Made by a program: the position numbers and the translations under genes. A model generated the notes under the pieces. It worked only from the letters and a program-made list of their open reading frames with translations. It searched no databases and was not told the DNA's origin. Shown here in pieces: positions 1 through 36,546 of a DNA stretch of 36,546 nucleotides. Within the stretch, counting starts at the first letter, position 1. Each line of letters starts with the position of its first letter. Origin of the DNA: an uncultured Clostridia bacterium (lineage in GTDB: Bacteria > Bacillota > Clostridia > Christensenellales > UBA3700); contig CALWHM010000017.1 in assembly GCA_944380395.1 (NCBI GenBank), forward strand, positions 1 through 36,546. The letters run 5' to 3'.

Positions 1-95
1 ATATGAACATTACATACAAAAGTATTGCAGAGAAGAAAGCGGTAAAACTTTTCCGTTACTTCAAAGAGTAATCAGCCTGCGGTGGCTCACCGCCG
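1..95. repeat. 95-bp direct repeat, copy 1
   Basis: Bases 1-95 recur at 198-292 with one mismatch (T78 versus C275), giving a repeat period of 197 bp. The copy contains a small ORF (3-71, 22 codons, beginning MNITYKSIAEKK) and ends in a short perfect hairpin, GCGGTG-GCT-CACCGC (79-93). The copy starts at the window edge, so it may be longer or be part of a larger array. Function is unknown; an intergenic repeat family or a remnant of a mobile element are both possible. Confidence 0.9.
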
Positions 96-155
96 GCTCG
101 CTGCCGTCCCACGCTCCCATGTTAAGTGGTACTTGACACGAGTATTTTAGCTTGG

Positions 156-175
156 AATTTTAAATATTTAAAATT
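156..175. repeat. 20-bp perfect AT palindrome between the repeat copies
   Basis: AATTTTAAATATTTAAAATT is a perfect palindrome. It lies in the 102-bp spacer between the two 95-bp repeats, about 22 bp before the second copy. It could be a protein-binding site or simply AT-rich spacer; nothing in the sequence decides this. Confidence 0.6.
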
Positions 176-197
176 GAAATCATCCTTAATATTGGAG

Positions 198-292
198 ATA
201 TGAACATTACATACAAAAGTATTGCAGAGAAGAAAGCGGTAAAACTTTTCCGTTACTTCAAAGAGTAATCAGCCCGCGGTGGCTCACCGCCG
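198..292. repeat. 95-bp direct repeat, copy 2
   Basis: Second copy of the 1-95 repeat. The same 22-codon ORF sits at 200-268, with GGAG only two bases before its ATG, which is too close for an efficient ribosome-binding site. The terminal hairpin GCGGTG-GCT-CACCGC is at 276-290. The copy ends two bases before the stop codon of the minus-strand gene at 295, so its hairpin could help to end that transcript, although no T-run follows on the minus strand. Confidence 0.9.
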
Positions 293-294
293 CG

Positions 295-1212
295 TTATAG
301 TTGGGCGTCGAGTATATGCGGGTAGTGGTCCGTCATTGAGTCTGCGGGGTTTTCGCAGTCGAAGAAGGGGGAGGTTACTATATAGAATTTAAGTGGCGTT
401 ATATCTCCCTTTATCAGGATATGATCCCAAAGCCAATCCGTATGCGCCTGCACGTATTCTTCGTCGTAAGCCTTTTCTATGCTGTCAAGGAAGTCGAGGT
501 GCGCGTCCTTTGTGCCGGTGACTTTGATGAGGTCGGAGTAATTGGAGCCTGCGCCGTAATCTTCATCTACAAGCACGTTATAATCGCCCATAGCTATCAC
601 GGGCACGTTATATTGTTCTATTATGGAGTTTATGCGTTCGGCAAGTTCGGCTATCTGTGTGGTGCGGTATTCCACTTTTTTCTCGTCCGTGCCCAAATCA
701 AAGTGCGTGGAGGTGGCGGCAAAGCACTTTCCGCTCTCCTTTATCTCGAACACGCCCCAAGCCACCGCGCGGCAGCCGCTGGTATCGCGCTTGGAATATT
801 TTTCCACGCCGCCGTCTATCAAAGTAAGCTTGGTCTTGTCATACATCAGGTTTGTCTTTATGGACTTGTCGTGCACCAAAGCATAGGTGTCTTCCACGAG
901 TTCGGGGAAGTATTTGTACCAATCGGAGCACATCTCCTGCAAGGCGATGATATCGGGCGCGTAATGGCGGGTGAATTGCTCCATCATCAGGGCGCGGGGA
1001 TATACAGGCTCTCCGCCCCAAGACTCCATATGCACCAGCACGTTTACGGACATCGCGCGCACGTCGCTGCCTTCCGCGCGTGAGTTGTCCTGCTCGCGCA
1101 GCTCGTTGAACGCCCAATCGGGCAGCCTGTCCATATTCGCGCATGCCGCAACGCCCGCGCACACGGCGCAAAGCAGCACGATCGCCGCTGTCAAAATAAC
1201 GCGTTTTTTCAT
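295..1212 (-). CDS. Secreted endonuclease/exonuclease/phosphatase-family lipoprotein
   Basis: A 305-residue protein of the EEP fold (exonuclease III, DNase I, sphingomyelinase type), a Mg-dependent phosphodiesterase/phosphatase superfamily. The N-terminus MKKRVILTAA... is a lipoprotein signal ending in the lipobox VAAC (Cys24), so the mature protein should sit on the outer face of the membrane. Family motifs are all present: DIIALQE (metal-binding Glu93), STHFDLG (His170), MGDYN (Asp210, Asn212) and the closing TDHYP (Asp295, His296). A TTG start 18 bases upstream is possible, but ATG at 1212 has GGTGA at good distance and begins a proper signal peptide. It has its own promoter at 1258-1286 and is not in an operon. 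Substrate (DNA, sphingolipid, inositol phosphate) cannot be told from sequence. Confidence 0.85.
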   Translation of the reverse strand: MKKRVILTAAIVLLCAVCAGVAACANMDRLPDWAFNELREQDNSRAEGSDVRAMSVNVLVHMESWGGEPVYPRALMMEQFTRHYAPDIIALQEMCSDWYKYFPELVEDTYALVHDKSIKTNLMYDKTKLTLIDGGVEKYSKRDTSGCRAVAWGVFEIKESGKCFAATSTHFDLGTDEKKVEYRTTQIAELAERINSIIEQYNVPVIAMGDYNVLVDEDYGAGSNYSDLIKVTGTKDAHLDFLDSIEKAYDEEYVQAHTDWLWDHILIKGDITPLKFYIVTSPFFDCENPADSMTDHYPHILDAQL

Positions 1213-1257
1213 AATTTCACCGCCTGTCAATGCCGTAAGGCAGATATTCCTTAATTT

Positions 1258-1286
1258 ATTGTACAGCGGAGAAAGGGATTAGTCAA
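1258..1286 (-). promoter_or_regulatory. Sigma-A promoter of the EEP lipoprotein gene
   Basis: On the minus strand TTGACT (1281-1286), a 17-bp spacer and TACAAT (1258-1263) lie about 45 bases upstream of the ATG. Spacing and hexamers are close to consensus. Confidence 0.75.
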
Positions 1287-1319
1287 TATCAAAGATACGC
1301 TAACAAACGTAAATTATTA

Positions 1320-1355
1320 AATATAAATTAAAGCGCCCGCGCGGCGCGCGGGCGC
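1320..1355 (-). terminator. Intrinsic terminator of the ABC transporter operon
   Basis: Read on the minus strand, a perfect 10-bp GC stem (GCGCCCGCGC with its complement, 1333-1342 and 1346-1355) is followed by a T-rich tail (TTTAATTTATATTT). It begins 5 bases after the ATPase stop codon. Confidence 0.85.
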
Positions 1356-1360
1356 GTGTA

Positions 1361-2950
1361 TCAATATTTTTCTTCGCTCTTTCGCAAGAACGCCTTGGTT
1401 ATCTCGCTCTTGGGGTGGTCGAACACTTCTTCCGGCGTGCCCGATTCTTCCACAATGCCGCCCGTCATAAACAGCACCTTGTCCGCCACGTCGCGGGCAA
1501 AAGCCATCTCATGAGTGACGACTATCATAGTGCGGTCGGAGGACTTCAAGCCCTTTATCACTTTGAGCACTTCTCCCGTGAGTTCGGGGTCTAAGGCGGA
1601 AGTAGGTTCGTCAAAGCACAGTATATTGGGGCGCATTGCAAGGGCGCGCGCTATCGCCACGCGCTGGCACTGTCCGCCCGAGAGTTCGCAGGGGTAGGAG
1701 CGCACTTTTTCCGCAAGTCCCACCTGTTCCAAAAGCGAGTAGGCGTAGCGCTCTATCTCTCCGCGGCGGCGGGAGGCGTACTCGTGCTTGTCGGGAGTTC
1801 CGCCCTTGGCTGCGCATTCGTGAGCCGTCTTGCGCGCGGCTTCCACGTCCTCTTTTGCCAGCGTTTGAGCTATTATCTCCGCCTTATTGCGCAATCTCTC
1901 CGCTTTTGCCGCTGCGCCCGCGGCTTCCGCGCGTTCCGCCTTGGAGAACAGGGAGAGCATTTTCAGCTCTTCGCGGATCATCAGGCGGGGCGCAAGCGTG
2001 ATGTTGTCCAGTACGGTGTATTGCGGGAACAGATTAAAGCTTTGGAACACAAGTCCGAAGTGCAGGCGTTTACTGCGAATATACGCCGCGGAGTTCATCT
2101 TTTTCAGCTCTGCCGCTCCCTCTTTGCGCATACGGGCAAACTCGGCTTTGTTTGCCTTTGCCTCCTGCGAGGATACGGCTTTGTCCATATCCGTGCCGCC
2201 GCAGGCGATATACTTCGCGCGCGCACGCTTTAATATGCGTTCGGGTACGTCCTTGGTATTCAAAACGGCGGCGTAATCTTCCGCGTTTGAGGAAGAAAAC
2301 AGCCTTTCCAGCGCTTCTTTCATTGCGGTGCGGAGCTGCTTTATTTCGCCCTTTATTATCTTTTCGGGATTGAGGGAGCTTTTCACCTGCGCTTCGCCGC
2401 GCATAGCGCGCTGTTTTGCCTGCTCCAAGGACTGCGCTATAAGTTCGCTGCGCCGCCGCGAGCCGTAAAGCTCTTCCGCCGCTTTGCGGGCGGCGTCGGA
2501 CAGGAGCGGATTTTTCAAATATTCAAACAGGTCTTCCGTTTTGTCCGTCACGGGCAGGGGAAATTCGCGCTTTAAGTCGCTTTCAAAGCGGGCGAGCGGT
2601 CCCGTCACGCTGCGCACGTACCTCAAAGAGCAGGAAAGGCGCCTTAGTCCCCTGCACAGCGGAGAAGACAGGGACGACGAGAGCGTGCCGTCTTCCATCT
2701 TCACCTTGGACATATCGAAGAGTACGTTGTCGCCCACGGTGAGCACGCCCCTGTCCGCGCGCTCCAAAAAGGTTATGCAGCGCAAAAGGGTGGTCTTGCC
2801 GCTGCCGGAAGAGCCGATTATAGCCAGCACTTCGCCCTTGTGCAGATCAAAGGATATGCCTTTGAGCACCTTGGTGGCGCCGAAATTCTTGTATATGTCC
2901 TCCACCTTCAAATAAGGCGCTAAGGAAGTTGCATTATTATTTTTATCCAT
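1361..2950 (-). CDS. Polar amino-acid ABC transporter ATPase with two large insertions
   Basis: This is the ATP-hydrolysing subunit of a polar amino-acid importer (GlnQ/HisP family), acting on the cytoplasmic face with the permease encoded just upstream. Family members are about 240-250 residues; this one has 529. The standard parts are intact: Walker A GSSGSGKT (46-53), Q-loop VFQSFNLFPQ (Gln303), signature LSGGQ (423-427), Walker B ILCFDE (443-448) and switch His480. The extra length lies in two places, about residues 81-293 between the Walker A region and the Q-loop, and about 325-400 between the Q-loop and the signature. Both inserts are rich in Ala, Lys, Glu and Arg and look helical. No frameshift or stop interrupts them. 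The start is ATG at 2950, one base after the permease stop, with AGGTG overlapping the permease end. A histidine substrate is inferred from the promoter. Confidence 0.9.
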   Translation of the reverse strand: MDKNNNATSLAPYLKVEDIYKNFGATKVLKGISFDLHKGEVLAIIGSSGSGKTTLLRCITFLERADRGVLTVGDNVLFDMSKVKMEDGTLSSSLSSPLCRGLRRLSCSLRYVRSVTGPLARFESDLKREFPLPVTDKTEDLFEYLKNPLLSDAARKAAEELYGSRRRSELIAQSLEQAKQRAMRGEAQVKSSLNPEKIIKGEIKQLRTAMKEALERLFSSSNAEDYAAVLNTKDVPERILKRARAKYIACGGTDMDKAVSSQEAKANKAEFARMRKEGAAELKKMNSAAYIRSKRLHFGLVFQSFNLFPQYTVLDNITLAPRLMIREELKMLSLFSKAERAEAAGAAAKAERLRNKAEIIAQTLAKEDVEAARKTAHECAAKGGTPDKHEYASRRRGEIERYAYSLLEQVGLAEKVRSYPCELSGGQCQRVAIARALAMRPNILCFDEPTSALDPELTGEVLKVIKGLKSSDRTMIVVTHEMAFARDVADKVLFMTGGIVEESGTPEEVFDHPKSEITKAFLRKSEEKY

Positions 2951-2951
2951 A

Positions 2952-3605
2952 TCACACCTTATAGTAGTTGAGTTTTTTCTCCATATAGCCGAAAAGCAAG
3001 GTCAGAATGCCGTTGAACACCAAATAGAACACGCCCGCATAGAACACCGGCCATATGACGGCATAAGTGTTTTGCAGGTTGTTGGCGGTGCGTACAAGCT
3101 CGTTTACCGCTATTATTTGGGCAAGGGAAGTATCCTTGACCAACGTTATTATCTCATTGCTCATAGGCGGCAGTATGCGCTTTATCATCTGCGGCAGGAT
3201 CACGCGGAAGAAAATCTGAATGCGCGTCATACCCAGCACGTATCCCGCTTCGTATTGTCCGCGGGGCAGGTTCTGAATGCCGCTGCGGTATATCTCCGAA
3301 AAATAGCAGGAGTAGTTGATGGTGAAGGCTATCACCAGCGCGGTCATACGTTCGCTGTATTGCCAATTGAACAAAAGACCGGGGCCGTAGAACACGACGA
3401 TTATCTGCAGCAAAAGGGGAGTGCCGCGCACCACCCAGATTATGGCTTTGAAAAGATAAGAAAGCGGCTTGAACCGCGAGGTGGAGCAGGCGCATACCAC
3501 AAGTCCGAGCGGAATGGCGAGCACGAGAGTAAGCGCAAAAAGCAGCACCGTTTTGCCGAAGCCTTCAAAAAGCTGTGCGGTGGCATATTCGAATGTCAAA
3601 CCCAT
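2952..3605 (-). CDS. Polar amino-acid ABC transporter permease
   Basis: A 217-residue inner-membrane permease of the HisM/GlnP (His/Glu/Gln/Arg/opine) family. Hydrophobic segments begin at about residue 15 (FGKTVLLFALTLVLAIPLG), and the cytoplasmic EAA loop is clear as EAGYVLGMTRIQIFFRVILP, which docks on the ATPase. The chosen start, ATG at 3605, follows GAGGTACTTATACTT, a good ribosome-binding site; an in-frame TTG at 3653 would add 16 residues but lies inside a terminator hairpin. Only one permease gene is present, so the channel is presumably a homodimer. It lies between the binding-protein and ATPase genes, downstream of an internal terminator. Confidence 0.93.
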   Translation of the reverse strand: MGLTFEYATAQLFEGFGKTVLLFALTLVLAIPLGLVVCACSTSRFKPLSYLFKAIIWVVRGTPLLLQIIVVFYGPGLLFNWQYSERMTALVIAFTINYSCYFSEIYRSGIQNLPRGQYEAGYVLGMTRIQIFFRVILPQMIKRILPPMSNEIITLVKDTSLAQIIAVNELVRTANNLQNTYAVIWPVFYAGVFYLVFNGILTLLFGYMEKKLNYYKV

Positions 3606-3620
3606 AAGTATAAGTACCTC

Positions 3621-3651
3621 AAAAAACGGCGCGGCAAGACATTGCCGCGCC
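3621..3651 (-). terminator. Internal intrinsic terminator between binding protein and permease
   Basis: On the minus strand a perfect 10-bp stem, GGCGCGGCAA-TGTC-TTGCCGCGCC (3628-3651), is followed by G and TTTTTT (complement of 3621-3626). It lies 14 bases after the binding-protein stop and 15 bases before the permease start. Such partial terminators normally let the binding protein be made in excess over the membrane subunits. Confidence 0.85.
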
Positions 3652-3665
3652 AAGATATTTTTGAA

Positions 3666-4511
3666 TTAAGCAGCTTCCACGTTGTAAGCGATGGGCGCAA
3701 ACAGAGTGTAACCGATGATTATCTTGCCCCTGGCGACGATGTAGTCCCAGCTGGACTTGTCGGAGATGCTGTCCCATTGAGAAGTGTATTCTATGGGCAG
3801 GAGCACGTCTTTAAGGCCGTACTTTTCACCGATGGTCTTTATCGTGTCGTTTGCCCACAGCTTGGCGAGGGAAGCGTTTATCTTGTCCATAAGCGCGGTT
3901 TCGCCCTTGCGCGCCGCAATGCCGTAATATTCGTCTTCTTTGGCTATATTCACTTCGGCTATCATCAGGCTGTCGGCATAATTGCTGCCCGTTTCGTTGA
4001 TGTAATAGCCCGCCATAACGCTGTCCATAACGCCGATGTCCGCGCTGCCCGCGTTGAGTTCGGTAAGCACGTTTATCTGCGCGGTCACGCCGATGAGCGT
4101 AGCGCCCAAATCGGTGATAAGCTCTGCGCCCGCGCTGCCGTTTTCCGCGGACCACTTGTCGGAAGCAAGCATTTTGTCCAAAGTGTCAAACTTGTCCGCG
4201 TCCGCCTTTCTGATGATGGCGACCTGTCGGTTGAGCATATAAGGCTCGCTTATCTCCCACGCAGCTTCGCGTTCGGGAGTGATGGTCATACCGTTCCACA
4301 GAAGATCCACGTTCTTGGATTCCAGCTCGTTCTCCTTGGTGTCCCAATTTATCTGGACAAATTCCACTTCCACGCCCAAATCTTCGCCCACGGCTTTGGC
4401 AAGCTCTATGTCAAAACCCACAAGCTCCGTTTTGGAGCATGCCGCGGCGCCGAGCACGGCGGTGAGGAGCACAGCCGCAAGAATGAGCGCGATAACTATC
4501 TTCTTTTTCAT
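3666..4511 (-). CDS. Amino-acid ABC transporter substrate-binding lipoprotein, apparently circularly permuted
   Basis: A 281-residue solute-binding protein of family 3 (SBP_bac_3), which captures an amino acid outside the cell and delivers it to the permease. The signal peptide ends in the lipobox AAAC (Cys25). Ligand-binding features include WNGMTITPERE (Arg81, the usual carboxylate-binding Arg) and VMDSV (Asp163, the usual amino-group-binding Asp). In normal members the first strand (consensus like GKLVVGTDATYPPF) follows the lipobox and precedes LVGFDIDLAKAI. Here LVGFDIELAKAVGEDL starts only four residues after Cys25, and the missing strand, GKIIIGYTLFAPIAYN, is found at residues 262-277 at the very C terminus. 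Total mature length (about 256) is normal, so this is a rearrangement and not a truncation. Start ATG has GAGGTG five bases upstream. Histidine as ligand is inferred from the shared operator. Confidence 0.9.
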   Translation of the reverse strand: MKKKIVIALILAAVLLTAVLGAAACSKTELVGFDIELAKAVGEDLGVEVEFVQINWDTKENELESKNVDLLWNGMTITPEREAAWEISEPYMLNRQVAIIRKADADKFDTLDKMLASDKWSAENGSAGAELITDLGATLIGVTAQINVLTELNAGSADIGVMDSVMAGYYINETGSNYADSLMIAEVNIAKEDEYYGIAARKGETALMDKINASLAKLWANDTIKTIGEKYGLKDVLLPIEYTSQWDSISDKSSWDYIVARGKIIIGYTLFAPIAYNVEAA

Positions 4512-4568
4512 AAAAACACCTCTTATTTCGTTTTCCCCCGGGGCAGTGATACCGCAAAGGATAATCCT

Positions 4569-4597
4569 ATTATACTTTATCGCATTAAAGTTGTAAA
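4569..4597 (-). promoter_or_regulatory. Promoter of the amino-acid ABC transporter operon
   Basis: Minus strand TTTACA (complement of 4592-4597), 17-bp spacer, TATAAT (complement of 4569-4574), about 60 bases upstream of the binding-protein ATG. The spacer holds a 16-bp inverted repeat also found in the his promoter. Confidence 0.85.
4575..4590 (-). promoter_or_regulatory. Putative HisR/YerC operator, transporter copy
   Basis: CTTTAATGCGATAAAG on the minus strand fills the spacer between -35 and -10. It matches the his-operon site CTTTAATGTATTAAAG at 14 of 16 positions, and both have CTTTA...TAAAG arms. A repressor bound here would block RNA polymerase. The rest of the 4512-4839 gap holds the nrdD promoter region and otherwise nothing recognised. 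Confidence 0.65.
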
Positions 4598-4755
4598 GCG
4601 TTTTGACATACTTTTTTTGCCTTGGAGCAAACGAATGAGCGAAAAGGGTAAAAGATAATTTGCGCGCGGTTTATCACCGTTCGGAATTTAATGGCACATT
4701 TTCGGCTCAAATAAGAAAAGGCTGAAATAAAGAGCCGTAAATTGGCTGAAAAAAA

Positions 4756-4803
4756 TCGCAAGATGTTGGAAAAGTGTTTGACTTTGAACACAATATATAG
4801 TAT
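4756..4803 (+). promoter_or_regulatory. Tandem NrdR boxes upstream of nrdD
   Basis: ACACAATATATAGTAT (4788-4803) fits the NrdR-box consensus (ACAC-W-ATATAT-W-GTGT) except near its last bases. A weaker match, TCGCAAGATGTTGGAA (4756-4771), lies 16 bp upstream, the usual three-helical-turn spacing for NrdR box pairs. The strong box overlaps the promoter spacer and -10, as expected for repression of ribonucleotide reductase genes by ATP/dATP-sensing NrdR. Confidence 0.75.
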
Positions 4804-4806
4804 CCT
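4778..4806 (+). promoter_or_regulatory. nrdD promoter
   Basis: TTGACT (4778-4783), 17-bp spacer, TATCCT (4801-4806). The -10 is imperfect. A transcript from here would have a short leader of about 27 bases before the nrdD ATG. Confidence 0.65.
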
Positions 4807-4839
4807 AGTAACAGTTTTTCAAGATAAGGAGCGGTCATT

Positions 4840-6963
4840 ATGCAAGTTGTTAAACGTGACGGAACTTTTGCCGAATACGACAGGACCAAAATAGCGGTAG
4901 CCATAGGTAAAGCGAACGCGGACGTGGAAGAGAGCGAACGCGCGAGCGAGAAGGAGATCAAGGAGATCTTGGAGTATATCGAGCACAAAAACCGCAAGCG
5001 TATGCTGGTGGAGGACATCCAGGACATAATAGAAGAGCGCTTGATGGCATACGGGCACTACGAGCTCGCCAAAAAGTACATCATCTATCGCTTTACCCGC
5101 GCGCTCATCCGCAAGGCGAACACCACGGACGAAGCCATTTTGGGACTTATCCGCAACTCCAATAAGGATCTGATGGAAGAAAATTCCAACAAGAACGCGT
5201 TGGCTGCTTCCACGCAGCGCGACCTTATCGCGGGCGAAGTGTCCAAGGACCTCACGCGCCGCATTCTGCTTCCCGAAAAGATAGCAAAGGCGCACGACGA
5301 GGGCGTACTGCACTTTCACGACGCGGACTACTTTATTCAGCCCATATTCAACTGCTGCCTTATAAATATAGGGGATATGCTGGACAACGGCACCGTGATG
5401 AACGGAAAACTCATAGAAAGCCCCAAGAGCTTTCAGGTGGCGTGCACTATAACCACGCAGATAATTGCCGCCGTGGCATGTTCGCAGTACGGCGGTCAGT
5501 CAGTGGATATACGCCATTTGGGAAAATATCTGAGGCGCAGCAAGGAGAAGTTCCGCAGGCATTATAAGGAGATATTCCCCGACATCACCGATGAGGAGAT
5601 GGAAAAACTGCTTGCAGACAGGGTGCAGGAAGAGCTGCGCGCGGGCGTGCAGACAATACAATATCAGATAAACACGTTGATGACCACCAACGGTCAGTCC
5701 CCGTTCGTCACGCTGTTTTTGTATTTGGACAAGGATGACGAGTATATAGAGGAGAACGCGCAGATAATAATGGAGATACTGCGCCAGCGTTACGAGGGCA
5801 TAAAGAACGAGAAGGGCGTTTACATCACCCCCGCGTTTCCCAAGCTGGTGTATGTGCTTGACGAGCACAACAGCCTGAAGGGCGGCAAATACGATTATGT
5901 GACGGAACTTGCCGTCAAGTGCTCTTCCAAGCGCCTTTATCCCGACTACATCTCCGCCAAGAAGATGCGCGAGAATTACGAGGGCAACGTGTTCAGCCCT
6001 ATGGGCTGCCGCTCATTCCTCTCCCCGTGGAAGGACGAAAACGGCAACTACAAGTTTGAAGGCAGGTTCAATCAGGGCGTTGTCAGCATAAATCTGCCGC
6101 AGATAGCTTTGGCTGCCGACGGCGATGAGGAAAAGTTCTGGAAGCTGATGGACGAAAGGCTGCAGCTTTGCTTTGAAGCGCTGATGTGCAGGCACAACGC
6201 GCTCAAAGGCGTGAGGAGCGACGTTTCCCCCATACATTGGCAGTACGGCGCGATAGCCCGCCTTGACAAAGGTGAGACGATAGACAAGCTGCTCTACGGC
6301 GGATATTCCAGCATCTCTTTGGGATATATCGGACTTTACGAAGTGACCAAACTGATGACGGGCGAACCGCAGACCACGCCCAAGGGCGAGGAGTTTGCGC
6401 TGCGCGTTATGAACAAACTGCGCGAGACCACGGATAAGTGGAAGGCGGAGACCAACATAGGCTTTGCCCTCTACGGCACGCCGGCGGAGTCGCTTTGCTA
6501 CCGCTTTGCGCGCATAGACAAGGAAAAGTACGGCACGGTCAAGGACGTGACGGACAAGGGATATTACACCAACTCTTATCACGTGGACGTGAGGGAACAC
6601 ATAGACGCGTTCAGCAAGTTCTCCTTCGAAGCGCAGTTCCAGAAGATATCCAGCGGCGGCTGCATTTCTTATGTGGAGATACCCAATATGCAGCACAATT
6701 TGGAGGCTATGCGCGAGGTGGTCAAGTTTATCTACGACAATATCCAATACGCGGAGTTCAACACTAAGAGCGACTACTGCCACGTTTGCGGTTACGACGG
6801 CGAGATAATGATAAACGACGACAACGAGTGGGAGTGCCCCAACTGTCACAACAAGGATCACAGAAAGATGAACGTCACCCGCCGCACCTGCGGATATTTG
6901 GGCGAGAACTTCTGGAATTTGGGCAAGACCAAAGAGATAAAGGCGCGCGTACTGCATTTGTGA
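4840..6963 (+). CDS. nrdD: Anaerobic (class III) ribonucleoside-triphosphate reductase
   Basis: A 707-residue glycyl-radical enzyme that reduces ribonucleoside triphosphates to deoxyribonucleotides without oxygen. An ATP-cone (about residues 1-90, starting MQVVKRDGTFAEYDRTKI) senses ATP/dATP. The C terminus carries a zinc ribbon with Cys647, Cys650, Cys666 and Cys669 (CHVC...CPNC), then RRTCGYLGENFW, in which Gly685 is the expected radical site. Length is typical. AAGGAG precedes the ATG by 9 bases. It is one base upstream of its activase gene nrdG and is probably controlled by NrdR through the boxes at 4756-4803. No aerobic reductase is seen in the window. Confidence 0.98.
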   Translation: MQVVKRDGTFAEYDRTKIAVAIGKANADVEESERASEKEIKEILEYIEHKNRKRMLVEDIQDIIEERLMAYGHYELAKKYIIYRFTRALIRKANTTDEAILGLIRNSNKDLMEENSNKNALAASTQRDLIAGEVSKDLTRRILLPEKIAKAHDEGVLHFHDADYFIQPIFNCCLINIGDMLDNGTVMNGKLIESPKSFQVACTITTQIIAAVACSQYGGQSVDIRHLGKYLRRSKEKFRRHYKEIFPDITDEEMEKLLADRVQEELRAGVQTIQYQINTLMTTNGQSPFVTLFLYLDKDDEYIEENAQIIMEILRQRYEGIKNEKGVYITPAFPKLVYVLDEHNSLKGGKYDYVTELAVKCSSKRLYPDYISAKKMRENYEGNVFSPMGCRSFLSPWKDENGNYKFEGRFNQGVVSINLPQIALAADGDEEKFWKLMDERLQLCFEALMCRHNALKGVRSDVSPIHWQYGAIARLDKGETIDKLLYGGYSSISLGYIGLYEVTKLMTGEPQTTPKGEEFALRVMNKLRETTDKWKAETNIGFALYGTPAESLCYRFARIDKEKYGTVKDVTDKGYYTNSYHVDVREHIDAFSKFSFEAQFQKISSGGCISYVEIPNMQHNLEAMREVVKFIYDNIQYAEFNTKSDYCHVCGYDGEIMINDDNEWECPNCHNKDHRKMNVTRRTCGYLGENFWNLGKTKEIKARVLHL

Positions 6964-6964
6964 T

Positions 6965-7552
6965 ATGAACTTTGCAACCATAAAAAAATACGACGTCGCC
7001 AACGGACCGGGCGTGAGGGTGTCCTTATTCGTAAGCGGTTGCACACATCGCTGCAAGGGCTGTTTCAACGCGGAGGCGTGGGACTTTGATTACGGTCAGC
7101 CGTACACGGCAAAGACGGAAGAGGAGATACTTTCCGCGCTTGACCATTCGTATATAGCCGGGCTTTCGCTTTTGGGCGGAGAGCCGTTCGATCCGCGCAA
7201 TCAGGAGACGGTGTGTGGCTTGCTCAAAAAGGTGAGGGCGCGCTTTCCGCAAAAGGACGTGTGGTGCTACACGGGCTATACGCTGGACAAGGACCTTAAA
7301 GAGGGCGGTGCGGCGTATACTCCGTTTACAAAGGATATGCTTGAGAGCATAGACGTGATCGTGGACGGAGAGTTCGTGGAGGCGCTGAAAGACATAAAGC
7401 TGAGGTTCCGCGGTTCGTCCAATCAGCGCATTATAGATTTGAAGCGCACGCGCGGAAGCGGAGAGATAAAACTTTGGCTGGACGGCGGCGTGGACGGCAC
7501 ATATTACGCGGATAAGGATTTGGCTAAGGGCAAATCCGAATATAAGGGATAA
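6965..7552 (+). CDS. nrdG: Anaerobic ribonucleotide reductase activating protein (radical SAM)
   Basis: A 195-residue radical-SAM activase that installs the glycyl radical on NrdD using a 4Fe-4S cluster and S-adenosylmethionine. The cluster motif C-x3-C-x2-C is seen as SGCTHRCKGCFN near residues 21-32, and SLLGGEPFDP matches the family SAM-binding GGEP region. The ATG lies one base after the nrdD stop; no strong separate ribosome-binding site is visible, so translation is probably coupled. Slightly longer than the approximately 155-175 residues of many homologues, the extra being a C-terminal tail. Confidence 0.97.
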   Translation: MNFATIKKYDVANGPGVRVSLFVSGCTHRCKGCFNAEAWDFDYGQPYTAKTEEEILSALDHSYIAGLSLLGGEPFDPRNQETVCGLLKKVRARFPQKDVWCYTGYTLDKDLKEGGAAYTPFTKDMLESIDVIVDGEFVEALKDIKLRFRGSSNQRIIDLKRTRGSGEIKLWLDGGVDGTYYADKDLAKGKSEYKG

Positions 7553-7570
7553 TAATAAGGATAATAAATA

Positions 7571-7593
7571 AAGCGCGGGAGCACCGCGCTTTT
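7571..7593 (+). terminator. Bidirectional terminator between nrdG and the NimA-like gene
   Basis: AAGCGCGG-GAGCA-CCGCGCTT (7571-7591) is an 8-bp stem with a short T-run on the plus strand. On the minus strand the same stem is followed by TTTATTTATTAT, so it can also end the convergent gene at 7610. Confidence 0.75.
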
Positions 7594-7609
7594 CGCTGTT
7601 ACAGGCTGC

Positions 7610-8098
7610 TTATTTTTGCAAAAACTCCGAGCCCTGCTTGCCGCTCAAATGCTCAACGCTCAGTTTCAATATGCACAATTCGGGGAAGAATTTGTCCGTT
7701 TCGTCAGCTATCCGCACATCTGTTTCGTCGGGGCAGTATTTTTTTGCCAAAAGATACGCGGCGCGGCGCATTTCCTCTTTATCCGATACGACCGCGATTC
7801 TGCCGAACGCTATGGCGCTTTTATACAAAGTGGTGAATTTTTCCGGCAGAACGGTATCTTGCGCCACCACGCACATACTCGCCTTGTCGCACCGCGCTAT
7901 GCATTCCAGCTTATATCCCGAACGCGCGCAATGAAAGTATACGGCGGCGCCGTCAAAGACGTAATTTACGGGCAGGGCATAGGGGTAGCCGTCCTCGCCC
8001 GCAAGCGCAAGCACGGCGGTGATACCTTCTTTCAATATCGCGCGGGTATCGGCTTCATTGAGCGCCTGCCGCGCCCTTCTCATCTGTCTGAATGCCAT
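7610..8098 (-). CDS. Pyridoxamine 5'-phosphate oxidase-like / NimA-type flavoprotein
   Basis: A 162-residue split-barrel FMN-binding protein resembling the NimA group (5-nitroimidazole reductase-like). Seen features are the N-terminal MRRARQAL, PYALPVNYVFDGAAVYFHCARSG typical of the barrel and FMN phosphate site, and a Cys-rich stretch, MCVVAQD. Cytoplasmic, no signal peptide. Start ATG with GGAG seven bases upstream. It stands alone between two terminators. NimA relatives are common in anaerobes, and most do not confer drug resistance on their own, so no resistance claim is made. Confidence 0.85.
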   Translation of the reverse strand: MAFRQMRRARQALNEADTRAILKEGITAVLALAGEDGYPYALPVNYVFDGAAVYFHCARSGYKLECIARCDKASMCVVAQDTVLPEKFTTLYKSAIAFGRIAVVSDKEEMRRAAYLLAKKYCPDETDVRIADETDKFFPELCILKLSVEHLSGKQGSEFLQK

Positions 8099-8153
8099 AT
8101 TTTCTCCTTTTGATTTGCCCGCGCTCTTTTGTCAAAAGGCGGGGCAGAGGCAG

Positions 8154-8183
8154 AAAAAGCGCCCGCTTCTGCCGCGGGCGCTT
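8154..8183 (-). terminator. Terminator of the GPH transporter-lipoprotein operon
   Basis: Minus strand AAGCGCCCGC-GGCAGAA-GCGGGCGCTT (8157-8183), a perfect 10-bp stem running into TTTTT, four bases after the lipoprotein stop. Confidence 0.88.
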
Positions 8184-8186
8184 TGC

Positions 8187-9377
8187 TCAGCCTTTGAAAA
8201 AGGTGTTTACTTCTTCATACCATGAAGAGTCCGTCACGTCCATCTGATTGCCGTCGGTATTGCCGCATTCGGGACACTTCCATTCCTTATATCCCGTTTG
8301 GGGAATGTCGCCCGTATATTCGCATTTTTTGCAATAGTCCGCGGTGTGGGGCAAGCCGCCCAGGTTGGGTCCCAGGTAGGATATTTGCAGGTTATACACT
8401 TCCTTATCCGCGGCAAGTATGCCCGTAGTTTCCGCGTCCGCGCGATATACGAAGATGTTGCTTATCCTGTCAAAGGTAAGCTCTATCTGCACATATAAAG
8501 AGCCGGTGAACAGCGAATACTTGGGATCGAGTCCCGTTCTTTGCGTAAAGCGCTTGGCATAGCCGTCCGTCATCTTGAAGGTGAGGGTAGTGAGGTTCAT
8601 CTGGCGCTTCGCGCCGCCCACCTTGCTGCCCGCGGCGTTCGTCACGCCCTCAAAGGTGATGTCGCCCTCTTCAAGCAGACCAACTTCCCGCAGTCTGGAA
8701 GCCAAGGTATAGGGCTGAACGGTGGAGGAGTTTGCAAAGTCGCGCGCGCTTATCCCCGTCATATACTGCTGCAATTGTCCGCGCTTGCCGTCGCTGTTTT
8801 CTATAAGGTTGAATCCGAACGTCTTACCGGTGGAAGCCGACGTAAATCTTTCCGTACCTTTCGCGGCGCTGTTAGATTCCACGGCGTATACTCCGTACTT
8901 TTCCGCTTCTTCCACACTGCTTGCGGGGAAGTCTTCGGAATAGGTGACGGTGCCGTTTTGCGCGTTGTAAACCACGTTGTTGTTGTATTTGTCGGACGTG
9001 TTGCCCACGGAGTTCTGCGTTTCCACATATCTGTCTTCCAGCACGTATACGCCGAAGTCCCGATCGGGGTGGAAGGCGTAATCGTCGTCCACGTAGCAAT
9101 GCATATTCACGGTGGTGTTTTTAAGGGATACCGCCACGTATGCGTCGGAGGAAGGGTTATACACGCTCTCTATCGCGCGGCGGTCCTGCTCCTTATAGTA
9201 ATATATTTCTCCGTTGTATATTTGGTTTGCTTCGTCCACTTTCACGGAATTTTCGTAAGCCGCTTTCAGCGCCTTAAAGCCCTCTTCCGCGGAGAGCGTT
9301 TTGCAGGAAGCCAGGGATACAAGGGAAAGGCAGAGCAGCAATATTATCGTTATCGGGATAAATATCTTCTTTTTCAT
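8187..9377 (-). CDS. Lipoprotein with a C-terminal NrdD-like zinc ribbon
   Basis: A 396-residue predicted lipoprotein (signal peptide MKKKIFIPITIILLL..., lipobox LASC, Cys at about 24). The middle is a beta-rich, Asn/Thr/Tyr-rich extracellular region that I do not recognise. The last 50 residues form a four-Cys ribbon (Cys349, Cys352, Cys368, Cys371) that matches the zinc ribbon of NrdD encoded at 4840-6963, with identical spacing. There is no glycyl-radical motif after it, so this is not a reductase. The gene starts inside the stop codon of the transporter gene upstream (TAATG), with GGAGG seven bases before the ATG, which implies coupled translation. A role with that transporter, for example at the cell surface, is inference only. 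Confidence 0.8.
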   Translation of the reverse strand: MKKKIFIPITIILLLCLSLVSLASCKTLSAEEGFKALKAAYENSVKVDEANQIYNGEIYYYKEQDRRAIESVYNPSSDAYVAVSLKNTTVNMHCYVDDDYAFHPDRDFGVYVLEDRYVETQNSVGNTSDKYNNNVVYNAQNGTVTYSEDFPASSVEEAEKYGVYAVESNSAAKGTERFTSASTGKTFGFNLIENSDGKRGQLQQYMTGISARDFANSSTVQPYTLASRLREVGLLEEGDITFEGVTNAAGSKVGGAKRQMNLTTLTFKMTDGYAKRFTQRTGLDPKYSLFTGSLYVQIELTFDRISNIFVYRADAETTGILAADKEVYNLQISYLGPNLGGLPHTADYCKKCEYTGDIPQTGYKEWKCPECGNTDGNQMDVTDSSWYEEVNTFFKG

Positions 9378-12205
9378 TACTCATTACCTCCTTCTTCTCC
9401 GTCCGCCGCGTCCGATTGAGATACGGGCGCGTCTTTCTGCAAACCGTCCGACGTTTGAGGTTCGCCCGCGGACTTGGTGTTTTCCGTCACGTCGCCGGGC
9501 AGGGTGGAGGCTTGCTCCAACTCCTTGGCGTGGTCGGTCTTGTATTGCTCGAAATAGCTTTCCGTGAACTTGACGCCGTCCATCTTCGCCTGCTTTGCCG
9601 CCACTTTCTTCATCGCCTTTTCCGCTTTCAGGCGCGCTATCTCGCGCTTTTTCTCCAACTTTTCCGCAGCTGCCTTGGCGGCGTCTTCCGCGTCTATCAT
9701 CGCTGCTTCCGCCAAATATTCGTCATACTTGGGAAGTATGAAGTCGAAGAAGTTGTTGCGGTCGTTGTACTCGGTGATAACGGCTTCGCATTCCAAGTAG
9801 AGCTTGTAAGCTCTTGCAAAGCGGTGGTATGCCTTTTCCGCCTTTTTGATCACCTTGTTCTGCGCCTTCTTTTCCTCTTTGGTTTCGCACTTCACGTCCA
9901 GCTCGCGTTTGAGGTCGGCTTCGTAATCGGAGAGTACGCCGTCGGGGAACAGGCGGGCGGTGAGGCGCTTCATCTTCTTAAAGGCGCGCGCACGCTTTTT
10001 TATGAGCGCATAGGTTTCGCGCCTTTGCGTGCGCATCTCCCTGGCGGCGGGGGTGAGCTTGCCCTTCTCGTTCTTCTCGTCCGTGCCGGGAAATTCGGGA
10101 ACGGGCAGGGAAGTTATATCCAAAGTGCTTGCGGAAACGGCGCTCTTGTCTATCGCGGTGACGGCGCGGGCTATCTCCAAGCTCATAATGTGCACGGGAG
10201 TGTTCCATTTGTTGAGTTCGGGATCCAAAAATTCCGCAATTGCTTCCTTGTCGCGTTTGAGTTTTTGCGCGTCCTTGTAGGCGTGCTTGGCGTCCTTATA
10301 CGCCTTTTTGCACTCATCGCGCTTTGTTGTGGCGGCGGAAAGTTCTTCCGTGAGAGGAATAGCCTCTTTGTTGCGTATCGCGGCTTTAAGGTCGTGCTCC
10401 GCCTGCTTGAGCGCCGCTTCCTTTACGGGAATGGTAGCGGCGTCCGTGCCCGCCTTTGCCGCTTCGTATTCCGCCCTTGCGTTGTCCAAGGCGGCGGAAA
10501 GCGCGGTTATTTCGGGCATCGCCATTATCGCGTCGCGGGAGGGCACCAGCTCGGCGGCTTTTTTGAGCGCCGCTTCATATTCCGCTTTCGCCTGCTTGTA
10601 CTCCGCTTTTGCCGCATTCTTCTGCGCCTTCTTCTCCTTTATGTCGGGCATGACGGCGTTCTTGCGCTCCATTGAATAATTGTAAGATTCAATGGCGTCC
10701 TTTGCCTGATGTGCGGTCACGTCGCCGGTGCGGTAGTCCTCGTTTATCGCGCGGATCTTCAGCGCGGTGATTATCTGAGCGTGCTTTTCGCGCGTGAGGT
10801 TATAGAGCAGGAAGGGCGCAAGGTTGAGCGCCGCGCCCGCTATGGAGAGCGCGCACAGCATATAGAACAGGCTGTTTCTCACCGTGGGGTCGTAAAGCAC
10901 GTCGTAGTTGACGGTAAGACCGAACCCTTCGTATATGAAGGGCAGAAAGTAACCGGAAGCTATGGTTATGGGGGTGCCGATGAGCGCCGCCACTTCCAGC
11001 ATAAAGTCCACGCGCTTGCCCGACATTAACTGAATGGAGTCCTTTACTTCCGCGTTCAGCACGGGGTTGTACACCAATTGCAATTGGTTGATGAACGTGT
11101 TTATGTACAGGAACAGGAAGTATAAAAGCGGCACTTCGTATGTGGCAAGCATGCACGCTATGAATATTATGTTAAAGCCGTTGTGGAAGAGCAGTGTGCC
11201 CTTGTTGCCCAAAGCTTTTAATATGAACGGCGTGGCGAACATTGAAAGTCCGCTTGCCGTGCCCAGCACGGTGGTCAGAATGCCGTAAGTGACCATATCC
11301 TGCGTGCCGTATATGTATATCCAGCCGAACAGCACGAGGTATGCGCTTTCAAGGAAGGTGAACCACGTGGACACCGTTCTCAGCCACCAATACTTGTTTT
11401 TCCATACCGCCACGCAGCCGTCCCAAACGCTCACTTTCTGCACGAAGTGCTTGGAGGAAACTATTCTTTCCTTGCAGCCGAAGAACGCGAACAGGCTAAG
11501 GAACACGCCGGCGATACCTATGGGCACCACTATGAATTTATAGGTATTTATATTGGTGAAGCCGCCCGTAAGTTCGGAGAATATGGGCACGAACAGCTGA
11601 TACACGCTGGGGGCGAAGGAGTAGATGAGCGAACTTATCGTTATTATGTTCGCTCTTTCGCGCGAGCTGGGGGAGAGCACGCTGCCCAAATTGGTGTAGT
11701 TGGTCTGGAAAAGCGGTTGTCCCGCAGATATGGCTATTGCAAAGATGAACACCATCATATATTTGGTGTTGTAGTCCATCGTTTCAAACGGCAGGAATAT
11801 GAACACGGCGGAAAGCACCACCAGCGGAGCGCCCATTATCGCCATATACGGTCGGAAGCGCCCCCATCGGGTGTTGGTGTTGTCCACCAATTTACCGCGG
11901 ATTATCTGGAAGAAGATGTTGGCTATCGTCTGCACGGTGAGCATTGTCTGCAAGTGCATGGGACGAATGCCTATCGTGGAAGCGAACAGAGTGTTGGTTA
12001 CGCCCAAAGCCATGTATCCGAGCAGATACACGACCATGTTCTGACCCATACCGCCTATGGAGTAGTTCAGAACTTCCTTGTAGGGAACGTAATTGCCTCT
12101 TCCGGGTTTGTTCCAGTGGGTGGTGATGTCCGTCCAGACGAAGGACACCGTTTCTTTGAGTTTTGAGATGCCGTTACGGCACTTTTGCTTGAAAGTACTT
12201 GCCAT
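9377..12205 (-). CDS. GPH-family (MFS) sugar transporter with 470-residue cytoplasmic tail
   Basis: A 942-residue protein. Residues about 40-470 are a 12-helix transporter of the glycoside-pentoside-hexuronide:cation symporter family (MelB-like); the signature loop DNTNTRWGRFRPY (108-120) between helices is clear. Normal members are about 450-500 residues. From about residue 471 to 942 there is a highly charged, Ala/Lys/Glu-rich tail (for example AKAEYKQAKAEYEAALKKAA) predicted to be long helices or coiled coil, ending in an acidic low-complexity tail (SDAADGEEGGNE). The tail should be cytoplasmic. No stop or frameshift separates it, so it is one reading frame. Start ATG has GGGGT upstream and a strong promoter at 12270-12298. 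Substrate is unknown; the lipoprotein gene downstream is translationally coupled. Confidence 0.9.
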   Translation of the reverse strand: MASTFKQKCRNGISKLKETVSFVWTDITTHWNKPGRGNYVPYKEVLNYSIGGMGQNMVVYLLGYMALGVTNTLFASTIGIRPMHLQTMLTVQTIANIFFQIIRGKLVDNTNTRWGRFRPYMAIMGAPLVVLSAVFIFLPFETMDYNTKYMMVFIFAIAISAGQPLFQTNYTNLGSVLSPSSRERANIITISSLIYSFAPSVYQLFVPIFSELTGGFTNINTYKFIVVPIGIAGVFLSLFAFFGCKERIVSSKHFVQKVSVWDGCVAVWKNKYWWLRTVSTWFTFLESAYLVLFGWIYIYGTQDMVTYGILTTVLGTASGLSMFATPFILKALGNKGTLLFHNGFNIIFIACMLATYEVPLLYFLFLYINTFINQLQLVYNPVLNAEVKDSIQLMSGKRVDFMLEVAALIGTPITIASGYFLPFIYEGFGLTVNYDVLYDPTVRNSLFYMLCALSIAGAALNLAPFLLYNLTREKHAQIITALKIRAINEDYRTGDVTAHQAKDAIESYNYSMERKNAVMPDIKEKKAQKNAAKAEYKQAKAEYEAALKKAAELVPSRDAIMAMPEITALSAALDNARAEYEAAKAGTDAATIPVKEAALKQAEHDLKAAIRNKEAIPLTEELSAATTKRDECKKAYKDAKHAYKDAQKLKRDKEAIAEFLDPELNKWNTPVHIMSLEIARAVTAIDKSAVSASTLDITSLPVPEFPGTDEKNEKGKLTPAAREMRTQRRETYALIKKRARAFKKMKRLTARLFPDGVLSDYEADLKRELDVKCETKEEKKAQNKVIKKAEKAYHRFARAYKLYLECEAVITEYNDRNNFFDFILPKYDEYLAEAAMIDAEDAAKAAAEKLEKKREIARLKAEKAMKKVAAKQAKMDGVKFTESYFEQYKTDHAKELEQASTLPGDVTENTKSAGEPQTSDGLQKDAPVSQSDAADGEEGGNE

Positions 12206-12269
12206 AATTTACCCCTGAGCCGATTTGCTTATACCCGCGTGCGGTCTGAACCTCCGCGAGTACCCGATT

Positions 12270-12298
12270 ATTATAACATAATATTTTTAATATGTAAA
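12270..12298 (-). promoter_or_regulatory. Promoter of the GPH transporter-lipoprotein operon
   Basis: Minus strand TTTACA (complement of 12293-12298), 17-bp AT-rich spacer, TATAAT (complement of 12270-12275), about 65 bases upstream of the ATG. The CTTTA...TAAAG operator is absent from this spacer. Confidence 0.8.
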
Positions 12299-12333
12299 GG
12301 CAAAAGACGGCGTGCAAAAGAAAAACCGCAGGC

Positions 12334-12355
12334 AAAAGGGAGCATTTCGCTCCCT
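12334..12355 (-). terminator. Terminator of the 12381-12941 gene
   Basis: Minus strand AGGGAGC-GAAAT-GCTCCCT (12337-12355) followed by TTTTG, about 25 bases after the stop codon. Confidence 0.8.
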
Positions 12356-12380
12356 ACTTGCAAAACGCTATGCCTCGATT

Positions 12381-12941
12381 TCAAAATACGAATACTTTGT
12401 TGAATATCTCCGTCGCGGCCGAGGGGGTGAGCGGATCTTCCGCACTCGTGCGGTTCAGGGGCACGTAGGCGTATCTCACGCCGTCCTTTTCCGCATAGTA
12501 AACGGTGTAACGCTCCGTGCTCGCGGCGAATATGTCGCCGAGGGCGGAGTTTTCGCCCACCTTTTCCCCGTCGAAGAAGATGTTGAGGGGCAGGGTGTAA
12601 AAGCCTTCCGTGCGCGCCGCGCAGAATAAATCGAGCGGTGTTTCCCACGAGTACGCGCCGCACTCTACTTTCCCTTTTGCTATATCCTTGCTGTTTTTCA
12701 CGCCGTCCGTGTACACGGTAAACGAGGCGGAAGCATACGCGCCCGAAGGCTGCTTTACAAGCAGCGGCGCCAAATCCGCCTCTTGCAGTTGGGCATACGA
12801 AAGCGTTAAAGACTGCACGTCATAACCGAACGCCCCCGCAAAAGAGAGCAGGAAAAACATCATAACTATCAAAAATACCGCGGCAAGCACCGCCAGACAT
12901 ATGCCCGTGATTTTAAGAGCTCTTTTCGTGTTTTCGTTCAT
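12381..12941 (-). CDS. Small membrane-anchored protein of unknown function
   Basis: A 186-residue protein that I do not recognise. One N-terminal transmembrane segment (about residues 11-38, ITGICLAVLAAVFLIVMMFF) follows a short Lys/Arg-containing cytoplasmic start, so the remaining 145 residues should lie outside the cell. The outer part is mixed alpha/beta with many Tyr, Ser and Ala residues and no Cys-pair or catalytic motif that I can name. Start ATG with GGAG nine bases upstream; own terminator. It is on the same strand as dut but separated by 278 bases with a hairpin, so probably a single-gene unit. Confidence 0.75.
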   Translation of the reverse strand: MNENTKRALKITGICLAVLAAVFLIVMMFFLLSFAGAFGYDVQSLTLSYAQLQEADLAPLLVKQPSGAYASASFTVYTDGVKNSKDIAKGKVECGAYSWETPLDLFCAARTEGFYTLPLNIFFDGEKVGENSALGDIFAASTERYTVYYAEKDGVRYAYVPLNRTSAEDPLTPSAATEIFNKVFVF

Positions 12942-13073
12942 AATTTACACTCCGTAATATCCCCTTCCTTATTATAAAGACCGAGAGAAAGGTCGAAGCG
13001 GTTGAATGTTGCAATAAATTTATATTAAGCGCTAAGTTGTATTTGCGCCCCGAAATCTTTAATTTTCATATAA

Positions 13074-13101
13074 ATAATAACATATTGACGGAAAAAGTCA
13101 A
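13074..13101 (-). promoter_or_regulatory. Possible promoter of the 12381-12941 gene
   Basis: Minus strand TTGACT (complement of 13096-13101), 16-bp spacer, TATTAT (complement of 13074-13079). It would give a leader of about 130 bases. A second TATAAT nearer the gene lacks a convincing -35. The -35 lies in an inverted repeat, TTGAC-7-GTCAA (13085-13101). The rest of the 12942-13219 gap is AT-rich with nothing else recognised. Confidence 0.4.
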
Positions 13102-13162
13102 TACTCAAACGGATAAAATTACAAGGTGTTTACAAAATGCGGCGGAATTTCCATGCAATATT

Positions 13163-13191
13163 ACCGGCTGCCGCTTTCTTGAACAGCCGGT
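13163..13191 (-). terminator. Hairpin downstream of dut
   Basis: ACCGGCTG (13163-13170) pairs perfectly with CAGCCGGT (13184-13191). On the minus strand it lies 29 bases after the dut stop and is followed only by AATATTG, a weak tail; a better T-rich tail (TTTATTTT) is on the plus strand, where no gene needs it. Confidence 0.5.
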
Positions 13192-13219
13192 TTATTTTCG
13201 CATGCCATAGGTCGGTCAT

Positions 13220-13666
13220 TTACTTGCCCGTGGACCCGAAGCCTCCTTCGCCTCTTGAGGTGGAGGAAAGTTCGTCCGCCTCCTCGAAATCCGCGTGAAT
13301 GTAGGGCGTTATCACTATCTGGGCTATTCTGTCGCCGTTGTATATGCGTCTGTCCTCGCCCGAATGGTTGTGCAGAGCAACAATTATCTCTCCGCGGTAG
13401 TCGCTGTCTATCACGCCCACTTTGTTGGCGGGGGCAAGTCCTTGCTTGGTGCCCAGACCGCTGCGCGCGTATATCAGCCCCACACAGCCTTCGGGTATCT
13501 CCATGGCTATGCCCGTATGTACGAATACGGTGGTTTCGGGCGCGATGAGTATCTCGTCTTCATCTGTGAGGCAGAAAAGATCCGCCGCCGCGGCGTGCTC
13601 GCTGCCGTAGCAGGGCAGTTTTGCGCCTTCGCTCAATTTCTTAACTCTCAAAAAACAGTGTTGCAT
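13220..13666 (-). CDS. dut: dUTP diphosphatase
   Basis: A 148-residue trimeric dUTPase, which cleaves dUTP to dUMP and keeps uracil out of DNA. The conserved motifs appear in order: LYARSGLGTKQGL-type (RSGLGTKQG), the nucleotide-binding hairpin ANKVGVIDSDYRGEI, GDRIAQIVI, and the C-terminal Gly-rich SRGEGGFGSTGK that closes over the active site. ATG start with GGAG eight bases upstream; promoter at 13697-13725, divergent from the his promoter. Typical length, nothing odd. Confidence 0.97.
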   Translation of the reverse strand: MQHCFLRVKKLSEGAKLPCYGSEHAAAADLFCLTDEDEILIAPETTVFVHTGIAMEIPEGCVGLIYARSGLGTKQGLAPANKVGVIDSDYRGEIIVALHNHSGEDRRIYNGDRIAQIVITPYIHADFEEADELSSTSRGEGGFGSTGK

Positions 13667-13696
13667 AATATTCTCCGTGGCGTATGAGCCGATATC

Positions 13697-13725
13697 ATTT
13701 TAACATAAATAAGCAAAAGTGTAAA
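13697..13725 (-). promoter_or_regulatory. dut promoter
   Basis: Minus strand TTTACA (complement of 13720-13725), 17-bp spacer, TAAAAT (complement of 13697-13702), about 30 bases upstream of the ATG. Confidence 0.75.
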
Positions 13726-13754
13726 CCCCGCGGACAAAGCAGACGGTTTTTGAA

Positions 13755-13768
13755 GAAAAAGCTTTTTC
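13755..13768. repeat. 14-bp palindrome between the dut and his promoters
   Basis: GAAAAAGCTTTTTC is a perfect palindrome located between the divergent dut and his promoters. It may be a binding site, but purine/pyrimidine-run palindromes of this kind also arise by chance in AT-rich spacers. Confidence 0.4.
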
Positions 13769-13807
13769 AAAGAGATGAAAATTTGCGTAAATTGTGCGTG
13801 ATTTCGC

Positions 13808-13836
13808 TTTACTTCTTTAATGTATTAAAGTATAAT
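13808..13836 (+). promoter_or_regulatory. Histidine operon promoter
   Basis: TTTACT (13808-13813), 17-bp spacer, TATAAT (13831-13836). The spacer contains the 16-bp operator-like inverted repeat. Its build is almost the same as the ABC transporter promoter at 4569-4597. Confidence 0.88.
13815..13830 (+). promoter_or_regulatory. Putative HisR/YerC operator, his copy
   Basis: CTTTAATGTATTAAAG is palindromic except for its two central bases and lies exactly between -35 and -10. The TrpR-type regulator encoded by the first gene of this operon is the natural candidate to bind it. Confidence 0.7.
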
Positions 13837-13842
13837 ATGTAA

Positions 13843-13939
13843 AAGCGCCGCCGAGGTCTGCAGACAGCGCAGGGCAAAGTTTGCAAATACAAACTTGAGA
13901 AAAGTCCTTATTAGGCGGAGCGGCGCCCGGGAGGTCACA
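13843..13939 (+). other. Structured 5' leader of the his operon
   Basis: GCGCCGC (13845-13851) can pair with GCGGCGC (13920-13926), closing a domain that contains the hairpin AAGTTTG-6-CAAACTT (13877-13896) and the palindrome GTCTGCAGAC (13856-13865). The last stem lies just before the yerC ribosome-binding site (GGGAGG, 13930-13934). It lacks the T-box sequences. It may control translation of yerC, or may be only GC-rich leader. Confidence 0.4.
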
Positions 13940-14215
13940 GTGGATATACAGAGTATGAAAACGCAGCTTTACGAAATGCTGGCGCAGGTGAAGACGCCGG
14001 AGGACGCATGCTTATTGCTGGACGATCTGTGCACGAACAAGGAAGTGGAACAGATGGCGCAGAGGGCGTATGCGGCAAAGTTGTTTTTACAGGGCAATAC
14101 TTACGCGCAGATAATAGAAAAGACGGACATATCTTCCGCCACGCTTTCGCGCGTATCCAGATGCATAAATTACGGAGGAGGGGGCTATGCCAAGTTCGTC
14201 AAAGTGGACAGATAA
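13940..14215 (+). CDS. yerC: YerC/TrpR-family transcriptional regulator (HisR-like)
   Basis: A 91-residue helix-turn-helix protein of the TrpR superfamily, YerC group. It shows DDLCTNKEVEQMAQRAYAAK followed by the reading helix region TYAQIIEKTDISSATLSRVS and the family ending INYGGGGYAKF. The start is taken as GTG at 13940, which has GGGAGG six bases upstream; a TTG 45 bases earlier lacks one. It heads the his operon and overlaps hisZ by 29 bases. From memory, comparative genomics has assigned this family in Firmicutes a role as histidine regulator (HisR). Autoregulation through the operator at 13815-13830 and control of the transporter at 4575-4590 are inferences from the sequence. Confidence 0.88.
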   Translation: MDIQSMKTQLYEMLAQVKTPEDACLLLDDLCTNKEVEQMAQRAYAAKLFLQGNTYAQIIEKTDISSATLSRVSRCINYGGGGYAKFVKVDR

Positions 14216-15308
14216 GTTCTTCGAGCGCGGCGGCGACGGGCAGACGCTTCCGTTCAAACTGAGCGCGCTGTTTTCTTCGTACGGCTATAAAAAGTACCGA
14301 ATGAGCAGGTTTGAAGAGTATTCGCTTTATGCGGAGAACTTTGATTTTCTTGCGGGAAGCAACGTGATAACTTTCGGCGGAGCGGACGGGAAACTGCTTG
14401 CGCTGCGCCCGGACGTCACGCTTTCCATAGCCAAAAACACCAAAGCCACAAGGGAACAGGGCGAAAAAGTGTACTATCACGAGAGCGTTTACAGGCACAC
14501 CCGCGGCAATTTGGGATACGAAGAGCTGGATCAGATGGGCGTGGAGAATATAGGCGCGGTGGACCTGCTGGCAATAGCGGAGCAGGCGGAACTCATCTTC
14601 AAATCGCTGGCGCTTTTTTCAAACGAGTATTCTCTGGATATATCGCACAGCGGACTTGTGCACGGAATGGTGTCGCAGCTGGGGCTTTCCGCGCAAGCCA
14701 AGGCAAAGGTTTACGAGTGCATAAAAAGAAAGAGCGTGCACGCCTTTGACTCGCTTGCAAAAAGCGAAGGCATTTTGAGCGAAAACGCCGCCAAAATGCG
14801 CAGAATGATAGAGCTTTCCGGTCCCATAGACGAGGTGCTGCCCGAACTGGGCGCGCTCATCGTGGGAGAAGAGGCGGCGGAGGCTTACGTGCAGCTGATG
14901 GCTGTTTCGCACGAAGCCGCGCGTATGGAAGGCGGGGACAGGCTAAGGCTGGATCTTTCCGTGTTCAACCATTTGGACTACTACAACGGCGTGATGTTCA
15001 ACGGCTATATCCGCGAATATCCCAAAGCCGTGGTGGTGGGCGGACAGTACGACAAGCTGTTGGAAAAAATGGGCAAGGACGTGCAGGCGCTGGGCTTTGC
15101 CGTGAACTTGGGTGCGGCGCCGCCCATTCACCGTCCGCTCACGGACGCGGTGCTTTTGTACGACGAAAGCGACAACGTCCACGAGGTTTTGGAGCAGGCG
15201 GAAAAGCTGCGCGAGAGGGGCAAAAGCGTGATAATAAGCAAAACTAGGGTGCCTGCCGTTAAGACTTACGTCTTTTCCGAAGGAGATGTGCAGGAGGTGA
15301 AGGAATAA
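14187..15308 (+). CDS. hisZ: ATP phosphoribosyltransferase regulatory subunit
   Basis: A 373-residue HisZ, a histidyl-tRNA-synthetase-like protein without synthetase activity that binds the short HisG and makes it active and histidine-sensitive. The class II fold is recognisable from YGYKKYRMSRFEEYSLY and LALRPDVTLSIAK, with RLDLSVFNHLDYYNGVMFNGY near residue 255. GGAGGAGGGGG precedes the ATG. Its presence fits the 209-residue HisG that follows; the stop and the hisG start share a base (TAATG). Confidence 0.95.
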   Translation: MPSSSKWTDKFFERGGDGQTLPFKLSALFSSYGYKKYRMSRFEEYSLYAENFDFLAGSNVITFGGADGKLLALRPDVTLSIAKNTKATREQGEKVYYHESVYRHTRGNLGYEELDQMGVENIGAVDLLAIAEQAELIFKSLALFSNEYSLDISHSGLVHGMVSQLGLSAQAKAKVYECIKRKSVHAFDSLAKSEGILSENAAKMRRMIELSGPIDEVLPELGALIVGEEAAEAYVQLMAVSHEAARMEGGDRLRLDLSVFNHLDYYNGVMFNGYIREYPKAVVVGGQYDKLLEKMGKDVQALGFAVNLGAAPPIHRPLTDAVLLYDESDNVHEVLEQAEKLRERGKSVIISKTRVPAVKTYVFSEGDVQEVKE

Positions 15309-15937
15309 TGCTGAATATAGCTTTGCCCAAGGGGCGTTTGGGGGAAAAGGCATACGCTTTATTGGAAAAAATAGGATATAAATGCGAGGAGTTCGATTCG
15401 GGCAAGCGCAAGCTTGTGTTCACGGATAAGAAGAACGGCGTGAGCTATTTTTGGGTCAAGCCTTCGGACGTTGCCATATACGTGGAGCGCGGAGCCGCGG
15501 ACGTGGGCGTTGTGGGCAAGGACATACTGCTTGAACAGGACCCCGACGTATATGAACTTGAAGATCTGCAAATGGGGGTGTGCCGAATGGCGGTAGCCGC
15601 CAAAAAGGACTTTGAGGACGACACGGACAAAGTGCTGCGCGTAGCCACCAAATTCGTGAACGTGGCGCGCGGCTATTACGAAAGCAGGGGCAGGCAGATA
15701 GACGTGATAAAGCTGAACGGCTCCATAGAGCTGGCGCCCATTTTGGGGCTTTCCGACGTCATTGTGGACATTGTGGAAACGGGCAATACGCTCAAAGAAA
15801 ACGATTTGGAAGTCAAGGACGTCATCTTCCCCGTGAGCGCGCGGCTAATAGCGGGCAAAGCGGCGTATCGCTTTAAGAACGAGGAGATTGAAAGGCTGCT
15901 TTTGCAGATAAGAGAGGTGCTGCATGATAAAGATTGA
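15308..15937 (+). CDS. hisG: ATP phosphoribosyltransferase, short form
   Basis: A 209-residue catalytic subunit of the first step of histidine synthesis (ATP + PRPP to phosphoribosyl-ATP). It begins LNIALPKGRLGEKAYALL and has the PRPP-binding stretch DVIVDIVETGNTLKEN near residues 155-170. The C-terminal histidine-binding domain of long HisG is absent, so feedback control must come from HisZ. AGGAGG lies 11 bases upstream. Overlaps hisD by 14 bases. Confidence 0.97.
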   Translation: MLNIALPKGRLGEKAYALLEKIGYKCEEFDSGKRKLVFTDKKNGVSYFWVKPSDVAIYVERGAADVGVVGKDILLEQDPDVYELEDLQMGVCRMAVAAKKDFEDDTDKVLRVATKFVNVARGYYESRGRQIDVIKLNGSIELAPILGLSDVIVDIVETGNTLKENDLEVKDVIFPVSARLIAGKAAYRFKNEEIERLLLQIREVLHDKD

Positions 15938-17189
15938 GGAGTACAGCGGCGAAAACGCGGATATATTCATACGCAGTCCGCAGGACGATCCCGCCGTTTT
16001 GTCCGTTGTGGCGGATATTTTGGCAAACGTCAAAGCGCGCGGCGACGAAGCCGTGCGCGAGTATTCGGAGAAGTTCGACGGCTGCGCCCTGACGGACTTT
16101 GAGGTGGGCGCAAGCGAATGGGAAGAAGGCGCTTCAAAGTGCGACGAGTATCTTTATAAGGTTATGGAAGAGGCGGCGGAGAATATAGCCGACTTCCACC
16201 GCCGTCAGATACCTTCGGCGTTCGAAGTGGAGAAAGAGGACGGGATAATAGTGGGGCAGAAGGTGACTCCGCTTGCCCGCGTGGGCATATACGTGCCCGG
16301 GGGTACGGCGGCTTATCCCTCCACCGTGCTTATGAACGCCGTTCCCGCGAAAATAGCGGGCGTGGGGGAGATAATAATGGTCACTCCCGCAAAGGGCGGA
16401 CATATTAAACCGGAAATTTTGGCGGCGGCAAAGATAGCCGGCGTGGATAAAATTTTCAAGGTGGGCGGCGCGCAAGCGATAGCGGCGCTTGCATACGGCA
16501 CGAAGAGCATTCCCAAAGCGGACAAGATTACGGGTCCCGGCAACATCTATGTGGCAACCGCCAAAAAGCTGGTTTACGGGGTCGCGGACATAGATATGAT
16601 AGCCGGTCCCAGCGAAATACTCGTGCTTGCGGACGATACGGCAAGTGCAAAGAGGACGGCGGCGGATATGCTCTCGCAGGCGGAGCACGACGCGCTGGCT
16701 TCCGCCGTTTTGGTGACGGACAGCCCCCGCCTTGCAAGGGAAACGGCGGCGGAGATAGAAAGGCAGATACCTCTTCTTTCCCGCGCGGAAATCGCGCGCA
16801 AGTCCATCGACGGGCAGGGCAGGATAATTTTGGTAAAGGATATGGCTCAGGCGGCGGAAATAGCCAACGCCTTGGCGCCCGAGCACTTGGAAGTATATAC
16901 CGAAGAGCCGTTCAAATTGCTCCCCGAGCTGAAAAACGCCGGCTCCGTATTTTTGGGCGGATATACCCCCGAACCGGTGGGCGACTACTTTGCGGGTCCC
17001 AACCACACGCTGCCTACTTCCGGCACGGCGCGCTTTTCTTCCCCGCTTTCGGGCGCGGACTTCGTAAAGCGCTCTTCTTATATCTATTACACGAAACAGG
17101 CGCTGGAAAAAGCCGCGGATAAGATAGAGGCGTTTGCTCAGGCGGAAGGTTTGCAGGCGCACGCAAACGCGATAAGGGTGAGAAGATGA
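15924..17189 (+). CDS. hisD: Histidinol dehydrogenase
   Basis: A 421-residue zinc enzyme that oxidises histidinol to histidine in two NAD-dependent steps. Motifs include GLYVPGG-type RVGIYVPGGTAAYPSTVLM, VGGAQAIAALAYGT, GPGNIYVATAKK, the zinc region LSQAEHDALASAVLVT and NHTLPTSGTARFSSPLS. Typical length. GAGGTG lies just before the ATG inside hisG. The stop overlaps the hisC start by four bases (ATGA). Confidence 0.98.
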   Translation: MIKIEEYSGENADIFIRSPQDDPAVLSVVADILANVKARGDEAVREYSEKFDGCALTDFEVGASEWEEGASKCDEYLYKVMEEAAENIADFHRRQIPSAFEVEKEDGIIVGQKVTPLARVGIYVPGGTAAYPSTVLMNAVPAKIAGVGEIIMVTPAKGGHIKPEILAAAKIAGVDKIFKVGGAQAIAALAYGTKSIPKADKITGPGNIYVATAKKLVYGVADIDMIAGPSEILVLADDTASAKRTAADMLSQAEHDALASAVLVTDSPRLARETAAEIERQIPLLSRAEIARKSIDGQGRIILVKDMAQAAEIANALAPEHLEVYTEEPFKLLPELKNAGSVFLGGYTPEPVGDYFAGPNHTLPTSGTARFSSPLSGADFVKRSSYIYYTKQALEKAADKIEAFAQAEGLQAHANAIRVRR

Positions 17190-18235
17190 GCAGGTTCGCG
17201 TCAAGCCGTCTTGCGGTTTTATCCCCATATGTTCCCGGGGAACAGCCGCAGGACAAAAAGTATGTAAAACTCAACACAAATGAGGCGTTTTTCCGCCCCT
17301 GCCCCGCGGTTTTCGACGCGGTGGGAGAGATAGCCGGGCGGCTCAGACTTTATAACGACCCCGAATCAAGCCGCCTTACGGACGCGATAGCGCGGCTTTT
17401 GGGAGTCGAAAGCGAAAACGTGCTTGCCACAAACGGTTCGGACGAAGCGCTTGCCTTTGCGTTTATGGCTTTTTGCGACGAAAACACGCCCGCGCGCTTT
17501 CCCGACGTCACATACGGGTTTTATCCCGTGTTCGCGGCGGTGTTCGGGGTGAAGGCGCATATAATGCCGCTGGACGAAAATTTCAATATAAAATTGTCCG
17601 ATTATATGAACGCGGGGGAAACGGTGGTGATAGCCAATCCCAACGCGCAGACGGGCATAGCGCTTTCGCGTGCGGATATGGAAAAGATAATAGCTTCCAA
17701 TCCGAACAACGCGGTGATAGTGGACGAAGCTTACGTGGACTTCGGCGCGGAGAGCTGCGTGCCGCTCACAAAAAAGTACGACAATCTGCTTGTGGTGCGC
17801 ACTATGAGCAAGTCGGGAGCGCTGGCGGGCGCGAGAGTGGGCTATTGCGTGGGCAATAAGGAGCTTATCGCGGATATAAAGACGGTGAAGTATTCGTTCA
17901 ATCCGTACAACGTGGGCACAATGGCGCAGGCGGTCGGAGAGGCGGCGGCGCGCGACAAGGCGTACTATGAGAAAATGACGGGGCAAACGATAAAAAACAG
18001 GGAGGCTCTGTGCGGCGGATTAAAGGCGCTGGGTATGGAATATCTGCCCTCAAAGTCCAACTTCGTGCTTGCTAAAAAGGCGGGCATGAGCGGAGAGGAG
18101 CTGTATTCCAAGCTCAAAGAAAAAGGGGTGCTGGTCAGGCACTTCGGCGGCAGGATAGCCGACTATATAAGAATAACCGTAGGCAGCAGGGAGGAGATAA
18201 ACACCCTTACGGACTGCTTGAAGGAGATATTATGA
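17186..18235 (+). CDS. hisC: Histidinol-phosphate aminotransferase
   Basis: A 349-residue PLP-dependent class I/II aminotransferase that forms histidinol phosphate. The PLP-binding lysine is in [26 protein letters not shown] and VDEAYVDF are the usual cofactor-contact motifs. Four-base ATGA overlaps with both hisD and hisB show tight coupling. Confidence 0.97.
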
Positions 18236-18819
18236 GAAAAGCCGAAATAAGCAGAAACACAAAAGAAACGAACGTGTTCGTCGCGCTGGATCTGGACGGC
18301 GACGGAAAGGGAGAAATAGCCACGGGCGTGGGATTTTTCGACCATATGATGCAGCTGTTCCTTGCCCATTCAAGGTACGGGATTACCCTTAAAGCAAACG
18401 GGGACACGCAGGTGGACTTCCACCACACCGTGGAGGACGCGGGCATCGCGCTGGGCGCGGCGTTTGCAAAAGCTTTGGGCGATAAGGGCGGCATAACGCG
18501 CTATGCGGACACGGTTTTGCCGATGGACGAAACGCTTATGCTCTGCGCCGTGGATATAAGCGGCAGGGCGCACCTCAATTACGACGTGGTCACTTACACG
18601 GAGAAGGTTGGGGACTTCGACTGCGAATTGGTCAAGGAGTTCTTGCTGGCTTTCGTGCGCAACGCGGGCATAACGCTGCACTTCAAGATGTTTGCGGGGG
18701 AAAATTCCCACCACATTCTGGAAGCCGTGTTCAAAAGTTTGGCGCGCACTCTGCGCAAAGCCACGGATATAGACGAAAGGCTGAAAGGCGCCGTGCCTTC
18801 CAGCAAGGGGGCGCTGTGA
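18232..18819 (+). CDS. hisB: Imidazoleglycerol-phosphate dehydratase
   Basis: A 195-residue monofunctional dehydratase. The two metal-binding HHxxE-type motifs are present as [12 protein letters not shown] and [13 protein letters not shown], with [16 protein letters not shown]. It has no fused histidinol-phosphatase domain, so that activity must be encoded elsewhere. The stop overlaps the GTG start of hisH (GTGA). Confidence 0.98.
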
Positions 18820-19424
18820 TAGGTATTGTCGATTACGGCGTGGGAAATCTGTTTTCCCTGAAAAGCTCGCTGAAATATCTGGGTTTGGAGCATATCGTAA
18901 GCGCCGATATGCGCGAACTTGCGCGCTGCGACAGGCTCATACTTCCCGGCGTGGGCGCGTTCGGCGACGCGCGCGCCATTCTGGCGGGCAGCGGCATGGA
19001 CGGGTTTTTGACGGAGCAGGCGCATTCGGGCAAGCCGCTTTTGGGCATATGTCTGGGAATGCAGCTGCTTTTGCAGGGCAGTGAGGAGTTCGGCTCGCAC
19101 GACGGGCTGGGGCTTATAGAAGGCAGGGCGTGCCCGCTGAAAGGCGACATAGACCCTTTGCTCAAAGTCCCGCATATGGGTTGGAACAGCCTGCATTTCA
19201 CCAAAAAGAGCGAGCTGTTCAAATACAGCCGCGAGGGGGAGTGGGTGTACTTCGTGCATTCCTTCTACGGCAAGGACTGCGGCGGGGACGTGCTTGCTAC
19301 GGCGGACTATTCCGTGCCCGTCACCGCGGCGGTGGGCAGAGGCAAAGTGTTCGGCACGCAGTTCCACCCGGAAAAAAGCGGAACGGCGGGCTTGAAGATA
19401 TTGCGCGCTTTTGCGGAGGTGTAA
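18816..19424 (+). CDS. hisH: Imidazole glycerol phosphate synthase, glutaminase subunit
   Basis: A 202-residue class I glutamine amidotransferase that supplies ammonia to HisF. The catalytic triad is visible: nucleophile Cys in [13 protein letters not shown], and His and Glu in [10 protein letters not shown]. Start is GTG at 18816, overlapping the hisB stop; the protein begins [14 protein letters not shown], as in other HisH. It works with HisF two genes downstream. Confidence 0.98.
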
Positions 19425-19425
19425 G

Positions 19426-20154
19426 GTGAAGATATATCCGGCAATAGATATTTTGGGCGGAAAAGTGGTGCGCCTTACCCGCGGCGATTATTCCACCGCC
19501 AAACAATATTACGAAGATCCGCTGTCCGTGGCGCTCAAAATGCAGGAGGACGGCGCAAAGTATCTGCACGTGGTGGATTTGGACGGCGCACGGCGCGGGG
19601 ATATGTGCAATTGCGCGATAATAGAAAAGATAGCCGCGCGCACTTTGCTGAAAACGGAAGTGGGCGGCGGAATACGCGGCGCGGAAGCGGTGAAAACATA
19701 CCTTGACGCGGGTGCGGACAGGGTGATACTCGGCACGGCGGCGGTGAAAAATTATCCGTTCACGCTGGAAGTAAACGCGCTGTATCCCGGGCGGATAGCC
19801 GTGGGCGTGGACGCAAGGGACGGATATGTTGCGGTGCAGGGCTGGGAGGAGTGCACCCGTCTTTCGGGTGAGGAGTTCTGTAAAAAACTTGCGGCGGACG
19901 GCATATACGACGTCATATATACGGACGTGGCGTGCGACGGCAATATGTCGGGCACGAATTTGGAAATATACCGCAGGTTGGTGCGCATTCCCGGACTGCG
20001 CGTGACGGCGTCGGGCGGCGTGAGCGGTAAGGACGAGCTGCGCGCGCTGCGCGATATGGGCGCGGACGGCGTTATTTTGGGCAAAGCGCTGTATGAAGGC
20101 TTGCTTGACCTGAAAGAAGTTACGGAGGAATTTCAATGCTTGCAAAAAGGATAA
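19426..20154 (+). CDS. hisA: ProFAR isomerase (TIM barrel)
   Basis: A 242-residue phosphoribosylformimino-5-aminoimidazole carboxamide ribotide isomerase. It begins [20 protein letters not shown], with catalytic Asp in [30 protein letters not shown] and [14 protein letters not shown] are the two phosphate-binding half-barrel motifs. The start is GTG at 19426, six bases after GGAGG and one base after the hisH stop; an upstream ATG/TTG extension would intrude on hisH without a ribosome-binding site. Overlaps hisF by 19 bases. Confidence 0.96.
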
Positions 20155-20894
20155 TCCCCTGCTTAGACGTGCGCGCGGGGCGCGTGGTCAAGGGCGTGAA
20201 CTTTGAAGGGGTAAAGGACGTGACAGACCCCGTAAGCCTTGCCAGAAGATATAACGAAGAGGGCGCCGACGAGTTGGTGTTTTACGATATAACCGCCTCA
20301 CACGAAGAGCGCAACTTGTTCACGGACGTGTTGGAAAAAGTGGCGGGAGAGATATTCATACCTCTCACCGTGGGCGGAGGTATTCGCACGGTGGACGACT
20401 TTGCGCGCGTTCTGGGCTGCGGCGCGGACAAGGTGAGCGTAAATTCGGGCGCAATAGCAGATTTTTCACTCATAGGGCGGGCGGCAAACAAGTACGGCAG
20501 TCAATGCGTGGTGCTTTCGATGGACGTGAAGCGTGTGGACGGCAAGTTCGCCTTATTCGCCAAAGGCGGCAGGGAATACACGGGGATAGACGCGATGGAA
20601 TGGGCAAGGCGCGGCGTGGGCGACGGCGCGGGAGAGATAGTGCTCAATTCCATAGACACGGACGGAGTGAAGGGCGGATTCGACATTGAAATGCTGCAAG
20701 AGTTGTGCTCTTTAGTGGACGTACCCGTGATAGCTTCCGGCGGAGCGGGCAAGGCGGAGGACTTTGTCACGCTGTTTAAGTCCGTTCCGGGCGCGGACGC
20801 GGGACTTGCCGCTTCCATATTCCACTTTGAAGAAGTGAACATCAAAAATTTGAAGCAAATGCTCAAGGCAAACGGTATACCCGTACGCATATAA
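20136..20894 (+). CDS. hisF: Imidazole glycerol phosphate synthase, cyclase subunit
   Basis: A 252-residue TIM-barrel cyclase that, with HisH, makes imidazole glycerol phosphate and AICAR. Starts [20 protein letters not shown] with catalytic Asp in [19 protein letters not shown] and [12 protein letters not shown] are the phosphate-binding loops, and second catalytic Asp is in NSIDTDG. GGAGGAATTTCA precedes the ATG. Confidence 0.98.
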
Positions 20895-20903
20895 GGAGAA
20901 AAA

Positions 20904-21548
20904 ATGATAAACATCGACGATTTGAAGTTTGACGGCAGCGGGCTTATCCCCGCAATAGTGCAGGACTACTACACGAAAAAAGTGCTCACGCTGGCATATA
21001 TGAACAAGGAGAGCTTGGAGATATCCGTAAAAGAGGGCAGAACGTGCTTTTTCTCCCGCTCCCGCAAAAAGCTGTGGCGCAAGGGCGAGGAGAGCGGCAA
21101 TATCCAGCACATAGTTTGCATAACGGCGGACTGCGATCTGGACGCGCTCACGGTGGAAGTGGTAAAGGAGGGGCCCGCGTGCCATCTGGGCACGGATTCC
21201 TGCTTTGAAAACGCCGTGTGGGTGAATCCCGAATACAAGCCCTTTTCCCTCCCCGCGCTGTACGAGCTGATAAAGGGCAGAAAGGACTCTCCCAAACAGG
21301 GGTCTTACACCACTTACCTTTTTGAAAAGGGGATAGACAAAATTTTGAAAAAGGTGGGCGAAGAGTGCACGGAAGTGATAATCGGCGCAAAGAACGGCAA
21401 AGAAGAGGCGGTTTTCGAGATAGCCGACCTTACTTATCACGTGATGGTGCTTATGGTTGAGCAGGGCATAAGTTTGGAAGAGGTGCTGGACGAGCTTGCA
21501 AAGCGCCACGTGGTGGACGTAAAGGTAAAGCAGGAAAAGATGAAGTAA
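20904..21548 (+). CDS. hisIE: Bifunctional PR-AMP cyclohydrolase / PR-ATP pyrophosphohydrolase
   Basis: A 214-residue fusion carrying steps two and three of histidine synthesis. HisI domain is about residues 1-110 ([30 protein letters not shown], zinc ligands in [12 protein letters not shown] and [12 protein letters not shown]). HisE domain is about 125-205 ([20 protein letters not shown]-type and [20 protein letters not shown]). The start has GGAGAAAA directly upstream. It is the last gene of the operon, ahead of a strong terminator. Confidence 0.97.
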
Positions 21549-21587
21549 GCCCTCGGGCATAAATATCGGCGAAAAGAAGAATGTTTT

Positions 21588-21620
21588 GCGGCTTCGCAAG
21601 TTGCGGAGCCGCGATTTTTT
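21588..21620 (+). terminator. Terminator of the his operon
   Basis: GCGGCTTCGCAA (21588-21599) pairs along its length with TTGCGGAGCCGC (21601-21612), one T-G pair included, then GA and TTTTTT (21615-21620). A strong intrinsic terminator 39 bases after hisIE. Confidence 0.92.
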
Positions 21621-21678
21621 ACTCAAAAGCGGCGCGGCCGTCGGCTGAGCCGCGGAAAGCAGGCGCGCGTCCAAACAC

Positions 21679-21708
21679 TTGACAGCCGCCCGCGCGCAAT
21701 GATAAAAT
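21679..21708 (+). promoter_or_regulatory. secA promoter
   Basis: TTGACA (21679-21684), 18-bp spacer, TAAAAT (21703-21708), about 46 bases upstream of the chosen secA start. Confidence 0.8.
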
Positions 21709-21753
21709 TAAAAAACGCGCAGAGTGCGCAAAAAATTACGCGAGGTGATACGA

Positions 21754-24669
21754 ATGGGTTTTTTATCCAAACTGTTTCCTTCACATAATGAAAAAGAACT
21801 GAGAAAGCTCAGAAAAACGGCGGATGAAATAGAAGCTCTTGCAGACAAATACAAGGCGATGAGCAATGAGGAACTGGCGGCTTGCACGCCCGCTTTCAGG
21901 GCGCGCCTTGCGGCGGGAGAAACGCTGGACGATCTGCTTCCCGACGCGTTCGCCGCGGTGAGAGAGGCGGCGGACAGGGTGCTGCATATGCGCCACTTTT
22001 ACGTGCAGCTCATCGGCGGCATTGTTCTGCATCAGGGCAGGATAGCGGAGATGCGCACGGGCGAGGGTAAGACGCTGGTCGCCACGCTGCCCGTATACCT
22101 CAACGCGTTGGCGGGCAAGGGCGTGCACGTGGTCACCGTGAACGAATATCTTGCGGAACGCGACGCGGGCTGGATGGGCAATATTTATGAGTTTATGGGG
22201 CTTACCGTGGGCGTGAACAAGGCGCGTATGCGACCCGAGCAAAAGCGCGCCGCATACAACTGCGACATAACTTACACCACAAATAACGAGGTGGGCTTTG
22301 ACTACCTGCGCGACAATATGGCGGTGAGGAAGCAGGACAGGGTCATGCGCGGACTCGACTTTGCCATCGTGGACGAGGTGGACAGCATTCTGATAGACGA
22401 AGCGCGCACCCCGCTCATCATAAGCGGCAAGGGCGGCAAGCCGGACGATATGTATCAGCTGGCGCAGGAATTTTTCGATAAACGGCTGGAAAAGGAGAGC
22501 TACATTTGCCCCGCGTGCGGCTGCAAAGTGCAGAGGGAGGCGTCCATCGCCGGGGATAAGGGCGAGAACGCGAGCATAATCTGCCCCGAGTGCGGCTCCG
22601 AATGCGAAAACGCGGGCGATTACGAGGTGGTGGTCAAATCCAAGAGCGTGTATCTGAACGAGAGCGGCGCGAACAAGGCGTACGAATTTTTCAAAAGCCG
22701 CGGCAAACTTAACGCGGAGGAGTTCGGCGACGGCAGGGACATCACCACTTACGAAAACCAAAAACTCAAACACTATATAGACAACGCCCTTACGGCAAAC
22801 GTCATAATGAAGAGGGACGAAAACTATATAGTCGTGGATAACGAGATAATCATAGTCGACGAATTTACCGGTCGCCAGATGATAGGCAGGCGGTTCAGCA
22901 ACGGTCTGCATCAGGCGATAGAGGCGAAAGAGGGTGTGAAGATACGCTCGGAGGACAAGACTTACGCCACCATAACTTTCCAAAATCTGTTCAGGCTCTA
23001 CCGTAAACTTTCGGGTATGACGGGTACCGCCAAGACGGAGGAAAACGAGTTTGAGGGCACCTATCAGCTGGACGTCGTGGTAATTCCCACCAACAGGGAA
23101 GTCATTCGCAGGGACGAGGACGACAAGCTGTTTGTAAACGAAACCGCCAAATACAAGGCGATAATAGAGGACATTAAAGCGTGCCACGCCAAAGGTCAGC
23201 CCGTGCTTGTGGGCACCACCAGCGTGGAAAAGAGCGAAAAACTCTCATCTATGCTGGACAGGGCAAAGCTCAAACACAACGTGCTCAACGCAAAATATTA
23301 CGAGCGTGAGGCAGAGATAGTGGCGCAGGCGGGGCAGTCGGGCAGGATAACCATCTCCACCAATATGGCGGGCCGCGGTACGGATATTATGCTGGGCGGC
23401 AATCCCGAATATCTTGCCAAAGCCACGCTTTTGAAAAAGGGCTATCCCGAATCTATGATGGAAGAAGCCTCCTCTCTTGCCCCCACGGACGACGAGCAGA
23501 TAATCAAGATGAGGGAGGAGTATGCCCGCCTTTACGCGGACTACAAAAAGCAGACGGACGAGGATAAAAAGAAGGTCATCGCCGCGGGCGGTCTGCGCAT
23601 AATAGGCACGGAACGCCACGAATCCAGGCGAATAGACAATCAGCTCCGCGGCCGCGCGGGCAGGCAGGGCGACCCCGGTTCTTCCGTATTCTATCTCGCA
23701 ATGGACGACGACATTCTGCGCAGATTCGGCGGCGAGACCATGCAGAACATAGTATCCAGGCTGAATTTGGAAGAGGACACTCCCATATCCGCGAAGATAA
23801 TCACCAAGCAGATAGAAGCCGCGCAGGCGAGGGTGGAGGACAGGAACTTCTCCGCGCGTAAAAATCTGCTTTCGTATGACGACGTGCTTGCGCGTCAGAG
23901 GGAGATAATATACCGCCAGCGCAACGAGGTGCTGGACGGCATAGCCTCGGGCAAGGACGGGGAGAGCGAACTTTCCGTGCACGAGCAGATATTGAAGATG
24001 GCGCGCGAAGTGGTGGAGGAAGTGTGCTCCGATTTCGCCAATTACCGCACCGACCAGGACGAGTGGGATTACGACGCGTTCAATATGGAGCTGGAAAGCG
24101 CAATTCTGCGCTCGGGAACGCAGCTTGTCACCCCCGAATTGGCGGTGGAATGCGGCAATTACGAAAGGCTTACGGACAGAGTTTACGAAACTGCCGTAAG
24201 TCAGTACGAAGAAAAGATAGCCGAGTTTGAAAAGAGCGTTGCGGAAAACGGCGTGACGGGCGAACAGGCGAACTTTGCCAATTTCGAGCGCATATGTATG
24301 CTCAAAACGGTGGATGAGGAGTGGATAGAACACATTGACGCAATGGACGACCTCAAACAGAGCGTGGGGCTTGTGTCCTACGCGCACCAGGACCCCGTGC
24401 TTGTTTACAAAAAAGAAGGCTTTGATATGTTCGAGGAGATGGTGAACAACATTCACAAAAAGCTGGTGCAGAGGGTGTTCAAGGCGAATATAACCATAAG
24501 GCAGCAGCCGGTCGCTCCGCAGAATTTGCAGACGAGGGGCGGCGGCGAACAGCAAAGGCAGGACAGGACCGTGAGAAACAGCGGGAGAAAGATGCAGCGC
24601 AACGACCCTTGCTGGTGCGGCAGCGGCAAAAAGTGGAAGGACTGCTGCTATCCAAAAAAGCCGGAGTAA
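21754..24669 (+). CDS. secA: Preprotein translocase ATPase SecA, with a zinc-finger-like insert
   Basis: A 971-residue SecA, the motor that pushes preproteins through SecYEG. NBD1 has MRTGEGKTL (Walker A, about residues 100-108) and VDEVDSILIDEART; GMTGTA and NMAGRGTDI.LGG follow in the usual places, and the C-terminal SEC-C motif is CWCGSGKKWKDCC. Start is ATG at 21754, with GAGGTGATACGA before it; an in-frame GTG 30 bases earlier has no such site. Odd: within the preprotein cross-linking domain, about residues 250-285, there is an extra segment with Cys252, Cys255, Cys257, Cys277, Cys280 and Cys284 (CPACGC...CPECGSEC), as in a zinc ribbon. E. coli and B. subtilis SecA lack this. Confidence 0.97.
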   Translation: MGFLSKLFPSHNEKELRKLRKTADEIEALADKYKAMSNEELAACTPAFRARLAAGETLDDLLPDAFAAVREAADRVLHMRHFYVQLIGGIVLHQGRIAEMRTGEGKTLVATLPVYLNALAGKGVHVVTVNEYLAERDAGWMGNIYEFMGLTVGVNKARMRPEQKRAAYNCDITYTTNNEVGFDYLRDNMAVRKQDRVMRGLDFAIVDEVDSILIDEARTPLIISGKGGKPDDMYQLAQEFFDKRLEKESYICPACGCKVQREASIAGDKGENASIICPECGSECENAGDYEVVVKSKSVYLNESGANKAYEFFKSRGKLNAEEFGDGRDITTYENQKLKHYIDNALTANVIMKRDENYIVVDNEIIIVDEFTGRQMIGRRFSNGLHQAIEAKEGVKIRSEDKTYATITFQNLFRLYRKLSGMTGTAKTEENEFEGTYQLDVVVIPTNREVIRRDEDDKLFVNETAKYKAIIEDIKACHAKGQPVLVGTTSVEKSEKLSSMLDRAKLKHNVLNAKYYEREAEIVAQAGQSGRITISTNMAGRGTDIMLGGNPEYLAKATLLKKGYPESMMEEASSLAPTDDEQIIKMREEYARLYADYKKQTDEDKKKVIAAGGLRIIGTERHESRRIDNQLRGRAGRQGDPGSSVFYLAMDDDILRRFGGETMQNIVSRLNLEEDTPISAKIITKQIEAAQARVEDRNFSARKNLLSYDDVLARQREIIYRQRNEVLDGIASGKDGESELSVHEQILKMAREVVEEVCSDFANYRTDQDEWDYDAFNMELESAILRSGTQLVTPELAVECGNYERLTDRVYETAVSQYEEKIAEFEKSVAENGVTGEQANFANFERICMLKTVDEEWIEHIDAMDDLKQSVGLVSYAHQDPVLVYKKEGFDMFEEMVNNIHKKLVQRVFKANITIRQQPVAPQNLQTRGGGEQQRQDRTVRNSGRKMQRNDPCWCGSGKKWKDCCYPKKPE

Positions 24670-24784
24670 GCGGCGGGACGGCGCAAGGCAAGCGAACGCA
24701 AAAAGCTGCGTGCGGAAATATTCAATACAACAAAAAAAGAAGTAAGTCCGTTGCGGCTTAACGGCGGACGGACGGAGAATAAAG

Positions 24785-25891
24785 ATGGTAATAGTAGACG
24801 AAGAAAAGGAAAAATTCGCCAAAGCGGAAAAGCTGCTCAAAGAGATGGAGAGCGCGCTCGATCTGCCCGCGCTGAAGGCAAGGAAGAAGGAGCTTGAGGA
24901 AAAGCAGAACGAGGAAGGCTTTTGGAACGATGTGCAGCACGCGCAGACCGTCAACCGCGAACTTTCAAGGATAGACGGCAAGATAGAGGGGTTTTTCAAA
25001 CTCAAAGCGCGCGCGGAGGACGCAGAAGCGCTCATCGCGCTGGTGGAAGAGGACGGCGACGACGCTAGTAAGGCGGAACTTTCCGCAGAGCTGGACGCGC
25101 TCATAGAAGAGCTGGAAGAGCTGCGCCTGCAAACGCTGCTCACGGGCAAGTACGACGCCAACGACGCCATAGTCACTCTGCACGCGGGCGCGGGCGGCAC
25201 GGAGGCGCAGGATTGGGTGAGTATGCTCTACCGTATGTATACGCGCTACTGCGAACGCAAAAAGTATAAATTGGAAGAATTGGATATGCTTGCCGGCGAT
25301 GAAGCGGGCATAAAGAGCGTGACGTTCTCCGTAAGCGGGGATTACGCTTACGGCTATCTGAAAGCGGAGAAGGGCGTGCACAGGCTGGTGCGCATTTCCC
25401 CCTTTGACTCCAACGCGCGCAGGCACACCTCCTTTGCTTCCGTGGAAGTGGTGCCGGAAGTGGAGGACGACGGGGAGATAGTCATAAAGCAGGAGGATCT
25501 GAAAATAGATACCTACCGCAGCGGCGGCGCGGGCGGACAGCACGTGAACAAGACGGACAGCGCCGTGCGCATAACGCACCTGCCCACGGGCATAGTTGTG
25601 CAGTGCCAGAACGAGCGCAGCCAGATACAAAACCGCGAGCAGGCGATGAAGATGCTCACTTCCAAGCTTATCGAGCTCAAAGAGCGCGAGCAGGCGGAGA
25701 AGGAAGCGGAACTGAAAGGCGACTTGAAAAAGATTGAGTGGGGCAGCCAGATCCGCTCTTACGTGTTCTGCCCTTACACTATGGTGAAAGACCACCGCAC
25801 GGGCTGGGAGACGAGCAACGTCACCGCGGTTATGGACGGCGATATAGAGCCGTTTATAAACGAATATCTCAAACGTTCCAAGGGGTTATGA
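24785..25891 (+). CDS. prfB: Peptide chain release factor 2
   Basis: A 368-residue RF2, which ends translation at UGA and UAA. The stop-recognition tripeptide SPF is in VRISPFDSNARRHTSFAS, and the catalytic GGQ is in GGAGGQHVNKTDSAVRITH. The frame is open from ATG to stop with no in-frame UGA, and no CTTTGAC slip site upstream: the usual programmed +1 frameshift near codon 25 is missing. GGAG lies seven bases before the ATG. A hairpin (GTCCGTT-7-AACGG with bulge, 24746-24769) sits just upstream. The stop overlaps the tsaD start (ATGA). Confidence 0.96.
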   Translation: MVIVDEEKEKFAKAEKLLKEMESALDLPALKARKKELEEKQNEEGFWNDVQHAQTVNRELSRIDGKIEGFFKLKARAEDAEALIALVEEDGDDASKAELSAELDALIEELEELRLQTLLTGKYDANDAIVTLHAGAGGTEAQDWVSMLYRMYTRYCERKKYKLEELDMLAGDEAGIKSVTFSVSGDYAYGYLKAEKGVHRLVRISPFDSNARRHTSFASVEVVPEVEDDGEIVIKQEDLKIDTYRSGGAGGQHVNKTDSAVRITHLPTGIVVQCQNERSQIQNREQAMKMLTSKLIELKEREQAEKEAELKGDLKKIEWGSQIRSYVFCPYTMVKDHRTGWETSNVTAVMDGDIEPFINEYLKRSKGL

Positions 25892-26961
25892 GCGCATATC
25901 TTGAAAGAATGAAGAAAAAAGCCGCCGCGTTCAAAGACCGCGGCGATCTGCTTGTGCTGGGCATTGAGAGCAGCTGTGACGAAACGGCCTGCGCCGTGCT
26001 GCGCGGCGGAAGCATTCTTTCAAACAAGATAGCTTCGCAGATAGATATACACAAGCGGTTCGGCGGAGTCGTGCCGGAGATAGCCTCCCGCAACCACGTT
26101 TTGGCGATAGACAACCTTGTGGGCGAAGCGCTTGCCGAGGCGGGCGTGAAGCAGGAGGAGCTGGACGCAATAGGCGTCGCTTACGGCGCGGGACTTTTGG
26201 GCGCGCTTTTGGTGGGCGAGTCGTACGCAAAGGCGTTTGCCTACGCTTTGGACAAGCCGTTGTATGCGGTCAACCACATCCGCGGACATATCGCGGTCAA
26301 CTACATCGCGTCGCCCCGGCTGCAGCCGCCCTTTGTGTGCCTCATCGCCAGCGGAGGGCATACCGCCGTCGCGCTTGCAAACGGGTACGACGATATACAG
26401 CTGCTGGGCGCCACGCAGGACGACGCGTGCGGGGAGGCGTTTGACAAAGTGGCGCGCGTGCTGGGACTGCCCTATCCGGGCGGACCGCAGATACAGGCGC
26501 TTGCAGAACAGGGCAAGCCCGTCATACCGCTTCCGCACCCGTTCAAGGGAACGGACACTCTCGATTTTTCGTTCAGCGGGATAAAGACGGCTGTCATCAA
26601 TTACGCAAACACGATGAAGATGAGCGGCAAGCCTCTGCCCGCGGCGGACCTTGCGTGTTCTTTCCAGGAGCTGGTCACGGACATAATGACGGACAACCTC
26701 ATACGTGCGGCGCGCGCGTGCAAGTGCGATAAAGTGGTTATCGCGGGCGGCGTGGGCGCGAACGTGCGCCTGCGCGAGAAGGTGAGCGTGCGCGCGGAGC
26801 GCGAGGGGATAAAGGCGTTTTACCCTCCGATACGGCTGTGCACGGACAACGGCGTTATGATAGCCGCGCAGACGATGTGTATGATAAAGGCGGGCAGGCA
26901 GCCTTCCGACTTCGACTTGGACGCGGACGCGAATCTGCCCGTGTCGCGCGCGGGAGAGTGA
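25888..26961 (+). CDS. tsaD: tRNA N6-threonylcarbamoyladenosine transferase
   Basis: A 357-residue ASKHA-fold enzyme that, with TsaB and TsaE, puts the threonylcarbamoyl group on A37 of ANN-decoding tRNAs. The metal-binding H-x3-H pair is in AVNHIRGHIAVN; ESSCDETACAVL (near residue 22), IASGGHTAVALA and AGGVGANVRLRE are the family motifs. The ATG at 25888 overlaps the prfB stop; reading further upstream would run through prfB. The first 25 residues (SAYLERMKKKAAAFKDRG) are a small extension over typical homologues. Confidence 0.96.
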   Translation: MSAYLERMKKKAAAFKDRGDLLVLGIESSCDETACAVLRGGSILSNKIASQIDIHKRFGGVVPEIASRNHVLAIDNLVGEALAEAGVKQEELDAIGVAYGAGLLGALLVGESYAKAFAYALDKPLYAVNHIRGHIAVNYIASPRLQPPFVCLIASGGHTAVALANGYDDIQLLGATQDDACGEAFDKVARVLGLPYPGGPQIQALAEQGKPVIPLPHPFKGTDTLDFSFSGIKTAVINYANTMKMSGKPLPAADLACSFQELVTDIMTDNLIRAARACKCDKVVIAGGVGANVRLREKVSVRAEREGIKAFYPPIRLCTDNGVMIAAQTMCMIKAGRQPSDFDLDADANLPVSRAGE

Positions 26962-27040
26962 AGCGCGGCGCCGCCTGCGCCTTGAAAGCGCGGATATGCG
27001 GCGTAAAAAACATTCTTCCCAAATTTTTTCATTTATTTTG

Positions 27041-27069
27041 TTGACTTACTCTTCAAATATTGCTACAAT
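27041..27069 (+). promoter_or_regulatory. Promoter of the rpsL operon
   Basis: TTGACT (27041-27046), 17-bp spacer, TACAAT (27064-27069), preceded by a run rich in A and T (AAATTTTTTCATTTATTTTG) that resembles an UP element. It gives a leader of about 140 bases. Confidence 0.88.
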
Positions 27070-27075
27070 AACTTT

Positions 27076-27216
27076 ACTGTGTAGAGGAATCTGCATTGTA
27101 TTTCTATGCATGAAGGCGTTCGGGCAAGTGGTGTGTCCCGCGCGCAGTCTATACAAAGAATGAGAAGCCTTAGGGTTGAAGGTAGCTCATCCGAAATACT
27201 ATAAGGAGGTAAAAGC
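27076..27216 (+). other. Long 5' leader of rpsL
   Basis: About 140 untranslated bases. They contain local inverted repeats (TGCAT-9-ATGCA at about 27092-27110; CGGG...CCCG at about 27120-27140) and end in AAGGAGG before the rpsL ATG. A ribosomal-protein feedback site is plausible here (S7 in other bacteria), but I do not recognise a named family. Confidence 0.4.
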
Positions 27217-27597
27217 ATGCCCACTATCAATCAGTTGATTAGGCACGGACGCGAAAAGCAGGTGAAAAAGTCCAAGGCTCCGCTTATGGACAAAAACCCC
27301 CAAAAGAGGGGCGTTTGTCTGTCGGTTACCACGACTTCCCCTAAAAAGCCTAACTCCGCACTCCGTAAGATTGCCCGTGTGAAGCTCGTCAACGGCATGG
27401 AAGGTACCGTATATATTCCCGGTATCGGCCATAACCTGCAGGAGCACAGCGTGGTACTTATCAGAGGCGGCAGGGTCAGGGACCTTCCCGGTGTCCGTTA
27501 CCACATCATTCGCGGCACACTTGACGCTACCGGCGTGGCTAAACGTATGCAGGCAAGATCCAAGTACGGCGCGAAAAAGCCTAAATCCGCAAAATAG
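27217..27597 (+). CDS. rpsL: Small ribosomal subunit protein S12
   Basis: A 126-residue S12, at the decoding centre of the 30S subunit. Conserved [17 protein letters not shown] contains Lys43 and Lys44. The loop usually written [13 protein letters not shown] reads [13 protein letters not shown] here, so position 88 is Arg where most bacteria have Lys. RBS AAGGAGG at good distance. First gene of rpsL-rpsG-fusA-tuf. Confidence 0.99.
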
Positions 27598-27638
27598 TAA
27601 ATCGGATGTATTATTCAAATCTTTAAGGAGGTAAAATC

Positions 27639-28109
27639 ATGCCCAGAAGAGGTAATGTGCCCAAGCGCGACGTATTGCCCGATTCCGTTTACGGCAGCAA
27701 GATTCTGACCAAGTTCATCAACCAGGTCATGTATGACGGCAAAAGGGGAACGGCGCAGGAAATCGTGTACGGCGCTTTCGATATTATAAGCAGTAAAATG
27801 GGTAAAGATCCCATGGAAGTTTTCACCCAGGCGCTTGAGAACGTCAAGCCCGTGCTGGAGGTGAAGGCGCGCCGCGTAGGCGGTTCCACCTATCAGGTGC
27901 CCATGGAAATCAGACCCGAAAGAAGGCAGACCCTCGCCATCAGATGGATAGTCATGTTCGCCAGAAAGAGGGGCGAAAAGACGATGGTGGAGCGCGTCGC
28001 CGCCGAGCTTATGGACGCTTACAACAATACCGGTAACTCCATCAAGCGCAAGGAAGATATGCACAGAATGGCAGAAGCGAACAAGGCGTTCGCGCACTAT
28101 CGCTGGTAA
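27639..28109 (+). CDS. rpsG: Small ribosomal subunit protein S7
   Basis: A 156-residue S7, primary binder of the 3' domain of 16S r[38 protein letters not shown] and [11 protein letters not shown] are typical. Length is normal. AAGGAGG is eight bases upstream; 41 bases after rpsL and 19 before fusA. Confidence 0.99.
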
Positions 28110-28128
28110 TAGTTAAGAGGATAAGTAT

Positions 28129-30255
28129 ATGGCTAGAGAATTTGCACTTGACAAAATAAGAAACATCGGCATCATGGCGCACATCGATGCCGGTAAGACG
28201 ACTACCAGCGAAAGAATATTGTATTATACCGGCCTTGTGCACAAGATAGGCGAAGTGCACGAAGGTCAGGCTACCATGGACTGGATGGAGCAGGAGGCGG
28301 AACGCGGTATAACCATCACTTCCGCGGCGACCACCACGCAGTGGAGGGTCGCAAAGCAGGGCGAACCTTACCGCATCAACCTCATCGACACCCCCGGCCA
28401 CGTCGACTTCACCGTGGAAGTGGAGCGCAGCCTTCGTATTCTCGACGGCGCCGTGGCTCTGTTCTGCGCCAAGGGCGGCGTGGAACCCCAGTCGGAAAAC
28501 GTGTGGCGCCAGGCCACCAAGTATCACGTGCCCAGAATCGCGTTCGTCAACAAGATGGACATAAACGGCGCCAACTTCGACAACGCCGTGCACATGATGA
28601 AGACCAGGCTTAAGGCAAACGCCGTCCCCGTGGAATTCCCGCTGGGCAGCGAAAGCGACTTTATCGGATTTGTGGACCTTATCACCATGAAGTCCATCGT
28701 GTACGATAAGGACGCGGACGGTATGGAATTCTCCGTTTACGACGAAATTCCCGCCAAGTTCGCGCACCTCAAACCCCAGGTGGAAAAGGCGAGGGAAGAA
28801 ATGCTCGACGCCGTTTCCATGTTCGACGACGAACTTATGGAAAAGGTGCTCGAAGGCGAGGAAGTGGAGCCGGCAATGATTAAGTCGGCTATCCGCAAAG
28901 GCGTCATCGCCATGGAGATAACCCCCGTGCTTTGCGGCAGCTCCTACAAGAACAAGGGCGTGCAGGCTCTGCTCGACGCTATCGTCGAATACCTGCCTTC
29001 GCCTTTGGATATCCCTCCCGTAAAGGGCTTTGAAATGGGCGGCGACATGACGGAAGAGACCCTCACCCGCGAGGCGAGCGACGACGCTCCTCTTTCCGGT
29101 CTGGCGTTCAAGATAATGACCGACCCCTTCGTGGGCAAGCTCACTTTCTTCCGCCTCTATTCCGGCACGCTGACGGCAGGTTCCTATGTGCTCAACAGCA
29201 CCAAGAACAAGAGGGAGAGAATAGGACGCCTCGTGAGAATGCACTCCAACCACCGCAACGAAATCACCGAAGCATACGCCGGCGATATCGTGGCTATAAT
29301 CGGTCTGAAGGACACCACTACGGGCGATACGCTCTGCGCAATCGACGATCCCATCATTCTGGAGAGCATGGAGTTCCCCGAACCCGTTATCTCCGTCGCA
29401 ATCGAGCCCAAGAGCAAGGCGAGCCAGGAGAAGATGAGCATGGCGCTTGTCAAGCTGGCTGAAGAAGACCCCACTTTCAGGACCTACACCGATAAGGAAA
29501 CGGGTCAGACCATCATCTCCGGTATGGGCGAGCTGCACCTTGACATCATCGTCGACAGACTGCTCAGGGAATTCAAGGTGGAAGCAAACGTGGGTAATCC
29601 CCAGGTTGCATACCGTGAAACCATCAAAAAGGCGGTCAGGGCGGAAGGCAAGTTCGTCCGTCAGAGCGGCGGTAAAGGTCAGTACGGCCATTGTATCATC
29701 GACCTGTCCCCCAACGAACCCGGCAAGGGCATTACCGTCAACGACAAGACGGTGGGCGGCTCCATTCCCAAGGAGTACATTCCCGCAGTCGAAGCCGGTA
29801 TCAGGGAAGCAGCCCTCAACGGTATTCTGGCAGGCTATGAAATGGTTGACTTCAACGTCGACATAATCGACGGTTCCTACCACGAAGTGGACTCCTCGGA
29901 AATGGCGTTCAAGATAGCCGGTTCCATGGCGCTCAAGGAAGGCACCGCAAAGGCAAATCCCGTACTGCTCGAACCTATCATGGCGGTGCAGGTAGACACT
30001 CCCGACGAATATCTGGGCGACGTGATGGGCACCATCAACTCCCGCCGCGGCTCCATCAAGGCTATCGAGATGAACAACGGCACCCAGCACATCGACGCGG
30101 AAGTTCCGCTTGCGGAAATGTTCGGTTACGCAACCACGCTGCGCTCCTGCTCGCAGGGCAGAGCCACGTTCATGATGCTGCCCGACCACTATGCGGAAGT
30201 GCCCAAGAACGTAGCCGATAAAGTCATCGGTGAAAGAAGCAAACAAAGCAAGTAA
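28129..30255 (+). CDS. fusA: Elongation factor G
   Basis: A 708-residue translocase GTPase. G1 [20 protein letters not shown]2/effector [12 protein letters not shown]3 DTPGHVDF and G4 NKMD are present, followed by domains II-V with [15 protein letters not shown] and [18 protein letters not shown]. Standard length for a canonical EF-G, so not a tetracycline-resistance or EF-G2 paralogue. GAGGAT lies before the ATG. Confidence 0.99.
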
Positions 30256-30300
30256 AACAAACAATATACGTTAAAAAATTACTAGGAGGAAACAACAACT

Positions 30301-31503
30301 ATGGCTAAGGCTAAATTTGAAAGAAACAAGCCGCACGTTAACATCGGTACCATCGGTCACGTCGACCACGGCAAGACCACTCTTACCGCCGCTATAACCA
30401 TGTATTGCGCCGCTAAGGGTCATGCTCAGAAGATGAGATATGATGAAATCGATAAGGCGCCCGAAGAGAAGGCAAGAGGTATAACAATCAATACCGCTCA
30501 CGTTGAGTACGAGACCGACAAGAGGCACTATGCTCACGTTGACTGCCCCGGACACGCCGACTACGTTAAGAACATGATTACCGGCGCAGCGCAGATGGAC
30601 GGCGCAATCCTCGTCGTTGCCGCTACCGACGGTCCCATGCCCCAGACCCGTGAGCACATTCTGCTTGCCCGTCAGGTCGGCGTGCCTTACATCATCGTGT
30701 TCATGAACAAGACCGATCAGGTTGACGATCCCGAATTGCTCGAACTGGTCGAAATGGAAGTCAGGGAACTGCTCACCGAGTACGGCTTCCCGGGCGACGA
30801 CACCCCCATCATCAAGGGCAGCGCTCTCAAGGCTTTGGAAGCTGCTTCCGAAGGCAAGGTTGACGATCCCGCTTGCGCTTGCATCGGCGAACTGCTCGAC
30901 GCTATCGACGCTTACATTCCCGAGCCTAAGCGCGACACCGACAAGCCTTTCCTTATGCCTGTTGAAGACGTGTTCACCATCACCGGCCGCGGCACCGTGG
31001 CTACCGGTAGAGTTGAGCGCGGCGCAGTGAAGATGCAGGACAAGGTTCAGATAGTCGGCATCAAGCCCACCGTGGACACCGTCGTTACCGGTATCGAAAT
31101 GTTCCGCAAGCTGCTTGACGAAGCTTTCGCAGGCGACAACATCGGCGTGCTGCTGCGCGGCATCGACCGTAAGAACATCGAAAGAGGTCAGGTGCTGGCT
31201 AAGCCCGGTTCCATCAATCCTCATACCGAGTTCCACGCTCAGGTTTACGTTCTGACCAAGGATGAAGGCGGCCGTCACACTCCTTTCTTCAACGGCTATC
31301 GTCCTCAGTTCTATTTCAGAACCACCGACGTTACCGGTACCATCGAACTGCCTCAGGGCGTTGAAATGGTTATGCCCGGCGACAACATCGAGATGAACAT
31401 CGCGCTCATCACCCCCATCGCTATCGAAGAAGGTCTGCGCTTCGCTATCCGTGAAGGCGGCAGAACGGTAGGTTCGGGCGTTGTTGCCAAGATTTTGAAG
31501 TAA
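30301..31503 (+). CDS. tuf: Elongation factor Tu
   Basis: A 400-residue aminoacyl-tRNA carrier GTPase. [15 protein letters not shown] (G1), [12 protein letters not shown] (G2), [12 protein letters not shown] (G3) and NKTD (G4, where NKCD is also common) are seen, then domains 2 and 3 ending [17 protein letters not shown] is 11 bases before the ATG. Its codons use more T-ended forms (GCT, GGT, GTT) than the his genes, as expected for a very highly expressed gene. Ends at a hairpin. Confidence 0.99.
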
Positions 31504-31508
31504 TCACC

Positions 31509-31551
31509 GGACAAATTCGGGACTCCGCGCGCACGCGCGGAGTCTTTGTCC
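31509..31551 (+). terminator. Terminator after tuf
   Basis: Inner stem GACTCCGCGCG/CGCGCGGAGTC (31521-31544) inside an outer pairing GGACAAA/TTTGTCC (31509-31515, 31545-31551). The stem is very strong, though only TTT follows it directly. Confidence 0.7.
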
Positions 31552-31587
31552 CCGGTTGCATGCAGTTAAATAAAGGCGTGCAAATTG

Positions 31588-31616
31588 TTGACACGCCCGT
31601 TTTAGAGTGCTATAAT
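31588..31616 (+). promoter_or_regulatory. Promoter of rpmG-secE-nusG-rplK-rplA
   Basis: TTGACA (31588-31593), 17-bp spacer, TATAAT (31611-31616): both hexamers match consensus exactly. Confidence 0.93.
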
Positions 31617-31665
31617 AAACAGGCACTCTCATATGGGGTGTAATTTTTTTGGGAGGTCAAAAACC

Positions 31666-31815
31666 GTGAGAACCAAGATAACGCTCGCTTGCACCGAATG
31701 CAAACAGCGCAACTATGATACCTTTAAGAACAAGAAAAATACCGCAGATAGGATAGAGATCAAAAAGTATTGCAAGTTCTGCAAAAAGCATACCGTGCAT
31801 AAAGAAACCAAGTAA
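31666..31815 (+). CDS. rpmG: Large ribosomal subunit protein L33
   Basis: A 49-residue L33 ([19 protein letters not shown]). Two Cys pairs, C-T-E-C and C-K-F-C, show that it is the zinc-binding form. The start is GTG at 31666, with GGGAGGT eight bases upstream; an ATG 33 bases earlier (31633) would precede the ribosome-binding site. It lies ahead of secE, the usual Firmicutes order, but the tRNA-Trp often found between them is absent. Confidence 0.95.
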
Positions 31816-31827
31816 ACAGGGGGCTTT

Positions 31828-32175
31828 ATGGGTAAGAAGAACACGTTGAACAACGGCGAACAACTCTATTCCAATGCTCCGCTCCAAAATGCGGAACTCA
31901 CTTCTGCAAAGGACGCAGGCTCAAATCCCGCGCCCGATAACAAAAAGAAGAAGGATAAGAAAAAGGACGGCAAGCCCAATATTTTCGTTCGCATCGGCAG
32001 ATTTTTCAAGGAGATGTTCTCCGAATTGAAAAAGGTCAGCTGGCCGGACGCGAAAAAAGTATTCACGCAATTGGGCGTGGTGCTTTTGGTCGTGTTTATC
32101 TTCCTTATAATAATCACGGCGTTCGATTTGGGTGCGGCAGAGCTGCTTAAATTGCTGGTCACGCGCGAAGGATAG
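31828..32175 (+). CDS. secE: Protein translocase subunit SecE
   Basis: A 115-residue SecE, a small membrane subunit that clamps SecY. The conserved amphipathic start FFKEMFSELKKVSWPDAKKV is followed by one transmembrane helix (QLGVVLLVVFIFLIIITAF, about residues 82-100). The first 50 residues are a hydrophilic Lys-rich extension (NKKKKDKKKDGK) beyond the roughly 60-residue core of most Firmicutes SecE. GGGGG before the ATG. Confidence 0.95.
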   Translation: MGKKNTLNNGEQLYSNAPLQNAELTSAKDAGSNPAPDNKKKKDKKKDGKPNIFVRIGRFFKEMFSELKKVSWPDAKKVFTQLGVVLLVVFIFLIIITAFDLGAAELLKLLVTREG

Positions 32176-32186
32176 TAGGAGGGAAT

Positions 32187-32732
32187 ATGGCGGTAGATGA
32201 AATGCAGCAGGAACCCCAGTGGTATGTGATCAGCACTTTGTTCGGGTATGAAAACCTCGTAAAGCAAAATCTTCTGCAGATGGTGGAAACCAATAATATG
32301 CAGGACAAGATTTTCAATGTGGTCGTGCCCGAAGAAGAGGAGATGGTGGAACGCGAAAACGGCAAGAAAAAAATCGTTATGCGCAAAAAGTTCCCCAACT
32401 ACGTCTTTATAAAGATGATCTATTCCAAGCAGACTTGGTATATGGTCAAGCAGACCAGGGGCGTGAAGGACTTTTGCAGCGGCTATGACGGCAGACCCCT
32501 GCCTATGACGGCGGAAGAAGTCAAGCGCGCTCAGCTTGAGGAGGTCAAGTTCGAAGATCTGTCCATCGCCGTGGGAGATTCCGTGACTATCATAAGCGGT
32601 CCGCTCAAAGACTTCATCGGAGAAGTCAAGGAGATAAAGGCGGATCTGCAAAAGCTGAAGGTGGCTGTGTCCATGTTCGGCAGGGAAACCACCGTGGATC
32701 TGGAGTATTCGCAGGTGGAAAAACTCAACTAG
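32187..32732 (+). CDS. nusG: Transcription termination/antitermination protein NusG
   Basis: A 181-residue NusG that bridges RNA polymerase and the ribosome or Rho. The NGN domain starts WYVISTLFGYENLVKQNL and includes FPNYVFIKM; the C-terminal KOW domain is VGDSVTIISGPLKDFIGEVKEI. Standard length. GGAGGG precedes the ATG. Confidence 0.98.
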   Translation: MAVDEMQQEPQWYVISTLFGYENLVKQNLLQMVETNNMQDKIFNVVVPEEEEMVERENGKKKIVMRKKFPNYVFIKMIYSKQTWYMVKQTRGVKDFCSGYDGRPLPMTAEEVKRAQLEEVKFEDLSIAVGDSVTIISGPLKDFIGEVKEIKADLQKLKVAVSMFGRETTVDLEYSQVEKLN

Positions 32733-32774
32733 AAAGTAATATACTTATTGCTTTATAAAGAAAGACTTGTTCTT

Positions 32775-32812
32775 TCACAATGGGAGGAACGTAAAATACT
32801 TGCTTGCGTTCC
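32775..32812 (+). promoter_or_regulatory. Possible L1 autoregulation site before rplK
   Basis: TGGGAGG and GTAAAATAC (32781-32799) recall the two strands of the L1 site in 23S rRNA (GGTGGGAGG and TGAAATACCACC). The same stretch can fold as GGAACG-15-CGTTCC (32786-32812). In other bacteria L1 represses this operon at such a site; the match here is partial. Confidence 0.35.
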
Positions 32813-32842
32813 GCTATAACCACGATTGCCAAGGAGGTTAGT

Positions 32843-33268
32843 ATGGCAAAGAAGATTACGGCAGTTGTAAAGCTTCAGCTGCCCGCCGGCAAAGCAACGC
32901 CCGGACCGCCTGTGGGTTCCACGCTGGGTCCCCACGGCATCAACATTCCCGGTTTTACCAAGGAATTCAATGAAAAGACCAGAGGACAGGAAGGTCTTGT
33001 TATCCCCGTAGTGATGACCATTTACGCGGACAGATCCTTTACCTTTGTTCTCAAAACCCCTCCCACCCCCGTGCTCATCAAAAAGGCGGCGGGTATAGAG
33101 AGCGGCTCCGCTGTCCCCAACAAGACCAAAGTGGCTAAGCTCACCGCGGCTCAGGTCAAGGAAATAGCGCAGACCAAAATGCCCGACCTCAACGCAGCTT
33201 CCCTTGAAGCGGCTATCAGCATGGTCAAGGGTACGGCACGCAGCATGGGCGTGACCTGCGAGGACTAA
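32843..33268 (+). CDS. rplK: Large ribosomal subunit protein L11
   Basis: A 141-residue L11 of the GTPase-associated centre. [26 protein letters not shown], and the C-terminal rRNA-binding part [12 protein letters not shown]...[13 protein letters not shown]. The start is ATG at 32843 with AAGGAGG five bases upstream, rather than a TTG 39 bases earlier. Confidence 0.98.
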
Positions 33269-33278
33269 GGAGGTTAAT

Positions 33279-33962
33279 ATGAAAGGTAAAAGATATGCTC
33301 AGGCAGCCGCCCTTGTAGAAGCGGGTAAGACTTATGAAGCAAGCGAAGCAATGGCAAAGGTAGTGGAAACGGCTACCGCCAAGTTCGACGAATCCATCGA
33401 ACTGCACGTAAAGCTGGGCGTAGACTCCCGTCACGCAGACCAGCAGGTGCGCGGCGTTGTGGTCCTTCCCAACGGCACGGGTAAGACCGTAAAGGTGTTG
33501 GTCATTGCAAAAGGTTCCAAGGTTGACGAAGCTCTTGCGGCAGGCGCGGACTATGCCGGCGGCGAAGAGATGATCAACAAGATAAAGAACGATAACTGGT
33601 TCGACTTTGACGTGTGCGTCACCACTCCCGATATGATGGGTATGGTCGGTAGGATAGGTAAGGTGCTGGGTCCCAAGGGACTTATGCCTAACCCCAAGTC
33701 CGGTACCGTCACTATGGACGTCACCAAGGCGGTCAAGGAGATCAAAGCCGGTAAGGTGGAATACAGACTTGACAAGACCAATATCATTCACGTGGCTATC
33801 GGCAAGAAGTCTTTCGGAGTTGAAAAACTTATGGAAAACTTCAATACCGTTTACGACGCCATCTTGAAGGCAAAGCCCGCCGCAGCCAAGGGTCAGTACG
33901 TGCGCAGCGTTACGCTCACCAGCACTATGGGTCCCGGCGTGAAAGTGGCTTACAGAGTGTAA
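33279..33962 (+). CDS. rplA: Large ribosomal subunit protein L1
   Basis: A 227-residue L1 of the mobile L1 stalk. [28 protein letters not shown] and [18 protein letters not shown] are diagnostic. AAGGAGG precedes the ATG, ten bases after rplK. The next promoter begins directly after its stop. Confidence 0.98.
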
Positions 33963-33969
33963 AAAACGC

Positions 33970-33999
33970 TTGACAAACAGCCCGTTTATGCGTTATAGT
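33970..33999 (+). promoter_or_regulatory. Promoter of rplJ-rplL
   Basis: TTGACA (33970-33975), 18-bp spacer, TATAGT (33994-33999), immediately after the rplA stop codon. Confidence 0.82.
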
Positions 34000-34005
34000 A
34001 AACGG

Positions 34006-34128
34006 GCAATAAAACTATCGCCGCAGACAGCAAGTGCTCACGCTTAATATCTTGCCGAGGTAATCAAAGGACGCAACAGCGCCCCCGTACCTCGCGGTGC
34101 GGGGGTTGTTTAATTATAGGAGGTAGCT
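34006..34128 (+). ncRNA. L10 leader RNA with attenuator
   Basis: The leader holds the sequence pattern of the Firmicutes L10(L12)4-binding RNA, GCAGACAGCAAGTGCT...AATATCTTGCCGAGG. It ends in a 10-bp hairpin CCCCCGTACC-TCGC-GGTGCGGGGG (34082-34105), followed by TTGTTTAATT, an attenuator just ahead of the ribosome-binding site. L10-L12 excess is expected to favour termination. Confidence 0.85.
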
Positions 34129-34620
34129 ATGGCTTTAACTAAAGAACAAAAAGGCGCCCAAATAGAGGAGATCGCAACCGCTCTCGAAGAAAGCAAGAGC
34201 TTTGTGATAGTAAGCTATAAGGGCATCAGCGTGGCAGACGACACCGCTCTGCGCGCAAAGTTCAGAGCTGCCGGCGTCACCTATAAAGTGCTCAAAAACC
34301 GCCTTATCTTAAAGGCTATGGAAAAGTTGGGCATCACGGGCTTTGCAGGGGCTTTGGAAGGAAGCACGGCTGTTGCTTTCTCTATGACCGATCCCCTCGC
34401 AGGTCCCAAGGTGATTTCGGAAATGTCCGCCACCGTAAAGGCGCTTGAAGTCAAGTGCGGCAGGATGGACGATCTGTATCTGGACGTGGAAAAAGTAAAT
34501 GCATTGGCAAAGATCCCTTCCAAGGAAACTTTGCTCGCTCAGTTGCTTGGTATGCTGCTCAGCCCCGTTTCCGGTCTTGCTGTTGCGCTTAATCAGGTCG
34601 CGGAGAAACAAGCCCAATAA
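34129..34620 (+). CDS. rplJ: Large ribosomal subunit protein L10
   Basis: A 163-residue L10, the base of the stalk that carries L7/L12 dimers. It shows FVIVSYKGISVADDTALRAKFRAAGVTYKVLKN-type sequence (FVIVSYKGISV, YKVLKNRL) and ends in the helix that binds L12 (LLGMLLSPVSGLAVALNQVA). AGGAGG before the ATG. Confidence 0.98.
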   Translation: MALTKEQKGAQIEEIATALEESKSFVIVSYKGISVADDTALRAKFRAAGVTYKVLKNRLILKAMEKLGITGFAGALEGSTAVAFSMTDPLAGPKVISEMSATVKALEVKCGRMDDLYLDVEKVNALAKIPSKETLLAQLLGMLLSPVSGLAVALNQVAEKQAQ

Positions 34621-34647
34621 TCTAAAAAACAAACGGAGGACATAAAA

Positions 34648-35022
34648 ATGGCAGATATTGCAAAAATGATAGAAGAAATCAAGAGCATGACCGTGCTCGA
34701 ACTCAACGACCTGGTAAAGGCTATTGAAGCGGAATTCGGTGTAAGCGCAGCCGCTATGGCAGTTGCAGCTCCCGCAGCGGGCGGCGCAGCGGCTCCCGCA
34801 GCTGAAGAAAAGACCGAATTTGACGTTATCCTGAAGAGCTTCGGCGCCAACAAGCTCGCCGTCATCAAGGTTGCCCGTGAAATCACCGGTCTCGGTCTTG
34901 CAGACGCAAAGGCTCTGGTCGAGGGCGCTCCCAAGGCGATCAAGGAAGGCATCACCAAAGAAGCCGCCGACGAAATCGCAAAGAAGCTCACCGAAGCAGG
35001 CGCGGAAGTCGAAATCAAGTAA
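34648..35022 (+). CDS. rplL: Large ribosomal subunit protein L7/L12
   Basis: A 124-residue stalk protein that recruits translation GTPases. N-terminal dimerisation region ([20 protein letters not shown]), Ala-rich hinge ([16 protein letters not shown]) and the C-terminal factor-binding domain ([21 protein letters not shown]). CGGAGGA is upstream. It ends the cluster at a terminator; rpoB does not follow. Confidence 0.98.
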
Positions 35023-35047
35023 TTTGTTGCAATCGGCAAAACAAAAG

Positions 35048-35073
35048 GCGACGGTTCATACCGTCGCTTTTTT
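35048..35073 (+). terminator. Terminator after rplL
   Basis: GCGACGG-TTCATA-CCGTCGC (35048-35067) followed by TTTTTT (35068-35073). On the minus strand a shorter T-run also follows the stem, so it may serve the convergent fic gene. Confidence 0.93.
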
Positions 35074-35135
35074 GCAGCGCGTTTACTCCGACGGAAAGGC
35101 GGAAAAGTTAAATGTGCGGCTTGTATGCGTGGACT

Positions 35136-36176
35136 TTAACGCCTTATGCGGTACGTTGCGTTTTTGTTTGAACCTATTTTTTCTATTTCGCCGATATGAA
35201 CAAGCTCGGCAAGGGCGGATTCTATCGTGGAAACGCTTATGTCGGGAAAGTATTCGTGAATTTGTGCTTTGCTCATCGGCTCGCGGGTTTTAAGCAAAGC
35301 AAGGATCCTGCCTACTTTGCGCGTTCCCGCGTTTTCGGCTAAGTCTATTCTTGTGTGCAGGTCGGTATAGCACATATACAGCATAAGAGCGAAATTGCCG
35401 ATATAAGGCATATAGTCGTTTTTATTGAAATACCAACCTTGTGAAGAGGCGTAAAGCGCTTCATAGTAGTCGCTGCGGTACTTGTTTACGTATCCTTCAA
35501 AAGATACGTACCTGCCGGCGTCAAATCCGCTGCGGTAGAGCAGAAGCAAGGTGAGCAGTCTGCTCATACGTCCGTTACCGTCGTCAAACGGGTGAATGCA
35601 AAGAAAGTCCAAAATAACGCAGGGGATAAGCAGAAGGGGCGGTATCTGCCTGTCGCGCGCGGCTTCATCATAGGCAAGGACAAGCTGCGCCATCGCTTCG
35701 GGCGTTTCGAGTGCGGAAAGCGGTTTGAAGCGGATAATTCTTTTGCCGCCCGAAAATTGAGAGATGAGATTGTCCTGCTTTTTATACGCGCCTCCGCCTT
35801 CGCGCGTGTGCGAAAACAGCAGACTGTGCAGTCGGAGAATGTCCTTTTCGCAAAATTGCAGTTCGTTGAATGAAGTGTGGATAAGCGAAAGGGCGTCTTT
35901 ATAGCCGATGATTTCTTCTTCCGCGTGGTTTTGCGGCTGTTTTACACCGTTGAAAATGGCGGCAAACCGCGCTTGCGTGGTGGCAATGCCCTCGATTTCG
36001 TTTGAAGTGCGGACAGATTCGATTATCGCAACTTGCTGCAGACAGTCGAACAGCTTTTCGTGCACGACTTTATGCAGCGCATTTTCTCCCTGCATAAGCG
36101 ATATTTCGGAAAGCAGACGCGCATAGTTTGCGGAAAGTTTCTCTTCTTTCAAAAATGAATAGTCAAAGCTCTTCAT
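35136..36176 (-). CDS. Class II Fic-domain AMPylase with C-terminal winged helix
   Basis: A 346-residue Fic protein, expected to transfer AMP from ATP to a target hydroxyl. The catalytic motif is intact as HPFDDGNGRMSR (about residues 196-207). The N-terminal inhibitory helix motif (S/T)xxxE(G/N) is seen as SNEIEG near residues 58-63, which makes this a class II, self-inhibited Fic. The last 65 residues (GRILALLKTREPMSKAQIHEYFPDISVSTIESAL) are a winged helix-turn-helix, so the protein may bind DNA. No antitoxin-like small gene is next to it. There is no ribosome-binding site: the -10 TATAAT ends seven bases before the ATG. Targets are unknown. Confidence 0.92.
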   Translation of the reverse strand: MKSFDYSFLKEEKLSANYARLLSEISLMQGENALHKVVHEKLFDCLQQVAIIESVRTSNEIEGIATTQARFAAIFNGVKQPQNHAEEEIIGYKDALSLIHTSFNELQFCEKDILRLHSLLFSHTREGGGAYKKQDNLISQFSGGKRIIRFKPLSALETPEAMAQLVLAYDEAARDRQIPPLLLIPCVILDFLCIHPFDDGNGRMSRLLTLLLLYRSGFDAGRYVSFEGYVNKYRSDYYEALYASSQGWYFNKNDYMPYIGNFALMLYMCYTDLHTRIDLAENAGTRKVGRILALLKTREPMSKAQIHEYFPDISVSTIESALAELVHIGEIEKIGSNKNATYRIRR

Positions 36177-36182
36177 ATAAAT

Positions 36183-36211
36183 ATTATATTACTTGGTACG
36201 GTAAATTACAA
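36183..36211 (-). promoter_or_regulatory. fic promoter, likely giving a leaderless mRNA
   Basis: Minus strand TTGTAA (complement of 36206-36211), 17-bp spacer, TATAAT (complement of 36183-36188). Usual start-point distance would put +1 at or within a base or two of the fic ATG (36176). Confidence 0.65.
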
Positions 36212-36214
36212 GTA

Positions 36215-36303
36215 TTTATTGCATATTTTACAGTCAAAATTATGCAATAAAAATTATATATCGAATTTTATTGCATATTTTCGGTGAAAAAATATGCAAT
36301 AAT
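36215..36303. repeat. Four TATTGCATA sites in two inverted pairs upstream of fic
   Basis: TATTGCATA occurs at 36217-36225 and 36269-36277, and its complement TATGCAATA at 36241-36249 and 36293-36301. Pairs are 24 bp apart, with 28 bp between pairs. The second pair forms a perfect inverted repeat with 14-bp arms (TTATTGCATATTTT). The nearest site lies just upstream of the fic -35. Most likely binding sites for a regulator, possibly Fic's own winged helix. Confidence 0.8.
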
Positions 36304-36431
36304 ATAGCAGAATAATATGCTTACCCGCATCCGCATAAATCGAAGACCAAGCGTCGGTATTCATTACGCCGGCAGCAGCGTTTGTTTATGAACTCATACA
36401 AGAGATACCCGAAGGCAACCTCAGTAGAACA

Positions 36432-36540
36432 CTTTTAGCTGGCTGTTTTCGCCATATTTGTGCAATTTGTCGCTTGTAGTAGGTTACTACAACTGCGCGC
36501 CATCTCGCGCAAATCTGTCTGAAAACAGCAGAGCTAAAAG
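36432..36540. repeat. 109-bp long imperfect hairpin at the window edge
   Basis: Nested complementary arms: CTTTTAGCT/AGCTAAAAG (36432-36440, 36532-36540), CTGTTTTC/GAAAACAG (36443-36450, 36521-36528), TTTGTGC/GCGCAAA (36457-36463, 36507-36513) and a perfect inner hairpin TTGTAGTA-GGT-TACTACAA (36474-36492). It could be a structured RNA, a miniature inverted-repeat element, or a recombination site. The 36304-36431 stretch before it holds no gene that I can support. Confidence 0.75.
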
Positions 36541-36546
36541 CAGAGC

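Follow-up and report, generated by a model that had tools for sequence, protein, structure and literature searches.

The window gene most probably encodes a working, membrane-anchored binding protein of a polar amino acid importer that has the type II fold (Pfam family PF00497) and a circularly permuted chain, in one of at least four permuted arrangements that recur in the Clostridia; we put the probability of this reading at approximately 0.88. The window is the whole stretch of 36,546 nucleotides that was analysed, and the features of interest are listed in Table 1. The sequences themselves show the permutation, its conservation, the operon, the existence of several cut points, and more than one origin of the permuted forms.

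Table 1. Positions of the binding-protein gene, its segments, and the two transporter genes that follow it in the window.
Feature	Position	Strand	Basis
Apparently circularly permuted family-3 solute-binding lipoprotein, type A arrangement, 281 aa	3666..4511	(-)	
Signal peptide and lipobox, residues 1-25, lipid-acceptor Cys25	4437..4511	(-)	sequence
Fold body, residues 26-238, from the LVGFDIELAKAV segment to the canonical C terminus (EKYGLKDVLL)	3798..4436	(-)	
Linker PIEYTSQWDSIS, residues 239-250, from the old C terminus to the old N terminus	3762..3797	(-)	
Moved N-terminal segment, first β-strand (DKSSWDYIVARGKIIIGYTLFAPIAYN), residues 251-277	3681..3761	(-)	
Polar amino acid ABC permease, ordinary order; ATG start at 3605 possible	2952..3653	(-)	
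Amino acid ABC ATPase, 529 aa, two large insertions	1361..2950	(-)	

The open reading frame was found where the original prediction had placed it, and its translation has the order of segments described there. Cys25, which is invariant among the six aligned members of the genus, is followed by SKTE and then directly by LVGFDIELAKAV, and GKIIIGYTLFAPIAYN is located at residues 262-277, with DKSSWDYI (residues 251-258) ahead of it. The canonical order of the family, in which strand 1 comes first after the signal peptide, is thus absent, and the strand-1 segment occupies residues 251-277. The mature chain of 257 residues is near the normal length, as had been claimed, compared with 240-242 residues in the canonical relative L033. 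The protein passes the gathering score of Pfam SBP_bac_3 (PF00497) with 104.7 bits against a cut-off of 26.4; residues 27-232 match profile positions 18-130 of 132, and the first 17 positions are absent at the N terminus. Thr76, Arg81, Ser126, and Asp163, which we take to be ligand-site residues, are also invariant among the six aligned genus members. Judged by its sequence, the protein is a permuted variant of solute-binding protein family 3 and not an ordinary member. The host genome encodes one further SBP_bac_3 protein, which is distant and has the canonical order.

The wrap-around alignment proposed in the original prediction was made against the solved structure 3hv1. In the phmmer comparison, residues 30-236 of the window protein correspond to residues 43-251 of 3hv1, and a second, weak stretch (-2.3 bits alone) places residues 251-277 on residues 10-37. 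After rotation of the chain, a single continuous stretch is obtained (residues 2-243 on residues 11-251 of 3hv1), with a gain in whole-sequence score from 99.7 to 106.1 bits. The C-terminal 31 residues reach a top score of 93 against the N termini of 25 of 68 canonical relatives, compared with a maximum of 48 in 2000 shuffles of the same residues (0 of 2000 reach the real score), and their best local match begins within the first 40 mature residues in 67 of the 68. Once wrapped, the window protein and L033 are identical at 126 of 233 positions. The Pfam match is hardly altered by rotation (106.1 versus 104.7 bits; profile start at 17 versus 18), so that Pfam alone does not reveal the wrap-around, which is shown by the comparisons with the PDB entry and with the canonical relatives. 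A full-length match to an unpermuted homologue is obtained only when the window protein is wrapped. A search for the unpermuted version, which had likewise been suggested, yielded the canonical proteins L033 and L035 in the same family of genomes. The wrap-around alignment, these unpermuted relatives, and the conservation across the genus described below all support the claim that the gene is circularly permuted. The window protein should fold and bind like a canonical protein, since wrapping recovers the complete chain and the ligand-site columns are retained.

A structure prediction, also called for, was run with AlphaFold on the window type A protein and five relatives (a shallow alignment), which gave a mean pLDDT of 56.6 that is high only around residues 91-190; the same procedure for the type B2 protein L008 and one relative (again a shallow alignment) gave a mean pLDDT of 40.0. 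Foldseek with the poor model of the window protein retrieved type II binding proteins with TM-scores of approximately 0.4, and matches at this level cannot place the moved strand 1. Both models are of low confidence and were kept out of the evidence.

The same order, with a near end-to-end match (residues 1 to 278 or more), is found in 7 of 7 genomes of the genus, that of the window included. The public genome collection contains five relatives with 76-85% identity, including Candidatus Alloclostridium intestinigallinarum and Candidatus Caccalectryoclostridium excrementigallinarum; these five are probably the same genomes as five of the genus set. The dN/dS ratio of the mature protein against the five public relatives is 0.14-0.23 (five comparisons), which shows the window gene to be under purifying selection, and the ratio for the 27 moved codons alone is noisier (0.12-0.67). 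An assembly error, the pitfall against which the original prediction had warned, is therefore very unlikely, given the same order in all seven genomes, these dN/dS ratios, and the lead position of the gene in its operon. Those sources that bear names are metagenome assemblies, which is what an assembly or binning artefact would need, but the order recurs in independent genomes and permuted genes lie inside long contigs, such as the 1.3-Mb contig of genome G201 with its type C gene; we regard such an artefact as having next to no chance of explaining the order of the window gene. Scarcely more credible is that the gene is a decaying remnant that is missing its N-terminal strand and has acquired a chance-like stretch at the C terminus. 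The unrotated Pfam match, which lacks the first 17 profile positions, is what such a remnant would give, but it would hardly display dN/dS ratios this low in all five comparisons, a frame open across the match in all seven genus genomes, an accompanying operon, and conservation of the moved segment.

The window gene is the first in its operon and is followed by the permease gene and then the ATPase gene, which is the composition of a polar amino acid operon. The permease and the ATPase score best against models of ectoine, cystine, arginine, and glutamine systems without reaching any of the curated cut-offs, and the permease passes only one model, that of the general domain TIGR01726. On these grounds the operon is assigned by sequence to a polar amino acid importer. 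The ATPase differs in its spacing from the 152 ATPases of the fetched loci: its Walker A-Q-loop distance is 256, compared with a median of 56, and its Q-loop-LSGGQ distance is 121, compared with a minimum of 54. Of the two inserts, the first large one was encountered only in the window and in five genus loci (the sixth, G006, is cut off), and the second varies widely in length (54-173). Elsewhere in the window, at 4840-7552, two adjacent plus-strand ORFs resemble those for an anaerobic ribonucleotide reductase and its activase.

A search of 100 relatives revealed that the second half of the protein precedes the first half in some genomes, and a canonical query was therefore doubled (X-X), which allows the cut point to be read straight from the matched span; the doubled sequence was the mature chain of L033 (240 aa). 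Four permuted arrangements besides the canonical one were distinguished, namely A, which is that of the window and has its cut after strand 1, and B1, B2, and C. Within the order, 180 of the 397 genomes searched gave a match, and at least 63 of the 180 are permuted by their spans; among the matches listed, the permuted genomes include at least 28 of type A, at least 22 of type B2, at least 5 of type B1, and at least 8 of type C. Within the class, 266 of 391 genomes matched, and among the matches listed 18 are permuted besides the window's own (8 C, 5 B1, 5 B2, and no A). At the level of the phylum, 162 of 299 genomes matched, and the permuted ones besides the window among the matches listed are G834 and G860, both of which were confirmed. 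A doubled GlnH-like query matched 210 of the 299; among the matches listed, G519 and G876 are permuted, and G914 has a staggered tandem. These counts indicate that permutation is concentrated in the subfamily of the window protein and in the Clostridia, yet is present elsewhere. Four permuted proteins (L135, L210, L221, and L222) belong to the more distant GlnH-like subfamily, and L210 and L222 come from outside the class.

Typing of 174 distinct ORFs gave 82 canonical, 31 A, 31 B2, 13 B1, and 16 C proteins and 1 fragment (L036, at a contig end), which was left out of the counts; the sample is non-random, as permuted loci were preferentially fetched and identical C-terminal ends were counted once. 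Two proteins (L009 and L120) had a misplaced automatic start and were therefore assigned to B2 by hand. With these two rows excluded, the mature chains start, in the canonical numbering of 240 residues, at 25-33 in A, 102-122 in B1, 130-149 in B2, and 173-184 in C; the ranges of B1 and B2 thus represent neighbouring zones and not sharp points. Some B2 termini (AVGK or ALGK) look, by eye only, suggestive of leftover duplicated residues. The simple lipobox pattern is present in 88 of 91 permuted and 74 of 82 canonical ORFs. A permease gene adjoins 31/31 A, 30/31 B2, 14/14 B1 (the fragment L036 included), 14/16 C, and 77/82 canonical ORFs, and all 31 type A ORFs have both the adjoining permease and an ATPase on the same strand; the permuted ORFs without an adjoining permease number three, two of which are at contig ends, while L189 is not. 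Ligand-site columns, scored in 165 proteins under labels that we take to reflect their function, are preserved to a similar degree in permuted and canonical proteins. The binding Asp is found in 89/89 permuted and 76/76 canonical proteins, the Thr of NGMT in 83/89 and 70/76, and the carboxylate Arg, which the window protein has, in only 62/89 and 53/76, respectively.

The ATPase gene starts approximately one permease length past the binding-protein gene in most permuted loci, so that these operons probably contain a single permease gene and form a homodimeric channel. From the fold topology as we understand it, the lipid anchor presumably stays on lobe 1 in arrangement A and is shifted to lobe 2 in B1, B2, and C. 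We hypothesize that a homodimeric channel may accept either docking orientation.

Close pairs of permuted and canonical proteins share 65-68% identity, namely L098 (B1) and L161 (160/245 identical), L155 (C) and L159 (175/265), and L182 (B1) and L171 (157/232); between permuted types, L093 (A) and L048 (B2) are identical at 147/253 positions. For the careful binding-protein tree, the proteins were rotated, and proteins with a wrapped alignment score below 290 and near-duplicates (>72% identical and of the same type) were dropped, which reduced the 174 rows to 165 and then to 115. On this tree of 115 proteins, the five arrangement labels require 18 changes, and the distinction of canonical from permuted requires 13, of which 10 are forced by well-supported branches (12-13 in bootstraps). 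A single clade of all permuted proteins is rejected (p-AU 4e-68), as is a single clade of type C (7.6e-9) or type B1 (5e-7); these are the three groups tested, and they were defined by their cuts, although a tree had been seen before the tests. The tree of the adjacent permease, an unpermuted gene, has 110 rows, omitting the 5 of the 115 without a permease row, and requires 25 changes (14 for canonical versus permuted, 9 of them forced). Where binding-protein genes were exchanged between operons, events may be overcounted, notably on the permease tree.

In both careful trees, the canonical proteins L033 and L035 are well-supported neighbours of type A proteins (98/86 and 100/97), and the wider clade around them in the binding-protein tree (99/91) is permuted in 44 of its 52 members. 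A reversal to the canonical order is therefore possible, and the change counts do not separate gain from loss. The type A protein L093 falls inside a B2/C group in both careful trees. The trees disagree on the placement of the window's own type A: a quick tree joined it with the type A proteins of genus g4 (SH-aLRT 84), the careful binding-protein tree groups the window's genus with B2 (90/97), and the permease tree groups it with L034, L037, and L053 (92/77).

As to the origin, the original prediction had proposed tandem duplication followed by partial deletion. By this route, the mature domain would have been duplicated in frame and in tandem behind one signal peptide, and both ends of the duplicated chain would then have been trimmed with retention of the signal peptide. 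In the permuted chain, the N-terminal strand segment comes after the old C terminus via a new linker, and the new termini probably lie in the loop that follows strand 1. The accessible text of PMC3320104 gives permutation by duplication as the general model of natural permutants and has it predict tandem intermediates, whereas its examples there are of other folds. No tandem double-domain gene was found in the window's subfamily, in which the longest matched stretch among 211 ORFs is 292 residues (approximately 480 would be expected of a double); matched lengths were used, as the automatic two-domain test is weak with a doubled query. A candidate double in G950, whose span looked longer than one domain, proved canonical. 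In the GlnH-like subfamily, L215 (801 aa; 1452-3854 (-)) and L223 (779 aa; 1344-3680 (+)) comprise, in one protein, a second half, a whole domain, a first half, and a permease, and L224 comprises two canonical domains and a permease; Pfam finds three, three, and two SBP_bac_3 stretches in L215, L223, and L224, respectively, and one permease domain in each. By their sequences, L215 and L223 appear to be staggered tandems of two permuted domains. GlnP-type proteins, in which tandem domains are fused to a permease (6h30; L224), have the in-frame tandem that the duplication route needs, but they are in the canonical register, permease-fused, and unpermuted. The linkers of other type A proteins and of some B2 proteins resemble the window linker by eye, which fits a shared fused ancestor. 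The proposed duplication and trimming is the most plausible route and gains from the staggered arrays of the related subfamily, although the double expected in the window's own subfamily was not encountered.

Fission and fusion, i.e., the splitting of the gene into two and the rejoining of the pieces in reverse order, would lead to the same final order, and PMC9815098 describes engineered lobes of a type I relative that can exist singly. We nevertheless consider it improbable, as no half gene occurs among the 211 ORFs matched at E 1e-8 (the shortest stretch is 185 residues, in L036 at a contig end), cut A takes off one strand, which is unlikely to be a stable piece, and the staggered tandem arrays exist in the related subfamily. 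More weight must be given to the explanation that a few old permutations were spread by horizontal transfer or gene replacement, with far fewer independent events than the trees suggest; it agrees with the presence of every arrangement type in several genome families and with the differences in places between the binding-protein and permease trees, e.g., for the window's genus. We still find it unlikely, because the binding-protein tree, which traces the gene rather than the genome, needs 18 changes all the same, a single origin is rejected for types C and B1 and for the permuted forms as a whole, and the cut points differ. We lean, with some reserve, towards the reading that the amino-acid-binding proteins of the Clostridia form a natural permutation series, with at least 10 switches between canonical and permuted order, at least four chain regions involved, re-permutation, and perhaps reversal (L033/L035).

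In the open-access literature searched, a naturally permuted type II binding protein was not encountered, and a doubled query against the PDB showed no wrap, by span reading, among the 60 listed of 86 matched sequences. The only natural precedent found in that literature is MglB-2 (Tp0684) of Treponema pallidum, a type I sugar binder of another family. In the accessible portion of PMC4990184, MglB-2 is a naturally permuted, lipid-anchored ABC binder of Type Ic (Cluster Bc) in which ligand binding and closure are kept, so that a permuted lipoprotein is able to bind and close normally, and its relatives occur in Gram-positive gut bacteria. Thus, MglB-2 resembles the window protein as a permuted, lipid-anchored ABC solute-binding protein; it differs, as described in the same portion of PMC4990184, in its type I sugar fold, in which a single cut has displaced three strands of the N lobe and the hinge is crossed a fourth time, whereas the PF00497 amino acid binders of the window family have at least four cut points and multiple origins of the permuted forms. 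The window protein does not belong to Type Ic, as its Pfam and PDB sequence matches are family-3 amino acid binders. The canonical PF00497 proteins, of which 3hv1 is the nearest solved, share with it the near-whole wrapped chain, the lipobox, the permease-ATPase operon, and the ligand-site columns, and differ in chain order.

Most of what is known about natural circular permutation comes from comparing distant proteins. In the present case, relatives of permuted and of canonical order that are 65-68% identical precede the same kind of permease and ATPase, several cuts coexist, and both directions of change may be present in the family; with such close pairs and coexisting cuts, the route to new termini and their cost or benefit are directly testable. 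One-pass domain annotation hides rearrangements of this kind, as Pfam simply gives SBP_bac_3 for the window protein, and the view of one window could not show that permutation recurs at several cuts in many relatives. The family also offers ready-made natural permutants of a fold that is permuted by hand in sensor design. If the permutation series is real, arrangements B1, B2, and C would have exchanged a lipid anchor on lobe 1 for one on lobe 2, and a symmetric homodimer built from a single permease may tolerate, or even reward, such a flip of the lobes.
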